Source of the DNA: Gemmatimonadota bacterium
Lineage (GTDB): Bacteria > Gemmatimonadota > Gemmatimonadetes > Gemmatimonadales > GWC2-71-9
Direction of reading: 5' to 3'
DNA length: 41,133 nucleotides
NCBI GenBank assembly: GCA_024641735.1
Contig: JAHECN010000007.1
Location: 1-41,133 of the forward strand
Positions within the stretch are counted from its first letter, which is position 1, and every line of letters starts with the position of its first letter. Under the pieces are notes generated by a model, which did not search any database, was not told where the DNA came from, and saw only the letters and a list, made by a program, of their open reading frames with translations. The translations under genes and the position numbers were made by a program. Positions 1 through 41,133 of the stretch are shown here, piece after piece.

Positions 1-1
1 G

Positions 2-871
2 CCGAGAGGCGGCGTGGCCTTGGCGGAGAACACGCGGTTCTATCCCGGCGAGGAGCAGAACGATCCCGCCTTGGCAGCACAATTCGCCGCGCTCGGGACG
101 ATGTACGTGAATGACGCGTTCGGCTCCGCGCACCGCGCACACGCGAGTACGGAAGGGCTGGCGCACCTCTTGAAGCCTGCGGTCTCCGGATTCTTGATGG
201 AAAAGGAGCTCCAGTTTCTCGGTGAGACCGTCGATCACCCGGTTCGCCCCTTCGTCGCGATCCTCGGTGGATCGAAAATCTCGGGGAAGATCGACTTGAT
301 CGAAGCGCTGCTTCCCAAGGTCGATCACATCGTGGTCGGAGGTGCGATGGCCTGCACCTTCTTCCGAGCGATGGGTTTGGAAACCGGCAACTCGTTGGTC
401 GAAGCGGACCGGGTGGAAATGGCGGCCGCCCTGATTGCGAAGGCAGGTCCGAAGCTGGTGCTCCCGACCGGCGGTCGAATCGCCGAGCGCCTCGATGGCA
501 ACGCGCCCTTCCGGGACGTTTCACGCGACGCGATTCCGTCAGGGTGGGCGATGTTCGACATCGACCCTGCCAGCACGGCGGCGTTTGCCGCCCTCGTGAC
601 GTCGGCAAAGACCGTGATCTGGAATGGGCCGATGGGCGTCTTTGAGACGCCGCCCTTTGACGCGGGCACCATGGGGATCGCCCGCGCGATGGCTGATGCC
701 ACCGCCGCAGGGGCGGTCACCGTCGTGGGGGGCGGCGATTCCGCAGCGGCCATTGCCGTCGCTGGTCTCGATGATCAGGTGACCCATGTCTCGACGGGAG
801 GAGGCGCCTCGCTCGAGTTCCTTGAAGGAAAGCCCCTGCCCGGCGTTGCTGCCCTGGATGATGCCACATGA
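2..871 (+). CDS. pgk: Phosphoglycerate kinase, C-terminal part (5' end cut by window)
   Basis: This enzyme transfers phosphate from 1,3-bisphosphoglycerate to ADP in cytosolic glycolysis. The reading frame is open from base 2, so the track start at GTG 14 is internal; about 289 residues are visible and roughly 110 N-terminal residues lie outside the window. Family motifs seen in order are ENTRFYPGEE, a KISGKIDLIEALL stretch, GGAMACTFF, WNGPMGVFE (nucleotide-binding side) and GGGDSAAA near the C-terminus. The TGA stop overlaps the ATG of tpiA in an ATGA junction, so the two glycolytic genes are translationally coupled. The gene is complete at its 3' end and shows no frameshift. Identification is from motif recognition and the pgk-tpiA order, which is common in bacteria. 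Confidence 0.97.
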   Translation, partial: PRGGVALAENTRFYPGEEQNDPALAAQFAALGTMYVNDAFGSAHRAHASTEGLAHLLKPAVSGFLMEKELQFLGETVDHPVRPFVAILGGSKISGKIDLIEALLPKVDHIVVGGAMACTFFRAMGLETGNSLVEADRVEMAAALIAKAGPKLVLPTGGRIAERLDGNAPFRDVSRDAIPSGWAMFDIDPASTAAFAALVTSAKTVIWNGPMGVFETPPFDAGTMGIARAMADATAAGAVTVVGGGDSAAAIAVAGLDDQVTHVSTGGGASLEFLEGKPLPGVAALDDAT

Positions 872-1617
872 GCCAACCGGTCCTCTTTGCCGCCAACTGG
901 AAGATGCATGTCGCTCCGGGTGAGGCGCGCAGCTACCTCGATCGCTTCCTCGCCCTTGACGCGCCACGAGTTGGGCGGAGCGTCGCGTTCTTCCCGCCTG
1001 CGGTCTCGCTCGAAACGGTCGCTTCCCGACTGCACGACCACGATCATCTCTCCGCCGGCGCGCAGGATGTGCATTGGGAAGCGAAGGGAGCCTTCACGGG
1101 GGCGCTCAGCGTTCCGCTCGTCCGAGAGAGCGGCGCGGCGGCCGCGCTGATTGGGCATAGCGAGCGCCGCCATGTCTTCGGCGAGACAGACGCCGAGACG
1201 GCGCTGAAGGTCGCGGCGGTCCTGGCGGGGGGGCTTCAGGCCATTCTTTGCGTCGGTGAGACCCTGACTCAGCGGGAAGGCGGCGAGACGGATGCCGTCG
1301 TTGCTCGGCAATTGCGGGCGGCACTCGCGGGAGTCGCGCCGGACGCGGATCTGGTGATCGCCTATGAGCCGGTCTGGGCGATTGGCACGGGAAAGAACGC
1401 CACCCCTGAGGACGCCGCCGCCGCTCACGCCGGAATCCGCGTGGTCCTCGGGGAGTTCGGTCTGCCCACCAGCACCCGTGTGCTCTATGGTGGCTCGGTC
1501 AATCAGGGCAACGTGGCCGCATTGCTGGCCCAACCCGGGATTGACGGGGTGCTCGTTGGCGGGGCCTCGCTGGATCCGGATGGCTGGGCCGCCATCTGCG
1601 CGACCATTCGCCCGTAG
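868..1617 (+). CDS. tpiA: Triosephosphate isomerase
   Basis: It interconverts dihydroxyacetone phosphate and glyceraldehyde 3-phosphate. The protein is 249 residues, the usual length. Catalytic residues are in place: Asn10 and Lys12 in AANWKM, His97 in IGHSERR and the general base Glu167 in AYEPVWAIGTG, whose end is the mobile loop 6. The phosphate-gripping LYGGSV (about 206-211) and GVLVGGASL (227-235) follow. The start ATG at 868 overlaps the pgk stop, which fixes the start and implies one transcript. A promoter-like sequence and a new gene start follow the stop codon, so pgk-tpiA probably ends this unit, although no clear terminator hairpin was seen. Confidence 0.98.
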   Translation: MSQPVLFAANWKMHVAPGEARSYLDRFLALDAPRVGRSVAFFPPAVSLETVASRLHDHDHLSAGAQDVHWEAKGAFTGALSVPLVRESGAAAALIGHSERRHVFGETDAETALKVAAVLAGGLQAILCVGETLTQREGGETDAVVARQLRAALAGVAPDADLVIAYEPVWAIGTGKNATPEDAAAAHAGIRVVLGEFGLPTSTRVLYGGSVNQGNVAALLAQPGIDGVLVGGASLDPDGWAAICATIRP

Positions 1618-1620
1618 AGG

Positions 1621-1649
1621 TTGAGTGGGGCAGGGCAGACTGCTATCTT
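1621..1649 (+). promoter_or_regulatory. Sigma70-like promoter for secG-carA
   Basis: TTGAGT (1621-1626), a 17-nt spacer and TATCTT (1644-1649) lie in the only gap between tpiA and secG. Each hexamer matches 4 of 6 bases of the standard consensus. The ATG of secG is about 31 nt downstream of the -10. This is a prediction by eye. Confidence 0.45.
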
Positions 1650-1680
1650 TTCTGGCTAGGCTCAACCACGGGATGTCTTG

Positions 1681-2031
1681 ATGTTCGGTTTTCTGTTGAC
1701 GTTGATGATCATTGACGCGGCGATTCTCTTCGCGGTCATTCTGATGCAGGCTGGGCAGGGCGGCGGACTCGCCTCGCTGGGCGGTGGTGGCGTGCAGGCG
1801 ATCGGTGGTCGTCAGGCGACCAATATCCTGACGAAGACCACTTGGATCACGGGCGGGCTCTTCATGGCCCTCGCCTTGATCCTTTCCGCAATGCCGTCGA
1901 GCCGGAGCGGATCCGTCAGCGAGGTGCAGCAGCGTCTGCAGCAGAGCGGGCAGGTCGCCCCACCGGCGGCGTCTCCGCTTGAGGGAACCGCGCCACCCGT
2001 GCCCGCCCCGACCGGGGGACAGCCGCAGTGA
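1681..2031 (+). CDS. secG: SecG, preprotein translocase subunit
   Basis: SecG is the small accessory subunit of the SecYEG channel in the inner membrane. The product is 116 residues from ATG 1681; the track start TTG 1678 adds one residue and is less likely. Two membrane segments are visible, about residues 2-22 ([20 protein letters not shown]) and 54-72. Between them is the conserved family loop [16 protein letters not shown], ending near the [11 protein letters not shown] start of the second helix. The C-terminal 40 residues are Ser/Gln/Pro-rich and low in complexity, as is typical for SecG. Placement after tpiA is a widespread arrangement. The stop overlaps the GTG of carA (GTGA), so carA is translationally coupled. 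Confidence 0.95.
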
Positions 2032-3164
2032 CCGTGGGACATGCAGGCGGGACAGTTCGTCCCGCCTTTGTTTTGTTGGAAGACGGCGAGTGGTTCGCCG
2101 GCACCTTGGTTGGCCCGGTCGCGCAGTCATTCGGCGAAGTGGTCTTCACGACCAACATGACGGGCTATCAGGAAACGTTTACGGATCCGAGCTACCTCGG
2201 CCAGATCGTGGTGATGACCGCGCCGATGATCGGTAATTACGGCATCACGGCCACCGACGACGAATCCTCGCATCCCCAAGTGAGCGGCGTCATCGTCCGC
2301 GAACTCTCTTCAGGCTATTCGAACTGGCAGGCGATCCGCTCCCTGCCGGACTGGCTCGCCGAGGCTGGCGTCCCGATTCTGACGGGAGTCGATACTCGAC
2401 AGCTGACGCGGCACCTCCGTGAGCGTGGCGCCATGCGGGGTGTCATTGCCGAGGGGGCTGGGCCGACGGAGGCCCTGCGTGCGGAACTGGCGGCCTCGCC
2501 TTCCATGGCGGGGCTCGATCTCGCCTCCAAGGCCACGACACCGGCTGCCTACTCCCAAGGCGAGGGGCCGTTGGTCGTCGCGCTCGACTTCGGGATGAAA
2601 AGGAACATCGTCCGAATGCTCGAGGCGACTGGTTTGCGTGTTGAAGTGCTCCCCGCGACCACACCTGCCTCGGAAATCCTCGACCGCCACCCCGACGGGC
2701 TCTTCCTCTCGAACGGTCCAGGAGATCCCTCCGCGGTTGGGTACGCCCGCGAGACGATCCGCACGGTGGCAGAAGCCGGCGTGCCGACCTTCGGCATCTG
2801 CCTGGGTCATCAGCTGGTCGGGCTCGCGTTTGGCGGCAGCACCACCAAGCTGAGCTACGGCCACCGTGGCGGGAACCACCCGGTCAAGGACCTGGCGTCC
2901 GGGGCGGTCTTGATCACCACGCAAAACCACGGATTCGCCGTGCAGGGCGGGCTCGACGGCATCCCGGGAGCCCCGGATCTTGAGGTGACGCACCTCAATC
3001 TGAACGACGGGACGGTCGAGGGACTCCGCCACCGCAGCCTGCCTGTTTTCGCGGTCCAATACCATCCGGAGGCCGCCCCAGGCCCCCATGATGCCTTCCC
3101 ACACTTCGGGGAGTTCCTCTCGGCGATCGTGGCCCGAGCAGGCAAAGTGGACGCAACCTCTTGA
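2028..3164 (+). CDS. carA: Carbamoyl-phosphate synthase small (glutaminase) subunit
   Basis: CarA hydrolyses glutamine and channels ammonia to CarB for carbamoyl phosphate, the precursor of pyrimidines and arginine. The protein is 378 residues. The N-terminal domain (about 12-170) holds [16 protein letters not shown] and [19 protein letters not shown]. The class I amidotransferase domain (about 183-375) holds the nucleophile Cys258 in FGICLGHQ, and His346 and Glu348 in QYHPEA. GTG 2028 was chosen because it overlaps the secG stop; a second in-frame GTG lies at 2034. carB is not in this window, so the large subunit is encoded elsewhere. The TGA stop sits inside a perfect TTGACA hexamer of the next promoter. 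Confidence 0.97.
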
Positions 3165-3190
3165 CAGACAACGCTTAAGCATCGTACATA
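3161..3190 (+). promoter_or_regulatory. Promoter for the HU-moaDEA operon
   Basis: A perfect -35 hexamer TTGACA (3161-3166) is followed after 18 nt by TACATA (3185-3190) as a weak -10. The carA stop codon lies within the -35. The gap up to the HU start is 82 nt and otherwise empty, apart from a good Shine-Dalgarno sequence. Confidence 0.5.
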
Positions 3191-3235
3191 TCGGCCCGAC
3201 GGGGGTCGCTTTGTCGGCCCCACCGTGTCTCCCCC

Positions 3236-3241
3236 GAGGGA
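3236..3241 (+). promoter_or_regulatory. Ribosome binding site deciding the HU start
   Basis: GAGGGA ends 5 nt before ATG 3247. It shows that the real start is 3247 and not the track start 3088, which lies inside carA. Confidence 0.75.
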
Positions 3242-3246
3242 CTCCG

Positions 3247-3582
3247 ATGACCAAGGCCGATCTCGTCGAACAAGTCACTGCCGCCATCGCCCGGACTTCC
3301 GGGCCGATGATTTCCAAGAAAGACTGCGCCCGCGTCGTTGACGCGTTCCTGGACGCCGTCAAATTGGCCATGCGGGACCAACACAACATTGAAGTCCGCG
3401 GGTTCGGGACGTTCAAGATTCGCCAGCGGAAGACGCGCATGGCGCGGAATCCGCGCACAGGCGATCCGGTCGAAGTGGCGGCGCGCCCGGTTCCGGTCTT
3501 CAAGCCCAGCAAGGAGTTACGTGCACTCGTGGCGCATGAGGACTATGTCGACGACGGATCGGATTCGGACGACGACGAGTGA
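3247..3582 (+). CDS. HU/IHF-family nucleoid DNA-binding protein with acidic tail
   Basis: It is a small DNA-bending protein that works as a dimer on the nucleoid. The product has 111 residues. Residues 1-92 form the HU fold: an N-terminal helical part (MTKADLVEQV to about 45), the signature VRGFGTFKIRQRKTRMARNPRTG (50-72), with the RNP at the tip of the DNA-clasping arm, and the closing PVFKPSKELR. After residue 97 there is an unusual acidic tail (HEDYVDDGSDSDDDE) that normal HU (about 90 residues) lacks. The start follows a clear ribosome site. The GTGA overlap with moaD places it first in a four-gene operon. HU versus IHF subunit cannot be decided from sequence alone. Confidence 0.93.
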   Translation: MTKADLVEQVTAAIARTSGPMISKKDCARVVDAFLDAVKLAMRDQHNIEVRGFGTFKIRQRKTRMARNPRTGDPVEVAARPVPVFKPSKELRALVAHEDYVDDGSDSDDDE

Positions 3583-3824
3583 CACGGCGGTCTGTTCGCC
3601 TCTTTGCGCGTTACGCTGAAATCCTGGGAGCTGACGTCGTCGAAGTGGAGCTCCAGCCTGACGCCCACGCGAGTGACCTGATAGCAGCCCTCCGGCTCTT
3701 GCCGGGGGGCGCCTTGCTTCCGCCCGCGCCGTTCCTCTGCGTGGCGCATCGGCAGATCCCATTGAGTCAGCGCCTACCAGACGACGGGGAAGTCGCCCTG
3801 CTGCCACCACTGGCAGGTGGCTGA
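3579..3824 (+). CDS. moaD: MoaD, molybdopterin synthase sulfur-carrier subunit
   Basis: This ubiquitin-like sulfur carrier has 81 residues and ends in the required Gly-Gly (LPPLAGG), which is thiocarboxylated before donating sulfur to precursor Z with MoaE. The N-terminus VRLFARYAEILGAD is typical of the beta-grasp family, and the conserved EVALLPPLAGG closes it. The start is GTG 3579, overlapping the HU stop. The next gene, moaE, starts within a few bases of its stop. The small size, the C-terminal GG and the neighbour moaE make MoaD much more likely than ThiS. Confidence 0.93.
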   Translation: MTRRSVRLFARYAEILGADVVEVELQPDAHASDLIAALRLLPGGALLPPAPFLCVAHRQIPLSQRLPDDGEVALLPPLAGG

Positions 3825-3827
3825 GTG

Positions 3828-4268
3828 ATGTTTCTTTCCGATACACCGCTCCACCTTCAGGGACTCATTGATCAGGTGAGCTCTCCCAACTTCGGCGCGG
3901 TCGCAACCTTCGTTGGGTTGGTGCGGAATCACCATGCCGGACGAGTGGTCACGGGGCTCGAATACTCCGCGTATGCAGAAATGGCCGAAGCGCGGTGCGC
4001 CTTGATCGTCTCGGAGTGTGAAGCGCCTGGTGACGTCAAGGTCGCCTTGGCGCACCGTATCGGAACCTTGGCCATCGGGGACGCTGCCGTCATGGTGGTT
4101 GCCGCGAGCGCCCATCGCGACGCTGCATTCGTCGCGTGCCGCACGGTCATCGAGCGCGTCAAGGCGGAAGTGCCGATTTGGAAGAAGGAGCGGTATGCGG
4201 ATGGGTCTGTCGCGTGGGTCGACCCGACCGCACCGAGCGGCATTGTCGAACCGACGGAGACTTCATGA
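3828..4268 (+). CDS. moaE: MoaE, molybdopterin synthase catalytic subunit
   Basis: MoaE forms the heterotetrameric synthase with MoaD and inserts two sulfurs into cyclic pyranopterin monophosphate. The protein is 146 residues from ATG 3828; the track start GTG 3825 would add one Met. Family features are GAVATFVGLVRNHHAGR (about 23-40, the oxyanion/substrate-binding arginine region), YSAYAEMAE, AHRIGTLAIGDAAVMV, and PIWKKERYADGSVAWV near the end with the catalytic lysine pair. The reading frame is intact. Its stop overlaps the moaA start (ATGA). Confidence 0.95.
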   Translation: MFLSDTPLHLQGLIDQVSSPNFGAVATFVGLVRNHHAGRVVTGLEYSAYAEMAEARCALIVSECEAPGDVKVALAHRIGTLAIGDAAVMVVAASAHRDAAFVACRTVIERVKAEVPIWKKERYADGSVAWVDPTAPSGIVEPTETS

Positions 4269-5296
4269 GCGCCGTCATCGACCAGCTCGGGCGTCCGCTT
4301 GGTACGCTCCGGATCTCCGTCACGGATCGCTGCAATTTGCGTTGCCGCTACTGCATGCCGGAAGAGGAGTACACCTGGCTGCCGCGAAGTTCACTGCTCA
4401 CCTTTGAAGAGATTACTCGACTCGCGACCACCTTCGCGCAGCTCGGCGTGCATACGATCCGGTTGACCGGTGGCGAACCACTGCTCCGTCGTGATCTGGA
4501 TCAACTTGTGCACAGCCTGGTGCGCGTCGCAGGGATTCACGATGTGGCACTGACGACCAACGGTCTGCTCTTGGCAGGACATGCCGAGCGACTTCGCGCG
4601 GCCGGTCTCCATCGCGTCACGGTGAGTCTTGATACGCTCCGTCCGGAACGGATGGCGGAGTTCGCGCGGAGTGCGCATCACGCTGACGCGCTTGCCGGCA
4701 TTGCGGCGGCGCAAGCGGCGGGCTTCGAGCACACCAAGCTGAACACCGTGGTCGTCCGTGGGTTCAATGACGATGAGCTCGTCGCGCTGGCGCGGTTTGC
4801 GCACGAACGGGGGATTGAGCCACGGTTCATCGAGTACATGGATGTCGGTGGTGCCACCGGATGGCGATCGGACCTGGTCTTCGATCGGACGGCAATCCTC
4901 GAACGACTGAGTGCGGCCTTTGGTCCTGCCACGCCTGAATCGAAGCACGCTGATCCCCATGCGCCGGCCACGCGCTATCGGTTTGCGAATGGACTCGTCG
5001 TCGGGATCATCGCCTCAACCACGGCACCGTTTTGTCGAGACTGTGACCGTGCCCGTCTCACCGCGGACGGGATGTACTATCGCTGCCTGTATGCCCAGGA
5101 TGGGTTCGACCTTCGTCGCCCGCTGCGCGAGGGCGCAGGGGTGGTTGAGGTGGAGCAGCTGATCCGGACGTCGTGGGGTGAGCGGAGGGACCGGGGGGCA
5201 GAAGAACGCACGGAGCTCGCGGATCGTGGGGTGCTGGTCCAGCTGGAAGGTTTGAAGGCTGACCCACGCAAGGAAATGCATGTCCGAGGGGGTTGA
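4265..5296 (+). CDS. moaA: MoaA, GTP 3',8-cyclase (radical SAM)
   Basis: MoaA catalyses the first committed step of molybdenum cofactor synthesis, turning GTP into 3',8-cyclo-GTP together with MoaC. The protein is 343 residues from ATG 4265, which overlaps the moaE stop; the longer track ORF from 4136 runs through moaE. The radical SAM cluster is Cys23, Cys27 and Cys30 (CNLRCRYC). LTGGEPLLR (67-75) binds SAM. The second [4Fe-4S] cluster, which binds GTP, uses Cys257, Cys260 and Cys274 (FCRDCDRARLTADGMYYRC). The conserved C-terminal Gly-Gly is present (VRGG). No moaC, moaB, moeA or mogA is nearby, so the rest of the pathway must lie elsewhere. Confidence 0.96.
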   Translation: MSAVIDQLGRPLGTLRISVTDRCNLRCRYCMPEEEYTWLPRSSLLTFEEITRLATTFAQLGVHTIRLTGGEPLLRRDLDQLVHSLVRVAGIHDVALTTNGLLLAGHAERLRAAGLHRVTVSLDTLRPERMAEFARSAHHADALAGIAAAQAAGFEHTKLNTVVVRGFNDDELVALARFAHERGIEPRFIEYMDVGGATGWRSDLVFDRTAILERLSAAFGPATPESKHADPHAPATRYRFANGLVVGIIASTTAPFCRDCDRARLTADGMYYRCLYAQDGFDLRRPLREGAGVVEVEQLIRTSWGERRDRGAEERTELADRGVLVQLEGLKADPRKEMHVRGG

Positions 5297-5336
5297 GCAA
5301 CTTCTGGGAGGCTGGTGCGTACTAGAGGTGCTGCTC

Positions 5337-5356
5337 GCGGGGTCGCCTGACCCCGC
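5337..5356. other. Perfect 8-bp hairpin between moaA and the M28 gene
   Basis: GCGGGGTC pairs perfectly with GACCCCGC across a 4-nt loop (GCCT). No T-run follows on the plus strand, so it is not a textbook intrinsic terminator. It could be a weak terminator of the moa operon or a leader structure of the peptidase gene. The remainder of 5297-5394 shows nothing else clear. Confidence 0.45.
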
Positions 5357-5394
5357 CACATCTTCCACTCAGCCCCGTGGTGGCCCGCTTGCTC

Positions 5395-7122
5395 ATGACA
5401 ACGCTCTCTTCGTCCCTCAGCCGCGCTGCGGCCGCTGCCTTCCTCGTGGCCCTTGCTGCGGCTCCACTCCACGCCCAACAGCCCCTGCCGATCAAGTACA
5501 GCGGTCCGGCCACCACCGCAGCGATTACTGCCGGGGACCTGATGACCCGGCTCTACATCTACGCCGACGACTCCATGATGGGGCGGCGGGTCGGCACGGA
5601 AGACAACATCCGCGCGACCGCGTACATCGAGCGGGAAGTGCGTCGCCTCGGGCTCGTCCCGGCCGGCGACAAGGGCAGCTACTTCCAGTATCTCTCGACC
5701 TTCGCCCGCGTGATGGATCCGGCGAGCAGCGGCACGGCGGCGGGAATGAAGCTGGTGCCAGGGACCGACTTCACCGGCAGTCAGATCGGCGCGCGTTCCG
5801 GCGCCGTGGTTTTCGGTGGGATGCGCGGCGACACCCTCGCCCCTGACATGATCAAGGGGAAGGTCGTGGTGGTCACGACGCCCTTGGCAACAGGCGGAGG
5901 GCGTGGTGGCTTTGCGGGTGGGCGTGGGGGTGCTGGCGGTGCGGCCCCGGCGATCTACGCTGGTGCGGCCGCCTTGGTCAGTGTCGGGCCAGACCTTCTC
6001 CCGACGGTTGCGCCACGGCCGCAGGTGACTGAGACGCCGGAGACGATGGTTGGCGCCCCGGTCGCGGCCGACCAGCCGCTGCAGTTCACCATTACGCCTC
6101 GGGTGGCGGCGGCGCTCTTCGGGCAGCCGGTCGCTCAGGTGGCGAAGGGGACGCAGGGCGGGGTGCTCGGCGTGGACATCAAGTACCTCGCCGCGCCAGC
6201 CCCGTCCCGGAACGTGGTGGCGATCCTGCCCGGTACCGACCCCAAGCTCAAGAATGAGTATGTCCTCATCGGTGCGCACAACGACCACATCGGGTTCAAC
6301 AATCGCCCGGCGGACCATGACTCGCTCAAGGCGTTTGCCGAAGTGTTCTTGATTCAGGGTGCGGACAGTCGCCCGTCGCCTGAGTCGCTGAGCGATCAGG
6401 CCAAGTGGGCGCAGGTGAACGGCAAGATTGCTGCGGCACGGCGCCTCCGCCCGGCACGGCCTGACTCGATCTCGAACGGGGCAGATGATGACGGGTCCGG
6501 TAGCGTCACCGTGCTCGAGGTCGCCGAGGCGTTTGCCAAGGGAGCCGTCAAGCCGAAGCGGTCGATCATCTTCATCTGGCAGACGGGCGAGGAGTCCGGG
6601 ATGTGGGGTTCGGGGTGGTTTGTGGATCACCCGACCGTCCCGCGCGAGTCGATCGTCGCGGCTGTGAACATGGACATGGTGGGACGCGGCTTTGCCTCGG
6701 ATGTCACCGGGAGCACCAAGGCCGGTGGACTGATCTACGGCGGCCCCGGGTATCTCCAACTGGTCGGTTCACGTCGCCTGTCCAAGGAGTACGGCGATTT
6801 GGTGGAGTCCGTGAACACCGAGAAGAAGCTCGGTTTCACGTTCGATTACGAGATTGATGCCGACGGACATCCGCAGAACATCTATTGCCGTAGCGATCAC
6901 TGGAGCTATGCACGTTACGGGATTCCGGTGGTCTTCTTCACGACTGGCGGACACTCGGATTACCACCAGGTGACCGACGAGCCCCAGTATATCAACTATC
7001 CGCACATGGCCGATGTGGCCAAGCTCTCTTTCGAGGTCATGTTGCGCGCGGCGAATCTCGACCATCGCGTCAAGGTCGATGCGCCGGGCCCGTTTGACGG
7101 GAAGGCACGCTGCCGCCAGTAG
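5395..7122 (+). CDS. Secreted M28-family zinc metallopeptidase
   Basis: This is probably an exported aminopeptidase of 575 residues. ATG 5395 is preferred to the track GTG 5377 because it begins a clean signal peptide (hydrophobic stretch 10-24, probable cleavage after AHA at about residue 27). Residues about 115-265 look like a PA-type insertion and include a Gly/Arg/Ala-rich run near 167-183. The di-zinc catalytic core follows: GAHNDHIGF (His295, Asp297), NGADDDGSGS (361-370), TGEESG with the Glu pair 399-400, NMDMVG (Asp427), and GGHSDYHQVTDEP near the C-terminus carrying the last His. All metal ligands appear present. The substrate is not predictable. It is flanked by hairpins and is probably monocistronic. 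Confidence 0.9.
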   Translation: MTTLSSSLSRAAAAAFLVALAAAPLHAQQPLPIKYSGPATTAAITAGDLMTRLYIYADDSMMGRRVGTEDNIRATAYIEREVRRLGLVPAGDKGSYFQYLSTFARVMDPASSGTAAGMKLVPGTDFTGSQIGARSGAVVFGGMRGDTLAPDMIKGKVVVVTTPLATGGGRGGFAGGRGGAGGAAPAIYAGAAALVSVGPDLLPTVAPRPQVTETPETMVGAPVAADQPLQFTITPRVAAALFGQPVAQVAKGTQGGVLGVDIKYLAAPAPSRNVVAILPGTDPKLKNEYVLIGAHNDHIGFNNRPADHDSLKAFAEVFLIQGADSRPSPESLSDQAKWAQVNGKIAAARRLRPARPDSISNGADDDGSGSVTVLEVAEAFAKGAVKPKRSIIFIWQTGEESGMWGSGWFVDHPTVPRESIVAAVNMDMVGRGFASDVTGSTKAGGLIYGGPGYLQLVGSRRLSKEYGDLVESVNTEKKLGFTFDYEIDADGHPQNIYCRSDHWSYARYGIPVVFFTTGGHSDYHQVTDEPQYINYPHMADVAKLSFEVMLRAANLDHRVKVDAPGPFDGKARCRQ

Positions 7123-7154
7123 GCTTTCGCGGGATTCCGCGGTGCTGAACAGAG

Positions 7155-7200
7155 ACCCGGTTGCCTCGCGATGGTTGCGGAGCGACCGGGTTTCGTCTTC
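7155..7200 (+). terminator. Likely intrinsic terminator after the M28 peptidase gene
   Basis: ACCCGGTTGC (7155-7164) pairs with GCGACCGGGT (7182-7191), giving a 10-bp stem with one G-U wobble and a 17-nt loop. It is followed by the pyrimidine/T-rich TTTCGTCTTCTCTT. It sits 33 nt after the peptidase stop. Confidence 0.55.
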
Positions 7201-7247
7201 TCTTCATTGGTTCGGATCCTCTTTCCCTTTTTGCCCAGAAGGCCTGC

Positions 7248-7763
7248 ATGCCGTTGCATATCGCCCTGCTCGACCCCGTCCCGGCAGAGATCAGCGGGGG
7301 AGTCGCCCGCCAATGTGCCGCCGTTGACGCCTCCTTGCATCTCATCGGTCCGCTCGAATTTGCCAGCGATGATGGCGCGTTCCGGAAGGCGGGTCCGACC
7401 GACTGGGAGGCTCTGGATTGGTGGCTGCACCCGGGCTGGCGGGCCTTTCGCGACGCGATGAGCCGAGAGCGCTGCCTCTATTTCAGCGCGGACTCCGAGC
7501 GTGACCCGGCGGAAGCGCCATTCCGGACCAACTCAGTCCTCGTGTTGGGTGATGAGACGCTCGCGTTGCCGGACAAGATTCGCGAGAAGTACCCGGATCG
7601 TGTCTTCCGTGTCCCCCGTCTTGCCGGCAAGGTGCCTGCCGACCTGCCCAACGCGACCAAGGCATTGCTGGCCTTCGCGGCCAAGCGGGCAACGGATGCA
7701 CCTGCGGCCCCGACCGCCCCTCCAAAGGAGTCCGGCAAGCCCGCTCGGCGCCGGCGCCGCTGA
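7248..7763 (+). CDS. Divergent TrmL-like SPOUT RNA methyltransferase homologue
   Basis: The 171-residue product lines up by eye with TrmL, the tRNA (cytidine/uridine-34 2'-O)-methyltransferase, along its whole length. Matching parts are an N-terminal MPLHIALLDPVPAE strand, LHLIGPLEFASDDGAFRKAG (compare the TrmL HIIEPxGF..DD..LRRAG), a LVLGDETLALP segment (compare FGPETRGLP), and RVPRLAGKVPADLPNA (compare RIPM..SRSMNLSNA). The PPNTGN motif of TrmL is replaced by PAEISGG and the SMNLSNA loop is altered, so the SAM knot and activity may be changed. A basic, Pro/Ala-rich tail ends in five arginines. ATG 7248 was chosen because upstream codons in the track ORF fall in the terminator hairpin. It could be an active divergent enzyme or a SPOUT protein that only binds RNA. 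Confidence 0.65.
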   Translation: MPLHIALLDPVPAEISGGVARQCAAVDASLHLIGPLEFASDDGAFRKAGPTDWEALDWWLHPGWRAFRDAMSRERCLYFSADSERDPAEAPFRTNSVLVLGDETLALPDKIREKYPDRVFRVPRLAGKVPADLPNATKALLAFAAKRATDAPAAPTAPPKESGKPARRRRR

Positions 7764-7777
7764 GCCACGGGCACCCT

Positions 7778-7806
7778 TTGGGTGCGGTGACGCAAACGAT
7801 TAGTTT
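7778..7806 (+). promoter_or_regulatory. Possible promoter for the mdh-sdhCAB operon
   Basis: TTGGGT (7778-7783), a 17-nt spacer and TAGTTT (7801-7806) lie in the 111-nt gap before mdh. Only half the consensus bases match, and the -35 overlaps a small GCACCC/GGGTGC hairpin. The gap holds no other clear signal. Confidence 0.3.
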
Positions 7807-7874
7807 CCAGCGTTCTCTCCACGGTACGCGCCGACGCCAGCGATGACGTCAGAACTCTTCGGTCGGGAAGGCAC

Positions 7875-8798
7875 ATGTTCGAGAAAATCACGGTGGTCGG
7901 GGCCGGCAACGTCGGCGCAACCGCAGCGCAACGTATCGCTGAGAAGCACCTCGCGCGGACGGTCGTCATGGTGGACGTCGCCGAGGGGATTCCGCAGGGG
8001 AAGGCGCTCGATCAGTGGCAGTCGGGACCCGTCGAGGGATTCGATGCACGCGTTGTCGGCGCCAACGACTATGAACTGGCCGCCGGATCGGAACTCTTCG
8101 TGGTCACCGCCGGGATTGCGCGGAAGCCAGGCATGAGTCGCGATGACCTCGTGAAGACCAATGCCGGGATCGTTCGTTCGGTCGGGGCCGAAATCAAGCG
8201 CGTCGCGCCGAATGCGATCGTGATTGTGGTCTCCAATCCGCTCGATGCGATGTGCTTCGCGATGCGAGAGGCCACCGGCTTCCCGAAGGAGCGCGTGATC
8301 GGCATGGCGGGTGTCCTCGACACGGCCCGCTACCGGACCTTCCTCGCCGATGCCCTGCAAGTGTCCGTCGAAGACATTCAGGCAATGGTGTTGGGCGGCC
8401 ATGGCGACACGATGGTCCCGCTGGTCTCCTACACGACGGTCTCCGGAATCCCTGTCACGCAACTACTGAGTGCCGAGGTCCTTGATCCGATCGTGGATCG
8501 GGCGCGAAATGGCGGTGCGGAGATCGTGGCGCACTTGAAGACCGGCTCGGCCTATTACGCGCCGAGTGCAGCCGCGGTGCAGATGGTCGAAGCGATCGTC
8601 CTCGACAAGAAGCGGGTGTTGCCGTGCTCGGCCTGGTTGGAAGGGGAGTTTGGCCTGACCGGCGTGTACTGCGGCGTACCATGTGTCTTGGGGCGGAAGG
8701 GACTGGAGCGGATCCTGACGATCACGCTGACCGATGCGGAGCGCACCGCGCTGCACGCGTCGGCTGAGGCGGTGCGATCCATCCAAGCGATCGTCTGA
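7875..8798 (+). CDS. mdh: Malate dehydrogenase (LDH-like type)
   Basis: It oxidises malate to oxaloacetate with NAD+ in the TCA cycle. The protein has 307 residues. The Rossmann motif is [12 protein letters not shown] (7-18), with Asp34 after the second strand (VMVDVAEG) indicating NAD preference. Substrate-binding arginines are Arg83 and Arg89 ([13 protein letters not shown]); Arg83 replaces the Gln of lactate dehydrogenases and supports malate as substrate. Asn121 (VSNPLD), Asp149 and Arg152 (LDTARYR) and the catalytic His176 (GGHGD) are all in place. It leads an operon with sdhC, 7 nt downstream, joining two consecutive TCA steps around fumarate hydration. Confidence 0.97.
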
Positions 8799-8805
8799 GC
8801 CGGGA

Positions 8806-9462
8806 ATGAATCGATTCCGCGCACTCTGGCAGTCCGTGATTGGAAAGAAAATCGCCATGGCAGGCAGCGGCCTGATCCTGGTCGGCTTTCTCATTTCCCA
8901 CATGGCCTCGAATGTTCTGGTGTTCGTCGACCCTGCAAAGCTTGATGCCTACGCCGAATGGCTCCACGGCTTTGGCGGCCTGCTCTGGGTGGCTCGCGGC
9001 GGCCTCCTCTTCTTCCTGCTCGTGCACATCCTTGCCGCCTATCAGTTGACCCAGATTGCGCGTGCGGCGCGTCCCACGGGGTACCATGCCGTGGACTACC
9101 GCGTCTCGACGTACGCCGCGCGGACCATGCGATGGGGTGGCGTCCTGATCGCCGTCTTCCTCGTCTACCACATCCTGCATTTCACGACCGGCACGCTGCA
9201 CCCTGATTTCCATCCCGGCGAAGTCGGCCGCAATGTGATCGAGGGCATGCAGGTGACGTGGACCGCTGCCTTCTATGCGATCACCATGGTGTCCATCGGC
9301 GCACACTTCTGGCATGGCATCTGGTCCGTGTTCCAGACCCTTGGCCTCAATCACCCAGCGTGGAACAGCACGCGGGTGACCGTGGCGACCGCGCTGACGT
9401 TGCTGGTGGCCGGAGGCTTCCTGTCGATTCCGGTGGCCGCACTCCTCGGACTTCTTCCCTGA
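8806..9462 (+). CDS. sdhC: Succinate dehydrogenase cytochrome b558 subunit (type B)
   Basis: This is the membrane anchor of complex II, of the single-subunit, di-heme b558 type that usually reduces menaquinone. The product is 218 residues from ATG 8806 (the track start 8734 lies inside mdh). Five membrane helices are visible at about 17-41, 57-81, 110-128, 152-178 and 191-217. Candidate heme ligands are His32, His74, His122 or His125, and His167 (His32/His74 and His125/His167 are both 42 residues apart, as in known type-B subunits). No sdhD is present, in agreement with type B. sdhA follows after a 20-nt gap. Confidence 0.93.
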
Positions 9463-9482
9463 CTGTTGGGGTAGCACGCACG

Positions 9483-11392
9483 ATGCATCTTGACGCCAAG
9501 CTTCCAGCCGGACCACTCGACGCGAAATGGGCCAGGCATCGCGCCGCGCTCCGTCTCGTCTCTCCGGCCAACAAGCGGAAATACCATGTGATCGTGGTCG
9601 GATCCGGCCTTGCCGGGGCATCCGCCGCCGCTTCGCTGGCAGAACTGGGCTACCAGGTCTCCTGCTTCTGCTTTCAGGACTCCCCTCGCCGGGCGCACTC
9701 GATCGCGGCCCAGGGCGGGATCAACGCCGCCAAGAACTACCAGAACGACGGCGACTCGGCCGAACGCTTGTTCACCGACACGATCAAGGGCGGTGACTTC
9801 CGCTCTCGCGAAGCCAACGTGTATCGGCTGTCCGAAGTGTCGGTCAACATCATCGATCAGTGTGTCGCGCAGGGCGTGCCATTCGCGCGCGAATACGGCG
9901 GCATGCTGGCGAACCGTTCGTTTGGTGGCGCGCAGGTGTCCCGAACCTTTTACGCGCGCGGCCAGACCGGCCAGCAATTGCTGATCGGGGCGTACCAGGC
10001 GCTGGAACGGCAGATCGGTCTTGGCGCGGTGAAGATGTACGAGCGTCACGAGATGCTGGATCTCGTGGTGGTCGATGGCAAGGCACGAGGCATCGTCGTG
10101 CGTGATCTGATCACCGGTGAGATGTCGTCGCATGCGGGTGATGCGGTGGTGCTCGGCACGGGTGGCTACGGCAACGTCTTCTACTTGTCGACCAACGCGA
10201 AGGGGTCGAACGTCACGGCGGCATTCCGTGCCTACAAGCGCGGCGCCGGCTTTGCCAACCCGTGCTTCACGCAGATCCACCCGACCTGCATTCCGGTCAG
10301 CGGCGATTATCAATCGAAGCTCACGCTGATGTCCGAGTCGCTCCGGAATGATGGACGCGTCTGGGTGCCACTGAAGCAGGGCGATACGCGCGCGCCGGGC
10401 GATATCCCCGAGGCCGAGCGCGACTATTACCTGGAGCGGAAGTACCCGAGCTACGGAAACCTTGCACCACGCGACATTTCCTCACGTGCCGCGAAAGAGG
10501 CGTGCGATGACGGGCGGGGTGTCGGGCCGGGTGGGCGGGGCGTCTATCTCGATTTTGCCGCGGCCATTGCCCGACTTGGCGAGGACACGATCCGTGAGCG
10601 CTACGGGAATCTGTTCGACATGTATGCCCAGATCACGGGCGAGAATCCGTACAAGGTCCCGATGCGGATCTATCCCGCGGTGCACTACACCATGGGCGGC
10701 TTGTGGGTCGACTACAACCTGATGAGCAATCTCCCGGGCCTGCACGTGATCGGCGAGGCGAATTTCTCGGACCACGGCGCCAACCGATTGGGCGCGTCGG
10801 CACTCATGCAGGGTCTCGCGGACGGCTACTTCGTGTTGCCGTACACGATCGGGGATTACCTCGCGTCGAACAAGCTGGCGCCGGTCGATACGAGTCACGA
10901 CGCATTCCGTGTGGCGGAGGCCGAGGCCAAGGCTGCCACGGACCGATTCCTCGCGATCAATGGGACGCGGACGGTGGATTCATTCCACCGCGAACTCGGG
11001 CAGTTGATGTGGGAAAAGTGCGGCATGGCCCGCGACCGAGCGGGACTGGAGGAAGCCCTGCGCCGGATTCCTGAGCTGCGCGCCGAGTTCTGGTCGAACC
11101 TCAAGGTGCTCGGGACCTCCGATTCGCTGAATCAATCATTGGAAAAGGCCGGACGGGTGGCCGACTACATGGAGTTCGCCGAGTTGATGTGCCGAGATGC
11201 GCTGGAACGTGAGGAGTCGTGTGGCGGTCACTTCCGGACTGAGTACCAGACCGCGGATGGTGAGGCCCTTCGGGATGACGCGCATTTCGCGCACGTCGCC
11301 GTCTGGGGCTACGAAGGGCCGGATGCCCCCCCGACGCGTCACCGCGAAGAGCTGGAGTTCGAGTTCATCAAGCTCGCGACCCGGAGCTACAA

Positions 11393-11396
<4 letters not shown>
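9483..11396 (+). CDS. sdhA: Succinate dehydrogenase flavoprotein subunit
   Basis: It oxidises succinate to fumarate at a covalent FAD on the cytoplasmic face. The product is 637 residues from ATG 9483; the track ORF from 9258 extends back into sdhC. The FAD dinucleotide motif is [12 protein letters not shown] (38-49), and His72 in [15 protein letters not shown] is the expected flavin attachment site. Substrate-site stretches FTQIHPT and [10 protein letters not shown] follow, then [25 protein letters not shown], which holds FAD and catalytic contacts. The style ([24 protein letters not shown]) is that of type-B enzymes. Its stop overlaps the sdhB GTG. Confidence 0.98.
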
Positions 11397-12171
<775 letters not shown>

Positions 12172-12175
<4 letters not shown>

Positions 12176-13428
12176 CGGTCCATCCGGGCGCATGGGCGCT
12201 TGCGGTGCTGCTGGGCGGGAGCGCAACAGCGCTGCCCGCCCAGTCCCGCTTCTTTGCCCGGCCGATGGCGCAGGCCATCGTCTCCGCGACCTCGATGGAT
12301 CCCACGCCCTACGGGGGACGCCTCACGGAAGTGCGGGTGGTCCAGCCGGTCCTGATGGGCCAGGCGGGCCTCGCCAATGGCCGGTTGCTCGGCACGCTGA
12401 CGCTCAATCTCGAGAGTCTCACGATCCCTGATGGCGAATTGACGCTTGGTGCCTGGGGCGAGGGCTACGTTGACCGGCGTCACCCGCACACCACCGTGCA
12501 TGAACTGTTGCTTGAAGCCCCGGATCTGTTCGGCACACGGGAGCGTGGCGGAAGAATCGGCCTGGTGGCGGGGAAGGGCTTTGTGCCGTTTGGCACGGAC
12601 GATCCAATGTCCCGCCCGTTCCTGCGCTACCCGGTCAATCACCATCTCTCGCAGATCCTCGAACGCGCCGTCCTCATCACGCAGCTGGAACGCGGACCCG
12701 TGCTGCTCGAAGGGGCACTCTTCAATGGTGACGAACCCGAGCGGGCGTCCCAGTGGCCGTTGCTGCGACTCCCGGACGGCACCGCTCGCTTTGGGGACTC
12801 ACGCGCGCTTCGGCTGACCGTGCGCCCGGTGTCGGACTTGGAACTGCAGGCGTCGATCGCTGCGGTGAAGTCGCCGGAGCATCGTCTCGCGGCCGGGGGC
12901 AATGTCGACAAGTGGTCCACGTCGGCGCGGTGGCACGATCAGCCGGAATGGGGCGAACGCTATCTCCTCGCTGAATGGGCGCGCACCGATGAGCTGGACG
13001 GGTATTTCCGATTTGAGACGATTCTGGTCGAGGGAGCGTTGCGTCGCGAGCGCTGGTCGGCGAGTTACCGGATTGAGTCGACCGATCGGCCAGAAGAGGA
13101 TCGGCTTCAAGATCCCTTCCGCTCGCTCCGTCCACACCATGAGAACAGCATTCTCGGCACAGGTTGCTGGACGCTCCATACGGTGCGGATCACCCACGAT
13201 CTGGCGGATCCTGCCGGTCCACTCAGCGTGATCCCCTTCGCCGAAGTCACGATGGGCTCCGTCCGCAAGACCGGCGGCGGCATCTTTGATCCAACCGCGT
13301 TGTACGGCCGCACTTCACTGAACCAAGTGTCGATTGGTGTGCAGATGGGGTGGGGAATGCGTCACCATCGTATGGGCCGATACGGGACGTCGCACAGCCG
13401 CCCCGAACACTCCCACGTTGCCCACTAG
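12172..13428 (+). CDS. Uncharacterised exported protein, possible outer-membrane beta-barrel
   Basis: The function is not recognised. The 418-residue product starts with GTG 12172, overlapping the sdhB stop. It begins with a probable signal peptide (hydrophobic 7-21, cleavage near LPAQ at about 21-24). The rest has no transmembrane helix and alternates polar and hydrophobic residues with many Trp/Tyr/Arg/Glu (for example [39 protein letters not shown]), which suggests antiparallel beta strands of an outer-membrane barrel. [24 protein letters not shown] recalls porin-type proteins, but this is a loose resemblance. A His-rich tail ([10 protein letters not shown] to HSHVAH) ends it. Coupling to sdhB suggests co-expression but not a shared function. 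Confidence 0.75.
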
Positions 13429-13453
13429 TCCCGCCCTGCCACGGAAGGTCCAC

Positions 13454-14923
13454 ATGCCCCCGATGCTTCGTGTTGCCCCGTTGCTCCTGCTGCTCAGCGC
13501 CTGCAGTACGCCCGTCCAGGCTCCCATTGCCCCGGCGATCGTCGCGGTCGTCAGCGGGAACAATCAGACCGGCCCGGTCAATAGTGCCTTGGCAGCATCC
13601 CTCACCATCCGGGTCGTGGATGATTTCGGCGAACCGGTGGTGGGCCGTCGCGTGCGGTGGAACCCGGTCCTCGGTGGCGGGACGGTCTCGCCCGGCGAGA
13701 ATGTCACGGATGCCAACGGGCGCGCGAGTGCGGTCTTTACCCTCGGGGCAAACCCAGGCGCCAACTCGGCTCGTGCCACCGTCGACAACGCCAATCCTGA
13801 GATCATCTTCAGCGCGACGGCCACTGGTGTGGTGGTGAACCCGACTCCGCAACTGGTCGCGTCAATCGCAATTCCAGCGACGTACGGCCACCACGACACC
13901 TTCGTGCGCGATGGCATCGCCTTTGTGTGTGCGTGGAATGCGGGCGTGTACATCTACGATGTCGGGAACGGCATCCGCAATGGTCAACCGCACGATCCGC
14001 GGTTGATCGCGAACTATGTCACGCAGGCGAACGGGGTGTCTGGCGGGGCACAGGTGCACAATGCCTGGTGGTTCCACAATCCGACCAATGGACAGAAGAA
14101 GTACCTCTTCATCGGACAGGAAGGCCCCGGGACTGTCGGTTCCGCGTCGTCCGGCGACATTCACATCGTCGATGTCAGCAACTTGGCCGCGCCGGTGGAA
14201 GTCGGGTACATCAATGTGGGTGGGGCTGGGACGCACAATTTCTGGATGGACGAGGCGCGGCAGATTCTCTACGCCGCCTACTACAACGGTGGTGTGGTGG
14301 CGATCGACGTCTCCGGCACGCTCTCGGGCAACATGTCCAGCCGGATCGTGGCGCAGGTCAAGCCAGGCGGCACGCCGGGCACCTATGTCTGGGGTGTGAT
14401 GCTCGCGGGTGGGCGCTTGTACGCCTCGGACATGATCAGCGGCCTCTGGGTGCTTGATCCTGTCACGTTGGCGACCCTTGGGGGCGGCAACAACGTCCCC
14501 ACCCAGTACGTCTCCGATCTCTGGGTTGCTGGGACCACGGCGTACACCGGTGGCTGGGGAACGCGCGCCGGTACGCGCGGCAACTCGATCCGGATCTGGG
14601 ATGTCACCACCGCAACGCCGGTTCAGCTTGGCGAGATGGCGATCCCGGACGCCACCACGGTGAGTGACGTCGCGGTGGTGCCGGGCGGGGCAGCGCTCGT
14701 CGCAACCGCGGAGGGTGGTGCAGGGGCAGGACTCTATGTGTACTCGCTCGCCAATCCTCGGGCGCCGGTATTGCGTGGCTCCGTGGCTGTCACCGGTGGA
14801 CTACACACCGGCGAAGTCGCCGTCATCAATGGCCGCACTTACGTCTTCGTGGCGAAAAACCCGGGAAGCGGGAACACGCCTGAATTCCGAGTCTACGACA
14901 TCACGGGAGCGCTGACGCCATGA
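13454..14923 (+). CDS. Lipoprotein with Ig-like domain and LVIVD beta-propeller repeats
   Basis: The product is 489 residues from ATG 13454, preceded by GGAAGG; the track ORF start 13334 lies in the upstream gene. A lipobox, LLLSAC (Cys17), marks it as a lipoprotein. Residues about 35-120 form a bacterial Ig-like (Big_1 type) domain (LTIRVVDDFGEPVVGRRVRW, TDANGRASAVFTLG). From about 130 onward come repeats of the LVIVD/beta-propeller kind, such as DTFVRDGIAFVCAWNAGVYIYDV, GDIHIVDVSNLAAPVEVGYINVGG and GLYVYSLANPRAPVLRGSVAV. It probably binds something at the cell surface; the ligand is unknown. The stop overlaps the start of the following peptidase gene, so the two are coupled. Confidence 0.85.
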   Translation: MPPMLRVAPLLLLLSACSTPVQAPIAPAIVAVVSGNNQTGPVNSALAASLTIRVVDDFGEPVVGRRVRWNPVLGGGTVSPGENVTDANGRASAVFTLGANPGANSARATVDNANPEIIFSATATGVVVNPTPQLVASIAIPATYGHHDTFVRDGIAFVCAWNAGVYIYDVGNGIRNGQPHDPRLIANYVTQANGVSGGAQVHNAWWFHNPTNGQKKYLFIGQEGPGTVGSASSGDIHIVDVSNLAAPVEVGYINVGGAGTHNFWMDEARQILYAAYYNGGVVAIDVSGTLSGNMSSRIVAQVKPGGTPGTYVWGVMLAGGRLYASDMISGLWVLDPVTLATLGGGNNVPTQYVSDLWVAGTTAYTGGWGTRAGTRGNSIRIWDVTTATPVQLGEMAIPDATTVSDVAVVPGGAALVATAEGGAGAGLYVYSLANPRAPVLRGSVAVTGGLHTGEVAVINGRTYVFVAKNPGSGNTPEFRVYDITGALTP

Positions 14924-17019
14924 TGCGACGTGCCATCGCCGCACTTGGGATACTGCTCCCCTCGATCGTGGCCGCGCAGGCTCCGATCACCGGCTTCACC
15001 CCGAAAGGGAGCGTCGCGGAAACCTCGCTCGAGGCACTGCTGCAGCGCGTTCCGGATACCGCCTCGGCGAAACGACATGCGCGCACCTTGGCAGGCGTGC
15101 CGCACGTCGCGGGGACACCGGCGCAGATCGCCACCGCAGACTATGTCCTTCGCGAGATGGCGTCGTACGGACTGGACACGCTGCGGACTCCGTTCACGGT
15201 GTATCTCCCGTTCCATGATTCCACCATCGTTGAGCGCATGACGCCGACGCGTCTCCGACTCGACATCACCGAGCCTTCAATCGCCAGTGATCCGACGACG
15301 CTATTGCCGCGCTGGCCCGCGATGAATGGCAACTCAGGCGCGGGCGACGTCACGGCGCCGCTGGTGTACGTGAACTACGGGCTTCCGGCGGATTTCGCCA
15401 AACTTGACTCTCTGGGTATTACGGTCGTCGGGAAAATTGCGATTGCGCGGTACGGGCGCTCGTTCCGTGGGATCAAGGCCCGGGAGGCCGAGCTGCATGG
15501 GGCGATCGGCCTGCTGATCTACAGTGACCCACTCGACGACGGGTTCGCACAGGGCGACGTCTATCCCGACGGACCGATGCGGCCGGCAGGCGGCGTGCAG
15601 CGCGGTTCGATCTTCAATGGTCAGGGGGACCCCACCACGCCGGGGTGGGCGTCACGGTCCGGCGCCCCGCGTCGTTCCTTCGACTCCCTCCCGCTGGCGA
15701 AGATTCCCGTCGTCCCGATTTCGTATGGCAACGCCGAGCTCCTCCTGCGCGACATGCGGGGTCCTTCGGTGCCGACCGGTTGGCAAGGCGGTCTGCCGTT
15801 CCGCTATCACCTGGGTGATGCGAGGGTCACGGCCCGGGTTGCGGTCTGGCCTGAGCGCGGCGAGCGGGCCTACAAGTCCATCGTCAACACCTTTGGCGCG
15901 ATTCAGGGGAGCACCTTCCCCAACGAAGTGGTGATCGTCGGTGGACACCGCGATTCCTGGGGGCCGGGGGCTGCCGACAACGTCTCCGGGGTGGTGAGCA
16001 TCCTCGAGGCGGCTCGCGCCTGGGGTGAGGCGCTGAAGGCCGGCCATCGGCCGCTCCGGACCATCCTCTTTGCCACGTGGGACGCGGAGGAATGGGGACT
16101 GGTTGGGTCGACCGAGTGGGTGGAAATGGTCGCCGATTCGCTTGCTGTCAACGCCGTCGCGTATCTGAATCAGGACGTCGCAGCCTCGGGGCGGGCGTTC
16201 GGGAGCGGTGGAACCGCATCGTTGCACGGTTTGATGCGTAATGCCGTTCGCGGGGTGACCCAGCCCGGCGATACCGGATCCGTCTATGCGGATTGGGCCC
16301 TCCGCACCGTGACATCCCAGCGCCCGGAGCCGCCGATGGGGGATCTTGGGGGTGGAAGCGATTACATCGGCTTCTACAACCACGTCGGGATTCCCTCGTT
16401 CGAGTTCGGCTTCGGCGGGGCGGGTGGGGTCTATCACAGCGCCTACGACACCTACACGTGGATGGAGAAGTTCGGAGATCCTGGCTATCTCAGTCACGCC
16501 GCTGCGGGTCGCCTGTCGGCCGTTCTGCTCGCCCGACTCGCAAATGCAGCCATCGTCCCGCTTGACCATGGAGCCCTCGGGGCGTATCTGGTGCCGCTGG
16601 TCGAGCGCACGCGCCGGGAGCCCGGGGCAGACGCGATCTCCGTGGCATTGGATGGGGTGGTGAAAGCGGCGCAAGAATTCGAGGCGGCAGGGCGGAAGTT
16701 CACCGCGGCTCGCGACGCCGTTCTCGGATCCGACCGGGAACCGGGGACACTCGCCGAGGCCAATCGGCGGTTGCGCTTGGTTGAACCCCTGCTGACGAGG
16801 CCCTCCGGACTGGTGGGTCGGCCCTTTCTGCGAAATCTCGTGTTCGCCGCGGACCGCGATAACGGCTACGCCAATGTGCAGTTCCCTGGAATCGTCGAAG
16901 CGCTGCGGGATGGCGATACGGCGCGGGCGAAGGGCGAGGCCGTGGACTTGGCAGAAAGAATCCGATCGGCGGCACGGGCAGTCGATTTTGCCAGAAACGG
17001 GCTTCCGGCGGAGCGGTAG
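14920..17019 (+). CDS. Exported M28B peptidase, glutamate-carboxypeptidase II (PSMA)-like
   Basis: The product is 699 residues. The start ATG 14920 overlaps the upstream stop; a second ATG follows at once. A short signal peptide (hydrophobic 6-18, cleavage after VAAQ) is likely. A PA-type domain spans about 120-310, the catalytic M28 domain about 315-550, and the last 150 residues match the TfR-like dimerisation region in position. Zinc ligands and the base are visible: His343 (GGHRDSW), Asp353 (GAADNVSG), Glu390/Glu391 (WDAEEWG), Asp419 (LNQDVA) and His506 (VYHSAYDTY). These match PSMA-type carboxypeptidases, which cleave C-terminal Glu or similar residues; specificity here is not provable. 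It probably acts in the periplasm alongside the coupled lipoprotein. Confidence 0.92.
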   Translation: MMRRAIAALGILLPSIVAAQAPITGFTPKGSVAETSLEALLQRVPDTASAKRHARTLAGVPHVAGTPAQIATADYVLREMASYGLDTLRTPFTVYLPFHDSTIVERMTPTRLRLDITEPSIASDPTTLLPRWPAMNGNSGAGDVTAPLVYVNYGLPADFAKLDSLGITVVGKIAIARYGRSFRGIKAREAELHGAIGLLIYSDPLDDGFAQGDVYPDGPMRPAGGVQRGSIFNGQGDPTTPGWASRSGAPRRSFDSLPLAKIPVVPISYGNAELLLRDMRGPSVPTGWQGGLPFRYHLGDARVTARVAVWPERGERAYKSIVNTFGAIQGSTFPNEVVIVGGHRDSWGPGAADNVSGVVSILEAARAWGEALKAGHRPLRTILFATWDAEEWGLVGSTEWVEMVADSLAVNAVAYLNQDVAASGRAFGSGGTASLHGLMRNAVRGVTQPGDTGSVYADWALRTVTSQRPEPPMGDLGGGSDYIGFYNHVGIPSFEFGFGGAGGVYHSAYDTYTWMEKFGDPGYLSHAAAGRLSAVLLARLANAAIVPLDHGALGAYLVPLVERTRREPGADAISVALDGVVKAAQEFEAAGRKFTAARDAVLGSDREPGTLAEANRRLRLVEPLLTRPSGLVGRPFLRNLVFAADRDNGYANVQFPGIVEALRDGDTARAKGEAVDLAERIRSAARAVDFARNGLPAER

Positions 17020-17058
17020 GGCGGATTCTCAGTAGCTCAGGCATCCGTCCGACCGGCC

Positions 17059-17073
17059 GTCAAGTAACTTGAC
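17059..17073. promoter_or_regulatory. Perfect 15-bp palindrome overlapping a TTGACA, upstream of pilT
   Basis: GTCAAGT-A-ACTTGAC is a perfect inverted repeat with 7-bp arms in the 148-nt gap before pilT. A consensus TTGACA (17069-17074) overlaps its right arm, so it could be an operator at a -35 region. No good -10 was found at 16-18 nt. The rest of 17020-17167 shows no hairpin or gene. Confidence 0.4.
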
Positions 17074-17167
17074 ACTGCCTGCCGCAGCGCTTTCGGCACA
17101 GCCCCTGCTATGAGTCATGGAATCCGCCGGCTGCGTCATCTGGCCGGAACACTCCATCAGGACGCCT

Positions 17168-18268
17168 ATGTCGACGATCGAGACCTTTGACGCAATTCTC
17201 CGGAAGGCCATCGAACTCGGTGCGTCCGACGTCCACCTGAGTTCTGGTGGACCCTATCGGATGCGCCTGCGGGGCTCCATGACAACGGTCGCCGGCGTGC
17301 CCGACCTCACCGGCGCGGATGCACGGGCGATCGCAGGGCATATCATGCTGAATGCCCGGAAATCGACTCCGGCCACCATCGAGGCCGAGCTCGATACCCT
17401 GCAGGATGTGGATTGTTCCTACTCGGTGAAGGGTGTCGGGCGTTTCCGGGTCAATCTCTGCAGTCAGCGTGGCTCAATCTCCGCGGTGCTTCGGGCCATC
17501 GCCCACACGATTCCGGACTTCCAGACGCTCGGGCTTCCGGTGGTGTTGGAGAAGATTGCGATGGAGGAGCGTGGGCTGGTGCTGCTGACCGGCACGACCG
17601 GAAGCGGCAAGTCCACGACGCTCGCCTCCATGATCGACTACGTGAATCAGCGGAAGGCGGGGAAGATCGTCACGATCGAGGACCCGATCGAATTCCTCCA
17701 TCGCGACGGCAAGAGCAACGTGATCCAGCGTGAGATCGGGACGGACACCGAGTCGTTCGGTGCCGCCCTCCGCGCGGCACTCCGTCAGGACCCGGACGTG
17801 ATCCTGGTCGGCGAAATGCGGGATCGGGCAACGATTGATATCGCCCTCAAGGCAGCCGAAACGGGACACCTCGTCTTTAGTACGGTGCACACCACCGATG
17901 CGCAGCGGACGATCGCGCGACTGGTCTCGGTGTTCGATCCGAATGAGCAGTACGCCACCAGACTCCGACTCGCTGAGTCCCTTCAGGCGGTGATTTCGCA
18001 ACGGCTGCTGCCCAGGGCTGATGGTCAGGGCCGGGTCGTGGCGACCGAAATTCTTCGGAATACCCAGACGATCGCCGCCTGTATTGCGGACGCGGACATG
18101 ACTGGTGAGATCCGCGACCATATTGCGGCAGGCCGCACGCAGTACGGCATGCAAACCTTCGATCAGCACCTCACGGAGCTGTACAAGGCCGGCCAGCTCA
18201 CGATGGAGGTTGCCAAGGCGGCGGCGACGAGTCCGGCAGACTTCGAGCGGAATCTGGAGTTCCAGTAG
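17168..18268 (+). CDS. pilT: PilT/PilU-family type IV pilus retraction ATPase
   Basis: This hexameric cytoplasmic ATPase drives pilus disassembly and twitching. The protein is 366 residues from ATG 17168; the track ORF begins further upstream at 17117 without support. Motifs are a PAS-like N-domain with ELGASDVHLSSG (17-27), Walker A GTTGSGKST (142-150), Asp box TIEDPIEF (169-176), Walker B DPDVILVGEMRD (208-219) and His box GHLVFSTVHTTD (233-244). The AIRNLIRE stretch typical of PilT is replaced by QTIAACIAD, and the end GMQTFDQHLTELYKAGQL is closer to PilU. No other pilus gene is adjacent. The stop codon lies inside the terminal arm of a heptamer inverted-repeat element. Confidence 0.9.
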   Translation: MSTIETFDAILRKAIELGASDVHLSSGGPYRMRLRGSMTTVAGVPDLTGADARAIAGHIMLNARKSTPATIEAELDTLQDVDCSYSVKGVGRFRVNLCSQRGSISAVLRAIAHTIPDFQTLGLPVVLEKIAMEERGLVLLTGTTGSGKSTTLASMIDYVNQRKAGKIVTIEDPIEFLHRDGKSNVIQREIGTDTESFGAALRAALRQDPDVILVGEMRDRATIDIALKAAETGHLVFSTVHTTDAQRTIARLVSVFDPNEQYATRLRLAESLQAVISQRLLPRADGQGRVVATEILRNTQTIAACIADADMTGEIRDHIAAGRTQYGMQTFDQHLTELYKAGQLTMEVAKAAATSPADFERNLEFQ

Positions 18269-18367
18269 AGGCGAGTCGTGAGTCGCGAGTCATGAGAGCG
18301 CGCTTGAGGCCGGCTCCCAACGTGGGGGCCGGCCTCAAGTCATCTCACGACTCTCGACTCGCCACTA
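18266..18367. repeat. Heptamer-built inverted-repeat element filling the pilT/dcd gap (copy 1)
   Basis: The left arm carries GTCGTGA, GTCGCGA and GTCATGA in tandem after GGCGA. The right arm, read on the minus strand, carries GGCGA then GTCGAGA and GTCGTGA. Both outer ends read TAG(A/T)GGCGAGTCG, so the pilT stop (18266-18268) and the dcd stop (18365-18367, minus) are mirror-image parts of the arms. The centre is a strong stem-loop listed separately. The element occupies the entire intergenic space. It is related to the copy at 38859-38931. Confidence 0.8.
18303..18339. terminator. Bidirectional terminator-like stem-loop between convergent pilT and dcd
   Basis: CTTGAGGCCGGCTCCCA pairs with TGGGGGCCGGCCTCAAG over 17 bp, with one G-U wobble and an ACG loop. 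No long T-run flanks it on either strand. Its position between converging genes supports shared transcription termination. Confidence 0.7.
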
Positions 18368-18925
18368 GAGCCTCGGTAGGGTCACTCCCCGTTGCGCCTG
18401 ATACTTCCCCTTCTTGTCCGCGTAGCTCGTCTGGCACACATCATCCTCATCCGCCTCGAAGAAGAGGACCTGGCAGATCCCCTCATTGGCGTAGACGCGT
18501 GCCGGGAGCGGCGTCGTATTGCTGATCTCGAGGGTGACATGGCCTTCCCACTCCGGCTCGAACGGCGTGACATTGGTGATGATGCCGCACCGGGCATAGG
18601 TCGACTTGCCGACACAGATGGTCAGGACGTTCCGCGGGATCCGGAAGTACTCCACCGACCGCGCCAGGGCGAAGGAGTTGGGCGGCACCACGCAGATGTC
18701 GCCGGAGTACTCCACAAAGCTCTTGGCGTCGAAGTGCTTTGGGTCCACGATGGCGGAGAGCGCATTCGTGAAGATCTTGAACTCGTTCGCCACGCGCATG
18801 TCGTAGCCGTAGGAGGAGACGCCGTAGGAGATCGCTCCCTCTCGGACCTGCCCGTCCACGAAGGGCTCGATCATGCCATGCTCGGTAGCCATCTGGCGGA
18901 TCCAGCGGTCGGACTTGATCGACAT
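18365..18925 (-). CDS. dcd: dCTP deaminase
   Basis: It deaminates dCTP to dUTP, feeding dTMP synthesis. This is the only minus-strand gene in the window. The product is 186 residues starting [11 protein letters not shown] at 18925; the track ORF's extra 39 residues reach into the nuoA leader and are not family sequence. Family motifs are [25 protein letters not shown] (32-44), [34 protein letters not shown] (81-114, with Ser108 and Arg112), [14 protein letters not shown] (124-136, with the likely catalytic Glu133), and [20 protein letters not shown] at the end. The type is the mono-functional trimer family; a bifunctional deaminase/dUTPase cannot be fully excluded. It diverges from nuoA. Confidence 0.96.
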
Positions 18926-18969
18926 TCGTGCCTGCCGGGGGTGAGGAGTTGGGGAGGGGAATCGCGGGG

Positions 18970-18975
18970 AATATA
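18970..18975 (-). promoter_or_regulatory. Possible -10 element for dcd
   Basis: On the minus strand the bases read TATATT, a good -10 in an otherwise GC-rich stretch, about 45 nt before the dcd start codon. No convincing -35 was found at 16-18 nt. Confidence 0.3.
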
Positions 18976-19023
18976 TGGGAGCCGGTGCCGAGATGCACGG
19001 CATTCCGGTCGACTCGGTCCCGG

Positions 19024-19052
19024 TTGAATTCACCCCCCGCACACGATACCTT
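19024..19052 (+). promoter_or_regulatory. nuoA: Promoter-like pair for the nuo operon
   Basis: TTGAAT (19024-19029), a 17-nt spacer and TACCTT (19047-19052). The predicted transcription start near 19058-19060 is immediately before the Rex-like operator. The hexamers are weak, so the promoter needs the operator context for support. Confidence 0.4.
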
Positions 19053-19060
19053 TCCGCAGA

Positions 19061-19078
19061 TTGTGAAACATTTCACGA
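19061..19078. promoter_or_regulatory. Rex-type operator upstream of nuoA
   Basis: TTGTGAAACATTTCACGA matches the known Rex box TTGTGA-N6-TCACAA at all but one of the specified bases, and its core GTGAAA-CA-TTTCAC is a perfect inverted repeat. Rex is the NADH/NAD+-responsive repressor known to control NADH dehydrogenase genes in several phyla. The site lies just after the predicted transcription start and touches the nuoA ribosome binding site (GAGAGGGGG, 19077-19085). The factor's presence in this organism is inferred, not seen. Confidence 0.6.
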
Positions 19079-19091
19079 GAGGGGGCAAGGC

Positions 19092-19457
19092 GTGTTGCAG
19101 CCGTACATCCCGATTCTCATGCTGCTCCTGTTTGTGTTGGCCAACGCGGCTCTGATTCTCGGCGCCTCCCACCTTCTCTCCTCTTCTCGTCCCACTGCCG
19201 TCAAGCGCGCGGCCTACGAGTCCGGCATGCCGGCCCTCGGCGACGCCCGCGAGCGCTTTTCGGTCAAGTTCTATCTCATCGCGATGCTCTTCATCGTCTT
19301 CGACATCGAGACGGTGTTCATGGTGCCATGGGCCGTCGCCTTCCATCAGATGCGTGAGTTGGGTGGCGTGTTGTTCATCGAGATGTTCACCTTCGTCGTG
19401 ATCCTGGGCGTTGGGTATCTCTACCTTTGGAAGCGGGGAGCGTTGCAATGGGATTGA
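19092..19457 (+). CDS. nuoA: NADH-quinone oxidoreductase subunit A
   Basis: NuoA is a small membrane subunit of complex I near the quinone-cavity junction. The product is 121 residues from GTG 19092, placed 6 nt after the strong GAGAGGGGG site; TTG 19095 is an alternative, and the track start 18975 lies upstream of the promoter. Three helices are visible at about 5-30, 60-84 and 92-114. Conserved parts are [40 protein letters not shown] (41-80), including the Asp/Glu pair of the DIE motif. It overlaps nuoB by 10 nt. Confidence 0.95.
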
Positions 19458-20071
19458 TCGTGCCGCCGCCGGCACCAGACAGCGAGGAGATGCTGGAGCT
19501 GACGTCCCCCAACTGGGTGACCACTCGGCTCGACTTCCTCGCTAATTGGGCGCGATCCAATTCGCTCTGGCCGATGCCGTTCGGAACCGCCTGCTGTGCG
19601 ATCGAGTATATGGCCACTGCGGCATCCCGCTTCGACCTGGCGCGCTTCGGCATGGAGCGTCAGAGCTTCTCGCCGCGTCAGGCGGACGTCCTGATCTGCG
19701 CGGGGCGCCTGCCATTCAAACTCGCCCCAGTAATTCGTCGGATTTGGGATCAGATGCCACAGCCGAAGTGGGCGATCTCGATGGGGGCCTGCGCCTCGAC
19801 CGGCGGCATCTTCGATACCTACGCCATGGTGCAGGGGATCGACACGATCATTCCGGTGGACGTGTATGTCCCCGGCTGTCCGCCACGCCCCGAAGGTCTC
19901 CTCTACGGCATCCTGATGCTGCAGAAGAAGATCATGGCCGAGTCGATGACGGATCCGAGTCTTCGCGTCGAACACCTAGTGCAGGCGGATGGACTCTTCC
20001 GTCGCCCCGAGCAGATCGATGAGGTCTCGGAGCCCTTCGGTAACTCGGTGCACCAGATGAGGACCGGATGA
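19448..20071 (+). CDS. nuoB: NADH-quinone oxidoreductase subunit B (cluster N2)
   Basis: NuoB binds [4Fe-4S] cluster N2, the last electron carrier before quinone. The protein is 207 residues. The N2 ligands are Cys49 and the adjacent Cys50 ([10 protein letters not shown]), Cys115 (GACASTGG) and Cys144 ([10 protein letters not shown]). ATG 19448 overlaps the nuoA end; the track start at 19427 adds a few codons without support. The C-terminal 45 residues extend beyond the conserved core. The stop overlaps nuoC (ATGA). Confidence 0.98.
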
Positions 20072-20706
20072 CCGCAGTCGCGACTCCGCTGGAAGGTGCC
20101 GCTGCCACCGTGGACGCGATGCGTGCGGCGTTCGGTGACAGCATTGGTCGCACCAGCCAATTTGCCGGTCAGCAGGTGGTCTCTCTCGCGGCGGAGCGTG
20201 CGCACGAGATTCTGGCTTGGCTGCAGTCTGATCCGGAGCAACGCTTCGACTACCTGACGGACATCACGGCGGTGGAATACCGGGATGCCGAGCGCCCACT
20301 GGAAGTGGTGTACCAACTCCGCTCCCTCGCGCGGCGCGTCGATCTGCGTCTCAAGATCGCGTTGGACCCGGATGGTCCCTTGGCCGTGGCCACAGTGACC
20401 GACATCTGGAAAGGCGCCGAATGGCTGGAACGGGAGGTCTGGGACATGTTCGGGGTGACGTTCCGAGGCCATGGGGACCTGCGACGGATTCTGATGTGGG
20501 AGGGGTATTCGGAAGGACACCCCCTCCGGAAGTCGTTTCCGCTCCGCGGACACCGGTCGCGCGCCGAGCAGACTCGCCAGGCGCTCGCGGCGAATCCTGA
20601 GGCGCACTATTCCCTCGAGGAGCTGTCGATCGCCGACGCCTATCAGGAGTTGCCCGCGGACATGCGCGCGCGCCTTGCCGCGCGGGAGCGGGGGGAGACC
20701 CCGTGA
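20068..20706 (+). CDS. nuoC: NADH-quinone oxidoreductase subunit C (30 kDa)
   Basis: This peripheral-arm subunit supports NuoD. The product is 212 residues. The 30-kDa signature is visible in [13 protein letters not shown] (59-71) and [43 protein letters not shown] (118-160). NuoC and NuoD are separate here, unlike the fused NuoCD of enterobacteria. The C-terminal part after the signature is an extension of about 50 residues, Ala/Glu-rich. Both ends overlap neighbouring genes by 4 nt. Confidence 0.96.
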
Positions 20707-21989
20707 GCCGCCGCACACTGGAACTCTCGGTCAGCACGCCGACGATGGGCGCAGATGGCCAGGTCCGCAACGTTCCGCTGGGCGTTGCGCGCCGCCCGAG
20801 CGAGTCGGTGAGTGACGACTTCGGCGCCGAGCACATGCTGGTCAACATCGGCCCGCAGCACCCTGCCACGCACGGCGTGCTGCGGCTGGTGGTCGAGTTG
20901 GAGGGCGAGACGGTCAAGCGGATCATCCCGCACGTCGGCTACCTGCATTCCGGCTTCGAGAAGCTCGGCGAATACCGCCACTACAATCAGATCATCCCCC
21001 TCACGGATCGGACTGACTACCTCGCGCCGATGGCGAACAATGTCGCCATGGCGATGGCCGTCGAGGCCTTGATGGGGATCGAAATCACCGAGCGCTGTCG
21101 CCTGCTGCGCGTGATCGCCTGCGAGATGAGTCGCATCATCTCGCACCTCGTCTGGCTCGGCACGACCGGCATCGACCTCGGCGCCTTTACGCCGTTCCTC
21201 TGGATGTTCCAGCAGCGCGAGCGGATCTACAATCTGCAGGAATCCTGGACCGGCGCCCGGCTGACGACCTCTGTGGCGCGGGTCGGCGGGATGATGGCCG
21301 ACGTGCCGGAGGGGTGGGAGGCCGGCCTGCGCGACTTCGTGCAGACCTTCCCGACCACGCTCCGCGAAGTGGACACGATGTTCACGCGGAACGCGATCTG
21401 GATCGGGCGGACGCAGGGTGTCGGTGTCATCGGGGCGGAAGAGGCAATCAATTACTCCCTCTCTGGTCCGATGCTCCGGGCGAGCGGTGTCGCCTACGAC
21501 GTTCGGAAGGATCGTCCCTATCTCGGGTACGACGAGTTCGACTTTGATGTTCCGGTCGGCGCGCATGGCGACATCTACGATCGCTATCGGGTGCGGCTCG
21601 AGGAGATGACGCAGTCGAACCGCATTCTGGAACAGGCCCTCGACCGGCTCAAGCCGGGGCCAGTCAATGTCGCCGACCCTCGTGTCATCCTGCCGCCCAA
21701 GTCGCGTGCGATGGGCGACATGGAGGCGATGATCTTCCACTTCAAGCAAGTAATGGAAGGGGTCAAGCCGCCCGCCGGTGAAGTCTATTTCGGCGCGGAG
21801 AATCCCAAGGGCGAGTTGGGCTACTACCTGGTGTCGGACGGTACCGCCAAGCCCGTGCGGTGGCGGATCCGCCCTCCTTCCTTCATCAACCTGGCCGCGC
21901 TTCCGCGACTCTGCGAAGGCGCCCTGTTGTCGGACGTGATTGCCATCAACGCGAGCGTGGATATCGTGATGGGAGAGATCGATCGGTGA
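20703..21989 (+). CDS. nuoD: NADH-quinone oxidoreductase subunit D (49 kDa)
   Basis: NuoD forms most of the quinone pocket next to NuoB. The protein is 428 residues from GTG 20703, which overlaps the nuoC stop. About 40 leading residues precede the conserved core. Quinone-site residues lie in NIGPQHPATHGVLR (48-61) and in DRTDYLAPM (102-110), whose Tyr106 fits the quinone-binding tyrosine. The family end SDVIAINASVDIVMGEIDR is intact. It resembles NiFe-hydrogenase large subunits in ancestry but lacks the metal-binding cysteine pairs, as expected for complex I. Confidence 0.97.
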   Translation: MSRRTLELSVSTPTMGADGQVRNVPLGVARRPSESVSDDFGAEHMLVNIGPQHPATHGVLRLVVELEGETVKRIIPHVGYLHSGFEKLGEYRHYNQIIPLTDRTDYLAPMANNVAMAMAVEALMGIEITERCRLLRVIACEMSRIISHLVWLGTTGIDLGAFTPFLWMFQQRERIYNLQESWTGARLTTSVARVGGMMADVPEGWEAGLRDFVQTFPTTLREVDTMFTRNAIWIGRTQGVGVIGAEEAINYSLSGPMLRASGVAYDVRKDRPYLGYDEFDFDVPVGAHGDIYDRYRVRLEEMTQSNRILEQALDRLKPGPVNVADPRVILPPKSRAMGDMEAMIFHFKQVMEGVKPPAGEVYFGAENPKGELGYYLVSDGTAKPVRWRIRPPSFINLAALPRLCEGALLSDVIAINASVDIVMGEIDR

Positions 21990-22486
21990 GCACTCATTCG
22001 ACTGAGCCCTATCGTCCCGTCTTCACAGGCGAGACCCGCGATCGCCTTGAGGCGCTCGGCACCAAGTACCCGACGCGCCAGGCCTTGCTCCTGCCGGCCC
22101 TCTGGGCGATTCAGGAAGAACGCGGGTGGGTGTCCCCGGAGGCGATCACGGAGGTGGCGGAGTTCCTCCAGGTCACGCCCGCCTATGTCCGTGGCGTGGT
22201 CACCTTCTACACGATGTATCACACCCATCCCGTCGGACGCCACTTCATTCAGGTCTGTACCACCTCTCCGTGCAACATTTGCGGTGCGGAAGGGGTCGTC
22301 GAGGCGTTTCTCGAGCATACAGGATGCCTCGACCTCGGGGCGACGTCGCCCGATGGCCGCTTCACCGTGATCGAAGTTGAGTGTCTCGGGGCCTGCGCCT
22401 TCGTGACGCCGGTGCTGATCAACGATGACTTCATCGAGTCGGTGACCGCCGAAAGCGTCCCTGCGCTCCTTGCCAGGTACCCCTGA
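21986..22486 (+). CDS. nuoE: NADH-quinone oxidoreductase subunit E (24 kDa)
   Basis: NuoE is part of the NADH-oxidising module and holds [2Fe-2S] cluster N1a. The product is 166 residues from GTG 21986, coupled to nuoD; the longer track ORF starts inside nuoD. Ligands are Cys91 and Cys96 (CTTSPC) and Cys133 and Cys137 (CLGAC). The thioredoxin-like fold is preceded by a helical region with the family segment YPTRQALLLPALWAIQEERGWVSPEAI (28-54). The stop and the nuoF start share one base (TGATG). Confidence 0.97.
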   Translation: MSTHSTEPYRPVFTGETRDRLEALGTKYPTRQALLLPALWAIQEERGWVSPEAITEVAEFLQVTPAYVRGVVTFYTMYHTHPVGRHFIQVCTTSPCNICGAEGVVEAFLEHTGCLDLGATSPDGRFTVIEVECLGACAFVTPVLINDDFIESVTAESVPALLARYP

Positions 22487-23793
22487 TGGGATATCCGCAT
22501 CCGATTCATCCGAAGGAAACGCCGCTGCTGTCCGAGTATTTCGGCGACGTGGCGGCGCGTAGCTACGACGGCTGGGTGGCACGGGGAGGGTATGTCGCCC
22601 TCAAGCAGGCCCTCGCGATGACGCCCGAGGCGATCGTGGACGTCGTGAAGGCGTCGGGATTGCGGGGACGCGGTGGTGCCGGATTTCCCACCGGATTGAA
22701 GTGGTCTTTCATGCCGAAGGACGATGGCAAGCCACACTACCTCTGCTGCAACGCGGACGAATCCGAGCCCGGCACCTTCAAGGATCGCGAAATCCTCCGG
22801 TGGACCCCGCACGCCTTGATCGAAGGGTGCGCCATTGCGGCGCTCGCCATCCGGGCTGAGACCACCTACGTCTTCATCCGCGGCGAGTACACCGAGCCCT
22901 GCACGATCTTCGAAGCAGCAGTCCGGGAAGCCTATGCCGCCGGCGTGATTGGCGAGAACGCGATGGGCTCCGGCAAGCGCATTGATGTGGTCGTGCATCG
23001 CGGCGCCGGCGCCTATATCTGTGGCGAAGAAACGGCGTTGATGAATGCCATCGAAGGGAAGCGCGGCAACCCGCGCATCAAGCCGCCGTTCCCGGCGGTC
23101 TCGGGGCTCTTTGGACAGCCGACTACAATCAACAATGTCGAGACCCTCGCGGCGGTCCCGCCGATCATTGTGAAGGGCGGCGCGTGGTATGCCGGCTTGT
23201 CGTTGTCGAGTCCCAAGAGCACGGGCACCAAGTTGATCTCGGTTTGCGGCCACGTGCAGCGTCCGGGGACATACGAGATCACGATGGGCCTGCCGATGCA
23301 GGAGTTGATCTTTGATCTGTGCGGAGGAATGCGGCCGGGACGGACCCTGAAGGCGGTCATTCCTGGCGGGTCCTCGGTTCCGATCATGACACCCGAAGAA
23401 GTCGCCGCCTGCGCCACCGACTACGAAGGCATCGCGGCGCAAGGTTCACTGCTGGGCTCGGGCGGCATGATCGTGATGGACGACACGACGGACATGGTCT
23501 ACCAGATCATGCGCCTGGCGCGATTCTATGCGCATGAGAGCTGTGCGCAGTGCACCAATTGCCGTGAAGGGACGGCATGGACCACCCGCATTCTCGAACG
23601 CATCCTGCGCGGTCAAGGAAAGATGGCCGACCTGGACCTCCTGCTCAGTCTGGCGGACAACATGACCGGCAAGACGATCTGTGTCCTCAGCGATTCCTGC
23701 GCAACGCCCGTCGTCTCGGGAATTGCCAAGTTCCGCGGTGAGTTCGAAGCGTACATCACGGGCGCTCGCGCGCCGGCCATGGCGGAGGTCTGA
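22486..23793 (+). CDS. nuoF: NADH-quinone oxidoreductase subunit F (51 kDa)
   Basis: NuoF binds NADH and FMN and carries cluster N3. The protein is 435 residues. FMN/NADH motifs are GLRGRGGAGFPTGLKWSF (58-75) and NADESEPGTFKDREI (89-103); a second FMN contact region is GAGAYICGEETALMNAIEGKRG (173-194). N3 ligands are Cys353, Cys356 and Cys359 (ESCAQCTNCREG) and Cys399. No frameshift or missing ligand was seen. Confidence 0.98.
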   Translation: MGYPHPIHPKETPLLSEYFGDVAARSYDGWVARGGYVALKQALAMTPEAIVDVVKASGLRGRGGAGFPTGLKWSFMPKDDGKPHYLCCNADESEPGTFKDREILRWTPHALIEGCAIAALAIRAETTYVFIRGEYTEPCTIFEAAVREAYAAGVIGENAMGSGKRIDVVVHRGAGAYICGEETALMNAIEGKRGNPRIKPPFPAVSGLFGQPTTINNVETLAAVPPIIVKGGAWYAGLSLSSPKSTGTKLISVCGHVQRPGTYEITMGLPMQELIFDLCGGMRPGRTLKAVIPGGSSVPIMTPEEVAACATDYEGIAAQGSLLGSGGMIVMDDTTDMVYQIMRLARFYAHESCAQCTNCREGTAWTTRILERILRGQGKMADLDLLLSLADNMTGKTICVLSDSCATPVVSGIAKFRGEFEAYITGARAPAMAEV

Positions 23794-23797
23794 TCCG

Positions 23798-25354
23798 ATG
23801 ACCACCGAATCGGTATCGGTCACGATCGACGGCCTCTCGGTTTCCGTACCCAAGGGCACCTCGATCATCGAAGCGGCGAAGCATGCTGGTGTGCTGGTGC
23901 CGCACTATTGCTACCACCCCTCGCTTCCGTCACCAGCCGTCTGCCGGATGTGTCTGGTCGAGATCGAGAAGTTTCCCAAGCTTGTGCCGGCCTGCGTCAC
24001 ACCGATCGTGGAAGGGCAGGTCATCCACGTCCATTCGCCTGCGGCGATCAAGGCGCGCGAAGGGGTGCTGGAGTTTCTGCTCATCAACCATCCCCTCGAC
24101 TGCCCGGTGTGCGATCAAGCCGGGGAGTGCGAGCTGCAGGACTTCGTCTTCCAGGAAGGACAGGCCGCGTCCCGCTATGGGGATTATCCCAAGCGGTACA
24201 ACCCGGTGGAGGACTTTGGGCCAGACATCCTCTACGTGGCGAACCGCTGCATTCTCTGCACCCGCTGCGTCCGCTTCATGGATCATGTCGCGGAGGAGCC
24301 GGTGTTGAATGTGTCCGAACGTGGGGACCGTGCGTACATCGGGATCGACCCGAGTGCGACGCTCGACCACGAATGGGCGGGCAACGTCGTCGACCTCTGT
24401 CCTGTGGGCTCTCTGGTGTCCAAGGACTTTCTGCACAAGGCGCGCGCCTGGGACCTCGACAAGCACGCGTCGATCTGCCCCGGCTGTACGCAGGGGTGCA
24501 ACATCACGGTGGACACGCGCGACGACGTGGTCGTGCGGCTCCGCCCACGCGCCAATCTTGAAGTGAACCGCCATTTCATCTGTGATACCGGCCGCCGTGA
24601 CTATCGCTGGATGAATCGCGGCGATCGGGTGGATGCGCCCGTGGTCGCGGATGCGGCTGGTCGACGGACCGTGGCATGGCCCGCGGCCCTCACGCATGTT
24701 GCAGAAACGGTGGCGAACGCCAGTGGATCCGTCGTGGTGCTCTCGGGTGGTCGGGCCTCGGTGGAATCGATCGGCTGGGTGCTCCGTCTGGTGGATGGGG
24801 CCAATGCCACGGCCGCGATGCACGTGCCACTGGGCGAGGAGCGGGCGATCGGAGCCGTGCCGAACCTTGCGCTTCGCCGTGAGCGGGCCGCCAACCTTGC
24901 AGGCGCCGAGATGCTCGGCATGACGGCGGATTGGGCCACCGCGGTGCATGCGGCCTCCAGTGCCGCCGTGGTCATCGTACTCGACGCCGAGCTGACCGAC
25001 GACGAGGCCGCCGCGGTGGCGCGCGCCAAGTCCGTGCTCCACTTCGCGACCGTCGCCGATCCCCGCCTCGGTGCCTCTGCCATCTTGCCAATCACCACCA
25101 TGGTGGAAGAGCAGGGCGTCTATGTAAATCGTGACGGCCGGGCGCAGCGCTTTCTTCCGGCGAAGCCTGCGCCGGGCATGGCCTGGCCGGCGTGGCGGAT
25201 CGCAGCGGAGGCATGGGCCCTCGGAGCGGAGGGACGTGAAGCGCCGGGGACCGCTTCGGCAGCATTCACGGCACTGGAACCCTTCGCGGGACTCACCCAT
25301 CGCGATCTCGGCTTCACGGGTCGCGTGGTGGCTGGTGCGGGAGTGTCCGCATGA
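23798..25354 (+). CDS. nuoG: NADH-quinone oxidoreductase subunit G (75 kDa), short form
   Basis: NuoG chains several Fe-S clusters in the peripheral arm. ATG 23798, 4 nt after nuoF, was chosen; the track ORF starts inside nuoF. The protein is only 518 residues, against about 700-900 for well-known NuoG. Ligands are complete for N1b (Cys38, 49, 52, 66), N3-type (His98, Cys102, 105, 111), N4/N5-type (Cys151, 154, 157, 201) and for the off-path N7 cluster (Cys227, 230, 234, 262; ICPGCTQGC). The molybdopterin-oxidoreductase-like C-terminal domain is strongly reduced (about 270-518), with EEQGVYVNRDGRAQRF still visible. It overlaps nuoH by 4 nt. Confidence 0.96.
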   Translation: MTTESVSVTIDGLSVSVPKGTSIIEAAKHAGVLVPHYCYHPSLPSPAVCRMCLVEIEKFPKLVPACVTPIVEGQVIHVHSPAAIKAREGVLEFLLINHPLDCPVCDQAGECELQDFVFQEGQAASRYGDYPKRYNPVEDFGPDILYVANRCILCTRCVRFMDHVAEEPVLNVSERGDRAYIGIDPSATLDHEWAGNVVDLCPVGSLVSKDFLHKARAWDLDKHASICPGCTQGCNITVDTRDDVVVRLRPRANLEVNRHFICDTGRRDYRWMNRGDRVDAPVVADAAGRRTVAWPAALTHVAETVANASGSVVVLSGGRASVESIGWVLRLVDGANATAAMHVPLGEERAIGAVPNLALRRERAANLAGAEMLGMTADWATAVHAASSAAVVIVLDAELTDDEAAAVARAKSVLHFATVADPRLGASAILPITTMVEEQGVYVNRDGRAQRFLPAKPAPGMAWPAWRIAAEAWALGAEGREAPGTASAAFTALEPFAGLTHRDLGFTGRVVAGAGVSA

Positions 25355-26580
25355 GCCCGGAAATGAAGGGCTTCATCCTGGTCTCCGTGATCAAGTTGCT
25401 GGTGATCTTCACTGCGCTCCTCGTGGGCGTCGCGTTGTTGACCCTGATGGAACGAAAGGTCGCCGGGTGGATGCAGAACCGTCCTGGCCCGAACCGGGTG
25501 GGACCGTTCGGGATCCTGCAGCCCGCGGCCGATGGCATCAAGAACTTCATCAAGGAAGAGACCAGCCCGGCCGGCGCGAGTACCGCGCTCTTCATGCTGG
25601 CGCCAGCCTTCTCCTTCGTGCCGGCCATGATGTTGCTCGCGGTGATTCCGCTGGCCGCGCCCTTGCCCCTCACCTTCGATTTCACGCTTCCCCTGATCGG
25701 TCGCGTGGTCCATGACGGGCTGCTGCCCATCTCGATTGCGGACTTGCCGATCGGGTTCCTGTTCGTGCTGGCGATTGGTTCTATCGGAGTCTACGGGATC
25801 GCGCTGGCGGGCTGGTCATCGAACAGCAAGTACTCGCTGTTGGGCGGGCTGCGTGGCGCGGCACAGATGATCTCCTACGAAGTCGCGATGGGCCTCTCTC
25901 TGATTCCTGTCCTGCTGCTCACCGGCAATGTGTCGTTCAGCGAAATCATCACCAAACAGCAGGCTGGGCTCTGGTTTGTCGGGCCCCTCTTCATCTCGTT
26001 CTTCATCTTTCTTGTGGCTGGCTTTGCCGAGACGAATCGACTCCCCTTCGACCTGCCAGAGGCAGAATCGGAGTTGGTGGCCGGGTATCACTCTGAATAC
26101 AGCTCGATGAAGTTCTCGATGTTCATGATCGCCGAGTTCGCACATATCGTCACGATCTCGGCGATGGTCGCGACGCTCTTCTTCGGGGGTTGGGACATCC
26201 CGTTCACGACGTGGGACGAGCAGGGTGGGTTGGCCCAGACGATCGCCACGCACGTGGCGTTCTTCCTCAAGATGTTCTTCTGGATCTTCTTCGTCATGTG
26301 GATCCGGTGGACGCTCCCGCGATTCCGCTACGATCAGCTCATGTCGCTCGGCTGGAAAGTGCTCCTCCCGCTGGCTCTGGCGTACATCATGGTGACTGCG
26401 GGGGCCCTCTGGGGCATTGAACGCGGGTTCGGATGGACGACACCTCGGGAGCAAGGGTTCGCGTTGCTGGGCCTCAATGTCGTGCTCGGATATCTGGTCT
26501 TCTTCATTCTGGATCGTGGACGGGTGGTGCGCGGCGTCGGTTCGGCCGGGCGCCCGGTCTCCGTCGCAGGGGAGGGTTGA
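25351..26580 (+). CDS. nuoH: NADH-quinone oxidoreductase subunit H
   Basis: NuoH is the membrane subunit that completes the quinone channel and links redox chemistry to proton transfer. The product is 409 residues with about eight or nine membrane helices. Conserved parts are LMERKVAGWMQNRPGPNRVGPFGILQPAADGIKNFIKEE, the Glu-rich loop FAETNRLPFDLPEAESELVAGYHSEYSSMKF, and WIRWTLPRFRYDQLMSLGWK. The C-terminal 20 residues (GVGSAGRPVSVAGEG) are a non-conserved tail. The stop overlaps nuoI by one base. Confidence 0.97.
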   Translation: MSPEMKGFILVSVIKLLVIFTALLVGVALLTLMERKVAGWMQNRPGPNRVGPFGILQPAADGIKNFIKEETSPAGASTALFMLAPAFSFVPAMMLLAVIPLAAPLPLTFDFTLPLIGRVVHDGLLPISIADLPIGFLFVLAIGSIGVYGIALAGWSSNSKYSLLGGLRGAAQMISYEVAMGLSLIPVLLLTGNVSFSEIITKQQAGLWFVGPLFISFFIFLVAGFAETNRLPFDLPEAESELVAGYHSEYSSMKFSMFMIAEFAHIVTISAMVATLFFGGWDIPFTTWDEQGGLAQTIATHVAFFLKMFFWIFFVMWIRWTLPRFRYDQLMSLGWKVLLPLALAYIMVTAGALWGIERGFGWTTPREQGFALLGLNVVLGYLVFFILDRGRVVRGVGSAGRPVSVAGEG

Positions 26581-27086
26581 TGGCAATCGGCGTCAAGGTG
26601 ATGGAACGCCCGACCGGAGATGTCTCCTACATCCGGGCCACGCTGAAGGGGATGGCGTTGACCTTCAAGCACATGTTCCAGGCACGCGTCACGCTCCAAT
26701 ATCCGGAAGTGCGCAGCAGCGATGATTGGCGCATTGCCACACGCTGGCGTGGCACGCACCGCATGCTGACCGACGAGCAGGGGCGGTCGAAGTGCGTCGC
26801 CTGTGGGCTCTGTCCGCAGATCTGTCCCGCCAACTGCATCAAGTTGGTCCCGGGCGAGGACGAGGCGGGGAACCGCTATCCCCTGATCTACGAGATCGAC
26901 GAGTTCCGATGCGTCTTCTGCGGGTATTGCCAAGAAGTGTGTCCAGAAGAAGCGATTCACGTCGGAGTGCACTACGAAAACGCGGAGTACTCGCGAGACC
27001 GCTTCGTGTACGATCTTGAGCGGTTGTCGGCCCAGGTCCACCCGGTGTCGACCCTTTGGGATCCCACCGATCCGCGTGGGGAATGA
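26580..27086 (+). CDS. nuoI: NADH-quinone oxidoreductase subunit I (two 4Fe-4S)
   Basis: NuoI carries clusters N6a and N6b. The product is 168 residues from ATG 26580; the longer track ORF begins in nuoH. The two ferredoxin motifs are Cys72/75/78/82 (CVACGLCPQICP) and Cys111/114/117/121 (CVFCGYCQEVCP). The N-terminal segment has the family stretch GMALTFKHMFQARVTLQYPE. nuoJ begins after one base. Confidence 0.98.
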   Translation: MAIGVKVMERPTGDVSYIRATLKGMALTFKHMFQARVTLQYPEVRSSDDWRIATRWRGTHRMLTDEQGRSKCVACGLCPQICPANCIKLVPGEDEAGNRYPLIYEIDEFRCVFCGYCQEVCPEEAIHVGVHYENAEYSRDRFVYDLERLSAQVHPVSTLWDPTDPRGE

Positions 27087-27087
27087 G

Positions 27088-27648
27088 ATGACCGCCCTCA
27101 CCGTCGTGTTCGGGATCTTTGCCATCTGGGCCGTCGTCTCGGCGCTGCTGTGCATCACGCGGACCAACGCGATGGCCTCGGCGCTCTGGCTGGTGTCCAC
27201 GATGTTTGCGCTGGCCGGGATCTATGTCCTGCTGCAGGCGGAGTTCATCGCGGCCATTCAGGTGCTCGTCTACGCCGGCGCCGTGATGGTGCTCTTTCTG
27301 TTCGTGATCATGTTGCTCAACGTCGAAGAGACCCCGCGTGAGTGGAAGCGGTGGCCAGTCTGGCTGCTCGCCTCAGGACTTGCCGCGGTCCTCACGGCGG
27401 AGCTGGTCACACTGCGCGGCTACTCGCCCGGACGTCTGGCGCGTGAGATCTCGACCATGCCCGACTCGATGGCGATTCCGGCGTACGTCTTCCCGGGCGC
27501 GATGGGGACCGGACCGGACCCGCGTGGCGTGGTGGGCAAGATCGCCGAGCCACTGTTTCAGGCCTATCTGATTCCGTTCGAAATCACGTCGGTGTTGTTG
27601 CTGGCCGCCGTGATCGGTGCGGTTGTCCTCGCCAAGAAGAGGCTCTGA
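27088..27648 (+). CDS. nuoJ: NADH-quinone oxidoreductase subunit J
   Basis: NuoJ is a membrane subunit whose third helix helps form the proton path. The product is 186 residues from ATG 27088; the track start 27016 lies within nuoI. Five membrane segments are visible; the conserved one is [27 protein letters not shown] (about 52-78). A loop of about 40 residues ([28 protein letters not shown]) precedes the last helix, [20 protein letters not shown]. It overlaps nuoK by one base. Confidence 0.96.
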
Positions 27649-27944
27649 TGCTCCTCGGCCCATCCCTCGCGCTCTCGGCGGTGCTCTTCGCCCTCGGTGT
27701 CGTCGGCGTCCTGATTCGACGGAATGTGGTTGTCGTGTTCATGTGCGTCGAGTTGATGCTGAATGCGGTGAACCTGACGCTGGTGGCCCTGGCCCAACTC
27801 CACGGCACCAGTGGCCAGATCATGGTCTTCTTCGTGATGACCGTCGCTGCCGCGGAAGCGGTGGTCGGATTGGCCATCATTCTCGCGATCTTCCGCCATG
27901 TGCAGACGGTCGATCTCAAGCAATTCAACCTGCTCAAGGGCTGA
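27648..27944 (+). CDS. nuoK: NADH-quinone oxidoreductase subunit K
   Basis: NuoK is a three-helix membrane subunit related to MnhC/MrpC. The product is 98 residues, close to the usual 100. The buried glutamates required for proton pumping are present in [19 protein letters not shown] (second helix) and in [20 protein letters not shown] (third helix). It starts on the last base of the nuoJ stop and is followed, 3 nt later, by nuoL. Confidence 0.97.
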
Positions 27945-27947
27945 GAC

Positions 27948-29918
27948 GTGACTCATTTCGTCTGGCTCGCCATTCTCTTGCCGTTGCTCGGCGCCGTGGC
28001 GAATGGGATCATCGCCGTGCGGCGCCCGGATTCCCGCCGATTGGTGTCCTTCATCGGCGTCGGTGTTCTGCTCGGAGCCTTCGCGGTGTCGCTCGGTGTG
28101 CTGCGGGAGGTTGCAGCGGGCCACGGAGAGGCGACCAAACTTCTGCTCTGGCAGTGGATTCCGGTCTCCGATCGCCTCACGATCGATCTGGCCCTGCAAG
28201 TGGATCAACTCTCGGCTGTCATGCTGATGGTGATCACCGGGGTAGGGTCGCTGATCCATCTCTTCTCGGTCGGGTACATGCAGGAGGACCCGGGCTATGC
28301 CAGATACTTCGCGTACCTGAACCTGTTCGTGGCGTTCATGCTCGTGTTGGTGCTGGGGGCCAGTCTCCCGGTCTCCTTCATCGGATGGGAAGGAGTTGGC
28401 CTCTGTTCGTACCTCCTGATCGGGTTCTGGTTTGAAGTGGATGCCAATTCGGATGCCGGGAAGAAGGCCTTCCTCGCCAACCGGATCGGCGACTTCGGCG
28501 TCCTGATCGCGATGTTCATGCTCTGGTGGCATGTCGGCACGCTGGATTACGCTGCCCTCGCCGAGAAGGCTCCTGCGGTGCTTCCCTACGGTGGGACCAT
28601 TGCCACCACGATCGCCCTCTTCCTCTTCCTCGGGTGCACCGGCAAGTCGGCACAGATTCCGCTCTTCACCTGGTTGCCAGACGCCATGGCGGGTCCGACG
28701 CCGGTCTCGGCCTTGATCCATGCCGCGACGATGGTGACGGCTGGTGTCTTCCTCGTGGTCCGGACAGGCGTGATCTTCGCGTTGGCGCCGGTCGCGATGG
28801 AAGTGGTAGCAATTACCGGTGCGCTGACCGCCTTCTTCGCGGCGACGATCGCCCTGCGACAGAATGACATCAAGAAGGTGTTGGCCTACTCCACGGTCTC
28901 CCAACTCGGCTACATGTTCCTCGCCGTCGGAACCGGGGCATTTGCTGCCGGGATTTTCCACCTCGTGACGCACGCATTCTTCAAGGCGTTGCTCTTCCTC
29001 GGCGCCGGAAGCGTGATCCACTCGATGCACCACGCCCAGCATCATGCCGGCTCACACGCCGACCCGCAGGACATGCGGAACATGGGTGGATTGCGGAAGG
29101 CGATGCCGTGGACCTTCATCTTGATGGCCATTGCGACGCTGGCGATTGCGGGCTTGCCGCCACTCTCCGGTTTCTTCTCGAAGGATGAGATTCTCGCCGC
29201 GGCCTTCGCGCGTGGCGAAACCAATGGCCTCTACCGTGTCGCATGGGGACTCGGCCTCGCTGCCGCCCTGATGACGGCGTACTACATGTCGCGCCTGATG
29301 GCGATGACATTCCTCGGCACCTTCCGGGGTGGTAGTGATGTGGAGCCACACCTGCATGAGGCGCCTGCTGTGATGACCGCACCGCTCGCGGTTCTCGGCA
29401 TCCTCAGCGTGATCGGCGGCGCGTTGAACTTGCCGTCCTTCGTGGGCGGGTCTCACGGACTGGAGCATTGGCTTGAGCCCGTGACGGAACCGGCAACGCG
29501 CCTGATGGACGCGCTTGTGATGCCGCATGGCAGTGTTGAGTATGCCTTGATTGCCGGTGCCATCGCGATCGCCATCACCGGGTTGGTGGTGGGGGTCCGC
29601 TCGACACTTCGGAGTACCATCCCGACGCCGGCCGAGGCACCCGCCGAAACGGGAATCCGACGACTGCTGTATGGCAAGTACTTCATCGACGAGCTCTATC
29701 AGAAGCTCTTCGTCGGGCCGCTCGTTTGGTTCTCCCGCCGTGTCCTCTGGCAGGGCTTCGACCAGTTCCTGGTGGACCGGATGGCGGTCGGTGGCACTGC
29801 ACGGGTGGCGCAAGGACTCGGTTGGCTGGGCTCGCGACTTCAGAATGGACAGGTCGCGTTCTACGTAACTCTCTTTGCGGTCGGGGTGGTACTCATCCTC
29901 CGCACGCTGGTGGGGTAG
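27948..29918 (+). CDS. nuoL: NADH-quinone oxidoreductase subunit L
   Basis: NuoL is the distal antiporter-like proton pump with the lateral helix. The product is 656 residues from GTG 27948. Key-residue helices are GWEGVGLCSYLLIGFWFE (the pump Glu), GCTGKSAQIPLFTWLPDAMAGPTPVSALIHAATMVTAGVFLVVR (the central Lys and the family signature) and KKVLAYSTVSQLGYMFLAVG. A His-rich loop (SMHHAQHHAGSHADPQDMRNMGGL) and the C-terminal long helix region follow. A 493-codon open frame antisense to this gene is only a GC-rich shadow. Confidence 0.98.
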   Translation: MTHFVWLAILLPLLGAVANGIIAVRRPDSRRLVSFIGVGVLLGAFAVSLGVLREVAAGHGEATKLLLWQWIPVSDRLTIDLALQVDQLSAVMLMVITGVGSLIHLFSVGYMQEDPGYARYFAYLNLFVAFMLVLVLGASLPVSFIGWEGVGLCSYLLIGFWFEVDANSDAGKKAFLANRIGDFGVLIAMFMLWWHVGTLDYAALAEKAPAVLPYGGTIATTIALFLFLGCTGKSAQIPLFTWLPDAMAGPTPVSALIHAATMVTAGVFLVVRTGVIFALAPVAMEVVAITGALTAFFAATIALRQNDIKKVLAYSTVSQLGYMFLAVGTGAFAAGIFHLVTHAFFKALLFLGAGSVIHSMHHAQHHAGSHADPQDMRNMGGLRKAMPWTFILMAIATLAIAGLPPLSGFFSKDEILAAAFARGETNGLYRVAWGLGLAAALMTAYYMSRLMAMTFLGTFRGGSDVEPHLHEAPAVMTAPLAVLGILSVIGGALNLPSFVGGSHGLEHWLEPVTEPATRLMDALVMPHGSVEYALIAGAIAIAITGLVVGVRSTLRSTIPTPAEAPAETGIRRLLYGKYFIDELYQKLFVGPLVWFSRRVLWQGFDQFLVDRMAVGGTARVAQGLGWLGSRLQNGQVAFYVTLFAVGVVLILRTLVG

Positions 29919-29921
29919 GCG

Positions 29922-31481
29922 ATGACTTCCTTCCTGGCCTCCGTGGGGTACGATCGCTGGATTCTCCACGTCCTGTTGATCCTCCCGCTCCTCGGCATGC
30001 CGCTGATCCTGCTTTCGCCCGTGCGTGCGGCGCGCTGGATCGCCCTCGTCGTGGCGCTGCTGGAATTCGGACTGGGGATCGGGCTCTGGTGGGCCTTCGA
30101 CGCCTCCAATCCCGGCCTCCAATTCGTCACGGATCTGCCGTGGATGGAAGGCTACGGGGTTGGGTATCGGGTCGGGATCGACGGCATCTCACTCCTCATG
30201 GTGCTGCTCTCCGTCGTGATGATGCCTCTGGTGGTCTGGGGGAGCTGGCGTGGGATCGACCACAAGCAGCGTGGGTTCTACACGCTGCTGCTGGCGATGA
30301 AGGTCGGCATGCTCGGCGTCTTCGTCTCGATGGACATGTTCCTCTTCTATGTCTTCTGGGAACTGCTGCTGATCCCGATGTATTTCTTGATCGGCATCTG
30401 GGGCAGCGCCAATCGTCTCTACGCGGCCACGAAGTTCATCATCTACACGTTCGTGGGCTCGCTGCTGATGCTGGTTGCCATCCTCTGGATGGTCTTCCAG
30501 GTCGGCAAGGCGACGGGCACCTATTCGTTCGCGTATACCCACTTGCTGGACAATGCGGCGGTGCTGGCACCATGGGGCCCCTGGCTCTTCGTGGCGTTCG
30601 CGCTGGCGTTTGCCGTGAAGGTCCCGCTCTTCCCGTTTCATACCTGGTTGCCGGACGCCCACACCGAGGCCCCGACCGCCGGTTCCGTCGACCTCGCCGT
30701 GATCCTGCTCAAGATGGGAACCTACGGCTTCCTGCGATTTGCGATTCCGTTCGTCCCGGCCTTCGCGCTCTCCAAGACCACCGGTCTGGTGATGTCGGGG
30801 CTCGCGGTCATCGGCATCGTCTACGCCGCCTTGGTGGCGATGGTGCAGCCCGACCTGAAGCGTTTGGTCGCGTACTCGTCTGTGTCCCACCTCGGCTTCG
30901 TCATGCTGGGGATTTGGGGCAGTACCGTCGAGAGCGTCCAGGGCGCCATTCTGGTGATGGTGTCCCACGGCCTGTCGACGGGCGCACTGTTCTTCATGAT
31001 CGGCATGCTCTACGAGCGACGACACACTCGGATGATTTCGGACTTTGGCGGATTGGCGCGCGTCGCGCCGCTCATGACGCTGGCGTTCGTGATCACGGCG
31101 TTCTCGTCGATCGGCCTCCCGGGCTTGAATGGTTTCGTTGGAGAATTCCTGGTGTTGATCGGGTCCTTTGGCCGCTATCCGATTCTGGTCGGCGTGGCGA
31201 CCACCGTGGTGGTCTTCTCGGCGGCCTATATGCTCTGGGCAACGCAGCGCGTCTTCTTCAACCGCTTCACCAATCCGCGTAACGAAGGCATTGGGGACTT
31301 GAACTTCCGTGAGATCGCTGTGCTGACGCCCCTGATTGCTGCAATGTTCTGGATCGGGCTCTATCCCGGACCGCTCTTGCGGCGCACCGAGGGCGCGGCG
31401 AAGCGCTATATCGAATTGATCTCACCGCACCTGCCGGAAGCGACCCTGCCGGGGCCGATCACGTACGGAGCGCCGCGATGA
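29922..31481 (+). CDS. nuoM: NADH-quinone oxidoreductase subunit M
   Basis: NuoM is the second antiporter-like pump. The product is 519 residues from ATG 29922, 3 nt after nuoL. Diagnostic parts are DGISLLMVLLSVVMMPLVVW, FYVFWELLLIPMYFLIGIWG (pump Glu), AFAVKVPLFPFHTWLPDAHTEAPTAGSVDLAVILLKMGTYGFLRF (Lys and signature) and PDLKRLVAYSSVSHLGFVMLGI. About 14 helices can be drawn. It overlaps nuoN by 4 nt. Confidence 0.98.
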   Translation: MTSFLASVGYDRWILHVLLILPLLGMPLILLSPVRAARWIALVVALLEFGLGIGLWWAFDASNPGLQFVTDLPWMEGYGVGYRVGIDGISLLMVLLSVVMMPLVVWGSWRGIDHKQRGFYTLLLAMKVGMLGVFVSMDMFLFYVFWELLLIPMYFLIGIWGSANRLYAATKFIIYTFVGSLLMLVAILWMVFQVGKATGTYSFAYTHLLDNAAVLAPWGPWLFVAFALAFAVKVPLFPFHTWLPDAHTEAPTAGSVDLAVILLKMGTYGFLRFAIPFVPAFALSKTTGLVMSGLAVIGIVYAALVAMVQPDLKRLVAYSSVSHLGFVMLGIWGSTVESVQGAILVMVSHGLSTGALFFMIGMLYERRHTRMISDFGGLARVAPLMTLAFVITAFSSIGLPGLNGFVGEFLVLIGSFGRYPILVGVATTVVVFSAAYMLWATQRVFFNRFTNPRNEGIGDLNFREIAVLTPLIAAMFWIGLYPGPLLRRTEGAAKRYIELISPHLPEATLPGPITYGAPR

Positions 31482-32980
31482 GACTGATCGACCTCTCCAC
31501 GCCCGAAGGGGCGACGCTCGCACTCCTGCCGGAGCTTCTGCTCACGGCATGGGCTCTCGTGGTGCTCCTGGTCATCGGATGGCGTCACAAGACCGCGTCG
31601 GACATGCGCTTTGTTGGCGTGCTGTCGTTGGGCGGCTATGTCCTCGCCGGGTTGGCGACGGCCTGGCTTGCCATGGAACAGGCCCGCCCCGATGGATTGG
31701 CCATCATGGTGGCCCTCGATGGCTTCCGCTTCGCGAGTAACGCACTCTTGGTTGGCATCGGGGCAATCATCACGGTGATGTCCCTGCGTTGGCTCGAGCG
31801 GCAAGGCATCCTGGCACCGGAGTACTATGTCCTCTTGATGCTGGCGACCGTGGGGATGATGCTCCTCGCCGGCGCCGCGGACATGATGACGCTCTTCCTC
31901 GGCCTCGAGGTGATGTCCATCTCGGTGTACGTCCTGGCGGGATACGACCGGACGCGTCGTGCGTCGGCTGAAGCCGCGCTGAAGTACTTCCTGATCGGGG
32001 CGTTCGCGTCAGGGTTCCTGCTGTACGGCATTGCGTTGATCTATGGCGCGACCGGCCAATTCAACTTCACCTTGATCGGGGCGCAGCTCGCCTCGACTGA
32101 GCCGACCTTGATGGCGAAGCTCGGCATGGGGCTACTGTTGATCGGTTTCGCGTTCAAGGTCGCCGCCGTCCCCTTCCACGCGTGGGCACCCGACGTCTAT
32201 GAGGGCGCCCCGACTCCAATCACGTCGTTCATGGCGAGTGGAGTGAAGGCCGCTGCGTTTCTGGCGCTGGTGAGGCTCCTGGCCGAGGTGTTCCCGGCAT
32301 TCGTGGAGTTGTGGCGCCCGATCCTGGCCGCGCTCGCGATCGCGACGATCCTGATCGGCAACCTGGTCGCACTTGCCCAGACGTCACTCAAGCGCATGCT
32401 GGCCTACAGCGCCATTGCCCATGCCGGCTATCTCCTGTTGCCGCTCTGGGCACATTCGGACGACGGCACGGCCGCCGTGTTGATTTACCTGATCGGCTAC
32501 TCGATCACGACGGTGGCAGCGTTCGGTGTTCTGGCCTCGATCGAGCGGGCTGGAGCCCGCACCGTGCAGCTGACCGACCTCGAGGGATTGTATGCGGTCC
32601 GACCGTTCGCCTCGATCGCGCTCTCGGTCTGCATGCTCTCGCTCCTGGGCTTCCCTGGAACCTTCGGCTTCATCGGGAAGTGGTTCCTGATTTCCTCAGC
32701 ACTGCATCAGGGCGAAGTGTTGCTCCCGATCGTGGCGATGATCGGCAGCGGCATCTCCATCGGCTATTACATCCCGGTCGTCCTCTCCATGACGCTCAAG
32801 CCGACGCGCACGCGCTCGGCCCACCAGACGATCCGTTTTCCTCGCCCGGCCAAGCTTGCCGTGGCGCTCTGTGTAGCCGCGATCATCATCCTTGGTGTCT
32901 GGCCCAAGCCGACGCTCGACTTTGCGACGCAGGAAGCCGTGCAGCTGCGTCGCGGCGCGACCCCTATCTTCGCGCGCTAA
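31478..32980 (+). CDS. nuoN: NADH-quinone oxidoreductase subunit N
   Basis: NuoN is the third antiporter-like pump and the last gene of the 14-gene operon. The product is 500 residues. Diagnostic parts are LFLGLEVMSISVYVLAGYDR (pump Glu), IGFAFKVAAVPFHAWAPDVYEGAPTPITSFMASGVKAAAF (Lys and signature) and TSLKRMLAYSAIAHAGYLLLPL. Fourteen helices are plausible. The next gene, a hexose-phosphate mutase, starts 12 nt after the stop with no terminator between them, so read-through is likely. Confidence 0.98.
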   Translation: MRLIDLSTPEGATLALLPELLLTAWALVVLLVIGWRHKTASDMRFVGVLSLGGYVLAGLATAWLAMEQARPDGLAIMVALDGFRFASNALLVGIGAIITVMSLRWLERQGILAPEYYVLLMLATVGMMLLAGAADMMTLFLGLEVMSISVYVLAGYDRTRRASAEAALKYFLIGAFASGFLLYGIALIYGATGQFNFTLIGAQLASTEPTLMAKLGMGLLLIGFAFKVAAVPFHAWAPDVYEGAPTPITSFMASGVKAAAFLALVRLLAEVFPAFVELWRPILAALAIATILIGNLVALAQTSLKRMLAYSAIAHAGYLLLPLWAHSDDGTAAVLIYLIGYSITTVAAFGVLASIERAGARTVQLTDLEGLYAVRPFASIALSVCMLSLLGFPGTFGFIGKWFLISSALHQGEVLLPIVAMIGSGISIGYYIPVVLSMTLKPTRTRSAHQTIRFPRPAKLAVALCVAAIIILGVWPKPTLDFATQEAVQLRRGATPIFAR

Positions 32981-32992
32981 GGAAAGGCCCTC

Positions 32993-34363
32993 ATGCTCGT
33001 CCCACGGACGATATTCCGCGAATACGACGTTCGCGGGGTCGTCGGCACCCAGCTGACGCCCGACCTCGCATTCCATTTGGGATGCGCATTCGCCACGCTC
33101 GCGACCGAACACCTTGGGCGCCCGCCGCGTCTCGCCATCGGTCGCGACAACCGACCTTCGGGCGATGCGCTGGCGGCCGCGCTGCGGAATGGCGTGGTGG
33201 CCGTGGGAGGCACGGCGATTGACGTCGGCACGCTGCCGACACCGGCGCTCTACTATGCCGTGCACGCGCTGAAGGCGGATGGTGGTGTACAGATCACGGG
33301 GTCACATAATCCGCCCGAATTCAACGGGTTCAAGATGGTGCTCGTCGGGAGCTCCGTCCACGGCGAAGTGATTCAAGATCTGTGGGAGCGGATCGTCGCC
33401 GAGCGCTACGCCACGGGTGAGGGGTCGCACAGCAGCGACGGCTCGATCCTCGATCGGTACCGGGAAGCCATCGTGGCGCGCCACACCCTCGCGCGGACGG
33501 TGAAGGTGGTGGTGGATTGCGGCAACGGCGCCTCGGCGCTCATTGCGATCGAGACGCTGCGCGCGCTGGGTGCGGAGGTGATTCCACTCTTTGCCGAAAG
33601 CGACGGCACTTTCCCGAATCACCATCCCGACCCGACCGTGCTCGAGAATCTGGTCGACCTCCAGGATGCGGTGCGCCTGCACGGGGCTGAACTCGGTATC
33701 GCGTTCGATGGCGACGGGGACCGGATCGGGGCCGTCGATGATGCCGCCCGTCCGATCTGGGGCGATCAGCTGTTGGTCCTGTTCGGGCGCGATGCCGTGC
33801 GGCGATTCGGGGCCGGGGTGCCGGTCATTTTTGACGTGAAGTGTTCCGCGACGCTCCCTGCGGCACTTGAAGCCGCGGGAGCGCGTCCGGTCATGTGGAA
33901 GACCGGGCACTCATTGATCAAGGCCAAGATGAAGGAGGAGAAGGCCCCGCTTGCCGGTGAAATGAGCGGGCACATCTTCTTCGGCGGGGATTGGTTCGGT
34001 TTCGACGATGCACTCTTTGCCGCCGCCCGTTTGCTCGAAATTGTGTCGAAGGGGGCGGGGGGGCTGTCCCCGTTGCTCGCGGACCTCCCCGCGACATTCG
34101 TCACGCCGGAGCTCCGCGTGGATTGCCCAGACGACCAGAAGTTTGCCGTTGTCGAGGCCGCCTCGGCCCACTTCACCGCGAAGTATCCGGTGTCGACCAT
34201 CGATGGCGTGCGCATCTCGTATCCGGAAGGATGGGGACTGCTGCGCGCCTCGAATACGCAGCCCATTCTGGTGCTCCGATTTGAGGGGAGTTCCCCTGAG
34301 GCCCGTGACGCGTATCACGCCGAGATGACGGCGTGGCTCGCCACACGGGGGATTTCGGCCTGA
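32993..34363 (+). CDS. Phosphomannomutase/phosphoglucomutase
   Basis: It interconverts the 1- and 6-phosphates of mannose or glucose, feeding surface polysaccharide and glycogen pathways. The protein is 456 residues, the usual size for the AlgC/ManB group. The phosphoserine is Ser104 in TGSHNPPEFNGFK. Metal binding is DGDGDR (239-244), with Asp239, Asp241 and Asp243. The sugar-specificity loop is GEMSGH (322-327), and the phosphate-binding end is LRASNTQP. GEMSGH fits dual mannose/glucose use, but glucosamine mutase is excluded only by family style. It follows nuoN in the same direction at 12 nt. Confidence 0.93.
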   Translation: MLVPRTIFREYDVRGVVGTQLTPDLAFHLGCAFATLATEHLGRPPRLAIGRDNRPSGDALAAALRNGVVAVGGTAIDVGTLPTPALYYAVHALKADGGVQITGSHNPPEFNGFKMVLVGSSVHGEVIQDLWERIVAERYATGEGSHSSDGSILDRYREAIVARHTLARTVKVVVDCGNGASALIAIETLRALGAEVIPLFAESDGTFPNHHPDPTVLENLVDLQDAVRLHGAELGIAFDGDGDRIGAVDDAARPIWGDQLLVLFGRDAVRRFGAGVPVIFDVKCSATLPAALEAAGARPVMWKTGHSLIKAKMKEEKAPLAGEMSGHIFFGGDWFGFDDALFAAARLLEIVSKGAGGLSPLLADLPATFVTPELRVDCPDDQKFAVVEAASAHFTAKYPVSTIDGVRISYPEGWGLLRASNTQPILVLRFEGSSPEARDAYHAEMTAWLATRGISA

Positions 34364-34367
34364 GCGC

Positions 34368-36761
34368 ATGACTCCCCGGACGCGGCGCTTGCTTGCCTTC
34401 GCGGGCGCCGTGGTGGCGATGCTCATCCTGGGTCGGAGCATGGCGGTGCTGTTGACGGAGCGCTGGTGGGCCGCCAGCATTTCCGAGGCGGCTGCCTCCG
34501 CCACCACCCGGTGGACGCTCTTTGGGTGGTTGCTTGACGCCGTGGCCATTTCCCTCGCCTCGGTGTGGTTCACTCTCCATGCCTTGTTGGTGGTTCGCGG
34601 GATTGCCTCTGTCACGGTGGCGCAGCGGGTCGGGAATGAACAGATCCCGGTCGCGATCTCACCTCGCGTGCTCGCGTGGTGGAGCGTGGGGATCGGGGTA
34701 CTCCTCGGCACGCTCACCGGAGTTGGCACCCGCAGCTGGCGCTGGGCCATCCTGCTCTGGGATACCGGAGTCCATTTCAACCGAACCGAACCGACCGCCG
34801 GCGCAGATCTTGGGGTCTTCGTGGCGCGCCTGCCGGTCTGGCAATTCCTGCTTGATTTCGCGTTCACACTGACGCTGCTCGCCCTCGCCCTCGTGCTGGT
34901 CCTCTACTTCGCGACCGGCGGGTTGCGTCGTGGCGAGGGTCGGGACCTTGTGGTGCATCCCCACACACGGCGGCACTTGGGGGGATTGCTTGCACTCCTG
35001 GCGCTCCTCGTGGGATGCGCGTCGTTGCTGCATCCCTGGACGACCATCGTGGCGCTGCAGGAACCGCTCAGCGCGATGGGGGCATCGGTTCGCGGCGTGA
35101 CGGCACAGGCGATGTTCGGTGCTGCGGTCGCGGTCGCCGCGATGTCGATCGGTTGGGCCATCCGCGATCGGCATTCGCTGCTCCTCGCCAGCTGGATCGT
35201 TCTGGCGCTCGCCCTGGGCGCGGAACGCGTCGTGATTCCGATCATGACCGGATCGGATGCCGCGGTCGAAGGCACCGACGCCGCGATTCGTGACGCAACG
35301 GAATTGGCGTGGGGGATCAACCTGGTGGTAGGTGCGCCGAGTCCTGACACCCTGCCCATGATCACCGGCCGCTGGGATGCGGCAAACTTTGCCCAGCTTG
35401 TCGCTGGTCGCAGTGCGACACTGCTCTCCGCCACCGCCGGCATGACGGTCCTGGGCGACTCGCTGCAGCCGATTTGGTACGTCGCGATGGCCCGTGAGGA
35501 GAATGGACCGGCATTCGAGGCCGTCACGCTCCGGGAGGGCGCCGAGCCGCTCCGCGACAGCACGACCCTCCTGAGCCGCATCACCCGGGACGCCGTGCGG
35601 CTCCGTCCCGATGCGCCGACGTGGCGCCAAGTCAGTAGCGGAGTCCGCGTCGGTTCCCTCCCGCGCCGACTGCTCCTAGCGTGGGGGCGTCAGGCCGGGG
35701 GGATGCTGCGGTTGCCGAGCAGTGCTTCGGTCGACTGGAACCTTGACCCGGCGGCTCGGGCGGCAGCCCTGCTTCCCTTCGCGTCATGGCTCCCTGGCGA
35801 ATTGGTGGTCGTCGACGGCCGACCGATCTGGATCACCCAAGGTGTCATCCCCATCGCGCATTTCCCACTCAGCGGAACCGGGCGGTGGGGCGGGCGGGAT
35901 GTGGCCGGCATTGCCCCTGCCTTTCTTGCACTGATCGATCCATGGACGGGCGCCGTCGAGGTCCATCCAGACCCCGGTGCCAATGCGCTCGGTCTGGCAT
36001 GGGTGAGAATCGCGGGAGACCTCGTCGCGCCCGCGGGCACGCTGTCGCCCGCCGTTCGTGATGCCGTCCCTTACCCGCGGCTGCTACTGGAGACCCAGCT
36101 TCACCAACTGGAGGGGCAGGCCTGGAGCCTCGGACGTCGCCCCGGCCGACGCGTCCCGGATGGACCGCCGGAAGCACCCACCCCGACCTGGACACGCTCG
36201 GATGGCGCCGGGTGGCAGAGCGTCTTCGAGGATCCCGAGCGGCGAGTGATGACCGGCATTCTGACCGCGACCCGACGCGACGGCCTGCCGCGAATCACCG
36301 TTGTTCGCCATGGCGGGACTGGCCCGGAGAATGGGCGTGAGGCAGAGCGGTCGTGGAATCGCCTGCCGGCCCTCAATCGTCTCCGGGACTCTGCCAGAGC
36401 CGCTCGTGACTCGGTGGTGGCAGGGACGGTTCGGTGGCACCTGGGTCCCGCTGGACTCTTGGCCTGGCAACCATTGGTCGCGCTCAACCGGTTTGGGCGG
36501 GTCACCGCCATTGTGGTGGGGACGGCAGGGCGGGGCCGGGTGGCGGCTGATCGCGACCCCGTCGCGGCCTGGCAGGGGGTCCTGGGGGAGGCCGATTCGC
36601 CCACCCTCCCCCCAGAAGCACAGATCAATGCCGAACTGGTGCGCAAGGCGCGGGAGTGGCTGGTGCGCGCCGACTCGGCCATGGCGCGCGGGGATCTCAC
36701 CGCCTTTGGCAGGGCCTTTGAGGCGCTCCGCACACTGCTTCGGGAGCCGCCCCCAGAGTAG
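34368..36761 (+). CDS. UPF0182-family membrane protein, divergent
   Basis: The biochemical function is unknown. The 797-residue product begins 4 nt after the mutase. Seven membrane segments are visible in the first 290 residues (about 8-27, 52-76, 102-121, 157-182, 204-222, 246-263 and 269-285), followed by a large soluble part. FNRTEPTAGADLGVFVARLPVWQFLLDF (137-164) matches the family's 'dP.fg.D..FYvFrLP' region. ERVVIPIMTG...AIRDATELAWGI resembles the 'ERP.I..NI..TR.AYGL' segment, and the end with its paired ALRTLLRE helix (AMARGDLTAFGRAFEALRTLL) matches the family tail. It is shorter than typical members (about 900-1000) and the key segments are degenerate, so the assignment is by weak similarity. 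Confidence 0.7.
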   Translation: MTPRTRRLLAFAGAVVAMLILGRSMAVLLTERWWAASISEAAASATTRWTLFGWLLDAVAISLASVWFTLHALLVVRGIASVTVAQRVGNEQIPVAISPRVLAWWSVGIGVLLGTLTGVGTRSWRWAILLWDTGVHFNRTEPTAGADLGVFVARLPVWQFLLDFAFTLTLLALALVLVLYFATGGLRRGEGRDLVVHPHTRRHLGGLLALLALLVGCASLLHPWTTIVALQEPLSAMGASVRGVTAQAMFGAAVAVAAMSIGWAIRDRHSLLLASWIVLALALGAERVVIPIMTGSDAAVEGTDAAIRDATELAWGINLVVGAPSPDTLPMITGRWDAANFAQLVAGRSATLLSATAGMTVLGDSLQPIWYVAMAREENGPAFEAVTLREGAEPLRDSTTLLSRITRDAVRLRPDAPTWRQVSSGVRVGSLPRRLLLAWGRQAGGMLRLPSSASVDWNLDPAARAAALLPFASWLPGELVVVDGRPIWITQGVIPIAHFPLSGTGRWGGRDVAGIAPAFLALIDPWTGAVEVHPDPGANALGLAWVRIAGDLVAPAGTLSPAVRDAVPYPRLLLETQLHQLEGQAWSLGRRPGRRVPDGPPEAPTPTWTRSDGAGWQSVFEDPERRVMTGILTATRRDGLPRITVVRHGGTGPENGREAERSWNRLPALNRLRDSARAARDSVVAGTVRWHLGPAGLLAWQPLVALNRFGRVTAIVVGTAGRGRVAADRDPVAAWQGVLGEADSPTLPPEAQINAELVRKAREWLVRADSAMARGDLTAFGRAFEALRTLLREPPPE

Positions 36762-36803
36762 CGATCGGAACTCGCCTTGGCTATTTTCAAGGGCTATCTA
36801 TCG

Positions 36804-36821
36804 AGTGTGCATTTTAGTGTG
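36804..36821 (+). promoter_or_regulatory. AGTGTG direct repeat in the AT-rich leader of sucC
   Basis: AGTGTG-CATTTT-AGTGTG gives two identical hexamers whose starts are 12 bp apart. They lie within the notably AT-rich 36777-36825 segment, 20 nt before the sucC start. It could be a regulator site or part of the promoter (a TTGGCT at 36777 and TATCGA at 36799 are weak candidates). The 80-nt gap has no hairpin. Confidence 0.3.
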
Positions 36822-36841
36822 AGCCATACGACGAGGTGTGC

Positions 36842-37981
36842 GTGAATCTGCATGAATATCAAGCCCGTGACCTGTTGAAGGTCGCAGGGATTCCCATGTT
36901 TGATGGTGACGTCGCGTCGACGCCCACAGAGGCCGAGGCAATCGCCCGGCGTTTGGGCGGGACGGTGGTCGTCAAGGCGCAGGTTCACGTCGGCGGACGC
37001 GGCAAGGCGGGCGGTGTGAAGCTCGCCCGCAACCCGGCTGAGGCGCTCGAGTGCGCCTCCCAGATTCTCGGCATGACGATCAAGGGCCTCGTGGTGAACA
37101 AGGTCCTCGTCGTCCCGGCGGCGGACATCGCCACCGAGAGCTACGTCGGACTGATCCTTGACCGGGCAACGCAGTTGCCGGTCTTCATGGTGTCGGACGC
37201 CGGCGGCGTGGACATCGAGGAAGTCGCTGCCAAGACGCCGGAGAAGATCACCAAGATCGCAGTCGATCCGCGCTATGGGTTGATGCCGCATCAGGCGTTG
37301 ACGTTGGCCCTCGCGCTCTATCGCGACTGGGCCCACGTCAAGGCTGCCACCAAGATCATGATGCAGCTGTATCAGGTCTTCATGAACAATGGCGCCTCGT
37401 TGGCGGAGATCAATCCGTTGGTCACCACGCCGGACGGCAAGGTGCTGGCCCTGGACGCCAAGATCATCATCGACGACAATGAGCTCGATCGTCGCCCGGA
37501 TCTCGCGGTCCTGCGCGATGAATCGGGTGAGGAGCCGAGCGAGGTGCAGGCGCGCCGCGCGAACCTGACCTTCATCAAGCTCGACGGCAACGTCGGCTGT
37601 GTGGTGAATGGCGCAGGACTCGCGATGGCGACGATGGACCTGGTCAAGTACTACGGCGGCGAGCCGGCCAACTTCCTGGATATCGGCGGGTCGTCGAATC
37701 CGGAGAAGGTCGTCAACGCGCTCAAGATCATCACGGCCGATCCCAACGTGAAGGTGATCCTGTTCAACATCTTCGGTGGCATTACCCGCACCGACGATGT
37801 GGCGAACGGCATCGTGGCCGCCACGAAGCAGTTCGAGGTGAAAGTGCCGATCGTGATTCGCTTGACGGGCACCAATGAGGCCGAGGCGTTCAAGATTCTC
37901 GAGGGCGTCGGCATGGTTGCGATGAATGACATGGACGCAGCGGTGAGCAAGGCCGTTGGATTGACCAAGGAGGTTGCGTGA
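36842..37981 (+). CDS. sucC: Succinyl-CoA synthetase (ADP-forming) beta subunit
   Basis: With SucD it makes ATP or GTP from succinyl-CoA in the TCA cycle. The product is 379 residues from GTG 36842, chosen because [12 protein letters not shown] is the normal family N-terminus and GAGG precedes it; the track start 36836 adds two residues. The ATP-grasp domain covers about 1-230, with [20 protein letters not shown] (about 43-62) and EINPLV (metal-binding Glu/Asn). The C-terminal ligase half has [18 protein letters not shown] and [11 protein letters not shown], then NIFGGITR with the CoA-ligase signature. It overlaps sucD by 4 nt. Confidence 0.97.
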
Positions 37982-38850
37982 GCATCTGGATCGGGAACGA
38001 AACGCGCCTCGTCGTACAGGGGATCACCGGACGGGAGGGTTCCTTCCACGCCCGGCAAATGATCGAGTACGGTACCAACGTCGTCGCCGGCGTCACACCG
38101 GGGAAGGGCGGCCAGCAGTTCGAGAACAAGGTGCCGGTGTTCAATACCGTCGCCGAGTCGGTCGCCCAGGCCGGTGCCAATTGCTCCGTGATCTACGTCC
38201 CGCCTGCCATGGCGGCTGGGGCGATCATGGAAGCAGCGGACGCTGGCATTGAGCTGGTCATCTGTATCACGGAAGGCGTCCCCGTTCTGGATATGACGAC
38301 CGTCATGCCGTACTTGGCCGACCGGAAGGTCCGGTTGATCGGGCCGAACTGCCCCGGGATGATCACGCCGGGAGAGGCCAAGGTCGGCATCATCCCCGGA
38401 TCCATCTGCCTTCCAGGTCCGGTTGGGCTGGTTTCGCGCTCCGGGACGCTCACCTACGAAGTGGTCCACCATCTGACCGGGGCTGGCTTTGGCCAGAGCA
38501 CCTGTGTCGGCATCGGTGGCGACCCGATCGTCGGGACGAACTTCATCGACTGCCTCGCAGCGTTCAACGACGACCCCAAGACCGAAGCGATCGTGATGAT
38601 CGGCGAGATCGGCGGGACGGCGGAGCAGGAAGCGGCCGAGTTCATCAAGGCGAATGTGAAGAAGCCGGTCGTTGGCTTCGTCGCGGGTCAAACCGCACCT
38701 CCGGGTCGCCGGATGGGTCACGCGGGTGCCATCATCTCCGGTTCGAGCGGCACGGCCGAAGAGAAGTTCCAGGCCTTTGAGTCGGCTGGAATCGGCATCA
38801 TGCGTCGGCCGGTGGACGTGGTCGAGTTGCTCAAGGGAAAGTTGAAGTAG
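37978..38850 (+). CDS. sucD: Succinyl-CoA synthetase alpha subunit
   Basis: SucD binds CoA and carries the phospho-histidine. The product is 290 residues from GTG 37978. The CoA-binding Rossmann part has [35 protein letters not shown] (11-45). [13 protein letters not shown] (119-131) and [15 protein letters not shown] (147-161) follow, and the active histidine is His248 in [11 protein letters not shown]. All signature residues are intact. A heptamer inverted-repeat element starts 8 nt after the TAG stop and separates it from ndk. Confidence 0.98.
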
Positions 38851-38858
38851 AACATCAA

Positions 38859-38931
38859 GTCACTGGTCATTAGTCGTTGGTCGTTAGAGACTTACAGTCC
38901 TATCGACTAACGACTCGCGACTTACGACTCA
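38859..38931. repeat. Heptamer-built inverted-repeat element between sucD and ndk (copy 2)
   Basis: Four tandem heptamers (GTCACTG, GTCATTA, GTCGTTG, GTCGTTA) fill 38859-38886. A 17-nt spacer follows, then four on the other strand (CGACTAA, CGACTCG, CGACTTA, CGACTCA) fill 38904-38931. Read on the minus strand, the second arm is GTCGTAA, GTCGCGA, GTCGTTA, GTCG, the same unit as the left arm and as the copy at 18266-18367. The arms can fold into an imperfect hairpin, for example CTAACGAC-type pairing around the spacer. It could end sucCD transcription or be a repetitive element. ndk starts 20 nt beyond its right edge. Confidence 0.8.
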
Positions 38932-38950
38932 TCTTCTGGGAGTATTCTGA

Positions 38951-39385
38951 ATGGCTGGAAGTCTTACCTTTGCTATGCTCAAGCCTGACGCCGTTGGCGG
39001 CGGGAAGTCTGGGGCCATCCTGGCGCATATCCAGCAGGCTGGTTTCGCGATTCGCGCGATGCAGATGCTGCGTTTGACCGTGACGGAGGCCGAGGCATTC
39101 TATGCGGTGCATCGGGAGCGCCCCTTTTATGGTGAGCTCGTGGAGTTCATGAGCTCAGGGCCCGTGGTGGCGCTGGCGCTGGAGGCTCCGGATGCGGTGG
39201 CGGCGTGGCGGACGGCGATCGGCGCCACGGATCCAGCCGAGGCGGCGGACGGGACCATCCGGAAGCTCTTTGCCGAGTCGAAGGGCCGGAATGCGGTCCA
39301 TGGCTCCGACAGCGATGAGAACGCGGCCCGGGAAATTGCTTTCTTCTTTCCCGAGCGTGAGTTAGCGCTCCTTGGGGTCGTCTGA
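38951..39385 (+). CDS. ndk: Nucleoside diphosphate kinase
   Basis: It equilibrates nucleoside di- and triphosphates using a phospho-histidine. The product is 144 residues from ATG 38951, with GGGAG about 9 nt upstream. The N-terminus [16 protein letters not shown] (6-21) and the catalytic NAVHGSDS (114-121, His117) are standard, and [19 protein letters not shown] fits the nucleotide-binding segment. The length is normal. It is separated from sucD by the heptamer element and from the following DUF177 gene by a 43-nt gap with its own promoter-like pair. Confidence 0.98.
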
Positions 39386-39390
39386 GCGGG

Positions 39391-39420
39391 TTGACCGAAC
39401 TGGGACCGAACCGCTAAGTT
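39391..39420 (+). promoter_or_regulatory. Promoter for the DUF177-rpmF-plsX-fabH operon
   Basis: TTGACC (39391-39396), an 18-nt spacer and TAAGTT (39415-39420). The next ATG begins 9 nt after the -10, so the transcript may be leaderless; GAGGG lies only 2 nt from the ATG, too close for a normal ribosome site. Confidence 0.4.
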
Positions 39421-39428
39421 TGAGGGCT

Positions 39429-39899
39429 ATGCTTTCTGTTGACCTGAGGCAGGTAGAAGAGGGACCCGTCGTGGTGCAGGCCACGCTTCCGGCGGACGAT
39501 CCCACGTTTGAGGGGCTCGTCCTCGAGTTGGCTGGACCTGTGGAAGTGGGTGGCAGGATCGTCGCCACCGGCAATGATGACCTGCTTTGGCATGGGCATT
39601 TGACTGCGCGGGTTGCTGGAGATTGTCGGCGCTGTTTGGCGCCGTTGGAGCAAATGGTGGACGCGGGGATTGAGGTCGTCTATTCGGACAACCCCGATCT
39701 GCAGGAAGACCCGAGTGTCTACCCCCTCGATGCACGGGCGACCGTGGTCGATTTGTCGCAGGCAGTTCGGGAGGAATTGGCGCTCCTGGTGGAGCCCTTC
39801 CCGCTCTGTCGAGAAGATTGTGCAGGGTTCTGCGCCACCTGTGGCGCAGATTTGAACGCCGGGCCGTGCGCATGCACGTCCTCCGGCACGACCAACTGA
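39429..39899 (+). CDS. DUF177 (YceD-like) protein
   Basis: DUF177/YceD proteins almost always precede rpmF and are linked to 23S rRNA or ribosome assembly, though the exact role is not settled. The product is 156 residues from ATG 39429; the track start 39372 lies in the ndk end. Features are GHLTARVAGDCRRCLAPLEQMVDAGIEVVYSD in the middle (the conserved C-x-R-C-L-x-P) and the C-terminal LCREDCAGFCATCGADLNAGPCAC, a six-cysteine segment that may bind zinc. The order with rpmF, plsX and fabH is typical of many bacterial phyla. Confidence 0.92.
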   Translation: MLSVDLRQVEEGPVVVQATLPADDPTFEGLVLELAGPVEVGGRIVATGNDDLLWHGHLTARVAGDCRRCLAPLEQMVDAGIEVVYSDNPDLQEDPSVYPLDARATVVDLSQAVREELALLVEPFPLCREDCAGFCATCGADLNAGPCACTSSGTTN

Positions 39900-39906
39900 G
39901 GCACCG

Positions 39907-40089
39907 ATGGCAGTTCCAAAGAGGAAACTCTCGAAGCGTCGCAAGCGGCTTCGCCGTGGGCATCACAGCGCAGCCGGCATTGCCACGCAGGCGTGCTCGC
40001 GTTGCAGCGCCCCCAAGTTGCCCCACCGGATCTGCGGATCGTGCGGGTACTATGCGGGCAAGAAGCGGCTTGAGGTCGAGGACAACTAA
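39907..40089 (+). CDS. rpmF: 50S ribosomal protein L32
   Basis: This 60-residue zinc-ribbon protein belongs to the large ribosomal subunit. The basic start MAVPKRKLSKRRKRLRRGHH is the standard L32 N-terminus. Two cysteine pairs (CSRC and CGSC) can hold one zinc, so this is the zinc-binding (C+) form, which is expected when zinc is ample. It starts 7 nt after the DUF177 stop, and plsX follows after 3 nt. Confidence 0.97.
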   Translation: MAVPKRKLSKRRKRLRRGHHSAAGIATQACSRCSAPKLPHRICGSCGYYAGKKRLEVEDN

Positions 40090-40092
40090 GCC

Positions 40093-41106
40093 GTGATCCG
40101 CGTCGCGCTCGACGCGATGGGGGGCGACCACGCACCAGCCACGGAAGTGGATGGGGCGGTGCTCGCCCTTCGCGAATTGCCGGCCAACTTTGCCTTGCTC
40201 CTCGTGGGTCTCCCCGAGCGCATCGAGGCAGAATTGGCGCGTCACCCGGACGTGGACCGCAGCCGCCTGACGGTGGTCCCGGCGTCTGAAGTGATCGGTA
40301 TGTCCGAAAAGCCGATCGCGGCGATCCGCAAGAAGCAGGATTCCTCCTTGGTGGTTGGGCTCGCCCTCCAGAAGAAGGGGCTCGCGGACGCCTCGGTCTC
40401 GGCCGGGAATACGGGAGCGATCTTGGCTGGCTCCACGATCCTGCTCGGGCTGCATGAGGGAGTGGACCGCGCCACGGTCGCCTCGTCCTTCCCAGCGCCC
40501 GATGGTCCAGTGCTCGTACTCGACTCCGGTGCCAACGTCGACTGCACGGCCAAGGAACTGATCAACTTCGCCCACATCGGCAGCGTCTACGCTCGCGATG
40601 TCATGGGACGACCCAACCCCACCGTCGGGCTCTTGAATGTCGGGGAAGAGGACGAGAAGGGCACTGCGGTCGTCCGCGAGGCGCATGCTGCCCTCCGTCA
40701 GCACACCAGGATCAACTACATCGGCAATATCGAGGGCCGCGATGTGGTTGTCGGTCACCCCACGCACGGTCGCATCGATGTGGTCGTCTGCGATGGGTTT
40801 GTCGGCAATATTCTCCTGAAGTTCTATGAGTCGATGGCCAAGTTGCTCGGGCGCGTCCTGCACAAGGAGAGCCCCGGACTGCTCAAGTCACCGGAGCTCG
40901 GCCCATTGATGCGCTTTCTCGATTACTCCGAGACGGGTGGAGCGCCCCTGCTCGGCGTGCGTGGCGTCTCCATTATCTGCCACGGCTCCTCGACGCCGCT
41001 CGCGATCAAGAACGCCATCCGATACGCGGTTGCATCCGTACATGCCCGTCTGAGTGACCACATCGCTGCGGAGTTGAGCATGCCCGTGACCGCGTCGACC
41101 GAATGA
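40093..41106 (+). CDS. plsX: Phosphate acyltransferase PlsX
   Basis: PlsX converts acyl-ACP to acyl-phosphate for phospholipid synthesis at the membrane surface. The product is 337 residues from GTG 40093 (IRVALDAMGGDHAPATEV). Conserved parts are GMSEKPIAAIRKKQDSSLVVGLALQKKGLADASVSAGNTGAILAG (about 69-113), GLLNVGEEDEKGT (184-196), INYIGNIEGRDV, VVCDGFVGNILLKFYESMA and GGAPLLGVRGVSIICHGSS near the end. The length fits. The stop TGA overlaps the start of the next gene (ATGA), the usual coupling to fabH. Confidence 0.97.
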   Translation: MIRVALDAMGGDHAPATEVDGAVLALRELPANFALLLVGLPERIEAELARHPDVDRSRLTVVPASEVIGMSEKPIAAIRKKQDSSLVVGLALQKKGLADASVSAGNTGAILAGSTILLGLHEGVDRATVASSFPAPDGPVLVLDSGANVDCTAKELINFAHIGSVYARDVMGRPNPTVGLLNVGEEDEKGTAVVREAHAALRQHTRINYIGNIEGRDVVVGHPTHGRIDVVVCDGFVGNILLKFYESMAKLLGRVLHKESPGLLKSPELGPLMRFLDYSETGGAPLLGVRGVSIICHGSSTPLAIKNAIRYAVASVHARLSDHIAAELSMPVTASTE

Positions 41107-41133
41107 TCAATCGCCCGATCGCCAGGATTACCG
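41103..41133 (+). CDS. fabH: FabH (beta-ketoacyl-ACP synthase III), N-terminal fragment cut by window
   Basis: The window ends 31 nt into this gene. The visible peptide is MINRPIARIT, which fits FabH N-termini of the 'P.A.ItG' kind. The ATGA overlap with plsX and the conserved rpmF-plsX-fabH order give the main support. It is too short to confirm from the sequence alone. Confidence 0.6.
   Translation, partial: MINRPIARIT

Follow-up and report, generated by a model that had tools for sequence, protein, structure and literature searches.

Stop-codon-anchored hairpins with tandem heptamer arms in a Gemmatimonadota bacterium and replacement of their words at orthologous gene ends of its congeners

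REP and BIME elements are dispersed palindromes of gene ends, and omega of pSM19035 is a ribbon-helix-helix protein that binds heptads. The relevant passage of Rehm et al. (2015; PMC4692102) cites an over-representation of heptamers in bacteria, an excess that has no known reason. The sole paired family studied is that of Xanthomonas, in which GGGAATC repeats form approximately 185 arrays per genome, mostly intergenic, with 70-75 close inverted pairs in convergent orientation; they lie on the sense strand close to stop codons, with few between divergent genes, and the pairs have been discussed as G-quadruplexes (Rehm et al., 2015; PMC4692102). The GGGGA(C/T)T repeats of Nostoc and the heptanucleotide repeats of Calothrix are characterized, in the passage of that paper which mentions them, as intergenic tandem heptamers with G-rich words (PMC4692102). 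The TAACTGA repeats of Beggiatoaceae are abundant intergenic heptamers with a patchy distribution across phyla (PMC4679880). Our literature search did not find the word strings reported below, nor any description of paired heptamers beyond that of Rehm et al. (2015; PMC4692102).

Here, we analyse a window of 41,133 nt, the whole of a stretch of contig JAHECN010000007.1 from a Gemmatimonadota bacterium (GCA_024641735.1), together with further DNA of this genome and of its congeners. For one protein of the window, a Gemmatirosa plasmid was the best relative with a name. A pilT-family type IV pilus ATPase gene (TIGR01420; 17117-18268, + strand; stop TAG at 18266-18268) converges on dcd, which encodes dCTP deaminase (TIGR02274; 18365-18925, - strand; stop TAG at 18367-18365). 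A sequence-only reading had taken the entire gap, with both TAG stops, for one inverted repeat, and this proved exact: 18266-18367 is a near-perfect inverted repeat in which TAG-(A/T)GGC-(GAGTCGN)n arms flank a 17-nt GC stem. The left arm (18266-18298, + strand) consists of a TAG-AGGC outer unit that includes the pilT stop, the units GAGTCGT-GAGTCGC-GAGTCAT and an inner boundary, GAGAG; the right arm (18343-18367, - strand) consists of a TAG-TGGC outer unit that includes the dcd stop, followed by GAGTCGA-GAGTCGT-GAGA. The outer arms at 18266-18289 and 18344-18367 (TAGAGGCGAGTCGTGAGTCGCGAG and CTCACGACTCTCGACTCGCCACTA) are 88% complementary over 24 nt. Their mirror-image ends, as proposed earlier, hold for TAG-(A/T)GGC read from both sides, but the arms are not letter-for-letter copies, since the N position differs and one inner unit is GAGTCAT. 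The tandem heptamers do run inward to a 17-bp stem-loop (18303-18339; CTTGAGGCCGGCTCCCA-ACG-TGGGGGCCGGCCTCAAG), whose strands at 18303-18319 and 18323-18339 are 94% complementary over 17 nt and enclose a 3-nt loop.

This inner stem-loop is GC-rich, as is expected of an intrinsic terminator, and is similar to the plain terminators nearby. It lacks a U-tract: a terminator scan that includes the U-tract gave no match in the pilT/dcd region, where the sequence 3' of the stem is TCATCTCACG. The predicted RNA fold of the gap reaches -79.9 kcal/mol, compared with -46.5 +- 3.8 for shuffled sequences (z = -8.8; 0 of 200 shuffles as good). Rfam returned nothing above the gathering score, only three miRNA hairpin models far under the threshold. 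A second member of the family lies in the window between sucD and ndk, at about 38865-38931 (GGTCATTAGTCGTTGGTCGTTAG ... CTATCGACTAACGACTCGCGACTTACGACTC).

The pilT/dcd feature is one copy of a large genome-wide family of gene-end hairpins with tandem 7-nt arms. The draft genome comprises 2.75 Mb in 245 contigs, of which 661 kb (24%) was analysed; the stretches were partly chosen for known arrays, which affects density but not context, and genes were called by a simple codon model. Allowing up to three mismatches, the pattern GAGTCGNGAGTCGNGAGTCGNGAG matches the 2.75 Mb genome 254 times (113 + 141), against three times (0 + 3) for the reversed pattern. The earlier suggestion of a repetitive palindromic element, which uniqueness in the genome would have contradicted, is thus borne out by a dispersed word found some 250 times. 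BLAST with the window element returned 25 further places besides its own two-strand self-match, and when 25 loci were read, most proved to be hairpins of the form (GAGTCGN)n, variable loop and reverse complement. With our own gene calls over 387 kb, 43 of 62 GTCGNKRGTCG arrays were intergenic, as opposed to 0 of 5 reversed controls.

The 7-nt period extends beyond this word. Among tandem arrays of any word in this genome, 47 had period 7 (43 of them intergenic) and at most three had any other period from 4 to 12. A detector of mirrored arms found 48 hairpins at lag 7 in the 661 kb, against 1, 2, 0, 0 and 0 at lags 5, 6, 8, 9 and 10; the corresponding figures in 460 kb of the congener G044 were 20 against 0, 3, 1, 0 and 0. 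Further words occur in this genome (GAGAACR, GATGATG, GAGAGAR, GGGAACA and GAGGGGT), several of which likewise make up hairpin arms, and the loops are unrelated to each other in length and sequence. Some hairpins are concentric, with an outer shell of one word and an inner shell of another: at G000 C189:36920-37032 (L138) a GAGAACA shell lies outside GAGGGGT, and at G000 C9:21276-21457 (L132) a GAGTCGT shell lies outside GTGAGGG and GGGAACA. Mirrored arms with another word, GACGAGA, were seen at L165 8381 and L332 711 (G142, G355).

Mapping the copies against gene ends, as the sequence-only reading had advised, places the arms with stop codons. In this genome and G044 together, hairpins occupy 20 of 59 convergent gaps, 36 of 269 codirectional gaps and 7 of 98 divergent gaps, so that convergent gaps are enriched (p = 9e-5 versus the rest) and divergent gaps are under-represented (p = 0.015 versus the rest). 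Within codirectional gaps of the same two genomes, the stop is nearer to the hairpin than the start in 35 of 36 cases (p = 1e-9). The purine-rich arm comes first in all 68 hairpins of these two genomes and in 16 of 16 of G355, and the 29 pairs of GTCG arrays, those with the GAGTCGN word, all converge and none diverge. The rule is looser in Pyrinomonadaceae (33 of 44), and the element upstream of etfB in G274, with the word GGTGAAT, has its arm order reversed.

Stop codons adjoining GTCG pairs are frequently in phase with the array: TAG as TAGTCG in 12 of 16 cases and TGA as TGAGTCG in 9 of 12. TAG accounts for 16 of 32 stops next to these pairs, compared with 150 of 580 genome-wide. A stop within a perfect array is bound to be in phase, so the informative elements are those whose outer units are degenerate, such as TAGARGC-GAGTCG; both ends of the window element have this form. 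The pilT-family stop is TAG in G369 and G044 (TAA in G164), and the dcd stop is TAG in those congeners for which the end of this gene was read; both window stops therefore probably predate the heptamer array. At C229:4187-4207 and C9:38926-38940, some genes extend over several heptamers of an array before the array itself supplies their TGA or TAG stop, so that arrays seem to have overwritten gene ends there. Since 7 equals 1 modulo 3, repeats of GTCGTGA place TGA in every frame, and we considered whether the units serve as all-frame stops. A stop triplet is present in 39 of 68 units against 23 expected from letter permutations, although the units are not independent in this count because words are common to many loci, and the words GAGAACR, GAGAAGC, GGGAACA and GAGAGAR hold no stop triplet.

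The congeners are too diverged for empty sites to be recognized at the base level (clean insertion, target duplication), but their orthologous gene ends can be compared. In this genome the pilT/dcd gap measures 96 nt; it is 7 nt long in G164, 100 nt in G369, where it contains a plain GC terminator and lacks heptamers, and 131 nt in G044, where no heptamers were found. The sequence-only reading had called for just such a comparison: the plain terminator of G369 and the short gap of G164 fit the addition of arms around a terminator, whereas the core shared by hairpins of G355 (described below) fits the spread of whole hairpins. The sucD/ndk gap of G164 contains an orthologous hairpin of heptamers in which the GTCG arm units are kept and the loop has diverged, while G012 and G030 have short gaps; when array loci of G319 and G164 were compared for orthology, sucD/ndk was the sole pair found in the sampled DNA.

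The 3' end of gltA carries heptamer arms round a GC stem in five species, each with a different word: GAGTCGT here, GATGACA in G044, GTCGTTA/GCTGTTA in G164, GAGAAGC in G274 and GATAGGA in G355. In G012 and G369 the GC stem is present with no clear period-7 arms. As the arms at this gene end remain complementary across species despite their new words, both arms have changed word together and the hairpin has been kept; the predicted folds of the gltA gap have z values of -7.6 to -11. Between sufB and sufC the words are GAGTCGT here, GGTCGTA in G319, GGTGAAC in G274 and GGATGAT in G044 and G164, and the predicted folds are weaker (z = -0.7 to -7.6, with G044 at -0.7 and G274 at -2.2). In this genome the sufB-sufC hairpin (L133, around 2670-2729; C9 42670-42729) probably lies within one operon. 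Upstream of etfB, the words are GAGTCGN here, GATGACA in G044, GTCGTAR in G319, GGTGAAT in G274 and GGATGAT, as a single array, in G164. The conserved property is thus the 7-nt period together with the symmetry and not the GAGTCGN word, a point absent from the sequence-only reading.

The vocabulary differs between genomes. GAGACTA arrays number 158 in G044, 25 in G164 and 0 in eight other congeners, and GATAGGA arrays number 112 in G355 and 0 in nine other congeners; these two sampled words are almost private to a species. GTCGNKR is spread more widely, with 138 here, 75 in G355, 43 in G319, 10 in G164 and at most four elsewhere. Words recur across the loci of one genome but are for the most part not shared with its sister species, a pattern that slippage acting gene by gene would not produce on its own. 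How closely the two arms of an element correspond differs between genomes. When pairs in this genome were chosen by position only, the two arms of an element resembled each other no more than did arms taken from different elements (permutation p = 0.94); since their N letters do not covary, exact pairing is not tightly maintained here, and with the hairpin detector the likeness was weak (p = 0.02). Neighbouring arrays were complementary in 14 of 17 cases in G044, compared with 43% of cross-element pairs, and in 20 of 35 cases here, compared with 33%. In G355, an arm matches its partner better than it matches the arms of other elements (p = 0.0008), rare unit variants are mirrored in both arms (L332, L334, L335), and about nine GATAGGA hairpins (L327-L340) have a common 16-nt apical core resembling AACMRRCATGTTTGTT, in both orientations. 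These sequence patterns suggest arm-to-arm copying and the spread of whole hairpins in at least G355.

The distribution of the elements is patchy. In a phylum survey the word was found in 40 of 395 genomes, and several congeners have no or nearly no such elements, so that the elements are dispensable. Two large-genome relatives of the same class, G311 and G379 (L242-L255), hold hundreds of (GCTGAGT)n matches; the small number of arrays examined there were direct repeats with no paired array. The paired form of the GAGTCGN word was present in 82 stretches of GTDB genomes labelled as Acidobacteria (Pyrinomonadaceae and others), Chloroflexi (Chloroflexales ZM16-3, Thermomicrobiales), Bacteroidetes, Planctomycetes and others. 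Neolewinella aurantiaca and the Chloroflexales ZM16-3 isolate are examples of cultured carriers. Period 7 again dominated in three of these genomes, with 44, 21 and 13 hairpins in stretches chosen for a GAGTCG hairpin. It is possible, and we propose it tentatively, that this architecture (7-nt period, mirrored arms, stop anchoring) is the conserved part of a widespread bacterial gene-end class, in which the word would vary like a dialect from species to species and be exchanged at many loci at once. If so, dialect swapping would imply a dedicated trans-acting writer or reader of 7-nt units and not local mutation; the factor could be an activity for slippage and copying, or a binding protein that evolves along with the word.

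With moderate confidence, we consider the hairpin most likely to be a two-way terminator or 3'-end barrier acting in RNA, with arms built and replaced as 7-nt units by slippage and copying. The termination role is inferred from the placement at stop codons, the preference for convergent genes, the enclosed terminator stems and the rule of purine first and pyrimidine last. A transcript arriving from either side would fold into a long hairpin directly after its own stop codon, with the purine-rich arm transcribed first and the pyrimidine-rich arm last. RNA–DNA hybrids of the rPy:dPu type are the weaker ones, so the last arm would form a weak hybrid that may help RNA polymerase to release. Slippage of 7-nt units and their copying between arms and between loci would make a genome converge on a few words, while sister species drift to others. 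Several observations speak against termination. Some copies probably lie within operons (sufB|sufC), in which strong termination would come at a price, and others occupy divergent gaps. The U-tract is missing, some sufBC gaps with heptamers fold only weakly, exact pairing of the arms is not tightly kept in this genome, several congeners do with few or none of the elements, and the orientation rule has exceptions in Pyrinomonadaceae and G274. The sequence-only reading had offered either an element that inserted or expanded, or a two-way terminator made by repeat growth; the latter fits the evidence best, although the common core of the G355 hairpins would also suit a spread of whole copies.

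Several other explanations were weighed against this two-way terminator. The heptamers could represent repeat growth without function, in which 7-nt units slip, are copied between hairpin arms and loci, and survive mainly at gene ends, where insertion harms least. We regard this as rather unlikely, since neutral slippage would not predict stop-codon anchoring or the purine-first orientation in the genus; the retention of GTCG arm units at sucD/ndk between this genome and G164, despite the diverged loop, and the occurrence of different words at the same sites in several species also speak against it. It would nevertheless fit the same-genus species without elements, the range of the pilT/dcd gap from 7 to 131 nt and the species-private words, as well as a proposal, cited in the relevant passage of Rehm et al. 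(2015; PMC4692102), that 7 nt is the DNA segment held by polymerase. A protein that reads 7-bp units might instead bind the two convergent arrays and so turn them into a roadblock, or into a boundary that separates transcription units. The fixed convergent orientation, the 7-bp period, the N letters without covariation in this genome and the use of one word at many loci, as a trans-acting reader would give, agree with such binding; it is improbable because several unrelated words per genome would require several readers, the arms covary in G355 and change word together, and both stop anchoring and the enclosure of terminator stems suggest action at the level of the transcript.

A hairpin of REP/MITE type, mobile or copied, that inserts near stop codons, with heptamers as secondary expansions, also appears doubtful. 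Although the many copies per genome, the patchy distribution and the common apical core of the G355 elements would suit it, in this genome the loops are unrelated, and the enclosed terminator stems stand alone in sister species. A RAYT/REP origin was rejected because the RAYT-type transposase family PF01797 is no commoner in word-rich genomes (6 of 10) than in word-poor ones (7 of 10), and no match was found among 50,697 phage records. Finally, that the feature is an ordinary intrinsic terminator with a chance resemblance to heptamers is very improbable: the inner GC stem is like its plain neighbours, but the genome-wide counts (the period-7 spectrum and the copy number) refute this as a full account, and the U-tract is missing.

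The elements can be placed among known systems. Like bidirectional intrinsic terminators, they put a GC hairpin between convergent genes, but they differ in the period-7 arms outside the stem and in the missing U-tract. They resemble REP and BIME elements as dispersed gene-end palindromes, although REPs are without heptamer arms and the present family is without a RAYT link. As to a sequence of 20-40 nt conserved across copies, which REPs would have, the loops are unrelated in this genome and a 16-nt core is shared in G355. The omega heptads of pSM19035 parS (PMC9499535) are likewise 7-bp units that follow one another without spacers, some direct and some inverted; they constitute a protein-binding centromere or operator and not a family of stop-codon-anchored hairpins. 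The Nostoc and Calothrix repeats share the intergenic tandem heptamers but have G-rich words, and the corresponding passage reports few inverted pairs for Nostoc (PMC4692102). The TAACTGA repeats of Beggiatoaceae are direct and lie 5' of start codons, with one indirect repeat only (PMC4679880). The word change of sister species at the same gene ends is accounted for neither by ordinary terminators nor by known repeats, and gltA, sufBC, etfB and sucD-ndk are concrete loci for the study of termination and word swapping.

The closest match is the Xanthomonas type, with which the present family shares a tandem 7-nt unit in many intergenic copies, two convergent arrays (29 of 29 pairs) and a position near stop codons with scarcity between divergent genes. 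Nevertheless, there are clear differences. The main units, GAGTCGN, GAGACTA, GATGACA and GATAGGA, contain no GGG, which excludes the proposed G-quadruplex; a single genome has several words, and at a given gene end one word gives way to another from congener to congener; the arms enclose terminator stems, the stop codon is in phase with the array, and other phyla are involved. Because the same architecture is made from non-quadruplex words in several phyla, and sister species differ in the word at shared gene ends, the conserved features (period 7, mirror symmetry and stop anchoring) can be told apart from the word, which is not conserved. The present elements are thus of the same sort as the paired heptamers of Xanthomonas, but they lack G-tracts and bring multiple words, word replacement and enclosed terminators.
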